Source: Pseudomonadota bacterium
GTDB taxonomy: Bacteria; Pseudomonadota; Gammaproteobacteria; Xanthomonadales; Rhodanobacteraceae
Assembly: GCA_029561145.1 (NCBI GenBank)
Contig: JAKQJM010000061.1
Span: 62,001-126,000, forward strand
Reading direction: 5' to 3'
Length of the DNA stretch: 64,000 nt
A program made the translations under genes and the position numbers. Below the pieces are notes generated by a model. It searched no databases and had not been told where the DNA came from. It saw only the letters and a program-made list of their open reading frames with translations. Positions 1 through 64,000 of this stretch are shown one piece after another. Position 1 is the stretch's first letter; every line of letters begins with the position of its first letter.

Positions 1-69
1 GCGCACTGTCTGGCCATTCACGATAAGCCGCGTTGAATGCAGGACGAGGCGTGGCGACCGGTCGCTTGC

Positions 70-98
70 TTGGCGCGATCCAGACCATCCGATATGAT
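70..98 (+). promoter_or_regulatory. Sigma-70 promoter of the tRNA-Ala gene
   Basis: TTGGCG at 70-75, a 17-base spacer, then TATGAT at 93-98. The spacing is ideal, and the GC-rich run after the -10 box is typical of stable-RNA promoters. The expected start of transcription is near 105, about 50 bases before the mature tRNA. Confidence 0.75.
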
Positions 99-157
99 CC
101 GGCATCGCGCACGGAATCGGCCCAACCCGATGATGCCTCCGACGCGAGCGATTCAAC

Positions 158-233
158 GGGGCGGTAGCTCAGCTGGGAGAGCGCTGCGTTCGCAATGCAG
201 AGGTCGAGGGTTCGATCCCCTTCCGCTCCACCA
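158..233 (+). tRNA. tRNA-Ala, anticodon CGC
   Basis: A complete 76-base cloverleaf. The seven-pair acceptor stem (one G-U pair) joins 158-164 to 223-229, the discriminator is A230 and CCA is encoded at 231-233. The anticodon loop TTCGCAA carries CGC, which reads the alanine codon GCG, and the T-loop TTCGATC is present. It lies downstream of a consensus promoter and is followed at once by a strong hairpin, so it is probably a single-gene transcription unit. Its 3' half is partly duplicated at 2441-2481. Confidence 0.96.
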
Positions 234-275
234 CCAAACTCAAAAGCCCGGCTTACGCCGGGCTTTTGAGTTTGG
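234..275 (+). terminator. Long perfect hairpin after tRNA-Ala
   Basis: A perfect 19-bp inverted repeat (234-252 with 257-275) closed by a TTAC loop. The 3' arm contains CTTTTGAG rather than a clean T-run, and the core is GCCCGGC/GCCGGGC. It starts at the base after the encoded CCA, so it should terminate the tRNA transcript. It may also act on leftward transcripts leaving the M48 gene. Confidence 0.8.
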
Positions 276-371
276 TGCGGCATCGTCTGGCGCTCATTTC
301 CTGACGAGCTGCATGCGCCACCAAGTTCATCTCCCCCGCTTCGACATATCATGGTTCTGACGGATCGACGA

Positions 372-2261
372 TCACGTGCCATTGGCGTTGCTCGATGGCG
401 CAGTCGACCGAAGCCTGGTGCCGCGAATGAAGCGCAACTTGCGCCGGAAACGGTAGTACTCGCCATCCGTGCATATCACGATGGTCTGGCCGGGAAGAGT
501 GACTTCGCGGTGAATTCGATCACTCACAATTCCGCCCCCTGATCGTCGGACCAGCGAATACCAGGGCTTCAACGAAAAAGCGAGCAGGAACAACGGGTGT
601 TCGGGGAATAGACGTGTGGGCTTTCGTGCAATCCAGATCTTGCGTGCGCCCAGACGCGTGATCTGCTCGTAAAGTCGATTGACCGCATCAGCATCGAGTC
701 CATGAGCAAGCAATTTGTCGCCAAGTCTGATGGTCTGCCGCTCGGAATCGGCCGCATCAAGCAATGCCTGTCGTTCCGCTGCGACGCCATGAGCTGCCTT
801 TGCAAGGTCGACCAACCCGCGCGTGTGGTAGAAATCACGCAAAGCCACATTGCCCGGAACGATAGCCGCTTCGTCCATGGCAATGGCCTTTTCGACCAAT
901 TCGATACCTGATTCATCATCGTCAGCGAGCAACCGTGTGCCGAGCCAGTAGTTGAGTCCGGCGTGATCTGGATCCTGAGCAATCCGATCACCCAGAAGGG
1001 CGACAGCGGCGGCTCGCCCTTCTCCATGGAGTTCTTCCAGATTCGCGTATTCGATGAGCTCGTCCGTAGAACGCGAAGCGTTGTTCCAGAGCTTGCGCTG
1101 GGCCGCAAGACGATTGCGCGCCTCCCAGACTTCCGAATATCGACGGCGCCAGTCCTCACTCACATGAAATTGCCACCGACCATCCAGCTTCCGAATGACC
1201 TGCTCGCGAACCGGGCCAAGCAAATAGTCGGCGCTTGAGCCTTCGGCCGGGCGCTTGAAACAGGCGCTTCCACCAATCGCACGCAAACGGTCGGCCAAAC
1301 CAGGATGCGTATCCGTCGAATCTGCCGGTTGCGCCAGGATCTCACCCATCCAGATCTCGACATCACGATCGTCGAGCTCACGATTGACCGCTTCGCCAAG
1401 CGCAGCATGTGGCGCAAACGAGGGTTGAGGCATCGTGTCCGCTTTCGCGTAGACGCCCGGCCAGTACTTGGCGCCGAGATAACGCCCAACCACCGCAGTA
1501 GTCGTGAGCGCTTCGGCCAATTGGTTCACCGAAGTCACGCGAGCAGCCACCGCATCGGCCTCAAATTCGTTGGCCCGCGCCAGCGGGAAACTGTACGCAT
1601 TGAATCTCGGCACGTACCAGGTGAAAAAACCTCTGAACAGCGCAAGACCGGCGCTCTGCCTGCGCTCCAACTCATCGAGCAGTTGCGACCAGATCCTGCG
1701 CAAGCGATACAACCAGTTTCCGAAACGCGCGTGCCCTCCCGCGAGATGCCCGAACTCATGGGCAAGAATGGCATCGAGCTGCGTCGGCGACACGCTTTTC
1801 ATCAATGGCATACCGACCAACAGATAGTTGGCATGCCATCCGACGGGTCCAAGTCGCGGGATCTGGACCACGGCCGCATTGAAATCATCCGTTATCACGA
1901 CGCGATGAAAACGGGGAGCGCGCAACTTCTTTCGAAGCACACGAATGCGCTCGAACAATGCCGGCGCCATGCGCCGATCTACGACGTATCCCTGCGGCGC
2001 ATTCATTCTGACCCAGAACGAGCGGGCGACCAACCATGCGAATGGTGCCGTGATCAAAAGCAGCTTCATGCCCAATGCCTTGAAGTAGATCACCGACAGG
2101 GCCGATGCCACCAACAGCAACAGCATCAACACGAACATCAGCAGCAAATAGCCGTATCCAAGCAGGGCGAAGCCAAACACGCGTAGCTTGTACAATTTGG
2201 GATTCAGCCTGGAATACGCTTCCAGACGAGATACCAATTGGTCGAACAGTTCCCGATCCAT
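372..2261 (-). CDS. M48-family membrane zinc metalloprotease with TPR-like C-terminal half
   Basis: A 629-residue protein when started at the ATG at 2261, which has AGAGG about six bases upstream. Longer starts (TTG at 2309, ATG at 2297 or 2279) lack a Shine-Dalgarno match. Two hydrophobic segments lie at roughly residues 28-60 and 65-85. The zinc motif HEFGH follows at about 168-172 and the downstream ligand region NEFEAD fits peptidase M48. The second half is helical and repeat-like (tetratricopeptide-like), ending in a basic tail. M48 enzymes cleave membrane or misfolded proteins, but the substrate here is unknown. It runs toward tRNA-Ala and lies between that tRNA and a partial tRNA copy, a context that can mark an old integration. 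Confidence 0.85.
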   Translation of the reverse strand: MDRELFDQLVSRLEAYSRLNPKLYKLRVFGFALLGYGYLLLMFVLMLLLLVASALSVIYFKALGMKLLLITAPFAWLVARSFWVRMNAPQGYVVDRRMAPALFERIRVLRKKLRAPRFHRVVITDDFNAAVVQIPRLGPVGWHANYLLVGMPLMKSVSPTQLDAILAHEFGHLAGGHARFGNWLYRLRRIWSQLLDELERRQSAGLALFRGFFTWYVPRFNAYSFPLARANEFEADAVAARVTSVNQLAEALTTTAVVGRYLGAKYWPGVYAKADTMPQPSFAPHAALGEAVNRELDDRDVEIWMGEILAQPADSTDTHPGLADRLRAIGGSACFKRPAEGSSADYLLGPVREQVIRKLDGRWQFHVSEDWRRRYSEVWEARNRLAAQRKLWNNASRSTDELIEYANLEELHGEGRAAAVALLGDRIAQDPDHAGLNYWLGTRLLADDDESGIELVEKAIAMDEAAIVPGNVALRDFYHTRGLVDLAKAAHGVAAERQALLDAADSERQTIRLGDKLLAHGLDADAVNRLYEQITRLGARKIWIARKPTRLFPEHPLFLLAFSLKPWYSLVRRSGGGIVSDRIHREVTLPGQTIVICTDGEYYRFRRKLRFIRGTRLRSTAPSSNANGT

Positions 2262-2440
2262 GAATACCTCTTCGGCCATGTGATTGGCATCGGTCATTGT
2301 CGCGAACAACGATCACTTTTTCCATAAACCCGTTGCAAGCCGTCACGTACCGGCTGCGAAGTCGAATACACCGCTGCGCGATCAGACATTGCCTGGCGAA
2401 TTCAGACAGTTGCAGCAGGGCTCGGCGACCCGGACAGGCT

Positions 2441-2481
2441 CAATGCTGAAATCGCGGGTTCGATCCTCATCCGTTCCACCA
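2441..2481 (+). repeat. Partial tRNA-Ala 3'-end copy (possible att remnant)
   Basis: 41 bases align without gaps to the 3' half of the tRNA-Ala gene (193-233): 34 of 41 positions are identical, including the T-loop and the terminal CCA. No matching 5' acceptor strand or D-arm lies upstream, so it is not a functional tRNA. Partial 3' copies of tRNA genes are what site-specific integration into a tRNA leaves behind. The mismatches mean that, if so, the event is old. Confidence 0.6.
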
Positions 2482-2620
2482 GCAAGTGAATCTCGGCAAG
2501 GTCTGGGGCTCCTCTCCCTTCGCCGATGGCTGCATTTGCGAGGCGGTCCGCCGCAGGACTCGGCCTGCAGACCGACGCGCTGGGCCCCTCATTTCAACGA
2601 CATTGCTCGCAATCGGCGCC

Positions 2621-2626
2621 TACAAT
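2621..2626 (+). promoter_or_regulatory. Candidate -10 box of the M28 aminopeptidase gene
   Basis: TACAAT sits about 55 bases before the preferred GTG start at 2682. The corresponding -35 position (CGACAT at 2598-2603) is weak. If used, transcription would start near 2633, which excludes the upstream in-frame ATG codons as translation starts. Confidence 0.35.
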
Positions 2627-2681
2627 GGGCGCTGACTCGATGGATGCGATTGCATCGCCTGACTTTCCGAAAGGAGCGTGC

Positions 2682-4028
2682 GTGCCTGTCCTCCCCGCAC
2701 CAGCGATACCTCCCATGCCCGCAGAGCAAAGCGCGGTCGTCATCGATATCCGCGATGCCGACGTCTGGCAGGTGACGGCGCGCAAGCAGGACGCGCGCGT
2801 GCGCTGGTGGCTCGAACTCGGCGACCAGCTTGTGCTCGTCGGTGATCGGGGTGAAGTGCGCAAGGCTGTTGCGGATCGTGAGGTGCTCGGTGAACTCGTC
2901 GATCTTGATCGCGCGCACCTGCGCCTGCACGCGATTGGCTGCGTGCGCGAGGCACACGCTCCGGGTCGCGTGATTGCCCGGGGTGGACGCTGGGAACTGC
3001 GTGAACTGTCGATCTCGGAGCTGGCCACACCGCTGCCTTCACTGCACGATGGCCATTCCGACGAGTGGCGCGAAATCGAACCCGACAGCATCATCGCCCG
3101 GCGCTATCGCCCCGACGGCGGACCGGCACCAGCCAATCCGGATATCCAGGCCGTGGTCGACTCTATCGACACGGTGCGCTGGTTTGCCGACCTGACCACG
3201 CTGGCCGCATGGGATCGCTCGAGCTACGGCCCGGAGCTCGCGCAGTCGCGTGCCTGGATCGAGACGCAGTTCAGTGGACTCGGGCTGGCGGTCAGCGCTC
3301 CCGCCTTCACGATGCCCGGCAGCGCTGGCGGCCAGATCAGCGTCAACAACGTGATCGGCACGTGGACCGGCTCACGCTTTCCGGACCAATGGATCGTCGT
3401 CGGCGGTCATTACGATTCGCGCAATTCGAGCCTGTCGTCGATCGTCAACACGCCGGGCGCAGAAGACAATGCCTCGGGCTGCGCGGGCGTGATCGAGCTC
3501 GCGCGCGCACTCGTCGCGGTCGAGCCCGAACGCAGCATCCTCTTCATGTGCTACGCGGGCGAGGAGCAAGGCCTGTACGGCAGCAAGGCTCATGTGCAGG
3601 CGCTGCAGGTATCCGGCGACCTTGCCAAGGTGCGCGCCGTCATCACGATGGACATGATCGGCTACAGCGCCGATACGCATCTGGACGCGCTGTTCGAGAG
3701 CAGTGCGACGTGGAGCGCCTACCTCGACCAGTTCGCCGCCGCGGCAGCGACCTATGTGCCCGACCTGCACGTCACGCTCAGCACCAATCCGTTCGGGTCG
3801 GACCATATCCCCTATCTCAACGCGGGCAAGCGCACCGTGCTCGCCATCGAGTACGACTACGACAGTTACCCTTACTATCACCGCACCACCGATACGCCGG
3901 ATCATGTCGGGCCGAACGCCCAGTCCATGGGCGGCGCGATCCTCAAGACCAGTGCGGCTGTACTGGCCGAACTGGCGGGCGTCAATGACTCGATCTTCCT
4001 CGACGGATTCGAGGACGCGACTCCTTGA
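2682..4028 (+). CDS. M28-family zinc aminopeptidase with C-terminal FxDGFE motif
   Basis: 448 residues from the GTG at 2682, chosen because AAAGGAG lies five bases upstream. ATG codons at 2526, 2625, 2640 and 2715 have no ribosome-binding site. The N-terminal ~110 residues are a domain I do not recognise. The rest is a peptidase M28 catalytic domain with all five dinuclear zinc ligands in context: GGHYDS, AEDNASG, GEEQGLYGS, MDMIGY and HRTTDTPD. Enzymes of this type remove N-terminal amino acids from peptides, usually outside the cytoplasm. No obvious signal peptide is visible, which is odd for the family. The C-terminus reads DSIFLDGFEDATP, a motif shared with other exported proteins in the window. 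A signal peptidase gene follows. Confidence 0.85.
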   Translation: MPVLPAPAIPPMPAEQSAVVIDIRDADVWQVTARKQDARVRWWLELGDQLVLVGDRGEVRKAVADREVLGELVDLDRAHLRLHAIGCVREAHAPGRVIARGGRWELRELSISELATPLPSLHDGHSDEWREIEPDSIIARRYRPDGGPAPANPDIQAVVDSIDTVRWFADLTTLAAWDRSSYGPELAQSRAWIETQFSGLGLAVSAPAFTMPGSAGGQISVNNVIGTWTGSRFPDQWIVVGGHYDSRNSSLSSIVNTPGAEDNASGCAGVIELARALVAVEPERSILFMCYAGEEQGLYGSKAHVQALQVSGDLAKVRAVITMDMIGYSADTHLDALFESSATWSAYLDQFAAAAATYVPDLHVTLSTNPFGSDHIPYLNAGKRTVLAIEYDYDSYPYYHRTTDTPDHVGPNAQSMGGAILKTSAAVLAELAGVNDSIFLDGFEDATP

Positions 4029-4145
4029 GTGCCTGCCCCATCCGGGATGGCGTGGCGGTGGATGCCCGTCCTGCTCGATCCAGTTGAAACTTCCTCCGCC
4101 GGCACGCGGTCAATGCAGCCTATCCCACGCACGAGGTCGATTTCG

Positions 4146-4814
4146 ATGAGGACGTTTCTCAGGAACAATCGCGGACTCCTGGTATTCCTTTTCTGCCTCG
4201 GCTTGTTCCGCACCGCGATCGCCGACTGGAATCCGGTGCCGACCGGCTCGATGCGACCGACCATCCTCGAAGGCGATGTCGTCCTGGTGAACCGCCTCGC
4301 CTACGATCTCAAGATTCCACTGACCGACATCTCGCTGGCGAGACTCGGCGATCCGCAACGCGGCGACATCATCACGTTCAGCTCGCCGAAAGATGGCACG
4401 CGCCTGATCAAGCGGCTCGTTGCGGTCCCCGGCGATGTGGTCGAACTGCGCGACAATGCCCTGCGCATCAATGGCCAGCCCGTGCAGTATTCCAACATGA
4501 CCCTGGTCTCCGAGCCGGTCGGATCGGGGCAATTCGTCGAAGCGACCCGCTACACCGAGAACCTCGATGGCAAGGACCATACGGTCCAGTTCCTTTCCAG
4601 CACAGGTTCACGCAGGGATTTCGGCCCGGTGGTCGTTCCGCCCGACCAGTTCTTCATGATGGGCGACAATCGCGACAACAGCGAAGACTCGCGCTACATC
4701 GGCTTCGTGTCGCGCGATCTCCTGATTGGCCGCGCAGGCCGCATCCTCGTCTCCGCCGATATCAAGAACAACTGGAAACCGCGCTTCGACCGCGTGATCA
4801 GCACCTTGCACTGA
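4146..4814 (+). CDS. lepB: Signal peptidase I (single-span form)
   Basis: 222 residues from the ATG at 4146 (GAGG nine bases upstream). The open frame extends upstream, but those residues are not family-like. One N-terminal membrane segment (about residues 10-25) is followed by the SPase I boxes: PTGSMRP with the nucleophile Ser35, RLIKRLVAVPGD with the general base Lys89, and GDNRDNSEDSR. The Ser-Lys spacing of 54 fits the family. It removes signal peptides from secreted proteins at the periplasmic face of the membrane. The main enterobacterial enzyme has two N-terminal spans and sits by lepA. This one has one span and lies downstream of a peptidase and upstream of two secreted proteins, so it may be a second, more specialised copy. 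Confidence 0.9.
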   Translation: MRTFLRNNRGLLVFLFCLGLFRTAIADWNPVPTGSMRPTILEGDVVLVNRLAYDLKIPLTDISLARLGDPQRGDIITFSSPKDGTRLIKRLVAVPGDVVELRDNALRINGQPVQYSNMTLVSEPVGSGQFVEATRYTENLDGKDHTVQFLSSTGSRRDFGPVVVPPDQFFMMGDNRDNSEDSRYIGFVSRDLLIGRAGRILVSADIKNNWKPRFDRVISTLH

Positions 4815-5087
4815 CACCTCTGTTCCCGCTGCCGCTGCGTGCCGGCACGGCACGGAAAACGGCGGGAATCGCGGATCCCCGGGACGGCGGAACGCAGCCC
4901 GCGCAGCCATCGTGCTTGTCGCAGCGCCGGGATGGCCGTCCAACCGCGACAGGCCGGGGATTTCGTCGCACGGGGATTGCTGACGAAACCGCGGCAGAGT
5001 ACCGGCCCCGGCAGCTGTGACAGCCGGCTCGTTTCGGGTCCTGCGCGAAGCCTAGACTCGCGCGGTCGAAACCACCGGATTCCGCCG

Positions 5088-7358
5088 ATGACCCTGCATC
5101 GCGCCCGTCCCATCGTCTTCGTCGCCGCGCGCCTGCTGCGTTGCGCATTTTGCCTTCTTGTCGCTTTCGCATCGCTGTTCGCGACCGCCGCGCAGGCCGA
5201 GTCGATCTTCCGCTCCGGTTTCGAGTCCCTGCAGGCGGCACCTGTCGTGCAGATCCTGCGCGACGACCATGTCGCGACACTGGAAATGGATTACGACGGC
5301 GAGAACGCCTGGGGCCAGTGGTGGACGATGACCGGTGCGGGCAACGATCCCGCCGGTTTCCTCGTCACCTGGTGGCCAGACGGCCAGCCTGCGCCCCCGA
5401 CCGGGCACCTATCGTCGGCACGCATGATCGAAGGCACCAGCGGATGCCTCGGCGAACATGGCAATGGCCCACAGGCGACCACGGCCACGCGCTGGCTCGT
5501 GACCGGCAACCGGCGCGTGCAGATCCAGCCACTGGACAATGCGTCGCCGTACCAGGTCCGTGTCGAGCGGATCAATTCGCTGGGCGAAATCATCAGCAAT
5601 GCGCGTGTCCTCGCGTTCAATGGTGGCGACAGCTCGCGCGTCGATGCGTTGCGCACGTCCATGACCTACTTCGATGATTTCAACCTGCCGCTCGGTCCGG
5701 CCGATGAGAAATTGTGGAACAATTCCACCGTCACTTCGACCGATGCGCGCTTCAACCTGTTCTTCATCAACGACCAGTTGCATGCGCATTCACTGAATGG
5801 AACGCGTCTCGACAATACCGGTGACAAGTCGCAGACCGCGCAGCGCTTCCGCAAGCCCCTGCGTATCCAGAACGGCGTTCGCCGCCGCATCGTGTTCGAC
5901 ATGGACAGTCCGCTGAGTCCGCGCTCGGTCTGGTATCTCGATCTCAACCCGGTGCGCACCGATGTCACCGGGCACGGCGATTTCTTCGATACCGAAGGGG
6001 CAACCGGATTGCCCGCCGGCATGCTGCGCCTGCGCTCCCAGTTCCAGACCTTCAGCGTCAGCATCATCGGCATGGACGGAGCCTCGCACCAGATCGCCTC
6101 GGTCGACATGGAGGACCTGGGGCGTCAGGCGGTGTCGAATGTGCGTCGTGCCTTCGAGGCGCGCGTCGGCACGGACGGCATCGAGGTGTTGATCGATGGG
6201 CGCAGTGTCATCAATGCGATGTTCACGCCGTACACCCTGCAGGCCGGCGACTACGAGCCGTTGTGGATCGCGTTTGGCTACAACACGCTGAAGGATGCCA
6301 ATCCGTACTACCTCGTGCACTGGGACAACTTCGGTTTTGATGGCCCGGTCGTCGAACCGCGCGAGGTGCACAACTACGTGACGCGAATCGCCGGCACCGA
6401 CTACCAGAAAGCCAGCCGCTGGAACAACGAGTTCCCGACGTTCAACGTGAACGTGCCCGATGACCTGCGTCCTACCGCGAGCGGCGCGACGGCGGAAGCC
6501 TGGCTCGTGCTGACCTACCAGATGGGTGATTACTCCTCGTTCAACCTGATCGCCGGCGACCATGTGACCGTCAACGGCAACACGAACTTCCCGCTGCCGC
6601 AGCGCGGCAACAACAGCGTGCCGAACGTTCCCGAGCTGTTGTCCTGGGCAGTGCCGAGCACGGTCCGCATCAAGCTCGGCGATCTCGTCCGCAATGGCTC
6701 GTCGCCGCTGCTCGTCGGCAACAACAGCTTCCAGTTCTTCGCCGACAATACCGGCATCATCGACGTGCATGTCGAGGCGTTCTATCCGCCCGGCAGCGCA
6801 CCGGCCTACACCCCGCCCGCGAGCATTCACCACTTCCCGCTGCACAGCGAACTGCCGCGGCTCGGACTACCCGCGCGCTTCGAGCAGATCGGCAGCACCC
6901 AGGTCGGCGACGAGCACCTGATCGGCGACGATCCGCCTGCCCGTATCACGGTCGGCGGCAGCGTTCCGCTGACGATGGTGATCGGCAACCACAGCTACGC
7001 GAACTGGGCGCCCGAGCTCATGCTGTTTCCGGTCAACAGCACCGAGGTGTGGAGCACCGGAGGAACCACCGGCATCGCCAAGGTCGAGGTGTTCCTGCGC
7101 GCGGTCGGCAGCGGAACCGGGCCTGGCGACCGGGTCATGCTGATCGATACCGCGCGCGACGTGCCCGCTCCGCAGGGTCGCTACACGCGATCCTTCAATA
7201 CCAGCGGTTTCGCCAATGGCGACTACGAGATCTTCGTCCAAGCGACGTCGCCCTCGGGACTCAAGAGTCATCCGAGTTACGGCAACGAAACCTACCATTG
7301 GGACGCTGCGGATCTGTCCGGGGCCTACTATCCGATCCAGATCCGCATCCAGAACTGA
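5088..7358 (+). CDS. Secreted protein of unknown function, N-terminal FxSGFE motif
   Basis: 756 residues from the ATG at 5088. The first ~32 residues form a Sec signal peptide ending in AAQA. The mature protein begins ESIFRSGFES, a variant of the short motif found at the ends of other exported proteins here. The middle looks beta-rich and concanavalin/laminin-G-like, with phrases such as YFDDFN and HWDNFGFDGP. The last third resembles Ig-like or PKD-like beta domains (for example KVEVFLRAVG). No catalytic motif was recognised. The next gene, five bases downstream, is related (shared WDNxGFDGP), so the two probably arose by duplication and are cotranscribed. A surface or secreted carbohydrate- or protein-binding role is possible but unproven. 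Confidence 0.7.
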   Translation: MTLHRARPIVFVAARLLRCAFCLLVAFASLFATAAQAESIFRSGFESLQAAPVVQILRDDHVATLEMDYDGENAWGQWWTMTGAGNDPAGFLVTWWPDGQPAPPTGHLSSARMIEGTSGCLGEHGNGPQATTATRWLVTGNRRVQIQPLDNASPYQVRVERINSLGEIISNARVLAFNGGDSSRVDALRTSMTYFDDFNLPLGPADEKLWNNSTVTSTDARFNLFFINDQLHAHSLNGTRLDNTGDKSQTAQRFRKPLRIQNGVRRRIVFDMDSPLSPRSVWYLDLNPVRTDVTGHGDFFDTEGATGLPAGMLRLRSQFQTFSVSIIGMDGASHQIASVDMEDLGRQAVSNVRRAFEARVGTDGIEVLIDGRSVINAMFTPYTLQAGDYEPLWIAFGYNTLKDANPYYLVHWDNFGFDGPVVEPREVHNYVTRIAGTDYQKASRWNNEFPTFNVNVPDDLRPTASGATAEAWLVLTYQMGDYSSFNLIAGDHVTVNGNTNFPLPQRGNNSVPNVPELLSWAVPSTVRIKLGDLVRNGSSPLLVGNNSFQFFADNTGIIDVHVEAFYPPGSAPAYTPPASIHHFPLHSELPRLGLPARFEQIGSTQVGDEHLIGDDPPARITVGGSVPLTMVIGNHSYANWAPELMLFPVNSTEVWSTGGTTGIAKVEVFLRAVGSGTGPGDRVMLIDTARDVPAPQGRYTRSFNTSGFANGDYEIFVQATSPSGLKSHPSYGNETYHWDAADLSGAYYPIQIRIQN

Positions 7359-7363
7359 AGCGG

Positions 7364-8902
7364 ATGCAGGCCGTGAAACGTCTGGCATATCGCCGCTGCG
7401 CGGCTTTTCTCGCCGCGCTGCTGACGGCACTGGTGGCCGCGCCGCGACATGCCTTCAGCGAAGCCCGTGCTGCTGGCTGCGGCCTGCCGCAGGCGGCATT
7501 CTGCGAGAACTTCGAGTCCGGGCCCGCTGCGGTTTCGGACCGTGGTCGCGGCAATGAACTGAGCCGTACGCGCTTCAGCGCATCGCGCTATGCGCCTTCG
7601 CTGTCGACCGGCGATGGCGAGACGTTCTGGGCATGGGAAGGCGAGCTCGGCATGATGGACGGCGAACCGGATGTCTGTCGCCCGGGCCTGCCAACGTTCT
7701 TCCTGCCGAGCACCGATACCCTGGTCTGCGAACCGAATGCGACGATCGGAAGCCGCTATCTACTCGGCATCGTCGGTTCGCAGAACTACGGCAGCAACGG
7801 TTACCGGATCCGTCAGCCATTCGATTTCGCGAACCGCACGGGCCGCATCGTGTTCGACGCCGACTTGAGCAACGATCCGATCCTGCTCGGCTATCTCAGC
7901 GTCACGATCGCCGAGGATCCGACGCCGACGCCGAGCTGGGACCTCAATGGCCGCGGCCCGAATCCACGCAACGGCCTGATGATCGTGTTCGTCAGCAGCA
8001 CGATCGACGTGCACGACGTGCGCGACCAGGCGATGACGACGCTATCAGGCCCAGTCAGTACGCCGCCGTCGCAACGCGGCCATCTCTCGCGTGTCGAGTT
8101 GCGCCTGTCGCGGACCGCGCTTGAGGTTCTCACCTCGGAGCCCTCCCCCGATGGCCTGACGTTCGGCGCCGTGGTCAGCCGCAGGAGCGTCACGTTTCCG
8201 CAACCGCTGACATTCACGCGCGGCTACGTGACCCTGGTCGGGCACAACCATGCGACCTGGAAATATGCGATCACCTACGCAGGACTGCCACGCCCGATGC
8301 CTTCATGGAATACCTATTGGGACAACATCGGCTTCGACGGACCGGCCATCACGAACACGCGCGAGTACGAAATCCCCGACGCCGGCATACCCTCGAACGA
8401 AACGACGATCGACGAACATCCACCGGGCACGTTCACGACCGTCCTGCACCACGGGCTCAGTCTCGGCTACACGATCCCGGATGGCGAAAATGCGACGGGC
8501 GCACCGCTGACCTTCAGCAACGTGTCGATGGCGGGCGCCACGCGCGCGCGACTCGTGTTCAACGGTTACTACCAGGGTCACGACAACAACGAGCAGCTGC
8601 GCCTCGGCAATGGACGACTGCGCTACCGGATCAACGATCATCCACGCCACGACCGCGCGTTCACGCCGGGCGAGATCGCGATGCTCGACGAGCCGGGTCA
8701 GACCGGCGGTTTCAACCACTCGTTCGATATCCCGTTGTCGGAACTGCACGATGGCGACAACAGCGTGCGCTTCTCGACCCTCAACATCGAGTCCGGCTAT
8801 CCGAACGCGGTCGTCAACCTCGACCTGCTGATCGACTTCGATCCCGATCCGGTTTTTTTCGACAGCTTCGAACTTCCTGGCCGACAAGACAGTTCGCGCT
8901 GA
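7364..8902 (+). CDS. Secreted protein of unknown function, paralogue of the upstream gene
   Basis: 512 residues from the ATG at 7364, five bases after the previous stop. A signal peptide occupies about the first 36 residues. Near the mature N-terminus comes QAAFCENFESGP, and the C-terminus ends DPVFFDSFELPGRQDSSR, so variants of the recurring F..xF-E motif occur at both ends. The centre shares RIVFDxD and YWDNIGFDGP with the upstream protein and has the look of a lectin-like beta-sandwich. No enzyme motif was seen. Tandem position, shared motifs and nearly abutting reading frames suggest co-expression. Function unknown. Confidence 0.7.
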   Translation: MQAVKRLAYRRCAAFLAALLTALVAAPRHAFSEARAAGCGLPQAAFCENFESGPAAVSDRGRGNELSRTRFSASRYAPSLSTGDGETFWAWEGELGMMDGEPDVCRPGLPTFFLPSTDTLVCEPNATIGSRYLLGIVGSQNYGSNGYRIRQPFDFANRTGRIVFDADLSNDPILLGYLSVTIAEDPTPTPSWDLNGRGPNPRNGLMIVFVSSTIDVHDVRDQAMTTLSGPVSTPPSQRGHLSRVELRLSRTALEVLTSEPSPDGLTFGAVVSRRSVTFPQPLTFTRGYVTLVGHNHATWKYAITYAGLPRPMPSWNTYWDNIGFDGPAITNTREYEIPDAGIPSNETTIDEHPPGTFTTVLHHGLSLGYTIPDGENATGAPLTFSNVSMAGATRARLVFNGYYQGHDNNEQLRLGNGRLRYRINDHPRHDRAFTPGEIAMLDEPGQTGGFNHSFDIPLSELHDGDNSVRFSTLNIESGYPNAVVNLDLLIDFDPDPVFFDSFELPGRQDSSR

Positions 8903-9262
8903 GCCCGGCCGCGGGTGGGCAACCCCGTCGGCGCGGAAGCGGCTTCAGCGGCTTGTCCCCTCTTGGGAGCGATGCCCCTCGGCGAGTCCAATGCGATCCG
9001 CGACGACCCCATATTCAGGCGACAGAAATCGGGAACAGTCGACGCCGACCCTCGCACCATCGCACAAGGAAAGAGCATTTTTTCTCCGCAAGCCATCTTC
9101 GGTGACGAGATGATCCGGTGCGGGATCGCACTTTCTCATTCCGGTCGGGACATCCGACAACGACGATTCGGCCCAGTCGCTGCCGGGCCGGGATGGGACG
9201 TCATTCCCTGACTGCAGTTGGGCCAGATTCGAGATTTTCCCTGCGGATTTCCGCACACTCCG
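8903..9262. other. Intergenic region with a REP-like element
   Basis: About 360 bases without a supported gene. The only structure seen is a REP-like segment at 8935-8976 (listed separately). No convincing promoter for the downstream pbpC gene was found, and no SD-like sequence precedes its start. Confidence 0.5.
8935..8976. repeat. REP-like palindromic element
   Basis: It begins GGAAGCGGCTTCAGC, 15 bases identical to the element between nuoF and nuoE (reverse strand, 44149-44163), followed by a GGGAGCGATGCC half. It resembles the short dispersed palindromes common between genes in Pseudomonas and Xanthomonas relatives. Confidence 0.55.
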
Positions 9263-11632
9263 ATGCCGATGCCGAACCAGTCCAAATCCCCTCCTCGCAA
9301 GCGACGCTGGTTGCGCCGTCTTGTCGTCTTGCTCATCGTCATCTTCGTCGCCGCGCTGGTTCTGGACCGGCTGTTTCCGTTGCCCTTGCCCGATCCGGAT
9401 CGCGGCAGCACCGTGGTGCTTGCGCGCGATGGATCGCCGCTGCGCGCGTTTGCCGACGCGGAGGGCATCTGGAGTTATCCGGTGGCGCTGGAGGATGTCT
9501 CACCGCTTTATCTTGAAGCACTGGTCAGTTACGAGGACCGCTGGTTCTGGCATCACCCGGGCATCAATCCGATGGCTTCGGCACGCGCGCTCGGCCAGAT
9601 GATCGGCAACGGCCGCATCGTCTCGGGAGGCTCGACCCTGACCATGCAGGTCGCGCGGATACTCGAGCCGCATTCGCGCAGCTTCGCCGGCAAGCTGCGC
9701 CAGAGCCTGCGCGCGTTGCAGCTCGAAGCGCATCTGTCGAAACGCGAAATTCTCGAGTTGTACCTCGACAATGCTCCGTTCGGCGGCACCCTGCGCGGCG
9801 TCGAAGCGGCGTCATGGGCTTATCTGGGCCATTCGGCACGGCGACTCTCGCATGCCGAAGCCGCCCTGCTCGCGGTATTGCCGCAGGCGCCGAGCCGACT
9901 GCGACCGGATCGCGAAGCCGAAGCCGCGCGGGCCGCACGCGACAAGGTGCTCGATCGCATGGCCACGCTCGCTGTCTGGACGCCGTCCGAAGTCACCGAT
10001 GCGCGCATCGAATCGGTGGTCGCACGAACCCTGCAGGCGCCGCTCAGCGCAGCCCTGCTCGCGCGCCGCCTGCACCACGATCGTCCGCGTGAACGACGCA
10101 TCACGACGAGCATCGACATCGAACTGCAGCGCAATGTCGAAACGCGCGTGCGCGATTACCTGGCGCGTCTTCCGGAGCGCACCTCGGCCGCCTTGCTCGT
10201 TGTCGACAACAGCGATCTCAGTACGCTCGCCTATGTCGGCTCGGCGACGTTCGGCGATGAAGCGCGGCTCGGCCATGTCGACATGGTGCGTGCCTGGCGA
10301 TCGCCGGGTTCGACGCTGAAACCGTTTCTCTACGGGCTCGCGCTGGATGACGGCCTGATCCATTCGGAGAGCCTGCTGGTCGATGCACCGCAATCCTTCG
10401 GTGGCTACCGGCCGGGCAACTTCGACATGGCCTTCAATGGCCCGGTCGGCGCTGCCGAGGCCCTGCGCCTGTCGCTCAACGTGCCGGCGGTGGACCTGCT
10501 CGATCGGGTCGGCGCGGCGCGATTCACTGCGCGCCTGGCCAACACCGGCCTGCACCTGCGCCTGCCGCGCGGCGTCGAGCCGAACCTGTCGATCATCCTC
10601 GGTGGCGTTGGTGCGCGCATGGAGGATCTCGCCGGTGCCTATGCCGCGCTCAACCGCAAGGGTATCGGCGGCCTCGTGCGCTACGCGGAGGACGATCCGC
10701 TGGTCGAGCGTCGCGTGCTGTCCGAAGGTGCGGCGTGGATCATCCGCGACGTGCTCGAAGCCAACCCGCGACCCGGCTATCGACCCGGCACCTTCGATAC
10801 CGGATCGCATCCGAAGGTCGCCTGGAAGACCGGCACGAGCTACGGATTCCGCGATGCCTGGGCGATCGGCGGCACACGCCGGCATACCGTGGCGGTCTGG
10901 ATCGGGCGACCGGACGGCACGCCACTGCCGGGTCAGTACGGCGCGGTGACCGCCCTGCCGCTGATGTTCCAGGTTGTCGACAGCCTGCCCCGCTCCGCGC
11001 TCTCGGCGGTACCCGACGCGCCACCGGCGAATGTCACGGAAGCCGAAATCTGCTGGCCGCTCGGCCTGGCCTTCGACGCAACGCATCCCGAGCGCTGCCA
11101 GCAGAAGCACACGGCCTGGGTACTCGATGGCGTGATTCCGCCGACCCTGCCCGAACGCGACGCGCGAACCTGGAGCGCCGGTCTGCTGCAGGTACGCGTC
11201 GATGCGCGGAGCGGATTGCGCCTGAGTCCCGGCTGCAACGTCACCGGCACGCGCGATCTCGAAATCGCGCGCTGGCCGTCATTGGCCTATCCATGGCTGG
11301 CGCGCGATCTGCGTCGACGATCGAACCTCCCTGCGCTCGCGCCACAGTGCGCGGACGACGGCTTTGCCAGCACGCAGGACCTGCGCATCGATGGCATCGC
11401 CGACGGCGCCACGGTCGCACGCGCACCGAACAGCGACATTCCGGCGATGGTCCGCCTGCGCGCACTTGGCGCACAGGGCAACGTCACCTGGCTGGTCAAT
11501 GGTCGACTCGAGGCAACCACCCAAGGCACGGAGTCGTTCGAACATCGCTTCGCCGAAATCGGCGACCAGACCATCACGGCGATGACCGACAGCGGCAACT
11601 GGGCCCAGCTCAAGGTGGGCGTGCTGCGCTGA
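9263..11632 (+). CDS. pbpC: Penicillin-binding protein 1C (bifunctional peptidoglycan synthase)
   Basis: 789 residues from the ATG at 9263 (9269 is equally possible; neither has a clear SD). A basic N-terminus is followed by one membrane anchor (about residues 15-35). The GT51 glycosyltransferase domain comes next with EDRWFWHHPG and STLTMQVAR. The transpeptidase domain follows with nucleophile Ser350 in GSTLK, then SLN and KTGTSYGFRDAW. The C-terminal BiPBP_C beta domain ends the protein. It polymerises and crosslinks glycan strands in the periplasm. In enterobacteria pbpC is next to an alpha-2-macroglobulin gene; here that partner lies at 53201-58183. Confidence 0.95.
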   Translation: MPMPNQSKSPPRKRRWLRRLVVLLIVIFVAALVLDRLFPLPLPDPDRGSTVVLARDGSPLRAFADAEGIWSYPVALEDVSPLYLEALVSYEDRWFWHHPGINPMASARALGQMIGNGRIVSGGSTLTMQVARILEPHSRSFAGKLRQSLRALQLEAHLSKREILELYLDNAPFGGTLRGVEAASWAYLGHSARRLSHAEAALLAVLPQAPSRLRPDREAEAARAARDKVLDRMATLAVWTPSEVTDARIESVVARTLQAPLSAALLARRLHHDRPRERRITTSIDIELQRNVETRVRDYLARLPERTSAALLVVDNSDLSTLAYVGSATFGDEARLGHVDMVRAWRSPGSTLKPFLYGLALDDGLIHSESLLVDAPQSFGGYRPGNFDMAFNGPVGAAEALRLSLNVPAVDLLDRVGAARFTARLANTGLHLRLPRGVEPNLSIILGGVGARMEDLAGAYAALNRKGIGGLVRYAEDDPLVERRVLSEGAAWIIRDVLEANPRPGYRPGTFDTGSHPKVAWKTGTSYGFRDAWAIGGTRRHTVAVWIGRPDGTPLPGQYGAVTALPLMFQVVDSLPRSALSAVPDAPPANVTEAEICWPLGLAFDATHPERCQQKHTAWVLDGVIPPTLPERDARTWSAGLLQVRVDARSGLRLSPGCNVTGTRDLEIARWPSLAYPWLARDLRRRSNLPALAPQCADDGFASTQDLRIDGIADGATVARAPNSDIPAMVRLRALGAQGNVTWLVNGRLEATTQGTESFEHRFAEIGDQTITAMTDSGNWAQLKVGVLR

Positions 11633-11653
11633 ACCCGAGGCCTCGCGCCCGCG

Positions 11654-11659
11654 TAGAAT
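11654..11659 (+). promoter_or_regulatory. Candidate -10 box of yajQ
   Basis: TAGAAT lies in the 54-base gap between pbpC and yajQ, 28 bases before the yajQ ATG. The -35 position is not consensus, so this is a weak call based on the -10 hexamer alone. Confidence 0.35.
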
Positions 11660-11686
11660 CACTCCTTTGCACCAGGAAATCCGCCC

Positions 11687-12169
11687 ATGCCTTCCTTCGA
11701 CGTCGTCTCCAAACTCGATTCGCACGAACTGACCAATGCGGTCGATCAGGCCAATCGCGAACTCGACAAGCGTTTCGATTTCAAGGGCAGCGGCGCGACA
11801 TTCGAACTCGGCGACGGCCTCGTCACGCTGAAGGCCGACGCCGAATTTCGCCTCAAGCAGATGCAGGACATCCTTCTGCAACGGCTGACCGCGCGCGGCA
11901 TCGACGTGCGTTGCGTCGACATCGCCGATCCCGACGTGAACCTCGCCACCGCGCGCCAGAACGTCACCTTGAAGCAAGGCATCGAACAGGTGCTGGCGAA
12001 GAAGATCATCAAGCTGATCAAGGATTCCGGCAGCAAGGTGCAGGCGCAGATACAGGGTGACCAGTTGCGCATCATCGGCAAGAAGCGCGATGAGCTGCAG
12101 GCGACGATCGCGCTGCTGCGCGCCAGCGACCTCGACATGCCGCTGCAGTTCGAGAATTTCCGCGACTGA
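11687..12169 (+). CDS. yajQ: YajQ-family nucleotide-binding protein
   Basis: 160 residues, full length for the family. Characteristic stretches include MPSFDVVSKLD at the N-terminus, DKRFDFKGS, and the C-terminal LRIIGKKRDELQ followed by LPLQFENFRD-like residues (here MPLQFENFRD). YajQ has two ferredoxin-like domains. In Xanthomonas and Stenotrophomonas the homologue is a c-di-GMP receptor that influences transcription and virulence; in other bacteria it binds RNA or nucleotides. It converges on the hybrid kinase gene with only four bases between the stop codons. A GGDEF gene lies in the same window at 20.8 kb, but no direct link can be read from the sequence. Confidence 0.95.
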   Translation: MPSFDVVSKLDSHELTNAVDQANRELDKRFDFKGSGATFELGDGLVTLKADAEFRLKQMQDILLQRLTARGIDVRCVDIADPDVNLATARQNVTLKQGIEQVLAKKIIKLIKDSGSKVQAQIQGDQLRIIGKKRDELQATIALLRASDLDMPLQFENFRD

Positions 12170-12173
12170 GCAA

Positions 12174-15100
12174 TCAGGCGGCGCTGCGCGCGATCAGGCG
12201 CGCGACGAGCGAACGCAAGGCCAGTGGCTTGAGCGGCTTGTGCAGCAGCTCGCATCCGGCCTCCGCTACGGCATCGGCAACCGTCCTGCCGTGATCGGCG
12301 GTGATGATGACGCAGGGTATTTTCCGCGCCGACGCACCGAGCGAATCACGCAGTTCGAGACCACTGACCTGATCGTCGAGGTGATAGTCGAGCAGCAGGA
12401 TATCGGCGCCGTGGGCGGCGAACAATTGTCTTGCCTGTGCCGGCGTTTCGGCGGCATGCACCTCGGCCTGCCAGCCGCTGAGCAGAGCCTGCATGGCACG
12501 CAGCACGGCCGGATCGTTGTCGACGACGAGCAGGCGCCGACGCGGCAGGGACGGTTCGTTCGCGGCAGCGCGCGGCGGCGGAAGGTTCATCGGCGCAGCC
12601 ATCGGCACCTCGATCGCGAACATGGTGCCGTGCCCGATCCGTGACTGCATGCGCAGGCGATGATCGAGCAGCCTGGCGATACGGTCGGCGATGGCGAGAC
12701 CGAGTCCCAGGCCCTCGCCGGAATGGCCGAGCCTGCGGAACTCCTCGAAGATCAGTTCGCGATCGGACTGGGCGATTCCCGGCCCGGTATCCCAGACTTC
12801 GATCGACAGGTTTCTTCCGCGGCGTCGGCAGCCGAGCAGGATGCGCCCGGTGCGTGCATGGCGGATCGCATTGGCAAGAAAATTCTGCACGATCCTCCGC
12901 AGCAGTTGCGGATCGCTGCTCACCCACGCGCGCGAAGCAACACTATGCAATTGCAGGCCGCGCTCGTCAGCGAGCACGCGAAATTCGGCGGCCAGCCCGG
13001 CCAGCCATTCCTGCATCGGGAAGGCCTCGATGCTTGCACGGGTGCGCCCGGCATCAAGTCGTGAAATGTCGAGCAGGCCGGCAAGCAGGTTTTCCGCCGA
13101 GGTCAGTGCGCCGTCGATGTTGTCGATCGATTCCCTGTATTCGACATGGCGCAGGCGTTGCGACAATGCGTGCGCAAACAGATGCGCGGCATTCAGCGGT
13201 TGGGCAAGATCGTGGCTGACCGCGGCGAGAAAACGGGATTTGGCACGATTCGCCTTCTCCGCCTCCTGACGTGCCGAATCGAGTTCCGCCGTGCGCGCGC
13301 TGACGCGTTGTTCGAGCGTCTCGGCGACGCGCATGAGTTCGGCTTCGTTGCGGCGGAATTCGGTGACGTCGGTGAAGGTCGCGACAAAGCCGCCGCCGGG
13401 CATCGGATTGCCGCGGATCTCGACGACGCGTTCGCCTTGTCCGCCAGGAAAACGACGCTCGGCGACATACGGAGTTCCGGCACGCATGTGGTTGATGCGC
13501 TTGCGCACTTCATCCGCGACGGATTCCCCGCCGCCGAGTCCGCGCGCCACGTTCCAGCGCAACAGGTCGGCAACCGGCACGCCGACTCGCAGCAGCTCGT
13601 CCGGGTAGCCGAACAGTTGCGCATACGGACGGTTCCAGGCGACCAGGCCGAGATCGCGGTCGACCACGCTGATGCCCTGGCTCATGTTCTCGAGCGCGGC
13701 TTCGAGCACGCGCTGGTTGAAGCGCAGATCCTGCGAGGTCTCACCGACGATATCGACGACCGCTTCGAGTTCGACCGTGCGCTCGCGACGAGCGACCGTC
13801 AACAGCAGGCGTGCGGACGAGGCACCGATCACGGCAGCAAGTTCGTGCTCGATCGCGGCGACCAGTGCTTCGGACGCGGATGCGCTGCCATCGGCGCCGA
13901 CAAACAGCATCCGGACCTGCTCCTCGGGGAGGAACCGCAGTGACAGCGCGCGCAGGTCGCCGACCTCGACCCGACCGCGCTGGCCGGTCTTCGTCGCATG
14001 CGCGTAGCGCGAGCTCGCAACGAGCGCGATGACGGCGAGGTTCGCGGCGAGGCTCAGCACGACGGCGCGCGCAAGTCGGCTCCAGTCGTCGAGCCCGAGC
14101 AATCGATCGGGCGCGAGCCAGCTCACCCCGAACGGACCATCGGTCACCCAGGCCAGCGAATCCGCACCGATGACAGGCAACATCAAGGCATACAGCCAGA
14201 CCAGGGTGCCTGCCACCATTCCTGCGCCCACCGCACGCGCGCCGACCTGCGGTCGGTACACGGCGACGAGCACACCCGGCGCGATCGCCGACAAGGCCGA
14301 AAACGACACGGCACCGATGTCGGCAAGCGCCTCGCTGGCGACGAGCACGCGGCTGTAGGCCCAGGCCAGCAGCACGACGGCAAGAATGATCAGGCGACGC
14401 TGCATGAGGACTTCGCCGCGCAGGTCGCCGGTCAATGCGCGGCCCCAACCGGCACGCACGCGCAACGGCGCAATCCAGTGATTGCCGATCATCAGGCTCA
14501 GCGCCAGGGTAGCGACAACGACCATGCCGGTCGCGGCGCTCAGCCCGCCAAGAAAAGCCAGCAGGGCCAGGATATGCTGCCCCTGGGCCAGGGGCAGCGC
14601 CAGCACGTAGAGATCGGATGGCACGCCACTCGGCCGGAGCAAGGCATCGCCCGCGCGCGCCAGCGGCAGGATCGGCAGGGCGATCAGCAACATGTACATC
14701 GGGAACAGCCAGCGCGCCGTGCGCACGTGCGCGGCATCCCGGCATTCGACGACGCCCGCGTGGAACTGGTGTGGCAGCGTGAACACGGCGAGCGCGCCGA
14801 GCAGGATCAGGGTCGTGAAGCCAGCGCTGCCATTGGCTGCCGGCGGCAACGCCGTTGCGTCGAATGGAATCTCGAGGCCAAACCAGACCAGAGCGCCGAG
14901 CGCCAGCATCGCGATCAGCTTGAGCACCGACTCGAACGCCATCGCCAGCACGAGCCCGCGATTGTGGGCGGCGGCACTCGCACGCCGTGCGCCGAACAGC
15001 ATCGCGAACACCGCCATCGCGAGCGCAACCCACAGCGCGCTGTCCTGCCAGGCCGGTGCAGCCAGGTCCTGGCGTCGCGCAAGCAGGCCATAGCTCATCG

Positions 15101-15512
15101 CCACCGACTTGAGCTGCAAGGCGATGTACGGAACGATGCCGATCACGGCGACCGCCGTGACGAGCGCGGCGAGCATCGGGCTGCGACCGAGGCGGATCGC
15201 GACGAGATCGGCCAGCGAACTGCTGTTGTGCGCGCGCGCGATCGAGACTAGCCGCATGAGCAGGCCGATCCCGAAAACGTAGATCAGGATCGTGCCGACG
15301 AAAGTCGGCGGCAGCCACCAGCCCGACCGCGACGCCTGTGTCACCGTGCCGTAGAACGTCCACGACGTGCAGTACACGGCAAGCGACAACGCGTAGATGT
15401 GCGACCAGTGACGCGCGAACAACTGTGGCCTGCGATCGCCGAGCACGGCCGCACCGAACAACATGCCGAGCCAGAGCACGCCGGCAGCGATGATGCTCAG
15501 GTCAGGCAGCAC
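12174..15512 (-). CDS. SSS-type hybrid sensor histidine kinase/response regulator
   Basis: 1112 residues. The N-terminal ~500 residues form a sodium:solute-symporter-like membrane domain with about 12-13 spans, starting MLPDLSIIAAGV. A PAS domain follows (LENMSQGISVVDRDL), then a coiled linker (EFRRNEAELMRVAETLEQR). The HisKA domain carries phospho-acceptor His in AVSHDLAQPLN, the HATPase domain has NFLANAIRHA, WDTGPGIA and GEGLGLGL, and the C-terminal receiver has acceptor Asp in ILLLDYHLDD. This architecture is shared by CbrA/NahK-like sensors that link nutrient uptake to signalling. No DNA-binding partner regulator is adjacent, so an internal or remote phosphorelay is likely. The ligand is unknown. 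Confidence 0.9.
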   Translation of the reverse strand: MLPDLSIIAAGVLWLGMLFGAAVLGDRRPQLFARHWSHIYALSLAVYCTSWTFYGTVTQASRSGWWLPPTFVGTILIYVFGIGLLMRLVSIARAHNSSSLADLVAIRLGRSPMLAALVTAVAVIGIVPYIALQLKSVAMSYGLLARRQDLAAPAWQDSALWVALAMAVFAMLFGARRASAAAHNRGLVLAMAFESVLKLIAMLALGALVWFGLEIPFDATALPPAANGSAGFTTLILLGALAVFTLPHQFHAGVVECRDAAHVRTARWLFPMYMLLIALPILPLARAGDALLRPSGVPSDLYVLALPLAQGQHILALLAFLGGLSAATGMVVVATLALSLMIGNHWIAPLRVRAGWGRALTGDLRGEVLMQRRLIILAVVLLAWAYSRVLVASEALADIGAVSFSALSAIAPGVLVAVYRPQVGARAVGAGMVAGTLVWLYALMLPVIGADSLAWVTDGPFGVSWLAPDRLLGLDDWSRLARAVVLSLAANLAVIALVASSRYAHATKTGQRGRVEVGDLRALSLRFLPEEQVRMLFVGADGSASASEALVAAIEHELAAVIGASSARLLLTVARRERTVELEAVVDIVGETSQDLRFNQRVLEAALENMSQGISVVDRDLGLVAWNRPYAQLFGYPDELLRVGVPVADLLRWNVARGLGGGESVADEVRKRINHMRAGTPYVAERRFPGGQGERVVEIRGNPMPGGGFVATFTDVTEFRRNEAELMRVAETLEQRVSARTAELDSARQEAEKANRAKSRFLAAVSHDLAQPLNAAHLFAHALSQRLRHVEYRESIDNIDGALTSAENLLAGLLDISRLDAGRTRASIEAFPMQEWLAGLAAEFRVLADERGLQLHSVASRAWVSSDPQLLRRIVQNFLANAIRHARTGRILLGCRRRGRNLSIEVWDTGPGIAQSDRELIFEEFRRLGHSGEGLGLGLAIADRIARLLDHRLRMQSRIGHGTMFAIEVPMAAPMNLPPPRAAANEPSLPRRRLLVVDNDPAVLRAMQALLSGWQAEVHAAETPAQARQLFAAHGADILLLDYHLDDQVSGLELRDSLGASARKIPCVIITADHGRTVADAVAEAGCELLHKPLKPLALRSLVARLIARSAA

Positions 15513-15583
15513 GCGGAGACTTCCGCTTCGGCGCGGTGATCAAGGTAGCGGCGACGTGTGGTGCGACGCCATCGTATTGCGCC

Positions 15584-15737
15584 GGAAGCCGCTCCCAGCG
15601 CATCGCCAAAGTCCCGCACGCTGGTGCGCTGGGGGAGCTTCCAGCCGGATCATCGGCAGGGGTCGTCTTGGGTCGACCGAACCGTGGACCGGCGGGCACT
15701 GAGGCGTTTCGCACTGGAAGCGGCTCCTGCCGCAATG
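15584..15737. repeat. Pair of REP-like elements
   Basis: The gap between the kinase and the PHB depolymerase contains two related segments, GGAAGCCGCTCCCAGCGC from 15584 and GGAAGCGGCTCCTGCCGCAATG from 15716. Both resemble the elements at 8935 and 44139. No gene is supported in 15513-15779. Confidence 0.45.
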
Positions 15738-15779
15738 AGGGAGGACGAACGGGAACCCTCGTTCGTCGCAACGACGATG

Positions 15780-16820
15780 CTATTCGAGCGGCGCCCCCAG
15801 CGCGGCAGCCGCATTCGCGACCCAGCGCAACTGCTTGCCCTGGCGCGTGTCGTAGTCCGTCCCCGTGTAACCCCACCAGTCCCAACATGCCTTCGGATTC
15901 AACGGCGCGAAGCTTGCGCGGGCTTGAGGATATAGCACGACCAGATGCATCGCGTCGGCCCAGCGGTTGTAGCCGGTGTCACGCACAAAGGCCTGGCCAA
16001 CCGCATCGGCATTCTGCTGGCAGCCGTGGAAGGCGATGTGCAGCGCACAGGTTTCTCCCGCCGAACAGGCCAGCGGCACGTAGACATAGCCCTTGTCGGC
16101 CAATTGCGCGTCCTTGCCGCCCTCCAGATACGCCGACTGGTCGAACTCACGCAATTCACCGTTGGCGGAATCGGCCGGCTTCACGGTGGTCGACACGATC
16201 GCTGACAGGATCTCGCCAGCGCCGTCGAAGCCGCACTTGCCCACGTACGGCGATTCGCTCGTTGCGCAATCGCTTCCGGACGCCGGAGTCGGAAATGTGT
16301 GCGCCATCTCGCGCACGTTGTCTTCGCGAACCACGGCACCGCCGAGCTGGCGATAGAAATCGGCCGCGGCCGAACTCACCGACGCCGCGACCGTCGTATC
16401 GCGCGTTCCATGCATGAGGAAAACCGGATCGCCCTGAAGTCCCTCGAGTGGCGCGATTGCGCCGCTGCCGGCACGCGAGCGTGCGGCTGCGACGAGTGCG
16501 GCCACATCCGGCGCCGCATCCACGGCCGGATTGAGGCAATGCGACAGCGCGGTTTCCAGACTTCCCTGCGCACAACCGTAGGGTCCGCCAGCCAGCAGGG
16601 CGACCCCGGCGACATGGTTGGAGAAGGCCATGTGCACCTGGGTCGCCATGTACGCCCCCGAGGAGATCCCGGAGACCGTCGTGCGGGCCGGATCGAGCGC
16701 AAGTGCGGGCAAGCCCGCTGCAGGTTGCTCCCGGGAGCAAGCGGCAACGCCCAGCAATGCGCCGATTGCGATGGCGACCGGCACGAGTCGTGCCGGGCTA
16801 CGCATGCTGCGGGTTTCCAT
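15780..16820 (-). CDS. PHB depolymerase-family esterase, predicted lipoprotein
   Basis: 346 residues if started at the ATG at 16820. The ATG at 16805 is also plausible, as neither has an SD. A lipoprotein signal ends in LGVAAC, with Cys28 as the lipid anchor. The catalytic domain matches the circularly permuted single-domain PHB depolymerase type: a lipase box GISSG near the N-terminus, Asp in HGTRDTTV, His in EMAHTFPT, then HGCQQN and a Trp-rich end (CWDWWGYTGTDY). Such enzymes hydrolyse extracellular polyhydroxybutyrate to 3-hydroxybutyrate oligomers. It lies 22 bases downstream of a TonB-dependent receptor on the same strand and is probably in its operon. Another short polyester or an acyl ester could be the true substrate. 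Confidence 0.82.
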   Translation of the reverse strand: METRSMRSPARLVPVAIAIGALLGVAACSREQPAAGLPALALDPARTTVSGISSGAYMATQVHMAFSNHVAGVALLAGGPYGCAQGSLETALSHCLNPAVDAAPDVAALVAAARSRAGSGAIAPLEGLQGDPVFLMHGTRDTTVAASVSSAAADFYRQLGGAVVREDNVREMAHTFPTPASGSDCATSESPYVGKCGFDGAGEILSAIVSTTVKPADSANGELREFDQSAYLEGGKDAQLADKGYVYVPLACSAGETCALHIAFHGCQQNADAVGQAFVRDTGYNRWADAMHLVVLYPQARASFAPLNPKACWDWWGYTGTDYDTRQGKQLRWVANAAAALGAPLE

Positions 16821-16842
16821 AGGAGGACGATTCCGTGCCGAC

Positions 16843-19149
16843 TCAGAACGAATAACGTGCCGAGATGTAGTAGTTGCGTGGTGCGCCGTAGTACGCGGTC
16901 TGGATGTTGCCGACGCTCGAGAACTCCTGGCCATCGGTCTTGTAGACCTTGTCGTTCAAGTTGCGCACGCCGGCGCGGAACTGCCACTTCGCATCGGGCG
17001 AGTCGTACATGCCGAACAGGCCGAGCAGGGTGTAGCTCGGCTGCATGAGATTGTCGCGATTGTCGACGCTGAGCCAGACATCATCGCGATAGCTGACGTC
17101 ACCACCGACCGTGATCGCGCCGCCACTCGACAGGCCGAAGGTCTGCGCCAGGGCGATGCGCGCGGTCCATTCCGGCGAGAACGGAACATGGTCGTGCAGG
17201 CTGGCCAGTCCAGGACTCAGCTCGACGCGCGGATCGATGAACTTGTCGTACTCCGCGTCGAGCCAGGCGACCTGTGCCGACAAGCGCGTGCCCTGGCCGA
17301 GCAGCATGGCACCCTCGAACTCGAGGCCGTTCATCGACAGTGCGGCGGCGTTGAGCACGGGGAACGTGAAGCTCGGTGTTGCCGAATCGGGATTGACGAT
17401 TTCCGAAACGCGCGCCTGGAAATCCTTGTACTCGCTGTGGAACGCAGCGATGTTGCCTTGCAGTCGATTGTCGGCCGAACGCATCTTGAGGCCCATCTCG
17501 TAGGTCCAGACGAACTCGGGATCGAATTTCGCCTTGGTCACTTCGGCGACGCTGTTCGCACGGCCGTTGAAGCCGCCGGACTTGAAGCCGCGGTTGGCCG
17601 AGACGTAGCCCATGACCTGCTCGTTGAACTGCTTCTGCAACGAGATGGACGGCGTCCATGCGCTCCAGCTTTCGTCACCCGTAAAGGCAAGCGTGCTGTT
17701 GACCAGTCCTGGTGGAATCTGCGGTGTCCAGAAGATCGAGGTGCTGCGGTCGTAGTCCTTGCTCTCGCGTGTCCAGCGCAGCCCGGTTGCCAGCGTCCAG
17801 CTCGGCGCAAACTCCCAGTTCACATGCGCGAATCCGGCATAGCTGGTCGTGCGCAGGTCATCGTCGATCGTGCGCAGGAATCCGATCGGACCGCCAAACA
17901 GGGCGAACAGGTCGTCGGCATAGGCTTCCTGGTGCGACGGCACGGTCTCGCGCAGCCAGTACAGGCCATAGGTCGCCTGCAGGTTGCTGCCATTGTCGTA
18001 CTGCAGCTGGAACTCCTGGCTGGCCTGTTTCTGGTCGAAGGCAACCAGCACGTCACCCAACTCGAACTCGGATGCATCGATGTCGATGAAGGATTTGCTG
18101 TCGAGCCTGCGGTACGCGGTGATGCTCTTCATCAACCACGAGTCCGACAGGTTCCAGTCGGCGTGCAGCGAAACACCCTTGTGGGTCAGGTCCTGGCCCT
18201 GCCCGGGGCCGAACGATGTGCTGGCCTCGAAGTCGTATTCGCCAGCCGGTGCGGGAAGCAGGATGACCGGCACCGCACCGGTAGCCGTGAAATTGGTCTG
18301 GACCAGCGGCGCGGTCGGCTCACCAAGCGTGAGCGCGGTCGACTGCCGCGTGTAGTCGAGCGCGAGGGTGGCGTTGAACGCATCACTCGGATGCCAGGCA
18401 AGTTTTGCGCGCACTGCCTTCGTGTCATCGTCGTTGTATTCCTCGCCAGTCGCCGGATCTTCGACGTAGCCGTCGTGGGTCACGACCGCACCGGCAATGC
18501 TGGCCGACCACTGGTCGTTGAACGCGCCTGACAGATAGAAGCGTCCCTCCGCCCGTCCGTAGTTTCCAACCGTTGCCTCGACCGAACCGGTCGCCGTCTC
18601 GGAGGGATCCTTGGTCACGATCTTGATGGCGCCACCGGTCGAGTTCTTGCCGTACAGCGTGCCCTGCGGACCACGCAGCACTTCGACGTGATCGACGTCG
18701 AACAGGCTGATCAATGCACCCTGGATGCGCGAGTAGTAGATGTCATCGACGTACATGCCGACGCCGGGATCGAAGGTCTGCAGCGCATCCGGCTGGCCGA
18801 TGCCGCGGATGAACACGTTCGCACTCGATGACGAGCCACGTCCCTGCACGATGTTGAGGCCCGGCACGGCACCCTGCAGACCGTCAATATTGCTCGCCTG
18901 CAGATCCTTGAGATCCTCTTCGCCGAACGCGCTGACCGCGACCGGGATCTTCTCGATGTTCTCCGAGCGACGCCGCGCGGTCACCGTGATCGATTCGAGC
19001 GTGTTCGACTCGGCCTCGCCGGGCGACGCCGAATCCTTCGCACCGGCTGCATCGGCGGCATCGGCTGGCTCGCTTTCCGCAGCGACCAGCGTACCGGTCC
19101 ACGCGGCGAACACGGCAGCAATCGCCAGGCCCAGGATTTTGCGCTTCAT
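16843..19149 (-). CDS. TonB-dependent outer membrane receptor
   Basis: 768 residues from the ATG at 19149, chosen for AAGGGGA upstream and a clean signal peptide (MKRKILGLAIAAVFAAW..VAA). The plug domain shows a TonB-box-like ESITVTA, IPVAVSAFGEEDL, a VPGLNI motif and VEVLRGPQGTLYGKNSTGG. A 22-strand barrel follows and ends in the aromatic YYISARYSF, the usual C-terminal signature for outer-membrane assembly. It imports a ligand too large or rare for porins, using TonB energy. It belongs to the iron-complex/oligosaccharide type of receptor, but its neighbours (PHB depolymerase, GntP permease) argue for hydroxybutyrate oligomers or a related breakdown product. Confidence 0.92.
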   Translation of the reverse strand: MKRKILGLAIAAVFAAWTGTLVAAESEPADAADAAGAKDSASPGEAESNTLESITVTARRRSENIEKIPVAVSAFGEEDLKDLQASNIDGLQGAVPGLNIVQGRGSSSSANVFIRGIGQPDALQTFDPGVGMYVDDIYYSRIQGALISLFDVDHVEVLRGPQGTLYGKNSTGGAIKIVTKDPSETATGSVEATVGNYGRAEGRFYLSGAFNDQWSASIAGAVVTHDGYVEDPATGEEYNDDDTKAVRAKLAWHPSDAFNATLALDYTRQSTALTLGEPTAPLVQTNFTATGAVPVILLPAPAGEYDFEASTSFGPGQGQDLTHKGVSLHADWNLSDSWLMKSITAYRRLDSKSFIDIDASEFELGDVLVAFDQKQASQEFQLQYDNGSNLQATYGLYWLRETVPSHQEAYADDLFALFGGPIGFLRTIDDDLRTTSYAGFAHVNWEFAPSWTLATGLRWTRESKDYDRSTSIFWTPQIPPGLVNSTLAFTGDESWSAWTPSISLQKQFNEQVMGYVSANRGFKSGGFNGRANSVAEVTKAKFDPEFVWTYEMGLKMRSADNRLQGNIAAFHSEYKDFQARVSEIVNPDSATPSFTFPVLNAAALSMNGLEFEGAMLLGQGTRLSAQVAWLDAEYDKFIDPRVELSPGLASLHDHVPFSPEWTARIALAQTFGLSSGGAITVGGDVSYRDDVWLSVDNRDNLMQPSYTLLGLFGMYDSPDAKWQFRAGVRNLNDKVYKTDGQEFSSVGNIQTAYYGAPRNYYISARYSF

Positions 19150-19264
19150 GACGTCCCCTTCTTCAGAATGGTGTTGTTGGCAATCGGTGATTCCGGCCAC
19201 GGTCGAGACCATGACCCGGTATCAGGCTGGGCGCAGTCTGCGGCCTCGCGCCGGGCTCGGCACT

Positions 19265-19278
19265 TGTACCTTGGTACA
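19265..19278. promoter_or_regulatory. Palindrome between divergent receptor and permease genes
   Basis: TGTACC-TT-GGTACA is a perfect 6+6 inverted repeat in the 203-base divergent region, 116 bases from the receptor start and 75 bases from the permease start. Its placement suits an operator shared by both transcription units. No regulator gene is adjacent, so the binding protein is unknown. Confidence 0.45.
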
Positions 19279-19352
19279 GTGGGCCGACGACGCAGGGCTG
19301 CGGATACTGCGCGACCAGAGCGTCTCGCACGCCGCTGTCCGGAGCCTCAAGG

Positions 19353-20750
19353 ATGTCCCTGCTGATCGTGCTGGCCGCGCTGGCCTTCCTGATGTTCGTC
19401 GCCTATCGCGGCTACAGCGTGATCCTGTTCGCACCGATCGCAGCCCTGGGCGCGGTCCTGTTGACCGACCCGAGCCTGGTCGCGCCGATGTTCACCGGCC
19501 TCTTCATGGAGAAGATGGTCGGCTTCCTCAAGCTCTATTTCCCGGTGTTCCTGCTCGGCGCCGTATTCGGCAAGCTGATCGAGATCTCCGGTTTCTCGAA
19601 ATCGATCGTTGCGGCGACGATCCGCGTGGTCGGCGCGCGGCGTGCGATTCTTTCGATCGTGCTGGTCTGCGCGCTGTTGACCTATGGCGGCGTGTCGCTG
19701 TTCGTCGTCGTGTTCGCGGTCTACCCGTTCGCCGCCGAACTGTTCCGCCAGAGCGACATCCCGAAGCGCCTGATCCCCGGCACGATCGCGCTCGGTGCAT
19801 TCACGTTCACGATGGATGCCCTGCCCGGCACGCCGCAGATCCAGAACATCATTCCGGCCTCTTTCTTCGGCACCAATGGCTGGGCCGCGCCGATCCTCGG
19901 CACGCTCGGCGGCGCCTTCATCCTGATCGTCGGCATGACCTATCTCGAATCACGTCGCCGATGGGCCGCGAGAAACGGCGAGGGCTATGGCGAAAACCTC
20001 GTCAACGAACCGGTCGCTTTCGCCGGCGACAAGCTCGCCCACCCGTTGATCGCGATCCTGCCGTTGCTGCTGGTCGGCATCGCCAACTTCCTGTTCACGC
20101 GCTGGATTCCCGCGTTCTATGGTGAAACGCAGTCGTTCATCCCGTCGGTGATCGGTGAGCCGGCGCCCATCGTGCAGGAGATATCCAAGGTCGCCGCGAT
20201 CTGGGCCGTCCAGGGCGCGCTGATCGTCGGTATCGTTTGTGTTTGCGTGTTCGCCTGGCGCACTGTCATCGCGCGCTTTGCGGAAGGTACGAAGAACGCG
20301 ATCAGCGGAGCCTTGCTGGCCTCGATGAACACAGCATCGGAATACGGCTTCGGCGCCGTGATTGCCGCATTGCCCGGCTTTCTCGCCGTCGCCACGGCGC
20401 TGAAAGCGATCCCGGACCCACTCGTCAACGAAGCGATTTCGGTCACCGCCCTGGCCGGCATCACCGGATCGGCGTCCGGCGGCATGAGCATCGCGCTCGC
20501 CGCCATGGCGGACAGCTTCATCGCGAATGCGAGTGCTGCCGGCATCCCGATGGAAGTCCTGCATCGCGTCGCGGCGATGGCCTCGGGCGGCATGGACACC
20601 CTGCCGCACAATGGCGCCGTGATCACCTTGCTTGCGGTCACCGGCCTCAGTCACCGGCAGAGCTATCGCGATATCTTTGCGATTACCCTGATCAAGACGG
20701 CATCCGTCTTCGTCATCATCGGGCTGTTTTATCTGACTGGCTGGATTTGA
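19353..20750 (+). CDS. GntP-family permease, probable 3-hydroxybutyrate transporter
   Basis: 465 residues and about 12 membrane spans. The start is the ATG at 19353 with GGAG eight bases upstream. Conserved phrases include AYRGYSVILFAPIAALGAVLLTD, VFLLGAVFGKLIEISG, MDALPGTPQIQN and ASGGMDTLPHNGAV. These fit the GntP branch often annotated as D-beta-hydroxybutyrate permease rather than the gluconate branch. It would carry a small hydroxy acid across the inner membrane. It is divergent from the receptor/depolymerase pair, with a palindrome between them, which supports a shared uptake role. Substrate assignment is by family resemblance and context; a gluconate or other hydroxy acid carrier is the alternative. 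Confidence 0.8.
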   Translation: MSLLIVLAALAFLMFVAYRGYSVILFAPIAALGAVLLTDPSLVAPMFTGLFMEKMVGFLKLYFPVFLLGAVFGKLIEISGFSKSIVAATIRVVGARRAILSIVLVCALLTYGGVSLFVVVFAVYPFAAELFRQSDIPKRLIPGTIALGAFTFTMDALPGTPQIQNIIPASFFGTNGWAAPILGTLGGAFILIVGMTYLESRRRWAARNGEGYGENLVNEPVAFAGDKLAHPLIAILPLLLVGIANFLFTRWIPAFYGETQSFIPSVIGEPAPIVQEISKVAAIWAVQGALIVGIVCVCVFAWRTVIARFAEGTKNAISGALLASMNTASEYGFGAVIAALPGFLAVATALKAIPDPLVNEAISVTALAGITGSASGGMSIALAAMADSFIANASAAGIPMEVLHRVAAMASGGMDTLPHNGAVITLLAVTGLSHRQSYRDIFAITLIKTASVFVIIGLFYLTGWI

Positions 20751-20786
20751 GCCGCGGGCCGTGATCCCGGGCGGCGCACGACATCG

Positions 20787-22151
20787 TCAACCGGGATTGC
20801 CTGCCGCGCGCGATTGATTGCTGAAACGATAGCGATTCTTGCCGGCCCGCTTGGCCTCGTACATCGCGACGTCGCTGGCCTTCATCAATTGCGACGTCGT
20901 CCCGGCATCCTCGGGAAACAGGGCGATGCCGAATGATGCGCTGAAACCCACCGCATTCCCGTCGATGCTGGTCGGCTGACTGAACGCGCTGACCAGGTCG
21001 TCGCCCAGGCTGACTAGAGCATCCCGCAGCGCAAGGCTTCTTCCTGCGGCGACCCTGACCAGCAGGATGAACTCGTCGCCGCCGAGCCTTGCTGGAATCG
21101 CCTCGATGTCCTTGTGCGCATCGACCACCTGGCAGAAGCGCTCGGCGAACCGGCAAAGCAGCTTGTCGCCGGCATCATGACCGAGCGAATCGTTGACCGG
21201 CTTGAAATCGTCGATATCGGCAAGGACCAGTGCAAACTGGCGATCGGCCGCCTGGCTCGCATAGTCCTCGACGCTTTCGCGGAAAGCGCGACGATTGGCC
21301 AGCCCGGTCAGCGCGTCGGTGTTGGCGATGCGCCGGATATCGCGATCGCGGCGGGCGATACCTTCGGTCATGCGTTCGAACGCCTGCACCAGCTCACCGA
21401 TCTCGTCACCACTGTCGCGACCCGGCAGGTTCGGGATCAGGTTGCCGGCCTCGATCTCTCGGGCAGCACCAGCCAGTCGACGGATAGGCCGGATCAGGAT
21501 GCGCTGCATGATGACGCTGATGAAGATGCCGACAGCCAGGGCGAGTCCGAGCAATCCGAGTACGCCGAAGAAATATCGCCTGCCGATGTCGGTCAGGCGA
21601 TCGCCGAGCTGTCGATTGGCCTCGTCCTCATAGCGTCGTGCCGATTCAAGGGAATAGCCGATGCGCACTCCACCGAGGCGCTGGTCGCCGATCCGGATCG
21701 GCGCGGCCACATCGATCACGTCGCCCTCGCGCTGCATCAGGAATTGGTCGGCAGCAATGATCCTTGCCGCCAGCGCATCCGACATGACCTGTCCGTAACC
21801 GGCGATCGCATCGGTACCATCATGGATGGTCGCCCCGGTCGTGTCGTACACGGTCACGTACTTCACATCGGGCTGCACGAGCACGTCGCGGACGACGCGC
21901 CCGATGATTTCGAGATCGAAATTGTAGAGCGGGTTGACGAGCGCTTCGGCCGTGTTCGTGCCGACTGACTGTGCCTGCTCGCGCAGGCGATCGAGCACGA
22001 GATGCTGGATCGACTCGCGACTGAGATCCAGCACCTGGTTGCGCAACGCCCATTGTCGCTGCAGCAGCAGGCCGAGCGCGGTCGCGGAAACGACCAGCGC
22101 AACAGCGACGAGGACAATGAATCTTGCCTGCAGGCCGAAGCGGCGCATCAT
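20787..22151 (-). CDS. HAMP-GGDEF diguanylate cyclase with periplasmic sensor
   Basis: 454 residues. An N-terminal span is followed by a periplasmic sensor region (about residues 30-190), a second span (GLLGLALAVGIFIS) and a HAMP domain (RRLAGAAREIEAGNLIPNLP). The GGDEF domain has the intact active-site motif RLGGDEF. Five residues upstream of GGDEF there is no RxxD, so the usual c-di-GMP inhibitory site is absent. It should make c-di-GMP from GTP on receipt of a periplasmic signal. Its start overlaps the stop of the upstream PhnD-like binding protein gene by four bases (ATGA), implying translational coupling and a two-component sensing unit. Confidence 0.92.
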   Translation of the reverse strand: MMRRFGLQARFIVLVAVALVVSATALGLLLQRQWALRNQVLDLSRESIQHLVLDRLREQAQSVGTNTAEALVNPLYNFDLEIIGRVVRDVLVQPDVKYVTVYDTTGATIHDGTDAIAGYGQVMSDALAARIIAADQFLMQREGDVIDVAAPIRIGDQRLGGVRIGYSLESARRYEDEANRQLGDRLTDIGRRYFFGVLGLLGLALAVGIFISVIMQRILIRPIRRLAGAAREIEAGNLIPNLPGRDSGDEIGELVQAFERMTEGIARRDRDIRRIANTDALTGLANRRAFRESVEDYASQAADRQFALVLADIDDFKPVNDSLGHDAGDKLLCRFAERFCQVVDAHKDIEAIPARLGGDEFILLVRVAAGRSLALRDALVSLGDDLVSAFSQPTSIDGNAVGFSASFGIALFPEDAGTTSQLMKASDVAMYEAKRAGKNRYRFSNQSRAAGNPG

Positions 22152-23083
22152 TCGATCTCCGCGCCGACATGGGCAACGCCCGCACGCAGGCGTTCGAGAT
22201 CGCGACGATCGCGCTCGTCCAGATCGAAAAAGCGCAAGGATTGATGGAAACGATCCAGAATCGCGCCCGCAGCGGGATCATCCGCCATCGCCAGCAGCAC
22301 TTCGCGCAGGCGTGCACGTACCTTGGGGGCAAGGCCTTCGCGGACGATCTCGACGCCACGCGGCACGTCGCCGCTTTCGCGCAGGATCACGAGATCGCTC
22401 TTGAAGAACTCGGGGACATGCTGCGGGTTGGACCAGTCCAGGTTGCTGACGACGCCGACATCGACCACGCGCTTGTGCACCCAGGTGGCGATATTGCGCT
22501 CGGTGCGCGCGAACACGTAGCCGACCGAATCAGGCACCGGCGGATCCGACGGCGAACCGAGAATCTCCATCCGCATGCCGCGCTCAAGCAGTTCCATCGC
22601 GGGGATGTAGTACGCACTGGTCGATGTGCGGTTCTGGAACGCGATGCGATGGCCGCGCAATTCGTCGATCGATTTGACCGCACCGTCGCGGCGGGCGAAA
22701 TAGATCGTGTGATAGCGGCGGATACCGTTTCGCTCGGACAACACGAGCGTCTCTGCCCCGGCCCGGCGTTGCAGCAGCACGGCACCTGCGCCGGTTTCGG
22801 ATACCCAGTCCACGCGTCCGCGACGCAGGTAACTGGTCATCTGCACCGGGTCGCGCGCCATCAGGATGCGACCTTCATGGATACCGACGTCACCCATGCG
22901 CTCGACCACATAGTCGAGCAGGGCCTTCATCGGTTCGTACTGTGACTTGGGATCGTCGCTGACCCGCCCGAGCACGAGCAGGCCGGCCGATTCGCTCGCG
23001 CGCGCCGTGCCGATCCATGCCATGCCGACGAAGAGACCGGCAAACAGGACGAACAAGCTCCCCCGTGATCGAAACACCTGCAT
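22148..23083 (-). CDS. PhnD-like periplasmic substrate-binding protein
   Basis: 311 residues from the ATG at 23083, preceded by GGAAGGAT. A Sec signal peptide ends near TARASES. The fold type is that of phosphate/phosphonate (PhnD/SsuA-like) binding proteins: GRVSDDPKSQYEPMKALLDY at the N-terminus, then VDWVSETGAGAVLL, DELRGHRIAFQNRTSTSAYYIPA and VDVGVVSNLDW. No ABC permease or ATPase is nearby. Instead the stop overlaps the start of a GGDEF cyclase. The likely role is to bind a small ligand (possibly an oxyanion) and modulate the cyclase's periplasmic domain. Confidence 0.85.
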   Translation of the reverse strand: MQVFRSRGSLFVLFAGLFVGMAWIGTARASESAGLLVLGRVSDDPKSQYEPMKALLDYVVERMGDVGIHEGRILMARDPVQMTSYLRRGRVDWVSETGAGAVLLQRRAGAETLVLSERNGIRRYHTIYFARRDGAVKSIDELRGHRIAFQNRTSTSAYYIPAMELLERGMRMEILGSPSDPPVPDSVGYVFARTERNIATWVHKRVVDVGVVSNLDWSNPQHVPEFFKSDLVILRESGDVPRGVEIVREGLAPKVRARLREVLLAMADDPAAGAILDRFHQSLRFFDLDERDRRDLERLRAGVAHVGAEIE

Positions 23084-23567
23084 ATCCTTCCGATGTTCGT
23101 GACAGCCTAGCCGAATCGGCATACTCGCGACACCACGCCCGGCGATTGCAGTCGTCGCCCTGGTACTGGCCGCATGAGGTATGGGACACGCGGCGCCATG
23201 CTGGCACCGACATCGCGCAGGCAATCCCTAGCAAACTTCATGCCGCCCCGTCGCCGAGACCGAAAGTCCGCGACGCCTGCACGGGGCCCGCCCGGCGTCA
23301 GGAATGCGTCGGAAAACCTGCAATGCAAAGATGAGGGTGAGCACGTTCACCCGGATGCTCGTGCCGGGTCACGCTGGGAAACCCGAAATCGCCGGAACGC
23401 GCTTTCTCGATGATTCGGCCCTGGCCAAGGTCAAGAACCACATCGGCAGCGGTGATCAAGCCTGCGATTTGAAATGCGGCGTCCCGCTGCGCGAACTGGC
23501 AGGCGCCTGGAAAATCGGCGCGGAGAACCGCTTGTCGCTCCAATCGCCACAACGATCGGGGCAAACA
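23084..23567. other. Intergenic region without a supported gene
   Basis: About 480 bases between the PhnD-like gene and the pnp terminator. Short open frames exist on both strands, but none has a ribosome-binding site or a recognisable product. It should contain the leftward promoter of the PhnD-GGDEF operon; I found no clear consensus hexamers. Confidence 0.4.
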
Positions 23568-23591
23568 AAAAGCGGGCCGAAGCCCGCTTTT
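23568..23591 (-). terminator. Rho-independent terminator of pnp
   Basis: On the minus strand, AAAAGCGGGC-TTCG-GCCCGCTTTT, a 10-bp stem with a UUCG tetraloop and a T-rich 3' arm, 22 bases after the pnp stop codon. It closes the long leftward housekeeping block. Confidence 0.9.
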
Positions 23592-23613
23592 CCTGTTCAC
23601 CTGTCGCGAAGAA

Positions 23614-25719
23614 TCAGGGCGTGACGCCCTCGCCTTCCTCGACGGCCTTCATCGACAGGCGGATGCGACCCTGCTTGTCGACTTCGAGCACCTTGACCTT
23701 GACGATATCGCCTTCCTTGAGCTTGTCGGAAACCTTTTCGACGCGTTCGTTGGAAATCTGCGAGACGTGGACGAGGCCGTCCTTGCCCGGCAGGATGGTG
23801 ACGAATGCACCGAAGTCCATGAGCTTGGCGACCTTGCCTTCATAGATCCGGCCCGGCTCGACGTCGGAAACGATCATTTCGATGCGCTTCTTGGCCTCGT
23901 CAGCCGCCGCACGATTGACCGAAGCGATGACGATGGTGCCGTCATCGGTGATGTCGATCGTGGTGCCGGTTTCCTCGGTGATCGAACGGATCACCGAACC
24001 GCCCTTGCCGATCACTTCGCGGATCTTGTCGGGGTGGATGCGCATCGTCAGCAAGCGCGGCGCGAACTCGCTCATCTCGGTGCGCGCGGCGCCGAGCGCC
24101 TTGTTCATCTCGCCGAGGATGTGCAGGCGACCCTGCTTGGCCTGGGCCAGCGCGACCTTCATGATCTCTTCGGTGATGCCGTCGATCTTGATGTCCATCT
24201 GCAGCGCGCTGATGCCATCGGCACTGCCGGCCACCTTGAAATCCATGTCGCCGAGGTGATCCTCGTCGCCGAGGATGTCGGAGAGCACGACGAAATCGTT
24301 GCCTTCCTTGACCAGGCCCATGGCGATACCGGCAACCGGCGATTTCAGCGGCACGCCGGCATCCATCATCGCGAGCGACGATCCGCAGACCGAGGCCATC
24401 GAAGAGGAACCGTTCGATTCCGTGATCTCGGAGACCACACGCAGCACGTACGGGAAATCCTCGATCGAGGGCTTCACGGCGAGTACGCCGCGCTTGGCCA
24501 GACGGCCATGTCCGATCTCGCGGCGCTTCGGGCCCATCATGCGGCCCGCTTCACCGACCGAGTACGGAGGGAAGTTGTAGTGGAAAAGGAACGGATCCTT
24601 CGATTCGCCTTCGACGGCGTCGATGATCTGCGCATCGCGGCCGGTACCGAGGGTGACCGTGACCAGGGCCTGCGTCTCTCCGCGCGTGAACAAGGCGGAA
24701 CCATGCGTGCGTGGCAGCACGCCGGTGCGGATCGTGATCGCGCGAACATCATCAAGCTTGCGGCCATCGATGCGCTTCTTTGTGGCAAGCACCGACGCGC
24801 GCAGCGTGGTGTACTCAAGTTCGGAGAATTCCTTGGCGAGGTCGGCAGCTGCCCAGCCGTTCGCTTCGGCATCGGCCTTGAGCCCGGCGACGACGTCCTT
24901 CTTCAATGCACTGATCGCGTCGCGGCGCTCGATCTTGTCGACCACGGCGTAGGCTGCGGTCAGGCGATCGCCAACGGCATTCCTGATCGCATCGACGATG
25001 CCCTGGTTGCGCTCCGGTGCCGTCCACGAGAACGACTTCTTGCCGACTTCGGCGACGAACTCATTGATCGCCTGGATCGCCTGCTTGGCGGCGTTGTGGC
25101 CGAACACGACTGCACCGAGCATGACGTCTTCGCTCAGCAACTTGGCTTCCGACTCGACCATCAGCACGGCATTCGCGGTGCCCGCGACGACGAGCTCGAG
25201 CTCCGAGGTCTTCAGCTCGGTTGCCGACGGCATCAGGATGTAGTTGCCGTTGGCATAGCCGACCTTGGCGGCGCCGATCGGGCCGTTGAACGGCAGGCCG
25301 GACAGCGCCAGCGCGGCGGAAGCGCCGAGCAGGGCCGGGATGTCGCCATCGATCTCGGGGTTCATCGACATGACGGTGGCGATGATCTGCACTTCGTTGC
25401 GGAAGAACTCGGGGAACAGCGGGCGGATTGGACGATCGATCAGGCGCGAGGTCAGGGTTTCCTTCTCGGTCTGGCGTCCTTCGCGCTTGAAGAATCCGCC
25501 CGGAATGCGACCGCCGGCGTAGAACTTCTCCTGGTAGTCGACGGTGAGGGGGAAGAAATCCTGCCCCTCGCGCGCCGACTTGGCACCGACTGCGGTGACC
25601 AGCACTACCGTATCGCCGATCTTGACGACCACGGCACCGCTGGCCTGGCGAGCGATTTCGCCCGTCTCCAGTGTGACCTGATGATTGCCGTACTGGAATG
25701 TCTTGGTTACTTTCGCCAC
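23614..25719 (-). CDS. pnp: Polynucleotide phosphorylase
   Basis: 701 residues starting at a GTG (25719) with GGGA seven bases upstream. Two RNase PH domains flank an all-alpha linker. A KH domain follows ([20 protein letters not shown]), then an S1 domain ([28 protein letters not shown]). The enzyme degrades RNA 3'-5' by phosphorolysis and is part of the RNA degradosome. It lies downstream of rpsO, as in most gammaproteobacteria. The 275-base leader between them holds two palindromic repeats that might be structured RNA and relevant to autoregulation. Confidence 0.98.
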
Positions 25720-25859
25720 GTTTTTGTCCCGGTTCGTTGACGCAAGGGCGCTCCCTCTGGAACGCCGTCGCTTCTTCTTAAGAGTGCGGCCAAGGATGGT
25801 CGCTGTTGATCTCTCGTCCCGCGTTGATCTTCACGCTCGCACTGTTGCTTGCTTGCGCT

Positions 25860-25885
25860 GCGTTCAAGGATGAACGCACACGTAC
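25860..25885. repeat. Palindromic repeat, copy A, in the rpsO-pnp gap
   Basis: The hairpin GCGTTCA-AGGA-TGAACGC is followed by a CACACGTAC-like tail. It matches copy B at 25955-25980 at 23 of 26 positions. Confidence 0.6.
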
Positions 25886-25954
25886 CGCAATGGATGGTCG
25901 CCCTGCTGTGTCATGCCGCGTCGAGCAAGACCCCGCGAGAATGAAATTCGTGCA

Positions 25955-25980
25955 GCGTTCATGCATGAACGCGCACGTAC
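25955..25980. repeat. Palindromic repeat, copy B, in the rpsO-pnp gap
   Basis: The hairpin GCGTTCA-TGCA-TGAACGC is followed by GCACGTAC. The stem is identical to copy A; the changes are in the loop (two) and one base of the tail. It lies 14 bases after the rpsO stop on the transcribed minus strand, so it may protect or terminate the rpsO mRNA. Confidence 0.6.
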
Positions 25981-25994
25981 ATCGAACGCAAGAG

Positions 25995-26264
25995 TTACCT
26001 GCGCAGGCCGAGACGTTCGATGAGCGTCTTGTAGCGGTCGTTGTCCTTGCTCTTGAGGTAGTTGAGCAGGCGACGACGCTGGTTGACCATCTTGAGCAGG
26101 CCGCGACGCGAATGATGATCCTTGTCGTGATCGGCGAAGTGCTTGGAAAGATGTTCGATGCGGGCCGAGAGCAATGCGACCTGGACTTCCGGTGAACCGG
26201 TATCGTTGGCAACACGGCCGTAATCGGCGATGATCTTGCTGGTTGTTTCGACGTTGAGCGACAT
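25995..26264 (-). CDS. rpsO: Ribosomal protein uS15
   Basis: 89 residues from the ATG at 26264 (AAGGG upstream), the exact family length. It begins [17 protein letters not shown] and contains [34 protein letters not shown] and the basic end [13 protein letters not shown]. It binds 16S rRNA early in 30S assembly. A sigma-70-like promoter at 26367-26396 gives it independent expression, and pnp follows. Confidence 0.98.
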
Positions 26265-26366
26265 GATGAAAACCCTTATGGAACGAGGGCGAGGCTTCGG
26301 AACGGCCACCAGCCGGTGACAGTTGCCAACGCCCCGCGTTGAAGTTTTTGGCCGGGAAAGCTACCT

Positions 26367-26396
26367 ATTTTAGCTGGCAAAGGTGCATTGCAACAA
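26367..26396 (-). promoter_or_regulatory. Probable rpsO promoter
   Basis: On the minus strand, TTGTTG (26396-26391), an 18-base spacer, then TAAAAT (26372-26367), about 100 bases before the rpsO start. The region is AT-rich compared with its surroundings. The resulting leader could carry S15 autoregulatory structure, although no known fold was confirmed. Confidence 0.55.
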
Positions 26397-26433
26397 GTTG
26401 TCTGGGCGATGCCGATGCGCCGGATCGCCGCGA

Positions 26434-27348
26434 TCAGCCGAGATTGAAGCCCCTGAGCGTCCGCAAAAGGCCGTCCGGCCACGTTTCAGCGACCGCAAGA
26501 AGCCGCCCGTCGACGGATCTCGCGAGGCAGGTTCCGGCGTCGCGGCCAAGCTGAACAGCCTGCCCCTGGGCCAACCGCCTGCCCTGCGCTTCATCCAGGA
26601 TCACCTCCGGATAAGCCGCCAGACCCGCCTCGATCGGCAGCAACAGGCTGTCGAGCGCCTCGATGCCTTCCGCGGACAGGGCTTCCAACTGCTCCAGCAT
26701 CACCATCTCCGGCGATCGAAACGGATCGACCCATAGCCGTCGCAAGGCAGTGACATGCGCGCCGCAGCCCAATGCTTCGCCGAGATCACGCACGAGACTG
26801 CGCACATAGGTACCTGATCCGCACTCGACGTACAGGCGCAGGCGATTTCCCTGCCTTTCGCAGAGGTCGAACCGATGCACTGCGACCGCACGCGGCTCGA
26901 TCTCGATGCTTTCGCCACGCCGTGCCAACTGGTAGAGCCGCTCGCCATCGCGCTTGAGCGCGGAATACATCGGCGGGACCTGCAGGATGTCGCCGCGAAA
27001 CGCCGACAGGGCCCGCTCGATCGTATCCGCGTCGAGTTCTGGAACCGGTCTGGTTTCGACAACATTGCCATTCGCATCGGCACTGTCGGTACAGACGCCG
27101 AGCAGGCATTCGGTCTCGTAGGCCTTGCTCGAACCGATCAACAGGCCGGCGATCTTGGTCGCCTCGCCGAAGCAGATCGGCAGCAAGCCGGTTGCCAGCG
27201 GATCGAGACTCCCGGTATGCCCGCCCTTGGCCGCCCGGAAAAGCTGGCGGACCTTCTGCAGGGCCTGGTTCGAACTCAATCCTGCCGGCTTGTCGAGCAG
27301 GAGGATGCCGTGCACATCACGCCAACGAATCTTTGCCGCACGCCGCAT
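26434..27348 (-). CDS. truB: tRNA pseudouridine-55 synthase
   Basis: 304 residues. The catalytic Asp is in GGHTGSLDPLATG. KPAGLSSNQALQKVR near the start and YVECGSGTYVRSLVRDLG in the second half are typical, and the C-terminal ~60 residues form a PUA-like domain. It makes the universal pseudouridine of the tRNA T-loop. It is five bases downstream of rbfA in the nusA-infB operon. Confidence 0.97.
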   Translation of the reverse strand: MRRAAKIRWRDVHGILLLDKPAGLSSNQALQKVRQLFRAAKGGHTGSLDPLATGLLPICFGEATKIAGLLIGSSKAYETECLLGVCTDSADANGNVVETRPVPELDADTIERALSAFRGDILQVPPMYSALKRDGERLYQLARRGESIEIEPRAVAVHRFDLCERQGNRLRLYVECGSGTYVRSLVRDLGEALGCGAHVTALRRLWVDPFRSPEMVMLEQLEALSAEGIEALDSLLLPIEAGLAAYPEVILDEAQGRRLAQGQAVQLGRDAGTCLARSVDGRLLAVAETWPDGLLRTLRGFNLG

Positions 27349-27353
27349 GCCGC

Positions 27354-27710
27354 TCAGCTTTCTTTCGCTTTCGGCGCGTTCTCACGCAGCAGGTGTTCGA
27401 TGCGCTCGCCGTTGTCGACCGAATCGTCGTAGTGGAAACGGATCTCGGGAACGCGCCGCATCTTCAGCGTCCGCGACAGCTCGCGGCGGAACTCGAAAGC
27501 CATCTCGTTGAGGGCCTTCACCGCGAGCTTCGATTCCTCGGACAGCAAGGTAGTGACGAATACCTTGGCCAGGTCCAGATCCTTGGTCACCTCGACATCC
27601 GAGACGCTGACCGATGGCAGGGCGTGGTCGCGCACGGCCGCATGCACGAGCACCGCAATTTCCTTGCGCAACTGCACGGCAACACGATCGGAGCGGGTAA
27701 AGTCGGCCAT
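27354..27710 (-). CDS. rbfA: Ribosome-binding factor A
   Basis: 118 residues with the single KH-like domain of the family: MADFTRSDRVAVQLRKEIA at the N-terminus and MRRVPEIRFHYDDSVDNGERIEHLL near the end. It acts in late 16S rRNA maturation. It lies between infB (14 bases upstream) and truB, the conserved order. Confidence 0.97.
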   Translation of the reverse strand: MADFTRSDRVAVQLRKEIAVLVHAAVRDHALPSVSVSDVEVTKDLDLAKVFVTTLLSEESKLAVKALNEMAFEFRRELSRTLKMRRVPEIRFHYDDSVDNGERIEHLLRENAPKAKES

Positions 27711-27724
27711 GGCTTACCGGCTCC

Positions 27725-30343
<2,619 letters not shown>

Positions 30344-30432
30344 ATTCTCTCTACTCCTGACCTGCCCGCGATTGCCACACACCCTTCATCACTCCGCAAC
30401 GGAACCTTCCGCTGCAGTCGGTGGTGACGGGA

Positions 30433-31917
30433 TCAGGCATCGCGTGCCGCCATAATCAATGCCGCCGCGCGTTCCTCGTCGATGCCTTCGATGGCGAGTT
30501 CGACCAGTTCATCCGTCGCGAGATCGGCGAGATCCGCGCGAGTCACGATGCCATGCTGGGCAAGCTCGTAGGCAACCCCTTCATCCATCGCTTCGACCGC
30601 CAGCAGATCGTCGGCCGGCTTGTGTTCCTCGATGCCCTCCTCGACTGCCAGCGCATCGGTCAACAGTGCGTCGCGTGCGCGTGCGCGCAATTCCTCGACG
30701 ATGTCCTCGTCGAAACCGTCGATCGCGAGCAGCTCCGCGGTCGGCACGTAGGCGATTTCCTCGACGGTCGAGAAGCCTTCCTGGACGAGGATCTGCGCGA
30801 TCTCGTTGTCGACTTCGAGTTTCTCGACGAACAGGGCACGTGCGGCCTCCTGTTCGCTCTCGCTCTTTTCGCGGACCTGATCAGCGGTCATCACGTTGAG
30901 CTGCCAGCCGGACAACTTGCTTGCCAGTCGCACGTTCTGGCCACCGCGACCGATCGCCTGGGACAGCTTGTCCTCGGCAACCGCGATATCCATCGAGTGC
31001 TTTTCCTCGTCGACGATGATCGACTGCACTTCGGCAGGCGCCATTGCATTGATCACGAACTGGGCGTGATTGTCGTTCCACAGCACGATGTCGATTCGTT
31101 CGCCATTGAGTTCGTTCGATACCGCCTGCACGCGCGAGCCGCGCATGCCGATGCAGGCGCCGATCGGATCCGTTCGGTGGTCGTGGGCGAGGACGGCGAT
31201 CTTGGCGCGGTCGCCCGGATCACGTGCGCAGGCCTTGATCTCGACCAGGCCCTGGCCGACTTCCGGGACTTCGAGCTTGAACAGCTCGATCATGAATTCC
31301 GGAGCGGTGCGCGAGATGAACAACTGCGGACCACGTGGTTCCGAACGCACTTCGAACAGGTAGCCACGCACGCGATCGCCGGCGCGGACCGCTTCGCGCG
31401 GAATCGCCTTGTCGCGGGGAATGAAGGCTTCGGCGTTGCCGCCGAGATCGATATAGAGATTGCCACGCTCGACACGCTTGACGATACCGGTGATCAGTTC
31501 GCCGACACGATCGGCATAGGCATCGACGATCTGCGCGCGTTCCGCTTCGCGTACGCGCTGCACGATGACCTGCTTGGCCGCCTGGGCGGCAATGCGACCG
31601 AACTCGGGATTCTCGATCTGCTCCTCGATGAATTCGCCGACCACGCTGTCCGGCTTGACGTCGAGCGCATCCATCTGGCGGATCTGCCAGTCGGGCGATT
31701 CCATGACCACATCGTCGGCCACCACTTCCCAGCGGCGGAACGTCTCGTACTCACCGGAGTGCTTGTCGATCGCGACGCGGGCGAGGACTTCCTCGTTCGG
31801 GTAGCGCTTCTTTGCCGCCGACGCGAGCGCCGCTTCCATGGCCTCGAAAATGACGTCCTTGGAAACGCCCTTCTCGTTGGCGACCGCATCGACTACCAGC
31901 AACAATTCTTTGCTCAT
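30433..31917 (-). CDS. nusA: Transcription termination/antitermination factor NusA
   Basis: 494 residues. An N-terminal RNA-polymerase-binding domain (MSKELLLVVDAVANEKGV) is followed by S1 and two KH domains (IGACIGMRGSRVQAVSNELNGERIDI; SQAIGRGGQNVRLASKLSG). Two acidic C-terminal helix-hairpin repeats follow (ATEELLAIDGFDEDIVEELRARA-like), as in the gammaproteobacterial form. It controls pausing, termination and rRNA antitermination. It lies between rimP and infB. Confidence 0.98.
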   Translation of the reverse strand: MSKELLLVVDAVANEKGVSKDVIFEAMEAALASAAKKRYPNEEVLARVAIDKHSGEYETFRRWEVVADDVVMESPDWQIRQMDALDVKPDSVVGEFIEEQIENPEFGRIAAQAAKQVIVQRVREAERAQIVDAYADRVGELITGIVKRVERGNLYIDLGGNAEAFIPRDKAIPREAVRAGDRVRGYLFEVRSEPRGPQLFISRTAPEFMIELFKLEVPEVGQGLVEIKACARDPGDRAKIAVLAHDHRTDPIGACIGMRGSRVQAVSNELNGERIDIVLWNDNHAQFVINAMAPAEVQSIIVDEEKHSMDIAVAEDKLSQAIGRGGQNVRLASKLSGWQLNVMTADQVREKSESEQEAARALFVEKLEVDNEIAQILVQEGFSTVEEIAYVPTAELLAIDGFDEDIVEELRARARDALLTDALAVEEGIEEHKPADDLLAVEAMDEGVAYELAQHGIVTRADLADLATDELVELAIEGIDEERAAALIMAARDA

Positions 31918-31950
31918 CAGTTCAACTCCTGAGCGACTGCCGCGGCAGCC

Positions 31951-32478
31951 TCACTTGTGTTTCGGGGCGCGCTTGCGCGCCCCGAGGTGTTCGTTCTTCT
32001 TCGGCGCCGCGCCAAAACCCAGCGCGACATAATCCGGCACCAGCTTTGCCTTGACGATATTGGCATGGGCGATGTGCACGTCCTTGCCATCCTGGTCGAG
32101 ATGGATGCGATCGCCTTCAACGCCCTTGATCAGGCCTTGAAAACGATGCCTTCCATCGATCGGCAGGGCGACATTGAGCTTCGCCTCGCTGCCGATGAAA
32201 CGCGTGAAATGTTCCACCGTGAACAACGGTCGATCGATGCCGGGCGACGAGACCTCGAGCGTGTAGTGGCCCTCGATCGGATCATTCACGTCCATCAACG
32301 CGGAAATCTCGCGGCTTACGCGTTCGCAGTCGTCGATCGTGACCGGGCGCTCCGGCGCATCGATGAAGACGCGCAACAGGCTGCTGCCCCTACTCGGACT
32401 GAACTCGATGCCAACGAATTCCAGGCCGAGGTCGATGACCAGCGGAGTCAGAAGTTCATTGAGTTTCTCGTTCGTCAC
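31951..32478 (-). CDS. rimP: Ribosome maturation factor RimP
   Basis: 175 residues from a GTG at 32478 that begins VTNEKLNELLTPLV, the family N-terminus. The open frame runs further upstream through the terminator and tRNA gene, which cannot be coding. The two-domain fold is recognisable from FVGIEFSPSRGSSLLRVFID and LEVSSPGIDRPLFTVEHF. The C-terminus is extended and basic. It assists 30S assembly. A terminator directly upstream suggests it is reached by read-through from the tRNA promoter or by a promoter I cannot see. Confidence 0.95.
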   Translation of the reverse strand: MTNEKLNELLTPLVIDLGLEFVGIEFSPSRGSSLLRVFIDAPERPVTIDDCERVSREISALMDVNDPIEGHYTLEVSSPGIDRPLFTVEHFTRFIGSEAKLNVALPIDGRHRFQGLIKGVEGDRIHLDQDGKDVHIAHANIVKAKLVPDYVALGFGAAPKKNEHLGARKRAPKHK

Positions 32479-32509
32479 TGCGATTCGTGATCCCGCTGCA
32501 AATTTCGCC

Positions 32510-32534
32510 AAAAAAAAATGGGCGCAAGGCCCAT
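32510..32534 (-). terminator. Rho-independent terminator between tRNA-fMet and rimP
   Basis: On the minus strand, ATGGGC-loop-GCCCAT is followed by nine T residues, 31 bases before the rimP start. It should end most tRNA-fMet transcripts and let a fraction continue into rimP-nusA-infB, as known for the metY-nusA operon of E. coli. Confidence 0.85.
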
Positions 32535-32600
32535 TCCAGAATTCACCGTTGTCTTGCTTCTCCGGCATCGGTGATCGCGCATCCTGCGCCTTTCCGGCAG

Positions 32601-32622
32601 AAGGGCCACCGCAGTGGCCCTT
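32601..32622 (-). terminator. Perfect hairpin downstream of tRNA-fMet
   Basis: A 9-bp perfect stem AAGGGCCAC/GTGGCCCTT with a 4-base loop, 11 bases after the tRNA 3' end and without a T-run. It probably serves in tRNA 3' processing or as a first partial terminator ahead of the T-tract terminator. Confidence 0.5.
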
Positions 32623-32633
32623 CGCTGGAAACC

Positions 32634-32710
32634 TGGTAGCGGGGGCAGGATTTGAACCTGCGACCTTCGGGTTATGAGCCCGACGAGCTGCCAGACTGCT
32701 CCACCCCGCA
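32634..32710 (-). tRNA. metY: Initiator tRNA-Met (anticodon CAT)
   Basis: 77 bases with encoded CCA. The anticodon stem ends in the three G-C pairs (GGG/CCC) flanking loop CTCATAA that mark initiator tRNA. Positions 1 and 72 do not pair, the second hallmark, but here both are T rather than the usual C and A. It lies upstream of rimP-nusA-infB as in E. coli metY and has its own promoter. Confidence 0.95.
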
Positions 32711-32722
32711 TCAGAGCCGCGC

Positions 32723-32751
32723 ATTCTAACCACCTGCCGGGAATCGCGCAA
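32723..32751 (-). promoter_or_regulatory. Promoter of tRNA-fMet
   Basis: On the minus strand, TTGCGC (32751-32746), exactly 17 bases, then TAGAAT (32728-32723), 12 bases before the mature 5' end and followed by a GC-rich discriminator. Confidence 0.75.
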
Positions 32752-32855
32752 GGCAATCGCTGTGCATTCTTGATGATGACCAGCTTGCCTGCGGTTGACC
32801 CGAGGCAGCGCCGATCAAGCCTGGACCGGGTCTGTTGCCGCGAAGCAGCGGAAAC

Positions 32856-34310
32856 CTAGATGCCGAAAGCGCGATTGCACCAGTCAAACAGCGGTCCCCA
32901 GGCAAAACCGAGCACGATCAGGGCCAGCCCGTTCAGGGAGATGACCCAGCGCATCGGCAGGTCTGCAGGCAGGGGAAGTTCCGTGGCGTCGCCGGCCGTG
33001 TCGAAGTACATGACCTTGACCACGCGCAGGTAGTAGTAGATGCCGATGATCGCGAATACGATCGCGACGATCGCGAGCCAGAGAAAACCGGCATCGATGG
33101 CCGCCTTGAGCACGAGCAGCTTGGCGAAGAAGCCGAACAGGGGCGGCACGCCGGCCAGCGAGAACATCGCGATCGCCATGATTCCCGCGTACCAGGGGCT
33201 GCGCTGGTTGAGACCCTTGAAGTCTTCGATTTCCTCGCATTCGAAACCCGTGCGCGCGAGCAACGCGATCATGCCGAACGCGACTGCGGCGGTCAGCGAG
33301 TAGCTGATCGCATAGAACATCGCCGCGGAGTACCCCGCAGGCATCGCGCCGACGAATCCGAGCAGGAGGAAACCGACATGCGAGATCGTCGAATAGGCGA
33401 GCATGCGCTTGAGATTGGACTGTGCGATCGCGAAAAGATTGCCGATGGCCAGCGAAAAAACCGAGAGGATCGCCAGCATCAGGGTCCAGTGCCCACTCAG
33501 GCCACCGAGACCGCCTTCGAGCAGACGATAGGCGAGGCCGAAGGCCGCGAGCTTCGGAGCCGATCCGATGAATACCGTAACCGAGGTCGGTGCGCCCTGG
33601 TAGACATCGGGCAACCACATGTGGAACGGCGCCGCACCGAGTTTGAAAGCGATGCCGGCGACGATGAAAACCAGGCCGAAAGCCAGCCAGCCCGGATGCT
33701 CGACCTGGCCGATCGACGCACTGATGCGCGCCAGCTCGAGCGTGCCGGTCGCACCGTAAACCATCGACATGCCGTACAGCAGCAAGCCCGACGCGAGTGC
33801 GCCGAGCACGAAGTACTTGATCGCCGCTTCCGCGGAAATCGCCGAATCGCGATTCAGCGCGACCAATGCATACGAGGACAGTGCGAGCAGTTCGAGGCCG
33901 AGGTAGGCGCTGATCAGGCTGCCGGCCGAAACCAGCAGCATCATGCCAAGGGTCGCGAACAGGATCAGCAGGTAGAACTCGCCGATCAGCAGTTTGCGCT
34001 CACGCATGTAGTTGCGCCCGTAGAGCAGGCCAAGGCCACTCATCAGCAGGACGAACTGCTTGAGCACCACGCTGATGCCGTCATGCAGGAACATGCCGTT
34101 GAACGCCGTCGTGGCCTGGCGGAGGTCCGGCGCGCCACGCCAGACAAAGTACGCGGTCATTGCGAGTGCCGCGATCGAAAGCCAATGCGTGATGTCGCGT
34201 TGGCCCGGTTTGAGGAACAGGTCGATCAGAAGGATTGCGCAGGTCGCCCCGAGCAGGACCAGCTCGGGCAGGATTGCGAGAAGATCGGCGGGATTGAATG
34301 GCGTTGTCAT
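32856..34310 (-). CDS. nuoN: NADH-quinone oxidoreductase subunit N
   Basis: 484 residues and about 14 membrane spans; an antiporter-like proton-pumping subunit of complex I. Typical phrases are SSYALVAL, IKYFVLGALASGLLLYGMS, KLGAAPFHMWLPDVYQGAP and KRMLAYSTISHVGF. It is the last gene of the nuo operon, seven bases after nuoM. Confidence 0.98.
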   Translation of the reverse strand: MTTPFNPADLLAILPELVLLGATCAILLIDLFLKPGQRDITHWLSIAALAMTAYFVWRGAPDLRQATTAFNGMFLHDGISVVLKQFVLLMSGLGLLYGRNYMRERKLLIGEFYLLILFATLGMMLLVSAGSLISAYLGLELLALSSYALVALNRDSAISAEAAIKYFVLGALASGLLLYGMSMVYGATGTLELARISASIGQVEHPGWLAFGLVFIVAGIAFKLGAAPFHMWLPDVYQGAPTSVTVFIGSAPKLAAFGLAYRLLEGGLGGLSGHWTLMLAILSVFSLAIGNLFAIAQSNLKRMLAYSTISHVGFLLLGFVGAMPAGYSAAMFYAISYSLTAAVAFGMIALLARTGFECEEIEDFKGLNQRSPWYAGIMAIAMFSLAGVPPLFGFFAKLLVLKAAIDAGFLWLAIVAIVFAIIGIYYYLRVVKVMYFDTAGDATELPLPADLPMRWVISLNGLALIVLGFAWGPLFDWCNRAFGI

Positions 34311-34317
34311 CGGATTC

Positions 34318-35838
34318 TCAAGCCTTGCTCAGCATCAGCGCGTTGACGATCTGCAGCACCGAGCTGTCCATCAGGTCGGTCAGTGGCTTCGGATAAACGC
34401 CGACGACGAGTACCGCAGCCGCGAACGATCCAAGCACGATCCATTCGCGCGCATCGAGATCCTTGAACTTCGCGACCTTCGGATTCGTCACTTCGCCAAA
34501 GATCACGCGCTTGACCAGCCACAGCGTGTAGGCCGCACCGATGATCAAGGTGAAGGCAGCGACCGCGGCGATCCAGAAATTGTCCTGGAACGCGGCCAGG
34601 ATGACCATGAACTCCCCGACAAAGCCGCTGGTTCCCGGAAGCCCGCAATTGGCCATCGCGAAAAGCACGAAGAAGGCGCCGTACCACGGCATCACGTTCA
34701 TTACGCCGCCGTAGTCGCGGATCATGCGCGAATGCAGGCGATCGTAGAGCACGCCGATGCACGAGAACATCGCGCCTGACACGAAACCGTGCGAGATCAT
34801 CTGGACCATCGCACCCTGCATGCCGAGCCGTGCGGCATCGGTATTGCCATGCACGCGAACCAGCGCCAGCGTGATGAAGATGCCGAGGGTGACGAAGGCC
34901 ATGTGGGCGATCGACGAATAGGCGATCAACTTCTTCATGTCGTCCTGGACGAGCGCGACGTAACCGATGTAGACCACCGCGATCAGCGACATCGCGATGA
35001 CTACCCAGGCATATTCCTGCGATGCATCCGGCGTGATCGGCAGCGAGAAGCGGATGAAACCGTAGCCACCGACCTTGAGCATGATCGCGGCAAGGATCAC
35101 CGAACCACCCGTGGGTGCCTCGACGTGCGCATCCGGCAACCAGGTATGCACGGGCCACATCGGCACCTTGATCGCGAACGCGATCAGGAAGGCGAAGAAC
35201 AACCACGCCTGTTCCTTCGTGCCGAGTCCGGCCTGGGCGAAGGCCTGCAGCGAGAACTCGCCGGTCTTCATGTGTAGGTAGATCAGTCCGATCAGCATGA
35301 AGATCGAACCGAGGAACGTGTAGATGAAGAACTTGAGCGTCGCGTAGACGCGTCGTGGACCGCCCCAGATGCCGATGATGATGAACATCGGAATCAGCAT
35401 GGCCTCGAAGAACACGTAGAACAGCAGCGCATCGGTCGCCGCGAACACGCCGATCAACATGCCTTCGAGCGCCAGCATCGCCGCCATGTATTGCGAGACG
35501 CGCTTGTCGATCGGCCCCCACGATCCGATGATCACGAGCACGCTGGTAAACGTGGTCAACACGATCAGGGCGACCGAAATGCCGTCGACACCGAGCGCGT
35601 AGTTGACCTTCAGCGCCTCGATCCAGACATGCGATTCGGTCAATTGCATGCCGCCCGCGACGGCGTCGTAGCCAAGATAGAGCGGGATGCTGGCGGCCAG
35701 GGTCGCCAGCGCGACAAGCACGCTGAGCCAGCGTGCCACGCGCGGGTCGCGCCCGAGCAGAAGCACGACGACGGCGCCGATGATCGGCAACCAGATCAGG
35801 ATGCTGAGAAGAGGCCAGTGAGCCATGGTGGTCGTCAT
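34318..35838 (-). CDS. nuoM: NADH-quinone oxidoreductase subunit M
   Basis: 506 residues if started at the ATG at 35838 inside the end of nuoL; the ATG at 35826 (MAHWPLLSIL) is the alternative. About 14 spans. Conserved residues appear in LPDAHVEAPTGGSVILAAIMLKVGGYGF and KKLIAYSSIAHMAF, including the proton-channel lysines. It is a membrane-arm pump subunit of complex I, cotranscribed with nuoL and nuoN. Confidence 0.96.
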   Translation of the reverse strand: MTTTMAHWPLLSILIWLPIIGAVVVLLLGRDPRVARWLSVLVALATLAASIPLYLGYDAVAGGMQLTESHVWIEALKVNYALGVDGISVALIVLTTFTSVLVIIGSWGPIDKRVSQYMAAMLALEGMLIGVFAATDALLFYVFFEAMLIPMFIIIGIWGGPRRVYATLKFFIYTFLGSIFMLIGLIYLHMKTGEFSLQAFAQAGLGTKEQAWLFFAFLIAFAIKVPMWPVHTWLPDAHVEAPTGGSVILAAIMLKVGGYGFIRFSLPITPDASQEYAWVVIAMSLIAVVYIGYVALVQDDMKKLIAYSSIAHMAFVTLGIFITLALVRVHGNTDAARLGMQGAMVQMISHGFVSGAMFSCIGVLYDRLHSRMIRDYGGVMNVMPWYGAFFVLFAMANCGLPGTSGFVGEFMVILAAFQDNFWIAAVAAFTLIIGAAYTLWLVKRVIFGEVTNPKVAKFKDLDAREWIVLGSFAAAVLVVGVYPKPLTDLMDSSVLQIVNALMLSKA

Positions 35839-35848
35839 TCCCCGTCGA

Positions 35849-37897
35849 TCAGGCAGCGATGCGCATGAACAACCACCATGATCCGCCAAGCAGCAGGATC
35901 AGGCCGAGGATCATCGCGAAGGCGTAGTGGTAGAGATAACCGGACTGGACCCGGCGCACGACGGCCGACAGTTGATCGACCAGGCTGGCCGAACCGTCGA
36001 TCGCGCCATCGATCAGGCTCGCGTCGCCGCCGCGCCAGAGTCCACGGCCGAGCGCCGTGCCGCCGCGCGCGAATACGGCCTGATACAGGTTGTCGATCCA
36101 GTACTTGTTGGCAAGCATCGAATGGACCGGCCGCAGCACGTTCTCGGCCTTGTCGGCGATGCCCGGATTGAAAAGCCAGATGTACGTCGCGGTGGCGAAA
36201 CCAGCGAATGCGATCCAGAACGGAGCCTGGGTGAAGCCATGCAGCACCATTGCGAACGCGCCATGGAACTCATGCCCGAGTTCGGCGAGGACGTTGTTCG
36301 CTTCATGCACGAAGATCGCATCACCGAAATAGTCGCCGAACAGCATCGGTCCGATGGTCAGGAATCCGATCACGATCGACGGGATCGCGAGCAACACCAG
36401 CGGCAGGGTCACGACCCATGGGGATTCATGCGGCGCATGGGCGAGATGGCCAGGTGCGTGGTGCTCGTGGTCGTCATGGCCATGATGCTGCTTGACCGGA
36501 TCGACGACAAAACGCTCCTTGCCGTGGAACGTCATGTAGAGCAGGCGGAAACTGTACAGCGCGGTGATGAAGACCCCGGCCAGCACGCAGAAGTACGCAT
36601 AACCGGCGCCGGCGCGATGCGATTCCCCGACCGCCTCGATGATTGCATCCTTCGAGAAGAAGCCGGCAAAGCCCGGCGCGCCAGCCAGGGCCAGCGAGCC
36701 TATCCACATCGTGATCCACGTGATCGGCATGTACTTGCGCAAGCCACCCATGTGGCGCATGTCCTGCTCGTGGTGCATCGCGATGATGACCGAGCCTGCG
36801 CCGAGGAACAGCAAGGCCTTGAAGAACGCGTGTGTCATCAAGTGGAACACGCCCGCCGAATAGGCCGATACGCCAAGCGCGACGGTCATGTAGCCAAGCT
36901 GGGAAAGGGTCGAATAGGCGACCACGCGCTTGATGTCGTTCTGCACGACGCCAATCAGGCCGGTGAACAGGGCCGTGGTCGCGCCGATCACGAGGACGAA
37001 GGTCAACGCCGTCTCGCTCAACTCGAACAGCGGCGACATGCGCGCAACCATGAAGATGCCGGCGGTCACCATCGTCGCCGCATGGATCAGGGCCGAAATC
37101 GGGGTCGGGCCTTCCATCGAATCGGGCAGCCAGACGTGCAGAGGCACCTGGGCGGACTTGCCCATCGCGCCGATGAACAGGCAGATGCAGACGATCGTGG
37201 CGACGTGCCACGGATGCCCGGCGATCAGTTCGACCGAACGTGCGGCGAGGTCGACCGAAGGATCCTGTGCGTGGGCGAACACCGCGCTGTAGTCGAGCGA
37301 ACCACCGAACCACATCAGCACGCCGGCAATACCGAGCAGGAACCCGAAATCACCGACACGATTGACGAGAAAAGCCTTCATGTTGGCGAAGATCGCGGTC
37401 GGGCGCCTGAACCAGAAGCCGATCAGCAGGTACGACACAAGGCCCACCGCTTCCCAGCCGAAGAACAGCTGCAGGAAGTTGTTGCTCATGACCAGCATCA
37501 GCATCGAAAACGTGAACAGCGCGATGTAGCTGAAGAAGCGCTGGTAGCCGTCGTCCTCGGCCATGTAGCCAATCGTGTAGACGTGCACCATCAACGAAAC
37601 GAAGGTCACGACGACCATCATCATCGCGGTCAGGCGATCGATCAGGAAACCGATATTCGCACTCGTGCTGCCGATCTCGAACCAGGTGTAGAGATTCTGG
37701 TTGAACGTGACGGCTCCGCCCCAGACCAGTTGGTAGAGGACAAAGATCGAAAGCGCGCAGCTCAAGCCCACGCCGGCGATCGTCACGCTGTGTGCGCCGA
37801 CCCGACCGATGCGCTTGCCGAACAGGCCGGCGATCACGGCGCCGAACAACGGCGCCAGCACGATCGTGAGCAGGATGGATTTGTCGAGCATCATCAA
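35849..37897 (-). CDS. nuoL: NADH-quinone oxidoreductase subunit L
   Basis: 682 residues, full length. It is the distal antiporter-like pump with a long lateral helix at the C-terminal end. Motifs are LLIGFWFRRPTAIFANMKAF, KSAQVPLHVWLPDSMEGPTPISALIHAATMV and KRVVAYSTLSQLGYM. A His-rich cytoplasmic loop (HHGHDDHEHH) is a visible peculiarity around residue 470. It may start at the third Met of MMML. Confidence 0.98.
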   Translation of the reverse strand: MMMLDKSILLTIVLAPLFGAVIAGLFGKRIGRVGAHSVTIAGVGLSCALSIFVLYQLVWGGAVTFNQNLYTWFEIGSTSANIGFLIDRLTAMMMVVVTFVSLMVHVYTIGYMAEDDGYQRFFSYIALFTFSMLMLVMSNNFLQLFFGWEAVGLVSYLLIGFWFRRPTAIFANMKAFLVNRVGDFGFLLGIAGVLMWFGGSLDYSAVFAHAQDPSVDLAARSVELIAGHPWHVATIVCICLFIGAMGKSAQVPLHVWLPDSMEGPTPISALIHAATMVTAGIFMVARMSPLFELSETALTFVLVIGATTALFTGLIGVVQNDIKRVVAYSTLSQLGYMTVALGVSAYSAGVFHLMTHAFFKALLFLGAGSVIIAMHHEQDMRHMGGLRKYMPITWITMWIGSLALAGAPGFAGFFSKDAIIEAVGESHRAGAGYAYFCVLAGVFITALYSFRLLYMTFHGKERFVVDPVKQHHGHDDHEHHAPGHLAHAPHESPWVVTLPLVLLAIPSIVIGFLTIGPMLFGDYFGDAIFVHEANNVLAELGHEFHGAFAMVLHGFTQAPFWIAFAGFATATYIWLFNPGIADKAENVLRPVHSMLANKYWIDNLYQAVFARGGTALGRGLWRGGDASLIDGAIDGSASLVDQLSAVVRRVQSGYLYHYAFAMILGLILLLGGSWWLFMRIAA

Positions 37898-38203
37898 TCA
37901 ACCCTTCAGCTTGTCGATGTCGGTCACGTCGATCGTCGCGCGATTGCGAAACAGGACGACGAGGATGGCCAGGCCGATCGCGGCCTCGGCGGCTGCGACG
38001 GTCAGGATGAAGAACACGAAAACCTGCCCGGACGGATCGCCGAGGAATCGCGAGAACGCAACGAAGTTCGTGTTCACGGCCAGCAGCATCAGCTCCAGGC
38101 ACATGAGCAGGACGATGACGTTCTTCCGATTGATGAAGATGCCCGCCACGGCGATGCAGAAAAGCACCGCGCCGAGGGCAAGGAAATGCGCGAGAGTGAT
38201 CAC
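37898..38203 (-). CDS. nuoK: NADH-quinone oxidoreductase subunit K
   Basis: 101 residues from a GTG at 38203 ([11 protein letters not shown]), the normal length; the longer open frame upstream is the shadow of nuoJ. Three spans, with the channel glutamates in [11 protein letters not shown] and [11 protein letters not shown]. Its start overlaps the nuoJ stop by four bases. Confidence 0.97.
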
Positions 38204-38826
38204 GGCGCCGCCTCCCGATTCTTCTCGGCCGGCATCTTGACCAGGCGGATTCGATCCTCGCGCCTGACCATGACCTGACGTCCGGGATTCTGCGTCTTGA
38301 TGCCACTGCGATGACGCAGGGTCAACGGAATCGCCGCGATCAGGCCGACCGTCAGGATCAGTGCGGCGACTTCGAACGGCAACAGGAAATCGCGGAAAAG
38401 GGTATGGCCCAGCCATTCCATGTTCGACATGCCCGCAAGCAGCGCCGGATCATCGGTCGGCGTCGTCTGCAGCGTGCGCACGCCGATCATCATCAACATC
38501 TCGGTCAGCATGACCCCGGCCACAACGACGCCGACCGGCAGGAAGCGCACGAAACCCTCGCGCACCGGCGCGAAATCGACATCGAGCATCATCACCACGA
38601 ACAGGAACAGCACCATGACCGCGCCGACATAGACAAGGACCAGCGCGACCGCAAGGAACTCCGCTTGCGCGAGCAGCCAGACACAGGCCATCGAGAAGAA
38701 TGTCAGGACAAGGCTGAGCGCAGCGACCACCGGATTCTTCACGCTGATCACGGCGAGGGCAGCCGCTGCGGCGACTGCGCCGAAGAAATAGAAGCAGACC
38801 AGTTCAAATGTCATCGGATTCTCCAT
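38200..38826 (-). CDS. nuoJ: NADH-quinone oxidoreductase subunit J
   Basis: 208 residues and five spans. [18 protein letters not shown] is the family signature. The C-terminal ~40 residues form a basic cytoplasmic tail. Translationally coupled to nuoK. It lies close after nuoI in the complex I operon. Confidence 0.97.
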
Positions 38827-38832
38827 GGCTGC

Positions 38833-39321
38833 TCATCGGAACGCCGCATCCTGGGCGCGCGCCGCGGCGATCTCGCCTTCGTAACGGTCGCCAATCGCGA
38901 GCAACTGGATCTTGTCGACGACGTTTTCACCGCGCTTCTCGAAGTGATACTCGTGCAGGTGCGTCTCGACGATCGAATCGACCGGGCAGGATTCCTCGCA
39001 GAAACCGCAGAAGATGCACTTGAACAGGTCGATGTCATAGCGCGTCGTGCGCCGCGTGCCGTCCTCGCGCATTTCCGAATCGATCGTGATCGCGAGGGCC
39101 GGACAGACGGCCTCACAAAGCTTGCAGGCGATGCAGCGCTCTTCGCCATTCGGATAGCGACGCAACGCGTGCAGGCCGCGAAAGCGATTCGACTTCGGAA
39201 TGTGTTCTTCCGGGTAGCGCATCGTGTACTTCGGCTTGAACATGTAGCGGATGGTCAGCCACATGCCGGCCAGCAGCTCCAGCAGAAGCAGACTCTTGAA
39301 ATAATGGATGACTCTGTTCAT
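38833..39321 (-). CDS. nuoI: NADH-quinone oxidoreductase subunit I
   Basis: 162 residues with two [4Fe-4S] motifs, [12 protein letters not shown] and [12 protein letters not shown], which carry clusters N6a and N6b of the peripheral arm. The N-terminal helix ([18 protein letters not shown]) contacts the membrane domain. Confidence 0.98.
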
Positions 39322-39346
39322 GGCTTGGCTTGGATTCCTGGCTCGT

Positions 39347-40417
39347 TCATGCGCCGATCGTGACGAGGCCGAAGTACTTCATGCACGCCGCGACGACTAC
39401 CCACGCGATCGTGATCGGAATGAACACCTTCCAGCCGAGGCGCATGATCTGGTCGTAGCGGTAGCGCGGGAACGAGGCGCGAAACCACAGATAGAAGAAC
39501 GAGAACAGGAAGGCCTTGATGAAGGTCCACTGCCAACCACCCTTCCACAACCAGTCGATCCACGGCACGTCGGCAGTCACCCAGCCCTGCAGCGGGCTCA
39601 GCCAGCCGCCCATGAAAAGGACCGAGGCGAGGAACGCGATCAGGATCATGTTCGCGTATTCGGCGAGGAAGAAGATCGCGAAGGCCGAGCCGGAGTATTC
39701 GACATGGAAGCCCGCGACGATTTCGGATTCGCCTTCGGCGACGTCGAACGGTGCGCGGTTGGTTTCGGCGACTCCCGAGATGAAATAGATCACGAACATC
39801 GGCAGCAGCGGCAGCCAGTACCAGTCGAGGAAACCCTTGCTGCCGGATTGCGCCATGACGATGTCGGTCAGGTTGAGGCTGCCGGTCAGGATCATCACGC
39901 TGACCAGGGCGAAGCCCATCGCGATCTCGTAGGAGACGGTCTGTGCCGCCGCGCGCATCGCGCCGAGCATCGCGTAGCGCGAGTTCGACGCCCAGCCAGC
40001 GAGGATGATGCCGTAGACGCCAAGCGAGGTCATCGCCAGCAGCAGGAGCAAGCCCACATTGACATTGGCCAGCACGAGGCCGGCGTCGAACGGGACCAGC
40101 GACCACGCAGCCAGCGCCGGCACCAGCGCGATCATCGGCGCCAGGAAGAAGAGCACCTTGTTCGAGTTCGTCGGCAGGATGACTTCCTTGAACAGCAGCT
40201 TGAAGACATCGGCGAATGCCTGCAGCAGGCCGAACGGGCCGATCTGGTTCGGCCCCATGCGCACATGCATCCAGCCGATGACCTTGCGCTCCCAGTAGAC
40301 GAACATCGCGACGGCGATGATCACCGGAACCGCAATGGCAAGGATCTTCAGCACCGTCCAGACGACCAGGCCGGTACTGCCATAACCAAGCAGGGAATCG
40401 TGCAGCGCGTCGATCAT
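39347..40417 (-). CDS. nuoH: NADH-quinone oxidoreductase subunit H
   Basis: 356 residues from the ATG at 40417, which overlaps the nuoG stop by four bases (ATGA). Eight spans. Quinone-channel motifs are [21 protein letters not shown], and [16 protein letters not shown]. It joins the peripheral and membrane arms and forms part of the quinone site. Confidence 0.97.
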
Positions 40418-42759
40418 GCGGAGATCCTCGCGATCCTGAGCGCGCAACCCTGGCCTGGAATGCCCGCGGCTGCGGCGTAGCCCGCCTCGATCCATGCCGC
40501 ACCTGCCGGAACGCCGGGATCGAGACGCACTTCGAGCACAGCGTCCTCGACGCGCGCCTTGTCGCCATTGGCCATGCCCAGCCCCGCCGCATCCGCCGGA
40601 TTCAGCGAGACAAGCGCGCCGCGCGTGAGTGGATGGGCATTGAGCGCCGGTGAGCGGCGCAGGACTGCATCGCTGCGATAGATCGCCGTTGTCGCGATGC
40701 GCTCGAAGCTTCCCGCCGCCACGCCCCGGTGCTTGCGCTCGCCGAGCCCGGATGTCGTTGTCGGCGCCTTGGCCATCTGCGCGCGCACTTCATCGATTTC
40801 AGTGAAACTGAAACCACCGAGTGCGAGTGCCGAGCCCAGCGCACGCAGGACTTTCCAGCCCGGGCGCGCCTCACCCGGCAGCTTGGCCGCGGCTGCGACC
40901 GACTGCACGGTGCCATCGAGGTTCGTGTAGCTCGCATCAATCTCGGGCGGCAGGCCGATCGGCAGGACGGCATGCGCCTTGCCGCGCACGCCGTCGCAGG
41001 CGTAGGCGCCGATGTAGAGATGGAAATCCGCGTTGCCGCGCGCCTGGTCGAACGCCGCTGGCGTCGCAAAATCGGACGAGCCCGCGTGATAGACGACAAG
41101 GCTTCGCGGCGGATCCGCGAGCATCGCCGACACGTTGCGACCATCCTTCTGCGGTGCGACGCCCGCATCGGCCAGGCCGATCGCATTGGCGCCTGATGGA
41201 ATCTCGTTGTAACCGGAGCCCGTCACACGCGCGATGTACTTCGCCGCCGCGCGCAACCAGGCCGCATCGGCGTGCTGCACCGCTGCCTCGCCGAGTATCA
41301 CGAGCGAAGCGGTGGCATCGCTGACCTGGCTGATCAGGCTGCTTGCCTGGGAACTGGCTTCGACCTTGCCGATTTCCCGCGCGAGCGGGGACGGCGCCGG
41401 CAGCTTGCCAGCGTCACTGGCCGCCCGCGCGAGGACAAGCATGCGATCGAGCAGGGCAGCCGGCGCGAGAATCTGCTTGCTGGCGAGTGCGAAGTTGAAA
41501 TCAAAGTCGAGCGGATTGATCACGTGGATCTTCGCCCCGGCCTTTACCGCCTTGCGCAGGCGATGATTCAGCAGCGGGATCTCGTGGCGCGGATTGCAGC
41601 CGATCAGAAAGATCGCATTGGCCTTCTCGATCTCCGCAAATGCCGTCTCGAAGGGCGTTGCGCGTGGCGCGTCGGAGAAATCGACCTGGCGCAAGCGATG
41701 ATCGATGGCGTCGCTGCCGAGGCCGCGGATCAGGCGCGCGAGCAGGTGGCCTTCCTCGCTTGAAGTCAGCGGCGCGACCAGCGCACCCAGGTCACCGCTC
41801 GCCTTGCGCAGATGGTCGGCTACGAAAGCCAATGCTTCGGTCCAGGTCGTTTCCACGAGTTCGCCGTTCTTGCGGATCATCGGCACTGTCGCGCGATCGG
41901 CCGAACGCAGGCCCTCGTGGCTGTAGCGGTCGCGATCCGACAACCAGCATTCGTTGATCGCCTCGTTGTCGCGCGGGACGGTGCGCAGGACTTCGCCGCG
42001 GCGCGTATGCAACCACAGATTGGAACCGAGCGCATCGTGATAGCCGATCGACTCGCGCGCGATCAATTCCCAGGCGCGCGCCCTGAAACGAAACGGCTTG
42101 TTGGTCAGTGCACCGACCGGACAGACGTCGATCACATTGCCGGACAGCTCGCTCATCAACGGCTTGCCGACGTAGGTGCCGATCTGCAGGCGCTCGCCAC
42201 GCTCCATGCCGCCAAGTTCATGGGTTCCTGCCACTTCCGACATCACGCGCACGCAGCGCGTGCACTGGATGCAGCGCGTCATCTCGGTTTCGACGAGCGG
42301 CCCCAGGTTCTCATCGGGGATCGTGCGCTTGGTTTCGACGAAGCGGCTGACCGAGCGGCCATAGCCCATCGACAGGTCCTGCAACTCGCACTCGCCGCCC
42401 TGATCGCAGATCGGGCAATCGAGCGGATGGTTGATCAGCAGGAATTCCATGACGTTGCGCTGCGCGGACAACGCGCGCTGCGACTGGGTGAAGATCTTCA
42501 TGCCGTCGGCAACCGGCGTCGCGCAGGCCGGTTGCGGTTTCGGCATCGGTCGACCGCCCATTTCCACCTCGACCATGCACATGCGGCAGTTCGCGGCGAT
42601 GGCGAGCTTCTCGTGGTAGCAGAAGCGCGGTATCGCAATACCGATGCGGTCGGCCGCCTGGATGATCATCGAACCCTTCGGCGCGAATGTCGGCTTGCCG
42701 TCGATCTCGATCGTGACGTGATCTGGAGGTACAGCGGTCGCCACGGGCTGCGCGCTCAT
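40414..42759 (-). CDS. nuoG: NADH-quinone oxidoreductase subunit G
   Basis: 781 residues. The N-terminal ferredoxin-like part has the [2Fe-2S] set around [15 protein letters not shown], a His/Cys cluster region ([18 protein letters not shown]) and a [4Fe-4S] pair ([10 protein letters not shown]). The molybdopterin-oxidoreductase-like domain follows and is the usual inactive scaffold. The start overlaps nuoF by four bases. Confidence 0.97.
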
Positions 42760-44069
42760 GCGGCATCCTCCAGGTGCACACCGACCATCGACCGGCCATT
42801 CACGATGAAGTATTCGAACTCATGCCAGTAGTGGCGCAGGAATCCCTGAACCGGCCAGGCAGCTGCTTCGCCGAATGCGCAGATCGTGTGTCCTTCGATC
42901 TGGCCGGCAGCGGCTTTCAAGGTGTCGAGATCGCCCAGCTCGGCCTTGCCCTCGACGATGCGCGTCAGCATGCGATACATCCAGCCGGTGCCCTCGCGGC
43001 ACGGCGTGCATTGACCGCAGGATTCCGCGTAGTAGAAACGCGCAATGCGCTGGCATGCGCGCACCATGCACGTCGATTCGTCCATCACGATGACCGCGCC
43101 CGAGCCGAGGCCCGAGCCGGCCTTCTGGATCGCGTCGTAGTCCATCGTGATCGCCATCATCGTCTCTCCGGGCAACACCGGCATCGACGAACCGCCCGGG
43201 ATCACGGCCTTGAGTTTTGCGCCATTGCGCATGCCGCCTGCCGTTTCAAGCAGATCGGCAAACGAGGTGCCGAGCGGAATCTCGTAGTTGCCTGGCTTCG
43301 CGACGTGACCCGATACCGAGAAGATCTTCGGTCCGCCGTTGTTCGGCTTGCCGATGTTGAGGAACCAGCTCGCGCCCTTGCGCAGGATCGCCGGCACCGA
43401 GGCATAGGTCTCGGTGTTGTTGATTGTCGTCGGCTTGCCGTACAGGCCGAAGTTGGCTGGAAACGGCGGCTTGAAGCGCGGCTGGCCCTTCTTGCCTTCG
43501 AGCGATTCCATCATCGCGGTTTCTTCGCCGCAGATGTAGGCGCCGGCGCCGAGTGCGGTATGGATATCGACGTCGATGCCGGATCCGCCGATGTTCCTGC
43601 CAAGCAGCCCGGCCGCATAGGCATCCTTGAGTGCCTGTTCGAAATGCTCGAACGGCTCATGGTGGAACTCGCCGCGCAGGTAGTTGTAGGCCACCGTCGA
43701 GCCGGTCGCGTAGCACGCGATGGCCAGGCCTTCGACGACCGCATGCGGATTGAAGCGCAGGATGTCGCGATCCTTGCAGGTGCCCGGTTCGGATTCGTCG
43801 GAATTGCACAGGATGTACTTCTGCCCCGGCGCATTGCGCGGCATGAACGACCACTTCAAGCCGGTCGGAAAGCCGGCGCCGCCGCGACCACGCAGCGAAC
43901 TGTTCTTGAGCTCGTCGATGATCGTCGCCGGATCGGGCTTTTCGGCAAGGATCTTCTTCCAGGCCTGGTAGCCATCGACCTTGAGGTAATTGTCGTACGT
44001 CCACGGCTGATCGAAATGCAGCGTGGTGTAGACGACCTGGTGATCTTTTGGAGCGGGTCCGAATGCCAT
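42756..44069 (-). CDS. nuoF: NADH-quinone oxidoreductase subunit F (NADH/FMN site)
   Basis: 437 residues. [15 protein letters not shown] binds NADH and [25 protein letters not shown] is the flavin region, and [14 protein letters not shown] holds the N3 [4Fe-4S] cluster. It is the electron entry point of complex I. Unlike other junctions in this operon it is separated from nuoE by about 100 bases, which contain a REP-like doublet. Confidence 0.98.
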
Positions 44070-44097
44070 TACGGTCTCTTCGTTCTTCTGTATCCAA

Positions 44098-44166
44098 AAG
44101 CGGCTTTGATCGCGCGGCAGCTTGCAGGCAGGGCAAGAGCATCGCGGCTGAAGCCGCTTCCTACGG
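44098..44166. repeat. REP-like inverted doublet between nuoE and nuoF
   Basis: AGCGGCTTTGATCGCG at about 44099 faces the reverse copy ATCGCGGCTGAAGCCGCTTCC at 44141-44161. The latter reads GTAGGAAGCGGCTTCAGCCGCGATGC on the minus strand, close to the dispersed repeat common in Pseudomonas/Xanthomonas genomes. As an RNA hairpin within the operon it could stabilise or attenuate the mRNA. Confidence 0.6.
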
Positions 44167-44168
44167 GT

Positions 44169-44696
44169 TCATTTCAATGAATCGAGGATCTTGTCGACTT
44201 TCTCGGTATCGAGGTTCTCGTGATAGTGGCCGTTGACGACCATCATCGGCGCACCGCAGCAGGCGGCCAGGCATTCCTCTTCGCGCTTGAGGTAGATGCG
44301 GCCATCGGCCGTGCTCTCGCCGAGCTTCGCACCGAGCTTCTTCTCGCAATGCCGCACGAGGTCCTCGGCGCCATTGAGCCAGCACGAGATATTCGTGCAG
44401 ATCGCAACGTTGTTGCGACCCACCGGGCCAGTCTCGAACATCGAGTAGAAACTGGCCACCTCGAAAGCCCATACCTGGGGCAGGTCGAGGTAGCGGGCGA
44501 CCGCCACGATCAGCTCATCGGTGAGAAAACCGCCGTTCTGCTCCTGGGTCACGAACAATGCCTGGATCAACGCCGAACGCTTTCGATCGGGCGGAAACTT
44601 GGCCACCCACGCATCGATGTGCTCGCGCGTATGCGGCCTCAGCAACGCCAGCGGATCGACGTCCTTGATCTGGTTGTAGGTCCCGGTCGCCTTCAT
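44169..44696 (-). CDS. nuoE: NADH-quinone oxidoreductase subunit E
   Basis: 175 residues of thioredoxin-like fold. The [2Fe-2S] N1a cysteines are in [10 protein letters not shown] and [11 protein letters not shown]. It pairs with nuoF in the NADH-oxidising tip. It overlaps the nuoD stop by four bases. Confidence 0.97.
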
Positions 44697-45946
44697 CGAT
44701 CAATCTCCCCGAACACGACATCGTAGGTGCCGATCATGGCAACGACGTCGGCGAGCATGTGGCCGCGCACGATCGTGTCCATCGAGGACAGGTGGGCGAA
44801 GCCCGGCGCGCGCAGCTTGCAGCGGAATGGCTTGTTGGCACCGTCCGAAATCAGGTAACAGCCGAACTCGCCCTTTGGCGCTTCGACTGCCGCATAGGTT
44901 TCGCCGGCCGGCACGCAATACCCTTCGGTGAACAGCTTGAAGTGATGGATGAGGGCTTCCATGTCGTCCTTCATCTCTTCGCGCTTCGGCGGCGCGACCT
45001 TGTAGTTCTGCACGATCACCGGCCCCGGATTGGCCTTCAGCCAGGCCACGCACTGCTGGATGATGCGATTGGACTGGCGCATTTCCTCGACGCGCACGAG
45101 ATAACGGTCATAGCAGTCGCCATTGACCCCGACCGGGATATCGAAATCGACCTCGGCATACTTCGCGTACGGCTGTTTCTTGCGCAGATCCCAGGCGATA
45201 CCGGAGCCGCGCAGCATCGGGCCGGTCATGCCCCAGGCCCTGGCCAGATCGGGTGGCACGACGCCGATATCGACCGTGCGCTGTTTCCAGATGCGATTGC
45301 CGGTCAACAGCTCCTCGTACTCATCGACCTTGCCCGGGAAATCGGCGCAGAACGATTCGAGATAGTCGAGCATCGAACCTTCGCGCCACTGGTTGAAGCG
45401 CTTGAGATCATCACCCTTGTGCCAGCGCGATTCCTTGTACTTCGGCATCACCGCGGGAAGATCACGATAGACACCGCCCGGACGATAATAGGTCGCGTGC
45501 ATGCGCGCGCCCGAGACCGCCTCGTAGCAATCCATCAGCTCTTCGCGCTCGCGGAACGCGTAGAGGAACACCGCCATCGCACCGAGATCAAGCGCGTTCG
45601 AGCCTATCCACATCAGATGATTGAGGATGCGCGTGATCTCGTCGAACATCGTGCGGATCCACTGCGCGCGTTCCGGCACGTCGACGCCGAGCAGGTTCTC
45701 GATCGCGCGCACATAGGCGTGCTCGTTGCACATCATCGAAACGTAGTCGAGACGATCCATGTAGCCGATCGACTGGTTGTATGGCTTTGATTCGACGAGC
45801 TTCTCGGTACCTCGATGAAGCAGGCCGATATGCGGATCAGCGCGCACCACGGTCTCGCCATCCATTTCCAGCACGAGGCGCAATACGCCATGCGCGGCCG
45901 GATGCTGCGGGCCGAAGTTCATCGTGTAGTTGCGGATTTCCTCCAT
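44693..45946 (-). CDS. nuoD: NADH-quinone oxidoreductase subunit D
   Basis: 417 residues; the 49-kDa subunit related to hydrogenase large chains. The N-terminus [22 protein letters not shown] and [14 protein letters not shown] are diagnostic, and the quinone-site His and Tyr lie in these stretches. It overlaps the nuoC stop by one base; nuoC and nuoD are separate genes here, not fused. Confidence 0.98.
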
Positions 45947-46665
45947 TACTTCATCCCCGCTTCGCGCTCGGCGCTGGCCTGCTCGTAACGCGAATCGTCG
46001 CGGATCGTGCGTGGCACGAGCACGCGCGGCTCGATCGAGACAGGTTCATAGACCACGCGTCTCTTTTCAGGATCGTAGCGGACCTCGACGTTGCCGATCA
46101 GCGGGAAATCCTTGCGGAAGGCATGCCCGACGAAACCGTAGTCGGTGAGGATGCGGCGCAGGTCCGGATGGCCTTCGAAGACGATGCCGTACAGGTCGAA
46201 GGCTTCGCGCTCGAACCAGTTGGCCGCCGGCCAGATATCGACAAGCGAGGGCATCGAAGGGACGTCGTCGTCGACGCAGAAGGCACGCATGCGCAGGCGC
46301 TGGTTCGTGGCCAGCGACAGCAGATGCACGACGACCGCGAAGCGGCGCGGGATATCCGTGTTGCGGGGCCGATCCGCCCAGTTGAAGCGGCCGGCGCCCT
46401 TGCCTTCGACGCCGCGCGAGAAGCCTTCGGACGAGACATCGGTGGTGTCCCATTCGGTCTGGCCGTAACTCAGGTAATCGACGCCGCAGACATCGATGCA
46501 CTGCTCGAATCGCCAGGCCGGGTCATCGCGCAGGATGCGTGCCACGGCCAGCCAGTTTTCGGGCAACACCTCGATCGTCGTTTCGCCGCGCGACTCGACG
46601 CTGCCGACCATCTTCTGGCCAAGCTGTACGTCGAGGCGGCGTGCCAGGGATGCAGGTTCGCTCAT
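45946..46665 (-). CDS. nuoC: NADH-quinone oxidoreductase subunit C
   Basis: 239 residues; the 30-kDa subunit. The conserved block is [40 protein letters not shown]. It sits nine bases after nuoB in the operon. Confidence 0.97.
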
Positions 46666-46674
46666 GCCTCGTCC

Positions 46675-47229
46675 TCAGCGCGCGATCGTGTTGGTGCGGC
46701 GGATCTTCTTCTGCAATTGCAGAATGCCGTGGATCAGTGCTTCGGCCGTCGGTGGACAACCCGGCACATAGATATCGACCGGAACGATGCGGTCGCAGCC
46801 ACGCACCACGGCATACGAATAGTGATAGTAGCCGCCACCGTTCGCGCAGGAACCCATCGAGATGACCCATTTCGGCTCGGGCATCTGGTCGTAGACCTTG
46901 CGCAGTGCCGGTGCCATCTTGTTGACCAGGGTGCCGGCCACGATCATGACGTCGGACTGGCGCGGCGACGGGCGGAAGATCACGCCATTGCGATCGAGAT
47001 CGAGGCGCGCCGCGCCCGCGTGCATCATTTCGACCGCGCAACAGGCCAGGCCGAAGGTCACCGGCCACATCGAACCGGTGCGCGCCCAGTTGACCAGTTC
47101 GTCCATGCGTGCGGTGACGAAGCCACGCTCGATCAGGGGATTGTCGTCGCCCGGGCGCAGGATGTCGTCCACCGGGCCGGCCGGCGTCGGGTTGTGCATC
47201 ACCCGCGCGATCGTGTCGCTCATTCCCAT
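46675..47229 (-). CDS. nuoB: NADH-quinone oxidoreductase subunit B
   Basis: 184 residues. The N2 cluster cysteines appear as [20 protein letters not shown] and [11 protein letters not shown]. This is the terminal iron-sulfur cluster that reduces quinone. The start overlaps the end of nuoA by ten bases and uses GGGAG inside nuoA as ribosome-binding site. Confidence 0.98.
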
Positions 47230-47582
47230 TCGAGAGCTCCCTTCTTCCAGACATAGACGAAGCCGAGCACGAGCAAGCCGACAAACATGCCCATTTCGGC
47301 AAGGCCGAACGCGCCAAGCTCATCGAAGACGATGGCCCAGGGAATCACGAAAGCGATTTCGAGATCGAAGATGATGAACAGGATGGCGATCAGGTAGTAG
47401 CGCACATCGAACTTCATGCGCGCATCCTCGAACGCCTCGAAGCCGCATTCGTACGGAGCAAGCTTCTCCGCCGCGGGCTTCTTCGGTCCGAGCAGGTTGC
47501 CAAGGACCAGCAACGCAATGCCGATGCCGGTGGCCACCACGAGAAACAGCAGGACCGGGAAATACTCGACTAGCACTTGCAC
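47220..47582 (-). CDS. nuoA: NADH-quinone oxidoreductase subunit A
   Basis: 120 residues with three spans, starting at [35 protein letters not shown] is the family signature. First gene of the complex I operon, about 65 bases after tRNA-Leu. No separate promoter was recognised, so expression may come partly from upstream tpiA-secG-tRNA. Confidence 0.97.
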
Positions 47583-47606
47583 CTCCGCGTCCTCGACGCA
47601 TCAGCG

Positions 47607-47627
47607 GTTGCCGCAGTGTGCGGCAAC
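47607..47627 (-). terminator. Hairpin between tRNA-Leu and nuoA
   Basis: GTTGCCGCA-GTG-TGCGGCAAC, a 9-bp perfect stem with a three-base loop and no T-run, 18 bases after the tRNA 3' end. It may mark the tRNA 3' processing site or a partial terminator before nuoA. Confidence 0.4.
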
Positions 47628-47645
47628 GACGGTTGTACATGATAT

Positions 47646-47730
47646 TGGTGCCCAAGGGGGGACTCGAACCCCCACAGCTTTCGCCGCTACCACCTCAAGG
47701 TAGTGCGTCTACCAATTCCGCCACCTGGGC
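47646..47730 (-). tRNA. tRNA-Leu, anticodon GAG
   Basis: 85 bases with a long variable arm and encoded CCA. It begins GCCCAGGTGGCGGAATTGG and has anticodon loop TTGAGGT. It starts seven bases after the secG stop codon, so it is probably processed from the tpiA-secG transcript. Confidence 0.96.
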
Positions 47731-47737
47731 AACGCTA

Positions 47738-48193
47738 TCAAGCTCCGTCCTTCCTCGCTTTATCCGGCTGCGCCGCATCGGACTTGGCTGGCTCGGGAGC
47801 CGGCTGGTCCGCCGCAGGTGCAGGCATTGGCGCTGGTACGTCAGTCGATGCCGGTGCCGCCGCCGGAGCTGCCGGTACATCACCGGAAGCCGGAGCCGGA
47901 ACCTTCGGGGCAACGCCCGCCATCACGCCAAGATCGTCCGAGGATTCACCAACCGCGGCGGGACGACCGTGATACATGCCCATGCCGAGGCTGAGCAGGA
48001 AGAACAAACCGGCCAGGACCGCCGTGCTGCGCGACAGGAAATTTGCCGAGCCACGCGCACCAAAGACAGTCGAGGAAGCGCCGCCGCCGAATCCCGAGCC
48101 TGCATCGGCACCGGCACCGCGCTGCATGAGAATGAGCGCGATCATCGAAATGGCAATCAGCACATAGAAAACTTGAGCAATGATCGTGAACAT
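47738..48193 (-). CDS. secG: Protein translocase subunit SecG
   Basis: 151 residues. Two spans with the conserved LILMQRGAGADAGSGFGGGASSTVFGARGSANFLSR-type loop, then a long Pro/Ala-rich acidic tail (about residues 85-151) of the sort seen in this order. It supports SecYEG protein export. Five bases after tpiA, the conserved pairing. Confidence 0.96.
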   Translation of the reverse strand: MFTIIAQVFYVLIAISMIALILMQRGAGADAGSGFGGGASSTVFGARGSANFLSRSTAVLAGLFFLLSLGMGMYHGRPAAVGESSDDLGVMAGVAPKVPAPASGDVPAAPAAAPASTDVPAPMPAPAADQPAPEPAKSDAAQPDKARKDGA

Positions 48194-48198
48194 CTGAA

Positions 48199-48966
48199 TC
48201 AGGAACCCTGGTTCGCAGCCGACGAAGCCGCTTCACAAATCGCAAGGAAATCGGCCGCCACCAGCGAAGCGCCGCCAATCAGTCCACCGTCGATATCGGA
48301 CTGGGCAAACAGTTCGCCAGCATTGGCGGCCTTTACGCTGCCTCCGTACAGGAGCCGCAGCGAGCTGGCTATTCTAGCATCCTGTCTTGAGAATTTGTCA
48401 CGCATGAAGGCATGAACCTCCTGCGCCTGGCCGGGACTTGCGGTTTTTCCGGTGCCTATCGCCCAGACCGGCTCGTAGGCGACCACGGCATTTTCAAACG
48501 CTGCGATACCGGCAAGTCCAAGCACGGCATCGAGTTGCGCGCCGACGATGATCTCGGATTCGCCGGCCTCGCGATGTTCGAGCAATTCGCCGACGCAAAG
48601 GATCGGGATCAGCCCGGCCGCCTGCGCCGCGACAAACTTGCGCGCGACGACGGCATCGGTCTCGCCATGGAACTGGCGGCGCTCGGAATGACCGACCAGG
48701 ACGTGGCGGCAGCCGATCTCGCTGAGCATGCTGCCCGCAACTTCCCCGGTGTAGGCGCCTTGCGCATGCTCGCTGAGGTCCTGCGCGCCAAACGCGATGG
48801 CGGTTCCGGCGTTTGCGGCGATCAGCTCGGCCAGATACGGAAAAGGAGGAATCACCGCCACATCGACAGCGCCGGGCAACGAGGCAGCCAAGGTCCTGAC
48901 AAGTTCCGCCGAACCCGCGCGTGATCCGTGCATCTTCCAGTTTCCGGCAACGAGTTTGCGGCGCAT
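48199..48966 (-). CDS. tpiA: Triosephosphate isomerase
   Basis: 255 residues. The catalytic set is visible: Lys in AGNWKMHG, His in VGHSERR, Glu in AYEPVWAIGTG, and phosphate-binding LLYGGSVKAANA. It interconverts DHAP and glyceraldehyde-3-phosphate in glycolysis and gluconeogenesis. Divergent from the SDR gene. Confidence 0.98.
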   Translation of the reverse strand: MRRKLVAGNWKMHGSRAGSAELVRTLAASLPGAVDVAVIPPFPYLAELIAANAGTAIAFGAQDLSEHAQGAYTGEVAGSMLSEIGCRHVLVGHSERRQFHGETDAVVARKFVAAQAAGLIPILCVGELLEHREAGESEIIVGAQLDAVLGLAGIAAFENAVVAYEPVWAIGTGKTASPGQAQEVHAFMRDKFSRQDARIASSLRLLYGGSVKAANAGELFAQSDIDGGLIGGASLVAADFLAICEAASSAANQGS

Positions 48967-49101
48967 CGGCAGAACCAGGCAGTCCCAGGGGCGCGCAGGA
49001 TAACGGCGGGCGACGACAGCGGCAAATCCGTCATCCCGGAGTCACCGCTTGTGTCCCGGCGGCGCTACTCTTCCGTCCACCCCTCGCACAACGGATTCCC
49101 G

Positions 49102-49914
49102 ATGAAGCCGAACACTGTCCACGCATTGGTCACGGGCGCTTCGGCCGGCATCGGCGCTGCTTTCGCGCGTGAGCTGGCCGCACGCGGCACGAATCTCGTG
49201 CTGACCGCACGCCGCGTCGAGCGACTCGAGAACCTTGCTGCAGAACTTCGCAGTGCCCATGGGATCCAGGTCGAGGTGATCCCCTGCGATCTGGCCGATC
49301 GCGATGCCGCGCGGCTCCTGGCCGAGCAGATCGAACAGCGCCGGGTCGCCATCGACCTGCTGGTCAACAATGCCGGCTACGGCGTCACCGGCTATTTCCT
49401 CAGCCAGCCGTGGAGCGCACAGGCGGATTTCATCCAGGTGCTGATGACGGCGCCGACCGAGCTTTGCCATCGATTGCTGCCCGGCATGCGCGAACGCAAA
49501 CACGGACGCATCATCAATGTCGCCTCGCTGGCCGGACATATCCCCGGATCGGCGGGACAGACCCTGTATGCGGGAGCGAAATCGTATCTGATCAAGTTTT
49601 CGCAGGCCCTGCATCTCGAATACGGCCAGGACGGCGTGCACACCTGCGCGCTCTGCCCGGGCTTCACCTGGTCGGAGTTCCACGACGTCACCGGCTCGCG
49701 CGCACTGATGTCGAAACTTCCCGGGTGGCTGTGGATGGATGCCGAGACGGTCGTCCGTCAGGGGCTCGATGCAGTCGAACGCGGAGAGGCGGTCTACATC
49801 AATGGCCGCATCAATCGCGCGATCAAGTCGATGCTCAAGCTGATGCCCGATCGCCTCGCCCTGCATCTGATCGGTCGCGAATCACGCCAGTTCCGCAAGG
49901 CGACTCCCGACTGA
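49102..49914 (+). CDS. Short-chain dehydrogenase/reductase
   Basis: 270 residues from the ATG at 49102. Classical SDR: cofactor loop TGASAGIG, NNAGYGV, and the catalytic Ser/Tyr/Lys in NVASLAG and YAGAKSYL. Arg at the end of strand 2 (LTARR) suggests NADP(H). The C-terminal ~40 residues (MDAETVVRQGLDAVERGEAV) resemble SDRs that reduce acyl or ketoacyl groups. It converges on a WS/DGAT gene 17 bases away, so lipid metabolism is a reasonable but unproven context. Confidence 0.88.
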   Translation: MKPNTVHALVTGASAGIGAAFARELAARGTNLVLTARRVERLENLAAELRSAHGIQVEVIPCDLADRDAARLLAEQIEQRRVAIDLLVNNAGYGVTGYFLSQPWSAQADFIQVLMTAPTELCHRLLPGMRERKHGRIINVASLAGHIPGSAGQTLYAGAKSYLIKFSQALHLEYGQDGVHTCALCPGFTWSEFHDVTGSRALMSKLPGWLWMDAETVVRQGLDAVERGEAVYINGRINRAIKSMLKLMPDRLALHLIGRESRQFRKATPD

Positions 49915-49930
49915 GCGCACCCGCGTTGCC

Positions 49931-51400
49931 TCAACCGATCAGTTCATGCCGGAGCGTCGCTTCGGCCCCGGCGGACGCGATGGTCCCGTCCCAGTCTTCC
50001 ATCAGCGCGATCAGGATCAACTTCTCGAATTCCTCGCCGAAACGCCGGGTTACCGCATCGGGATCGCGCACGCGCTTGGCGTCGCCCATCAGACCGAAGT
50101 GCACCGTGCCGTTGTAGCTGAGGATCGACAGGCCTACGCCGATCGAGCCGGACTGCGGCACCCAGAACATCAGTTCGGTCGCCTCGACACCGGTCATGTA
50201 AAGCGGCTGCTGCGGGCCGGGCACGTTGGTCGCAACCGTCGTCGCCTTGCGGCTGAACAACTCGAGAGCGGGCGCCTGCAAAGCCTGCGGACCCATGCCC
50301 AGCGCACCGAGCAGGCCCAGCGTGACGATCGCCTGGCGCGAACCCTTGAGTTCCCGCATGCACGCCGCGACGCGTTCGAGGCGACGCAGCGGATTCGCTT
50401 CGCCGATCGGCAATTCGAGGAAGACCAGGCCGAAGTGGTTGCCGAGTTTCTTCGCATGTTCGAGCGGGCGCAGGTTGACCGGCACAGTCGCGCGAATGGT
50501 GAGCCCATCGACCTCGCCGCCCTGATCGAGCAGGTAGCCGCGCAGCGCACCGCTGGCGCAAGCAAGCAGTACATCGTTGACCGTGCAGTCGAGTACGCGG
50601 CCGAGCGTCTTGACCTCCTCGAGCGGCAGCGGTTCGGCCCAGGCCACGCGCTTGACCACGCCGAGCGGCCCCTTGAGCAGGGTCAACGGATCGTCGGGGA
50701 GCAGCAAGGCATTGGCCAGCTCGCGCGTGATCTCGCCGCCCTCACGGGCGACATCGGCAGCCACCGAGGGATCATTGATCATCTCGGTCATCTTGTCGAA
50801 GACCTTGTTGCCGACCTTGAGCGCCTTGCCGAGTTTCGCCTGCGCCGGCTCGAGCATGCGTTGCCAGACATTCTGGCCGTCGCGCTTGAGCCAGGTCCTG
50901 GTGAGCTCGGCGTGCTTTTCGGGATCGGGCGCCGTGTCGGTCAGCGACAACATGACCTGGACCAGCGCCAGGCCATCGGCGTAGCAATGATGGATGCGCG
51001 CGACCAGCACACTGCCGCCACGATAGTTCTCGACGACATGGAATTGCCAGAGCGGCTTGGAATGATCGAGCGGCGACGAGGCCAGCTCACCGACGAAATT
51101 CTCGAGCTCGATCTTGTCGCCGGCGCCAGGCAGTGCGGCGACGCGGACATGCCAGTCGAGATCGAAATCCTCGTCGGTTTCCCAATACGCGCCGGACGGC
51201 GTATTGACTGCCTTCTGGCGAAATCGCCGATAGGCAAGGAAACGTTCGCCGAGCAGTTGCTTGATCGCCGAGGGGACCAGCGGAGCGGCAAACATCAACA
51301 CGCCCGTGATCATCATCAGATTGGTGGGCCGCTCCATGCGCAGCCAGGCCGTGTCGACCTTGGACATCGCCTCGCGCTTGCCGCCATCTGAATCGAACAT
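49931..51400 (-). CDS. Wax ester synthase/diacylglycerol acyltransferase (WS/DGAT)
   Basis: 489 residues from the ATG at 51400 (purine-rich upstream); starts at 51430, 51421 or 51367 are possible. The active-site motif HHxxxDG is HHCYADG at about 137-143. KVDTAWLRMERPTNLMMI is the family N-terminus and the C-terminal domain has NVPGPQQPLYMTG. It esterifies fatty alcohols or diacylglycerol with acyl-CoA to make storage wax or triacylglycerol. With the PHB genes at 16-20 kb, it shows interest in carbon-storage polymers. Confidence 0.92.
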   Translation of the reverse strand: MFDSDGGKREAMSKVDTAWLRMERPTNLMMITGVLMFAAPLVPSAIKQLLGERFLAYRRFRQKAVNTPSGAYWETDEDFDLDWHVRVAALPGAGDKIELENFVGELASSPLDHSKPLWQFHVVENYRGGSVLVARIHHCYADGLALVQVMLSLTDTAPDPEKHAELTRTWLKRDGQNVWQRMLEPAQAKLGKALKVGNKVFDKMTEMINDPSVAADVAREGGEITRELANALLLPDDPLTLLKGPLGVVKRVAWAEPLPLEEVKTLGRVLDCTVNDVLLACASGALRGYLLDQGGEVDGLTIRATVPVNLRPLEHAKKLGNHFGLVFLELPIGEANPLRRLERVAACMRELKGSRQAIVTLGLLGALGMGPQALQAPALELFSRKATTVATNVPGPQQPLYMTGVEATELMFWVPQSGSIGVGLSILSYNGTVHFGLMGDAKRVRDPDAVTRRFGEEFEKLILIALMEDWDGTIASAGAEATLRHELIG

Positions 51401-51512
51401 GCCTGCCCCCGGTTTGCGCATCGAAATCACGGACGGGTCAAGTCCGGCGCCGGGCTAGCATCCCGTTAGCGTCGTGAAAACGCAACGACTGCACCACCGG
51501 TCAGCCCGTATT

Positions 51513-52943
51513 TCAATCCGCGTCGGACTTCGGCAGATCCTTGTAGGCCGCCAGCGCAAGTGTCCGCGAGGCGGCCAGGTCGATCATCGGCGCGGGATAT
51601 CCGGTACGTTCCGAAATGCCCGGATCGCTCCATGGATGGTGGATCAACGGCGCCGGCACGGCGGCGAGTTCGGCTACCCAGCGCCGCACATAATCTCCGC
51701 GCGGGTCGAATTTCTCGCCCTGGCTGACCGGATTGAAGATGCGAAAATACGGCGAGGCATCGACACCACAACCGGCCGTCCACTGCCAGCCTTGCGCATT
51801 GTTGGCGAGATCGGCATCGACAAGGGTGTTCCAGAACCAGCGCTGGCCGTGATGCCAGTGCTGGCGCAGGTTCTTGGTCAGGAACGATGCGACGAGCATG
51901 CGCACGCGGTTGTGCATGCTGCCGGTGGTCCAGAGCTCGCGCATGCCTGCATCGATTATCGGAATTCCGCTGCGCCCGCGCTGCCAGCGCCTGATCGATG
52001 CAGGATCCTCGTCATCCCAGCGGAATGCATCGAACCGTGGATTGAGATTGCGTTCCGGCATATCGGGAAAGTGAAACAACAGGTGCTGCGAGAATTCGCG
52101 CCAGCCAATCTCGCGCAGGAAGCTGTCGGCACCCGCGGATCGCGCTGAATCTCCCGATTGATGGACGCGTTCCTCGAGTGCCCAGGCGATCTGCATCGGC
52201 GAGATTTCGCCGAAGTGCAGATGGGGCGACAAGCGCGACGTGCCCGCGCGATCGGGTCGGTCCCGATCACTGGCGTAGTCGCGCAAACCGGATTCGATGA
52301 AATCCTCGAACGCCTCGGTGGCGCCCGGCTCGCCGGGCGTCCACTCGTCGTGGAAGCGGGAATCCCAGCGGATGCGCGGAAGCAGTTCGAGATCATCGAT
52401 CGTCTGCACGGAATCGCCCTCCGGCTTCGCGAGACCCTCGGGCTTCGACAACGGCGGTCGAACCTGCAGTTGCGATCGCGCCTTGCGCCAGAATGGCGTG
52501 AACACGCGATACGGCTGATCCTGTCCGGTCTGGATTTCCCAGGGCTCGAACAGCACGTTCGCCTTGAAGCCGCGTGCGTCGATGCCTTCATCGATCAACC
52601 GCTGCTTGATTCCCGTGTCTCGCGCGACGATTGCCGGTTCGTAGAGACGATTCCAGTACAGCGCGGACGCATCGAACCGGCGGATCATCCTGCGCAGTGC
52701 CGGCAGGGTCGGACCGCGTGCAACCTGCAGGATCGAACCTAGATCGCGAATCCGTCGGTCCAGTGACGTCAACGAATGATGCAACCACCAACGGCTCGCC
52801 GCACCGGGAGACCAGGGCGCTTCCTCGTCCGGCGCATGGACATATACCGGGATGACCCGGTCATGCGCATCCAGTGCCGCACTCAACGCAGGATTGTCGG
52901 CAACGCGCAGGTCGCGGCGGAACCAGATCAGGGCAGTGGACAT
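51513..52943 (-). CDS. phr: Deoxyribodipyrimidine photolyase (cryptochrome/photolyase class I)
   Basis: 476 residues from the ATG at 52943. The N-terminal alpha/beta antenna domain begins ALIWFRRDLRVADNPAL. The FAD domain has SRLSPHLHFGEISP, REIGWREF, the TGSMHNRVRMLVASFLTKNL block, and NNAQGWQWTAGCGVDASPYFRIFNP. It repairs cyclobutane pyrimidine dimers with blue light. It precedes the WS/DGAT gene on the same strand, 112 bases away, and diverges from the macroglobulin gene. Confidence 0.96.
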   Translation of the reverse strand: MSTALIWFRRDLRVADNPALSAALDAHDRVIPVYVHAPDEEAPWSPGAASRWWLHHSLTSLDRRIRDLGSILQVARGPTLPALRRMIRRFDASALYWNRLYEPAIVARDTGIKQRLIDEGIDARGFKANVLFEPWEIQTGQDQPYRVFTPFWRKARSQLQVRPPLSKPEGLAKPEGDSVQTIDDLELLPRIRWDSRFHDEWTPGEPGATEAFEDFIESGLRDYASDRDRPDRAGTSRLSPHLHFGEISPMQIAWALEERVHQSGDSARSAGADSFLREIGWREFSQHLLFHFPDMPERNLNPRFDAFRWDDEDPASIRRWQRGRSGIPIIDAGMRELWTTGSMHNRVRMLVASFLTKNLRQHWHHGQRWFWNTLVDADLANNAQGWQWTAGCGVDASPYFRIFNPVSQGEKFDPRGDYVRRWVAELAAVPAPLIHHPWSDPGISERTGYPAPMIDLAASRTLALAAYKDLPKSDAD

Positions 52944-53200
52944 CAAGCGACGGGCTCGTGGAGCGATGGGAGAGCAAGTATCCCCGACAACGCCGAGAGA
53001 TAGCTGGACGACCCGCGGATCGTCTTGACTCGATCCACCGATTGCGGCGCCGATCCGCCAGCCGCGAGCGGCACGCTTCACTCGCGCGAACCGGTCCTGT
53101 CAATGATTCCGGTGCGACCGGGATAAAACCTGATTTCGCCCCGGAGACGCCACAAATGCGCCGCTATACTGCCGGCGCAGACTTTCCCGGGGAAATCACG

Positions 53201-56200
53201 ATGTCGATGTTGCGGACTGTGTCGAAGTGGAGCTCGTTGTCGGGCTTGTTGCTGGTACTCATGGTCCTGGCGCTTGCCGCATGCGGCAAGCGGCCGGCCT
53301 CGGTGCCCGAGGTGCAGGGTGGCAAACCGGTGGCGGCCGAACCGGCCAAACCGGCGACGGGCACGGCGTTCGAGATTACTTCCGCGCGGGCCGAGCAGTA
53401 CCAGGGCCAGCTCGCGCTCACGCTCGAATTTCCGCAGCAACTGACCGGTACGCAGGCGTTCGACGACCTCCTCGTCGTCACCGGCAGCAATGGCGAAACC
53501 GTCAGTGGCAGCTGGGCACTCGACGAGGCCGGCAAGACCCTGCATTTTCCGTTCATCGAGGCAAATGCCAGCTACACCGTGCGGATCAAGTCCGCTCTTT
53601 CCGCGGTCGATGGCCGCACGCTGGGCGCGGACACCAGCAAGGACATCTTTACCGGGCCACTTGAACCCGCGGTCGGTTTCGCGGCCCAGGGCAGCGTCCT
53701 GCCAGCCCGCGAGACGCGCGGCCTTCCGGTCGTTTCGGTCAACGTGAACGAGGTCGACGTCGAATTCCTGCGCGTGCACGACAACGAGCTCGCCAATTTC
53801 TTCGCGGCGTACCAGAAGAACGGCAAGCGCGGTTCGTGGGAACTCGATCCGCAATACGGCTGGTACGACCGCAAAGGCAAGCCGGTCGCCGAGATCGCCG
53901 ATTCGGTCTATGCCAACCGCTTTGTCCTCGGCGGCAAGGAAAACGAGCGCAGCCTCAACTACCTGCCGATCCAGAACATCCCGGAGCTCGAAAAACCCGG
54001 CCTGTACTTCGCCGTGCTCCGCCAGCCCGGCAAATTCCGCGACGAGCAGGAAACCTGTTTCTACTTTGTCAGCGATGTCGGCGTGCATACGCGCATCTAC
54101 GAAGACAAGGTATTCGTCCACGCGGCCTCGCTGAAATCCGGCGATCCGATCAGCGGTGTCGAATTCAGCGTGCTCGACGAGAACGGCAACACGGTTGTCG
54201 GCGGGCGGGCCGACGAGAGCGGCAATGCCATGCTCGCCTATACGCTCAAGGCCGAACACGTGCTGGTCGCCAGGGCCGGGCGTGATGTGTCGATGGTGCC
54301 GTTCAACCAGCCCGCGCTCGACCTCTCGGATTTCGCTGTCGCCGGTCGACACGAAGCGTGGTTCGATGTGTTCGCCTGGAGCGGTCGCGACCTGTACCGC
54401 CCGGGCGAGACCGTGCGCATGTCGGCCCTGTTGCGCGACAACGATGGCAAGCCGATCAAGCCGCAGCCGCTGTTCGCATCGCTCAAGCAACCCGATGGTC
54501 GCCTCTACGCGCAGGCCCGGCTCGAACCGAAGGATCTCGGCTATTTCGAGTGGTCACGCGAGATTCCTGCCGATGCCCCGACCGGGCGCTGGCAGGTCGA
54601 GTTCCGCCTCGATCCGGCCAGCAAGGAAGCGACCCAGAGCCTCAACCTGCGCATCGAGGAATTCCTGCCCGAACGCATGAAGCTCGACCTCAGCACGACC
54701 CAGGATCAGCTCAAGCCGGGCGAGCCGCTCAAACTCGAGGTCCAGGGTGACTATCTGTATGGCGCACCGGCGGCGGACAACCGCTTCAGCGCGCGCCTGA
54801 CCCTGAGCGCCGACGTGCATCCGGTCGAAACGCGCAAGGATTATTTCTTCGGCGATCCGCTGATCGACCTGCCGAAGGAAGCGAAGGATGCCGTCGATTC
54901 CAAACTCGACGAGTCCGGTCACCTCAGCGAGGAGGTGGCCGTGCTCGACGAAGCCAAGGCGGCGCCGGTTGCAGCGGTGCTGTCGGGCAGCGTCTATGAA
55001 ACCGGTGGTCGCACGGTCACGCGCACGCTCAAGCGCACCGTTTGGCCGGCCGACACATTGGTTGGCATCCGCCCGCTGTTCGACGTAAAGGATGGCGCCG
55101 GGGCCAACGCCACGGCCAGCTTCGAGCTGATCCGCAGCAATGCCGCAGGCGACATGCTCGCGGCGCAGAACCTCAAGCTCACCCTCGTGCGCGAGCGTCG
55201 CGACTATCACTGGATCTGGGACAAGGAAAGCGGCTGGCATTTCAACTACGTCGAGCGTTTCGAGAATGCCGAGGCACGCGAGGTCGCGATCGAAGCCGGC
55301 AAGGCCGCACGCATCGACGTGCCGGTTGAATGGGGCGGCTATCGCGTCGAAGTGCTCGATCCGGCAACCGGACTGACGATGCGCTTCCCGTTCACCGCGG
55401 GCTGGAGCTGGAACGATGACAACCGCGGCGGCGAGGCGCGCCCGGACAAGGTCAAGTTGTCGCTCGACAAGCAAGGCTACAAGGCCGGCGACACGCTCAA
55501 GGTCACCGTGACTCCGCCGCATGCAGGCCCCGGCGTGCTGATCGTCGAATCCGACACGATGCTGTACACGCGCAACATCGAAGCCAAGGCCGGCAGCACC
55601 TTCGAGATTCCGGTGACCGAGGCCTGGGAACGCCACGACGTGTATCTGACTGCGCTGGTCTTCCGCGGCGGCTCCGCAGCCGAACGCATCACCCCGGCAC
55701 GCGCGGTCGGTGAGGCTTTCGTGCCGATGGATCGCTCGTCGCGCAAGGTCGCCGTGCAGCTCGATGCAACCAAGCTGATGAAACCCGAGACCGATCTTGC
55801 GGTCAGCGTGAAGGTACCTGCGCTGGCCGGCAAGAAGGCACAGGTCACCGTGTCCGCCGTGGACGTCGGCATCCTCAACATCACGCGCTTTGGCGTGCCG
55901 GACGCGAACGACTGGTTCTTCGCGCAGCGCCGCCTCGGCGTCGACGCCTACGACCTCTACGGGCGCGTCATCGAGAGCTTCAACGGCGGCACCGCCAAAC
56001 TGCGCTACGGTGGCGACCTTGCCCTCGACGCCCTGCCCCAGGCGCGTCGTCCCACGGCCAAGGTGCTGACCGTCGACCTGTTCAGCGGTCCGGTCACCCT
56101 GGATGCCGAGGGCAGCGCCAGCGTGCAACTCAAGGTGCCCGACTTCAACGGCACGCTGCGGGTCAGTGCGCTGGTCTTCAGCGAGGACCAGTACGGCAAC

Positions 56201-58183
56201 AGCGACGCCGAAACGATCGTGCGTGCACCACTGGTCGCCGAGATCAGCACGCCGCGCGTCATGGCGCCGGGTGACAAGGCGATGGTCTCGCTCGACCTGC
56301 AGAACTTCTCCGGGGCCGCCCGTGAATTCCGCATCAAGGTCGAGGCGGACAAACCGCTCGCGGTCGCAACCGGCGAGCGCAAGATCAGTCTTGCCGACAA
56401 CGCCAAGACCACGCTCGACTTCCCGCTCGACGCACTCGAAGGCTACGGGGTCGGCAAGATTCGCGTCGGCGCCGAGGCGACCGACAAGGCCGGCGAGCCG
56501 ATCCGCATCCAGCGCGAATTCGAGATGGTCGTGCGGGCCGGCTGGCCCAGCGTCATGCAATCGACGCCACGCTCGCTCGATACGCTGGCGCCGATCAGTC
56601 TCGGAACCGGTGCCCTCGACGGCCTCGTCGCCGATTCGGTGACTGCGCGCATGACCTTGAGCAGCCTGCCACCGCTGCCGTTCTCCACGGCGCTGTCGGA
56701 ACTGCTCAAATACCCTTACGGCTGCATCGAGCAGACCACGAGCAAGGGATTTGCCGCCCTGCTGCTCGATCAGGCGACCGCGGACAAACTGCATGTCGAG
56801 GGGCTCGACGAGTCCGCGCGCAAGCAACGCGTGGAAACGGCGGTCGGCCGCATCGCCTCGATGCAGGCGGGCTCCGGACACTTCTCGATGTGGGGCGGCG
56901 AGACCGGTGTCAACACCTTCCTCACGCCTTATGTCGCCGAGTTCCTGCTCGATGCGCGCGAAGAGGGTTTCATCGTTCCGGAAGACATGCTGCAGAAAAC
57001 CCTGCAGCGCCTGTCCGACGACCTGCTCTCGGGCGGCCATCCGTACTACAGCTCGGACTTCGCCGATCACCTGCGTTTTGCCGACGAAGCCTGGTCGGCC
57101 TATGTCCTCGCGCGAGTCAACCGCGCGCCACTGGGCACCCTGCGCGCGCTGTATGACAACGAGCGCCAGAAATCGATCACCGCACTTCCGCTCGTCCACC
57201 TCGGCATCGCGCTCAAGCTGATGGGCGATGCGCCACGCGCGGAGAAGGCGATCGACGAAGCGTTCGCCAAGACCTTCAACCGGCCGCGCTGGCTTGGCGA
57301 CTACGGCTCGAACCTGCGCGACACCGCGCTGATGGTTGCGCTCGTGCAACGTTTCGGCATGAGCAAACCCGAGTTCGGCGGGCGCGTGTTCGATCTCGCG
57401 CGTTCGATGAAGACCGAGCAGAGTGAAGCCGAGCAGGCGCAGGCGCGCTGGGGCGGCAGCGGGCGCGTCTACCTGAGCACGCAGGAGCAGGTCGCAATCG
57501 GCCGCCTTGGCAAGAACCTGATCAAGGATGGCGATGCCGTGGTGTCGGGCACGCTCGATATCGGTGGCGCGGCGTCGGCGATTTCTCCGGATCGCATCTG
57601 GAGCCGCAATTTCAACGCCGCCGAACTGCGTGCCGGCGTGCGCCTGACTCCGAATGGCAATCCGCCGCTCTATCTCGCCACCGATGTCGTCGGTGTGCCG
57701 AAGGCGATGCCCGCGGTCGATGACAGCAAGGTCGCGATCCAGCGCACGTTCTACACGCTGGATGGAAAACCCTGGGTGGTGGGGCCGCTCAAGGAAGGCG
57801 ATGCGCTGATCATCGGCCTCAAGATCGAAGCACGTGAGGCAATGCCCGATGCACTGCTGGTCGAGTTGCTGCCGGGCGGTCTCGAGATCGAGAACTTCAA
57901 CCTGACCGATGCCAAGCAATGGGCCGACGTCGTCGTCGCCGGCATCACCCTGAGTGATCGCAGCAGCGCGGCCGACGTCCAGCACGAGGAATTCCGCGAC
58001 GATCGCTATGTCGCCGCTCTGCAGCTTGCCCAGGGCCAGGAGGCGAACGTGTTCTATCTCGTCCGCGCGGTCTCGCCGGGCACGTATCTGGTGCCGCCGC
58101 CTCTGGTCGAGGACATGTATCGTCCCGAGATCCGAGGCATCGGCCGCAGCACGGTCAAGTCGATCTCGGTCGTGCGACCCTGA
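53201..58183 (+). CDS. Bacterial alpha-2-macroglobulin lipoprotein with thioester
   Basis: 1660 residues from the ATG at 53201 (GGGGA upstream). The lipoprotein signal ends LALAAC. A long series of beta-sandwich MG domains follows. A bait-like region lies mid-protein, and the thioester motif GCIEQ is at about Cys1175-Gln1178, inside the alpha-helical TED domain (GHFSMWGGETGVNTFLTPYVAEFLLDA). The C-terminal receptor-like domains end the protein. Periplasmic macroglobulins of this kind trap attacking proteases by covalent capture. In enterobacteria the gene is adjacent to pbpC, here it is about 42 kb away. Confidence 0.95.
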   Translation: MSMLRTVSKWSSLSGLLLVLMVLALAACGKRPASVPEVQGGKPVAAEPAKPATGTAFEITSARAEQYQGQLALTLEFPQQLTGTQAFDDLLVVTGSNGETVSGSWALDEAGKTLHFPFIEANASYTVRIKSALSAVDGRTLGADTSKDIFTGPLEPAVGFAAQGSVLPARETRGLPVVSVNVNEVDVEFLRVHDNELANFFAAYQKNGKRGSWELDPQYGWYDRKGKPVAEIADSVYANRFVLGGKENERSLNYLPIQNIPELEKPGLYFAVLRQPGKFRDEQETCFYFVSDVGVHTRIYEDKVFVHAASLKSGDPISGVEFSVLDENGNTVVGGRADESGNAMLAYTLKAEHVLVARAGRDVSMVPFNQPALDLSDFAVAGRHEAWFDVFAWSGRDLYRPGETVRMSALLRDNDGKPIKPQPLFASLKQPDGRLYAQARLEPKDLGYFEWSREIPADAPTGRWQVEFRLDPASKEATQSLNLRIEEFLPERMKLDLSTTQDQLKPGEPLKLEVQGDYLYGAPAADNRFSARLTLSADVHPVETRKDYFFGDPLIDLPKEAKDAVDSKLDESGHLSEEVAVLDEAKAAPVAAVLSGSVYETGGRTVTRTLKRTVWPADTLVGIRPLFDVKDGAGANATASFELIRSNAAGDMLAAQNLKLTLVRERRDYHWIWDKESGWHFNYVERFENAEAREVAIEAGKAARIDVPVEWGGYRVEVLDPATGLTMRFPFTAGWSWNDDNRGGEARPDKVKLSLDKQGYKAGDTLKVTVTPPHAGPGVLIVESDTMLYTRNIEAKAGSTFEIPVTEAWERHDVYLTALVFRGGSAAERITPARAVGEAFVPMDRSSRKVAVQLDATKLMKPETDLAVSVKVPALAGKKAQVTVSAVDVGILNITRFGVPDANDWFFAQRRLGVDAYDLYGRVIESFNGGTAKLRYGGDLALDALPQARRPTAKVLTVDLFSGPVTLDAEGSASVQLKVPDFNGTLRVSALVFSEDQYGNSDAETIVRAPLVAEISTPRVMAPGDKAMVSLDLQNFSGAAREFRIKVEADKPLAVATGERKISLADNAKTTLDFPLDALEGYGVGKIRVGAEATDKAGEPIRIQREFEMVVRAGWPSVMQSTPRSLDTLAPISLGTGALDGLVADSVTARMTLSSLPPLPFSTALSELLKYPYGCIEQTTSKGFAALLLDQATADKLHVEGLDESARKQRVETAVGRIASMQAGSGHFSMWGGETGVNTFLTPYVAEFLLDAREEGFIVPEDMLQKTLQRLSDDLLSGGHPYYSSDFADHLRFADEAWSAYVLARVNRAPLGTLRALYDNERQKSITALPLVHLGIALKLMGDAPRAEKAIDEAFAKTFNRPRWLGDYGSNLRDTALMVALVQRFGMSKPEFGGRVFDLARSMKTEQSEAEQAQARWGGSGRVYLSTQEQVAIGRLGKNLIKDGDAVVSGTLDIGGAASAISPDRIWSRNFNAAELRAGVRLTPNGNPPLYLATDVVGVPKAMPAVDDSKVAIQRTFYTLDGKPWVVGPLKEGDALIIGLKIEAREAMPDALLVELLPGGLEIENFNLTDAKQWADVVVAGITLSDRSSAADVQHEEFRDDRYVAALQLAQGQEANVFYLVRAVSPGTYLVPPPLVEDMYRPEIRGIGRSTVKSISVVRP

Positions 58184-58208
58184 ATTGAGCATCTGAAAAC
58201 GCTGTCGG

Positions 58209-58238
58209 CGGGAACCGTGCGGCTTTGCACGGTTCCCG
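58209..58238 (+). terminator. Hairpin after the macroglobulin gene
   Basis: A perfect 12-bp stem CGGGAACCGTGC/GCACGGTTCCCG with a 6-base loop, 26 bases after the stop codon. No T-run follows, so termination strength is uncertain. Confidence 0.6.
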
Positions 58239-58393
58239 TCGACGGATGCGGTGATCGCGGCGGCATCGCAAGCGCCGTCGCTGAGCGCGTGCCGTGACGT
58301 CCGGCACTCGATGCATCCGCTCGATCGTCGCCCAATCCCTTGCAGCCCGCGGACGCACCATGCAAATCCGCGCGGTCGACCGGGAATCCAGCC

Positions 58394-59392
58394 ATGCATG
58401 CAATCCGGATTGCTCTCGTTGTCTTCGGCTTGATCCTGGCGACCCCTGCGTTGCCGGACGAATCCGGCAACAATACGGCGCAGGAAATTGCGCCCGGAAT
58501 CCTTGTCCTTCCGGGTCAGTTGCAAGCCGATCACAGCCCCGACGGCAACAGCATCATCCTGCGCGGAAGCGAAGGACTGACGATCATCGACAGCGGTCGC
58601 GGCGGCGAGCATACGACCGCCCTGATCAGGATCGTGAAGGACTCGGGCGCACCGCTTGCAGCGCTGATCAATACGCACTGGCACCTCGATCACATCGGCG
58701 GAAATGCGCGCTTTCGCCAGACCTGGCCAAACCTGCACATCCATGCGCATCCCTCGCTCGATGCGGCGCTCGCCGGCTTTCATGCCGACAATCGCAAACA
58801 GCTCGAATTGCTCCTGCCGACCCTCGCCAGGAACTCTCCCGAGCGAGCACGATACGCGGCGGAACTGAAGCTCCTGCAGCTCGATCGCGCGTTGGCCGAG
58901 ACCGATCGCGTGACCGGGTCGACGACGTTGAAGCTCGGTGGTCGCACGCTCGATGTTCACGTCAGCCCACACTCGGTCACCGAAGGGGATCTGTGGATAT
59001 TCGATCCGCAGACGAAAATCCTGATTGCCGGCGATCTCGTCACCCTGCCCGTGCCGCTGTTCGATACCGCCTGTCCCGAAGGCTGGAGGGATGCGCTCGA
59101 AACGCTCTCGCGTGTCGACTTCAAACTGCTCGTCCCCGGCCACGGGGCACCGATGACGCGACCCGCATTCGAGTCCTACCGATCGGCATTTGGCGACCTG
59201 CTGACCTGCTCGACGGGCGCGGCGGACAAGCATTTGTGCATCGATGCCTGGATGAGCGACATGCAGGCTTCGATCGCATCCGCCGACGCACCGTACGCAC
59301 GTCGCCTGCTCGACTACTACATCGAACAGTTCATCAAGACCGGTTCCGCAGGCCGGAAACGCTGGTGCGCAGATCCGGGCAGCGGCTCGTAG
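58394..59392 (+). CDS. Secreted metallo-beta-lactamase-fold hydrolase
   Basis: 332 residues from the ATG at 58394; an upstream in-frame ATG at 58340 would bury the signal peptide. The signal (about 20 residues) is followed by an MBL domain with HxHxDH as THWHLDH, a later His in SPHSVTEGD, Asp in LIAGDL and His in LVPGHG. A two-zinc hydrolase is expected, acting in the periplasm. It is closer to the general MBL hydrolase group (quinoprotein-relay and lactonase relatives) than to true beta-lactamases. Substrate unknown. Confidence 0.85.
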   Translation: MHAIRIALVVFGLILATPALPDESGNNTAQEIAPGILVLPGQLQADHSPDGNSIILRGSEGLTIIDSGRGGEHTTALIRIVKDSGAPLAALINTHWHLDHIGGNARFRQTWPNLHIHAHPSLDAALAGFHADNRKQLELLLPTLARNSPERARYAAELKLLQLDRALAETDRVTGSTTLKLGGRTLDVHVSPHSVTEGDLWIFDPQTKILIAGDLVTLPVPLFDTACPEGWRDALETLSRVDFKLLVPGHGAPMTRPAFESYRSAFGDLLTCSTGAADKHLCIDAWMSDMQASIASADAPYARRLLDYYIEQFIKTGSAGRKRWCADPGSGS

Positions 59393-59605
59393 GCCACGGC
59401 CCGGCGCCGCGCCAGGGTTTGCACGCGCTGGTTGCAGCGCGACACTGATCGGCGACGCGGTTCGCGCAGTTGAAGTTCCGTCGATCGGCGTCTCCAGGAT
59501 GCGTGGATCGAGACATGCGGATGCGAGAGCGCGGGGCACGTTGCCGACCTGCTTCGAATGCGAAAGCTGGCGAGGTACCGCGCGGCGCGCTACCCTCGCG
59601 CGCCT

Positions 59606-60601
59606 ATGACCGATCCCAAGCGCAACGATTTCACCCTCGATCCCGACGATGGCGAACGCCTGTCGAACCTGGTCGGGCCCTTCGATGAACACCTGCGCCA
59701 GATCGAGCTGCGTCTCGGCGTCGAGATCGCCAACCGCGGCAACGTGTTTCGCGTGCTCGGCGACGAGCGAGCGGTGCAACTGGCGAGTCGCGTCTTGCGC
59801 GATCTCTATGCGCTGACCGAAAACGAGGCGCTCACGGCACCGCAGATCAACCTGCACCTGCAGGAATCCGGCATCGAGGCAATTGCCGCCGAGGCCGCGG
59901 AAGGCGTCCAGGAGGTCGCCGTCAAGGTCAAGCGCGGCATGATCAAGGGACGCGGCCCGAACCAGGCGCGCTACCTGCATGCGATCGCCACGCACGACAT
60001 CAACTTCGGCATCGGCCCGGCCGGCACGGGCAAGACCTACCTGGCCGTCGCGATGGCGGTCGATGCGCTCAACGACAACCGCGCGCAGCGGTTGATCCTT
60101 GTGCGTCCCGCGGTCGAGGCCGGCGAGAAACTCGGCTTCCTGCCGGGCGACCTGACCCAGAAAGTCGATCCGTATCTGCGTCCACTGTACGACGCGCTGT
60201 ACGAGATGCTCGGCATCGAGCGCGTCGGCAAACTGATCGAACGCAATGTCATCGAGATCGCCCCGCTGGCTTACATGCGCGGCCGCACGCTCAACGACTC
60301 GTTCGTGATCCTCGACGAGGCGCAGAACACGACGGTCGAACAGATGAAGATGTTCCTGACCCGCATCGGCTTCGGCTCGGTCGCCGTGGTCACCGGCGAC
60401 GTCACCCAGACCGACCTGCCCCGGCACATCAAGTCCGGCTTGCGCGATGCGATCGACGTGCTGCGCGATGTCGACGGGATCAGCTTCACGTTCTTCAACT
60501 CGAAGGACGTCGTGCGCCATCCACTCGTGCAGCGCATCGTGCGTGCCTACGAGGCGCGCGAGGATGAACTCGAGAAAACCAGATCAGGAAAATCCGAATG
60601 A
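59606..60601 (+). CDS. phoH: PhoH-family ATPase
   Basis: 331 residues from the ATG at 59606. An N-terminal KH-like region (FDEHLRQIELRLGVEI) is followed by Walker A GPAGTGKTY and Walker B ILDEAQN, with VTGDVTQTDLP after it. PhoH (YbeZ) works with YbeY in rRNA processing and ribosome quality control. The stop codon overlaps the start of the beta-propeller gene by four bases. Confidence 0.95.
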   Translation: MTDPKRNDFTLDPDDGERLSNLVGPFDEHLRQIELRLGVEIANRGNVFRVLGDERAVQLASRVLRDLYALTENEALTAPQINLHLQESGIEAIAAEAAEGVQEVAVKVKRGMIKGRGPNQARYLHAIATHDINFGIGPAGTGKTYLAVAMAVDALNDNRAQRLILVRPAVEAGEKLGFLPGDLTQKVDPYLRPLYDALYEMLGIERVGKLIERNVIEIAPLAYMRGRTLNDSFVILDEAQNTTVEQMKMFLTRIGFGSVAVVTGDVTQTDLPRHIKSGLRDAIDVLRDVDGISFTFFNSKDVVRHPLVQRIVRAYEAREDELEKTRSGKSE

Positions 60602-61461
60602 GCCGGTTGTCGCACAAGTGGGTGGTTGCCGCGGGCCTGCTCGCCCCGTTGCTGGCCGCGGGCCAGACCCTGAGCGGACCGGAAAGCGTCGAGTTCCATC
60701 CACGCCTCGGTCGCAGCCTGATCAGCAGCACGGACAACGGCACGATCGTCGCCCGTGCAGAAGACGGAACGCTCAGCCTGTTCACCGCGGCACCAAGCGC
60801 GCCGTATGGCATCGAACTGCTGGCTGGCACCCTGTTCGTGCTCGATTCCGGAAGGATCAAGGGTTACGACATCGACAGCGCGATGGAAGTCATGAACCTG
60901 GCGTTGAGCGGGGCCAGCTTTCTCAACGGCATCAGCTCGAACGGTGTCGATACGCTCTACGTCAGCGATTTCAGCGCAAAAACGATCCGTTCAATTGACG
61001 TGTCGAATCTCGCCGTGCCGGTGCCGGCAACGCCGATATCGACCGGCAGCTCGGTGCCGAACGGCGTCGTCTACGATCGCATCGGCAACCGGCTCCTGAT
61101 AGCGACCTGGGGCAGCAACGCGAAAATCCTCGCGCTGGATCTCGTTCCGGGCGCGACGCCGGTACCCCTGATCAACACGACGCTGGCAAATATCGACGGC
61201 ATCACGCTCGATTGTCGCGGAGCGATCATCGTTGCCGCCTGGAGCGGATGTACCTCGGGCGGCTGCCTGCGCCGCTTCGACCCACCTTTCACGCTTGGCT
61301 CGCCGGCGCAGAGCATCGTCGACGGCCTCTCGGCCCCGGCCGACATCGACTTCGATCCGGCCAGCGCGAGGATCGGCGTACCGCAATCCGGCAACGACAC
61401 GGTGAGCCTGCATGCCAGCACCTGCGAATCCGCGCTGTTCTACGGCGATTTCGAACGCTGA
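60598..61461 (+). CDS. Secreted beta-propeller protein, C-terminal FxxxFE motif
   Basis: 287 residues. Signal peptide (MSRLSHKWVVAAGLLAPLLAAG), then SMP-30/NHL-like repeats (SSTDNGTIVARAEDG, PYGIELLAGTLFVLDSGRIKGYD, PNGVVYDRIGNRLLIATWG). The end reads CESALFYGDFER, a variant of the motif shared by other exported proteins here. It starts on ATGA overlapping phoH and ends nine bases before ybeY, so it is inserted into, and translated with, an rRNA-processing operon. A catalytic role cannot be read. Confidence 0.8.
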   Translation: MSRLSHKWVVAAGLLAPLLAAGQTLSGPESVEFHPRLGRSLISSTDNGTIVARAEDGTLSLFTAAPSAPYGIELLAGTLFVLDSGRIKGYDIDSAMEVMNLALSGASFLNGISSNGVDTLYVSDFSAKTIRSIDVSNLAVPVPATPISTGSSVPNGVVYDRIGNRLLIATWGSNAKILALDLVPGATPVPLINTTLANIDGITLDCRGAIIVAAWSGCTSGGCLRRFDPPFTLGSPAQSIVDGLSAPADIDFDPASARIGVPQSGNDTVSLHASTCESALFYGDFER

Positions 61462-61470
61462 ACGCGGCGC

Positions 61471-61935
61471 ATGAGACTCGAACTGCAACTTTCGCGCTCG
61501 GTCGGACTCGGTCCGCGCGGGATTCCGCAACGATCGAGTTTTGTGCGCTGGGTCGAAGCAGCCCTGCGCGGTGCGAAACGACGACGCGATTGCGAGATCG
61601 CGATCCGCATCGTCGATTCCCGCGAGGGCCGTCATCTGAACATGACCTATCGCAAACGCGACTACGCGACCAATGTGCTGTCGTTTCCGGCCGATCTCCC
61701 GGAAGGCGTGTCCTTGCCCTTGATCGGAGACCTCGTGATCTGCGCGCCGGTCGTCGCAAGAGAAGCGAAAGAACAGCGCAAGGTCCTGCGCGATCACTAC
61801 GCCCACATGACCATACACGGCACGCTGCACCTGCTCGGTCACGACCACGAGAACGATGCTGACGCCGAACGCATGGAAGCGCTTGAGCGTGACATCCTCG
61901 CCGGCTTCAGCGTGGCCGATCCCTACGCAAGCTAG
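61471..61935 (+). CDS. ybeY: Endoribonuclease YbeY
   Basis: 154 residues. The metal site [14 protein letters not shown] is intact, and NVLSFPAD and [12 protein letters not shown] precede it. It matures 16S rRNA 3' ends and takes part in late 70S quality control, normally downstream of phoH. Start at the ATG at 61471, nine bases after the beta-propeller stop. Confidence 0.95.
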
Positions 61936-62044
61936 GCCAGCGCGGGTCAAGTGGCACGGCGCCGCTGCGCCCGGACGGTTGCCGGCGACCAGTCACGGCA
62001 TCGCGCACTGGTTCCGCCCGCGATGGCCGCTGCGTCGAGCAGGC

Positions 62045-64000
62045 TCAGTGTGCAGCGACAGGATCGAATCCATCGGCAAAGATCGAATCGGACTGGACTG
62101 CGCAGCCTTGCACCTTGAGGTCATCGATGTAGAAGCCGTCAGGGGCCCGACCGACCGATGAATCGGTGCCAAGACGGAAGCGGAACGAAACGGTCTGCCC
62201 GGCCTGGTTGTCGAGATCGACAACGTAGCGCGTCCAGTCCTGCGGGTCTCCGCACCAGGCCGAAGCCCCCGCAAGCGGGTTGGCCTGCGTGTTGCTGATC
62301 GGTCCCTTGTAGTTTCCGATCAGCAACCGGGCATCGGGCACCTGGGTCCACGAGGCACCGGCGTTCGATGACACTTCGAGGATCGCGCCATCGAAGCACG
62401 CGGATCCGGACTGGTCGTCGACGGTCTGATGGTTCCAGAATTGCAGGGTCAATGGCGCCTGCCCGACTGGCAGGACGATGGCCGGCGAGACCAGGCGTTG
62501 ATCGGAAACCGACGCGAGGTCCTGGGCAAGGAACGCCTTGACGCCACTGTGCGTCCTCGATCCGACCGCCGCCCAGGTGTTCTGCGACCCCGAACTCGTC
62601 CAGGCGGAATTGTCCGACTCGAAGTCGGTGCCATAGATCACGCTCGATATCGTTCCAACCGGGCAATCCCCGGGCAGCGATCGCGTCATGAAGGTGAAGG
62701 TCGCCGACGAGATCGTTTCGCCACACGGATTCTTCGCGATCACGCGCCAGAAGAATCGCGTCGCACTGTCGAGATTGATCCCGACCGAATGTGTCGTCGA
62801 GGGTGACGTCGCTGCATAGACGATATGCGCGAAGCCCGCATCCGTGGCGATCTCGATGCGGTAATTGGCAGCCGTCGCAGCAGCCGCCCAGTGCAATTGC
62901 GGAGCCAGCGCCACGTTGCTGGCTGCATTGGCCGGTGAGTCCAGCGCAAATGTCGACGGGGCCGAGGCGGCGACATCGAGCGCCAGCGTGCGCGTGCGCA
63001 CCCGCGTTCCTGCCGTGCCGGTCACGCCGACGAGGTAGGCGCCGGCAGGCGCGGCGCCGAGGTTGCCGATGGTCAGCGTGCTGCTGCCCGGCACAGCCGA
63101 CGGGTTGGTCGAAAACGCGATGCTCGTGCCGTTCGGATTGCCCGCCGCGGACAGCGCGACCGGCGTGTTGAAGCCGAGGATCGAACCGAACGACAGGCTG
63201 AATGGCAGCACTGCCGTCGTCGCGGAGCAGACGCCGACCGAGAGCGGATTGATCGCCATCGTGAAGGTCGGCTGTTGCACGCAGTTGTTGCAGACCAGGG
63301 CGAAATCCTGGTCCGTACCGTCGCCGACGTTCGGCACGCCATCGCCGGCGATGTTGAATCCGGTCACCCGGATCGTCAGTGGATTGGCGGCACTCGCCGG
63401 CAGGAACACGGCCTCGTAGTTGTTCCTGGTGTCGGGTGTTCCCCCGAGCGTGCTCCATTGCCCGACGAACCGGTTGCCTTGATAGGTGGCCGCCCCTCGT
63501 TTCACTTCGAGATCGAGGTTGTTGACCTGCGGGCTCGTGCCGATCGCACCTGCGGCATCGGTGTAGGCAAGGACGACACGCAGCGGTTTCGTCGGGTCGG
63601 CGATCGCTCCCGTCCAGGTCCAGACCTGGCCGCTGTCGGAAAGCAACTGGGTCTGGTTGACGATGAAGTTCGACGTGTGGCCGAACATGTCCTCGAGATT
63701 CGGCATGCCGTAACCCTGGGCATTGGACGGCAGGTCACCCCCTGCGCCGACCCCGGTCAAGTGGGTCGGATGCGCGATCAACCAGGCTTTCATCAGTGCG
63801 GGCGAAGGCGCCGAAGCAGCCCCACCATCGAACGACAGTTCGCCACGGTCATGCGCTATCCACCAATAGGCAAGCGATGCGACGCCGGCAATGGCCGGGG
63901 TGGCGTGGCTGGTGCCGGTCGCCGCGGCGAAGGTCGCGTTGCCGAGAGGCCGCGCGGGATCGCAGATCGTCGTGCCGGTCGTCGGTTCCGCCCTCGTTCC
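62045..64000 (-). CDS. Secreted subtilisin-family (S8) protease, 3' part, cut by window edge
   Basis: The open frame runs from the stop at 62045 to the right edge without interruption (652 codons). The first visible residues contain the S8 catalytic Ser in GTSHATPAIAG; the Asp and His parts lie beyond the window. A P/homB-like beta domain follows, then Ig-like and fibronectin-like segments and a MAM/laminin-G-like C-terminal domain (YIDDLKVQG). The end is DSIFADGFDPVAAH, with a related internal YGTDFESDN. An extracellular protease with several adhesion-type domains is expected. The first Met seen at 63793 is internal, not the start. Confidence 0.88.
   Translation of the reverse strand, partial: GTRAEPTTGTTICDPARPLGNATFAAATGTSHATPAIAGVASLAYWWIAHDRGELSFDGGAASAPSPALMKAWLIAHPTHLTGVGAGGDLPSNAQGYGMPNLEDMFGHTSNFIVNQTQLLSDSGQVWTWTGAIADPTKPLRVVLAYTDAAGAIGTSPQVNNLDLEVKRGAATYQGNRFVGQWSTLGGTPDTRNNYEAVFLPASAANPLTIRVTGFNIAGDGVPNVGDGTDQDFALVCNNCVQQPTFTMAINPLSVGVCSATTAVLPFSLSFGSILGFNTPVALSAAGNPNGTSIAFSTNPSAVPGSSTLTIGNLGAAPAGAYLVGVTGTAGTRVRTRTLALDVAASAPSTFALDSPANAASNVALAPQLHWAAAATAANYRIEIATDAGFAHIVYAATSPSTTHSVGINLDSATRFFWRVIAKNPCGETISSATFTFMTRSLPGDCPVGTISSVIYGTDFESDNSAWTSSGSQNTWAAVGSRTHSGVKAFLAQDLASVSDQRLVSPAIVLPVGQAPLTLQFWNHQTVDDQSGSACFDGAILEVSSNAGASWTQVPDARLLIGNYKGPISNTQANPLAGASAWCGDPQDWTRYVVDLDNQAGQTVSFRFRLGTDSSVGRAPDGFYIDDLKVQGCAVQSDSIFADGFDPVAAH

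Follow-up and report, generated by a model that had tools for sequence, protein, structure and literature searches.

Why should proteins of unrelated folds, encoded within one 64-kb stretch of DNA (the window, that is, the whole of the 64,000 nucleotides analysed), share a short aromatic-acidic motif near their ends? The initial annotation had noticed such a motif in five exported proteins and had considered a sorting, anchoring or secretion signal as well as a small structural cap. In this study, we propose, with a probability of roughly 0.6, that the motif D-x-[IVL]-F-x-x-G-F-[ED], which mostly takes the form hFxDRFE in one genus, is a portable outer-membrane export tag for one kind of type II secretion system (T2SS), referred to below as T2SS-A.

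The motif in the window and in its genome

Every copy that had been listed was found in the sequence, and not all of them are clean members of the motif. The M28 peptidase (ORF 2490/2526 to 4028, plus strand; Peptidase_M28 match at 6.6e-38) carries the C-terminal tag DSIFLDGFEDATP (3987..4025, plus strand), and an S8 protease, whose frame exceeds the window and corresponds to a 1368-residue frame in locus L249, carries DSIFADGFD at its C-terminus (62063..62089, minus strand); both tails are perfect examples of the motif. To these can be added the N-terminal copy IFRSGFE (5205..5225, plus strand), two residues past the AQA that closes a likely signal peptide, in an ORF ending at 7358 without a match to any Pfam family (E up to 1). 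The other listed copies lack the glycine and are looser variants: AFCENFE (7496..7516, plus strand), close to where the mature protein of the ORF ending at 8902 begins, has N at this position, VFFDSFE (8852..8872, plus strand) at the C-terminus of the same ORF has S, and LFYGDFE (61435..61455, plus strand) at the C-terminus of a beta-propeller protein (ORF 60568-61461, with an SGL match under the curated cut-off) has D. Jelly-roll (MAM/LamG) domains start with F..[DN]FE.G...W at their first strand, and AFCENFESG at 7496 and an internal IYGTDFE of the S8 protein may be ordinary starts of this kind, which does not account for tails lying beyond the last strand. The M28 peptidase had been singled out as tagged yet devoid of a visible signal peptide, and indeed no clear one was seen in it. 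Two relatives are encoded in L203, one of which, 60% identical, starts with an apparent signal peptide (by eye), and the start of the M28 gene in the window, or a frame upstream of it, is uncertain. In L249, two related large S8 proteases lie no more than about 6 kb apart, both tagged and sharing 57% identity over 577 residues.

In the genome of the window (3.6 Mb, 149 contigs, 99.4% complete), chance was gauged by reversing each pattern: DGFE was found at 46 places and its reverse at 10, F..GF[ED] at 121 vs 21, [FLIMV]F..GF[ED] at 83 vs 3 and D.[FLIMV]F..GF[ED] at 59 vs 0. All 83 places of the third pattern were inspected. A script put 66 of them within 20 residues of a stop codon; six were discarded because they lay in another frame, resembled background or could not be judged (L005, L030, L039, L044 and two in L115), and 60 C-terminal tails were left. 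Their profile reads D-x-I/L/V-F-x-(mostly D/N/H/S)-G-F-D/E, with D at -2 in 52 of 60; the motif makes up the last residues of the protein in 18 tails and is trailed by 1-14 residues in the others. The remaining 17 places comprise three shortly past a likely signal peptide (position 5205 of the window, L091 and L234), a few internal copies, one at a contig edge and others that appear by eye to be background. Tandem tags at the end of a single protein, such as a pair of copies spaced by about 11 residues, were seen in L137, L186 and L194. The four glycine codons are used nearly equally in the 60 tails (17, 16, 14 and 13), so that conservation acts on the protein and not on a DNA repeat, and a mobile DNA repeat as the source of the tag was ruled out by this codon diversity. 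The motif was thus confirmed as real, and it is more widespread than the initial annotation stated.

Tagged proteins and the placement of the tag

A crude, home-made signal-peptide test, which tries many start codons, was passed by 49 of the 54 tailed ORFs that are complete at their 5' side. Among ORFs of at least 200 aa, 44 of 48 tailed ones were positive vs 52 of 132 untagged control ORFs, which came from the same stretches plus the window and include spurious frames, and a stricter score gave 39 of 48 vs 28 of 132. Family scans of 53 out of 55 tailed proteins (some 5'-truncated, and one, L030, later removed from the tails) identified S8 (5), glucose/sorbosone dehydrogenase (GSDH, 3), M28 (2), M12B (2), M14 (1) and Endonuclease I (1) families, with beta-helices and propellers among the other cargo. 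The same tail is therefore borne by peptidase, nuclease, dehydrogenase, beta-helix and propeller folds, and the tagged domains are unrelated, as had been claimed from the window. Several choice-of-anchor models match tailed proteins, and no family for the tail itself was found among the 25 listed of 51 NCBIfam and the 25 listed of 50 Pfam families in these scans, which can miss very short family models.

Where the tag sits was followed in homologues of the S8 protease, searched in 16 genomes, four of them from genus g31; seven genomes had matches (32 rows, 30 loci), and 24 distinct closed S8-like frames, most of them 5'-truncated, were kept after five cut frames and one duplicate had been left out. 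With a motif expression that was widened after variants had been seen, 21 of the 24 frames carry the motif, 18 near the C-terminus and three (L323, L335 and L331) in an internal loop. These three have no copy at the C-terminus, and L335 has a second, weaker match. As to the three motif-less frames, near-variants stand at the ends of L336 and L349, and L328 (G006, family f7) has none. In the S8 model, the internal position is a loop that joins strand 346-355 to strand 366-370 in a domain resembling Fn3 by eye, and the tail (569-582) is modelled as coil with pLDDT below 50 (near 32) behind a well-modelled domain; the M28 peptidase was modelled poorly (mean pLDDT 50.8), and that model was set aside. 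By eye, the motif also lies shortly past a likely signal peptide at 5205 in the window and in L091, L234, L276 and L277, and past twin-arginine-like signals in L311 and L319. Placement at the C-terminus, at the N-terminus and in loops argues against cleavage of a C-terminal signal and fits an exposed binding motif, and the behaviour of the tag is best explained as that of a docking motif.

The structural reading, a short beta-turn that closes beta-rich domains, could appeal to D/N-G being a classic tight turn and to the many beta-rich cargo proteins, but it is hardly credible, and so is chance, the reversed control being near 0. The same tail occurs on proteins of other folds (peptidases and a nuclease), copies have been relocated to N-termini and loops, the S8 model shows the tail as coil of low confidence, and sister genera of a single family hold only 0-2 copies.

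In PEP-CTERM, GlyGly-CTERM/rhombosortase and MYXO-CTERM tails, a signature motif precedes a hydrophobic helix, and a basic cluster ends the protein, and the C-terminal domain of T9SS substrates is folded and about 80 residues long. The tag resembles these tails in being a short C-terminal element on unrelated proteins with signal peptides, in its patchy spread tied to a machine and in the cargo families, which overlap. Unlike the CTERM tails, it is about nine residues long, lacks a transmembrane stretch or basic end, occurs also at N-termini and in loops and bears no sign of cleavage: only 0-14 residues follow the motif in the 60 tails, with no hydrophobic or basic stretch, and none of the PEP-, GlyGly- or MYXO-CTERM tail families was among the 25 listed of the 51 families for the 53 tailed proteins. 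Its conserved part of about nine residues, coil in the S8 model, also differs from the T9SS domain. A cleaved or transpeptidated C-terminal anchor is disfavoured by the N-terminal and internal copies.

Retention at the cell surface by other means, in which tagged proteins get outside (perhaps by a T2SS) and the motif then binds a surface receptor or matrix like the choice-of-anchor tails of other phyla, seems rather unlikely. The cargo families bear MYXO-CTERM, rhombosortase or other anchors elsewhere, and tandem tags as in L137, L186 and L194 would increase avidity. In addition, passages of a report on Wenzhouxiangella AB-CW3, a member of the order, describe that no proteolytic activity is excreted into the medium and that the proteases appear cell-bound (PMC7691419), a comparison that concerns proteolysis only, the tag content of the strain aside. 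On the other hand, the motif is not followed by hydrophobic or basic residues of the kind seen in anchors, which moreover seldom occur at N-termini or in loops, and there is no candidate receptor; retention is also not exclusive of secretion.

Distribution of the tag and of T2SS-A

Across 299 genomes of the order, counts of D.[FLIMV]F..GF[ED] are bimodal, with 0-5 copies in 212 genomes, 6-9 in nine and 10-179 in 78, and the reversed pattern gave at most three per genome; these are pattern counts, frames having been inspected in the window's genome, G063, G097, G091 and G237. Tag-rich and tag-poor genera stand side by side within families, 11 of 76 genomes being rich in family f1 and two of 78 in f2, and copy number in sister genera of one family is as low as 0-2. 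G091 and G237, the rich members of f2, have 10 of 11 and 13 of 16 matches, respectively, within nine residues of a stop. Among 274 genomes drawn from Gammaproteobacteria, the 271 outside the order carry at most five copies, and the tag is confined to one order among the Gammaproteobacteria sampled. In named records, D.IF..GFE followed by a stop was found in at least 117 stretches; the 80 matches listed include many from Marinicella, Dokdonella, Rudaea, Pseudofulvimonas and Lysobacterales MAGs, and also some MAGs labelled Alcanivoracaceae or no more closely than Gammaproteobacteria or Proteobacteria, as well as 10 records from elsewhere. The tail lies in a frame of at least 80 aa in 96 of these stretches, and in none of the 10 records from outside these groups.

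As would be expected of type II substrates, most tagged proteins have Sec/Tat-like signal peptides and a T2SS is encoded in the same genome. A scan for the secretin GspD covered 56 chosen genomes and gave a match above cut-off in all 31 tag-rich genomes of this panel. Ten tag-rich f1 genomes have two high-scoring secretins each, and ten tag-poor f1 genomes are without the secretin scoring 560-585 bits. In a tree built from 20 GspD proteins, two deep clades separate with full support: clade A holds the secretins taken as the 560-585 bit type from 11 tag-rich genomes and G009, and clade B the other secretin of G000, G036, G091 and G009 together with those of G095, G105, G101 and G063. Profiles were then run over the 299 genomes, T2SS-A being called from a clade-A GspD profile at E 1e-170 or better, or from GspC (PF11356) at better than 1e-10, cut-offs that were picked after the tables had been seen. 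By these markers T2SS-A is present in 72 of 78 genomes rich in the GF tag vs 47 of 221 others. The contrast holds within f1 (11 of 11 rich vs 3 of 65 others) and f2 (2 of 2 vs 1 of 76), and is not significant in f8 (1 of 2 vs 5 of 37, p 0.29) or, by GF tags, in f10 (5 of 6 vs 33 of 37, p 0.86).

A second form of the tag occurs in f10. Genus g31 of this family (30 genomes) has 0-3 GF tags per genome, yet a T2SS-A marker in 26 of 30, and the S8 homologues of its four searched genomes terminate in IFDDRFE, IFEDRFE, IFLDRFE, VFEDRFE and similar strings. As a genome-wide pattern, [FLIMV]F.D[RHQ]F[ED] reaches 10-87 copies per genome in g31, for 24 of its 30 members; elsewhere it reaches 40 in G139 and 13 in G163, both of f10, and at most eight in every other genome. 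The objection that T2SS-A without tags refutes the link is thereby partly dissolved. S8 homologues (E up to 1e-8) were absent from nine of the 16 genomes searched (the tag-poor G095, G115, G198, G269, G101, G013 and G061, together with G082 and G127), and thus loss of the tail is not traceable in orthologues of those nine. With GF and RF tags taken jointly, T2SS-A markers are present in 93 of 103 tag-rich genomes vs 26 of 196 others.

Among tag-rich genomes at least 95% complete, 58 of 59 have T2SS-A. Incompleteness alone would conceal it in about seven of the 103, and it is absent in 10; in two of these, a fragment of a clade-A GspD (G229) or a weak GspC match (G188) was seen. The GF-rich genomes without either marker are G063 (97% complete) and G048, G059, G118, G178 and G182 (77-94%). 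That the tags of G063 and G097 (98% complete), both of f8 and without either marker, are spurious was rejected on inspection, 11 of 14 and seven of eight matches looking genuine, and these genomes therefore stand as counter-evidence to the link with T2SS-A; G122 (88% complete), also without either marker, has six matches by pattern count only. Conversely, 26 genomes have T2SS-A with fewer than 10 tags of either form, among them f6, f7, G082, G127, G156, G176, G230, G257, G275 and six of the 30 g31 genomes. G257, G275 and G230, which are tag-poor members of f1, have a clade-A-like GspD together with GspC, genes that were possibly acquired separately with other substrates. The genomes are related, so that p-values for the association are not independent evidence; shared ancestry accounts for part of the correlation, and the co-loss tracks few clades.

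The same exceptions bear on recognition by T2SS in general, or by T2SS-B, with T2SS-A as a mere phylogenetic companion of the tag. T2SS-B is presumably like Xps of Xanthomonas, judging from its gene order and GspD. G063 and G097 are tagged without T2SS-A markers, and the GspD of G063 is of clade B. But GspD scored above cut-off in ten of ten tag-poor f1 and eight of nine tag-poor f2 genomes with no tags at all, the three of these placed in the tree fall in clade B, and 170 of the 180 genomes without T2SS-A markers are not tag-rich. We consider this reading improbable.

Chance sharing of the distribution with some unrelated periplasmic or outer-membrane factor (a chaperone, quality control or another exporter) that reads the tag appears very improbable. 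The partner genes profiled were those of T2SS only, thus another gene could fit better, and clustering of the neighbours of tagged genes at 117 named loci yielded no dedicated partner and no candidate of this kind. Against it, T2SS is a known route for folded enzymes delivered by Sec or Tat, and the RF variant likewise accompanies T2SS-A. A family of seven proteins, which we take to resemble winged-helix regulators, adjoins tagged genes in six loci (L143 and five others). On contig C111 of the window's genome, a T2SS-A locus (L253) lies about 12-20 kb from a cluster of tagged genes (L091/L252), in which one gene holds the motif within a very long frame.

Candidate recognition by GspC and meaning of the tag

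While T2SS-A as the reader of the tag is inferred from co-occurrence, the PDZ domain of its GspC as the binding site is a further inference. Twelve T2SS-A loci contain gspC and gspD, with gspE and gspF seen in some, and genes G-M were not identified in the T2SS-A loci examined, so that T2SS-A may be encoded in more than one place or use components of T2SS-B. GspC of T2SS-A is made up of an HR region and a C-terminal PDZ domain: 12 of these proteins align to that of G000 through most or all of the PDZ region, six of six examined with Pfam match T2SSC and six of six a PDZ family (three above and three below the PDZ cut-off), and the PDZ of G000 matches solved OutC, PulC and EpsC chains in phmmer. 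PDZ is a peptide-binding fold. The T2SS-B equivalents of GspC, chosen by eye, gave no T2SSC or PDZ match in five of five at E up to 0.1, and sub-cut-off GspC matches were seen near a second GspD in G279, G031, G291 and G214. The lack of a PDZ match, in which T2SS-B differs from T2SS-A, agrees with passages on XpsC of Xanthomonas, in which a helix stands where the PDZ would be (PMC11981180).

All 21 f10 GspC proteins aligned, from GF and RF genomes alike, extend through the PDZ, and natural PDZ loss was not seen among them. In the frame of the G009 protein, the 12 from RF genomes have D/E at 309 and E at 320, and eight from GF genomes have no acidic residue there, which makes a charge match to the Arg of the RF tag possible as read from this alignment, the positions being chosen post hoc and confounded by clade. 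At GspD 240 and 246, RF genomes have acidic and GF genomes neutral or basic residues, with the same post hoc choice and confounding.

We propose that tagged proteins would be carried over the inner membrane by Sec or Tat through an ordinary signal peptide and would fold in the periplasm, leaving the tag exposed on a flexible piece, usually the C-terminus and sometimes the new N-terminus or a surface loop. T2SS-A, of the Out/Eps/Pul kind, would then bind the tag, most likely in the peptide groove of the GspC PDZ and possibly with help from the N-domains of GspD, and the protein would go through the secretin. Of the possibilities first raised for the motif, a signal is thus strongly favoured, since the proteins that bear it are exported, it is modular and a secretion machine co-occurs with it, and a structural cap and a cut C-terminal anchor are disfavoured.

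How T2SS recognizes folded, unrelated substrates is a long-standing question. In passages of a 2021 and a 2025 paper, a common linear T2SS signal is stated to be lacking (PMC7949064, PMC12369372), and a nine-residue exposed region of the PelI Fn3 domain is described as a secretion signal that contacts GspC and GspD (PMC7949064). It is also described there that some substrates of Dickeya and Vibrio depend on the GspC PDZ and that the PelI Fn3 domain binds the OutC PDZ (PMC12369372, PMC7949064). T2SS-A resembles these systems in its GspC with HR and PDZ, matching OutC, PulC and EpsC. Their signals (PelI loop 3, the VesB Ig fold) are, in the same passages, structural, composite and substrate-specific, whereas one linear motif is found here on about 60 unrelated proteins, and at up to 179 places in a relative by pattern count. 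No description of the tag was found in literature on sorting signals of the group, T2SS recognition, C-terminal motifs or the genera concerned, titles listed for literal tag strings were unrelated, and Pfam and NCBIfam scans gave no curated family for it. As a sorting signal, the tag is of a kind already known; as a linear T2SS signal, it would be the first, going by the passages cited above. The full claim is of a first linear and portable T2SS signal that is bound by the GspC PDZ, serves about 60 substrates here and, in some relatives, perhaps many more than 100, has co-evolved in two or more dialects (GF, RF) and can be placed at either end or in a loop; it is advanced tentatively, at odds a little short of even.

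If it is true, a genome-wide tag would make T2SS recognition simply testable, by deleting, moving or grafting nine residues, secretomes would become predictable from sequence, and a handle would be available for exporting folded proteins from the Gram-negative cell. Even if another machine reads the tag, about 60 exported proteins of one genome amount to a sizeable annotation gap.
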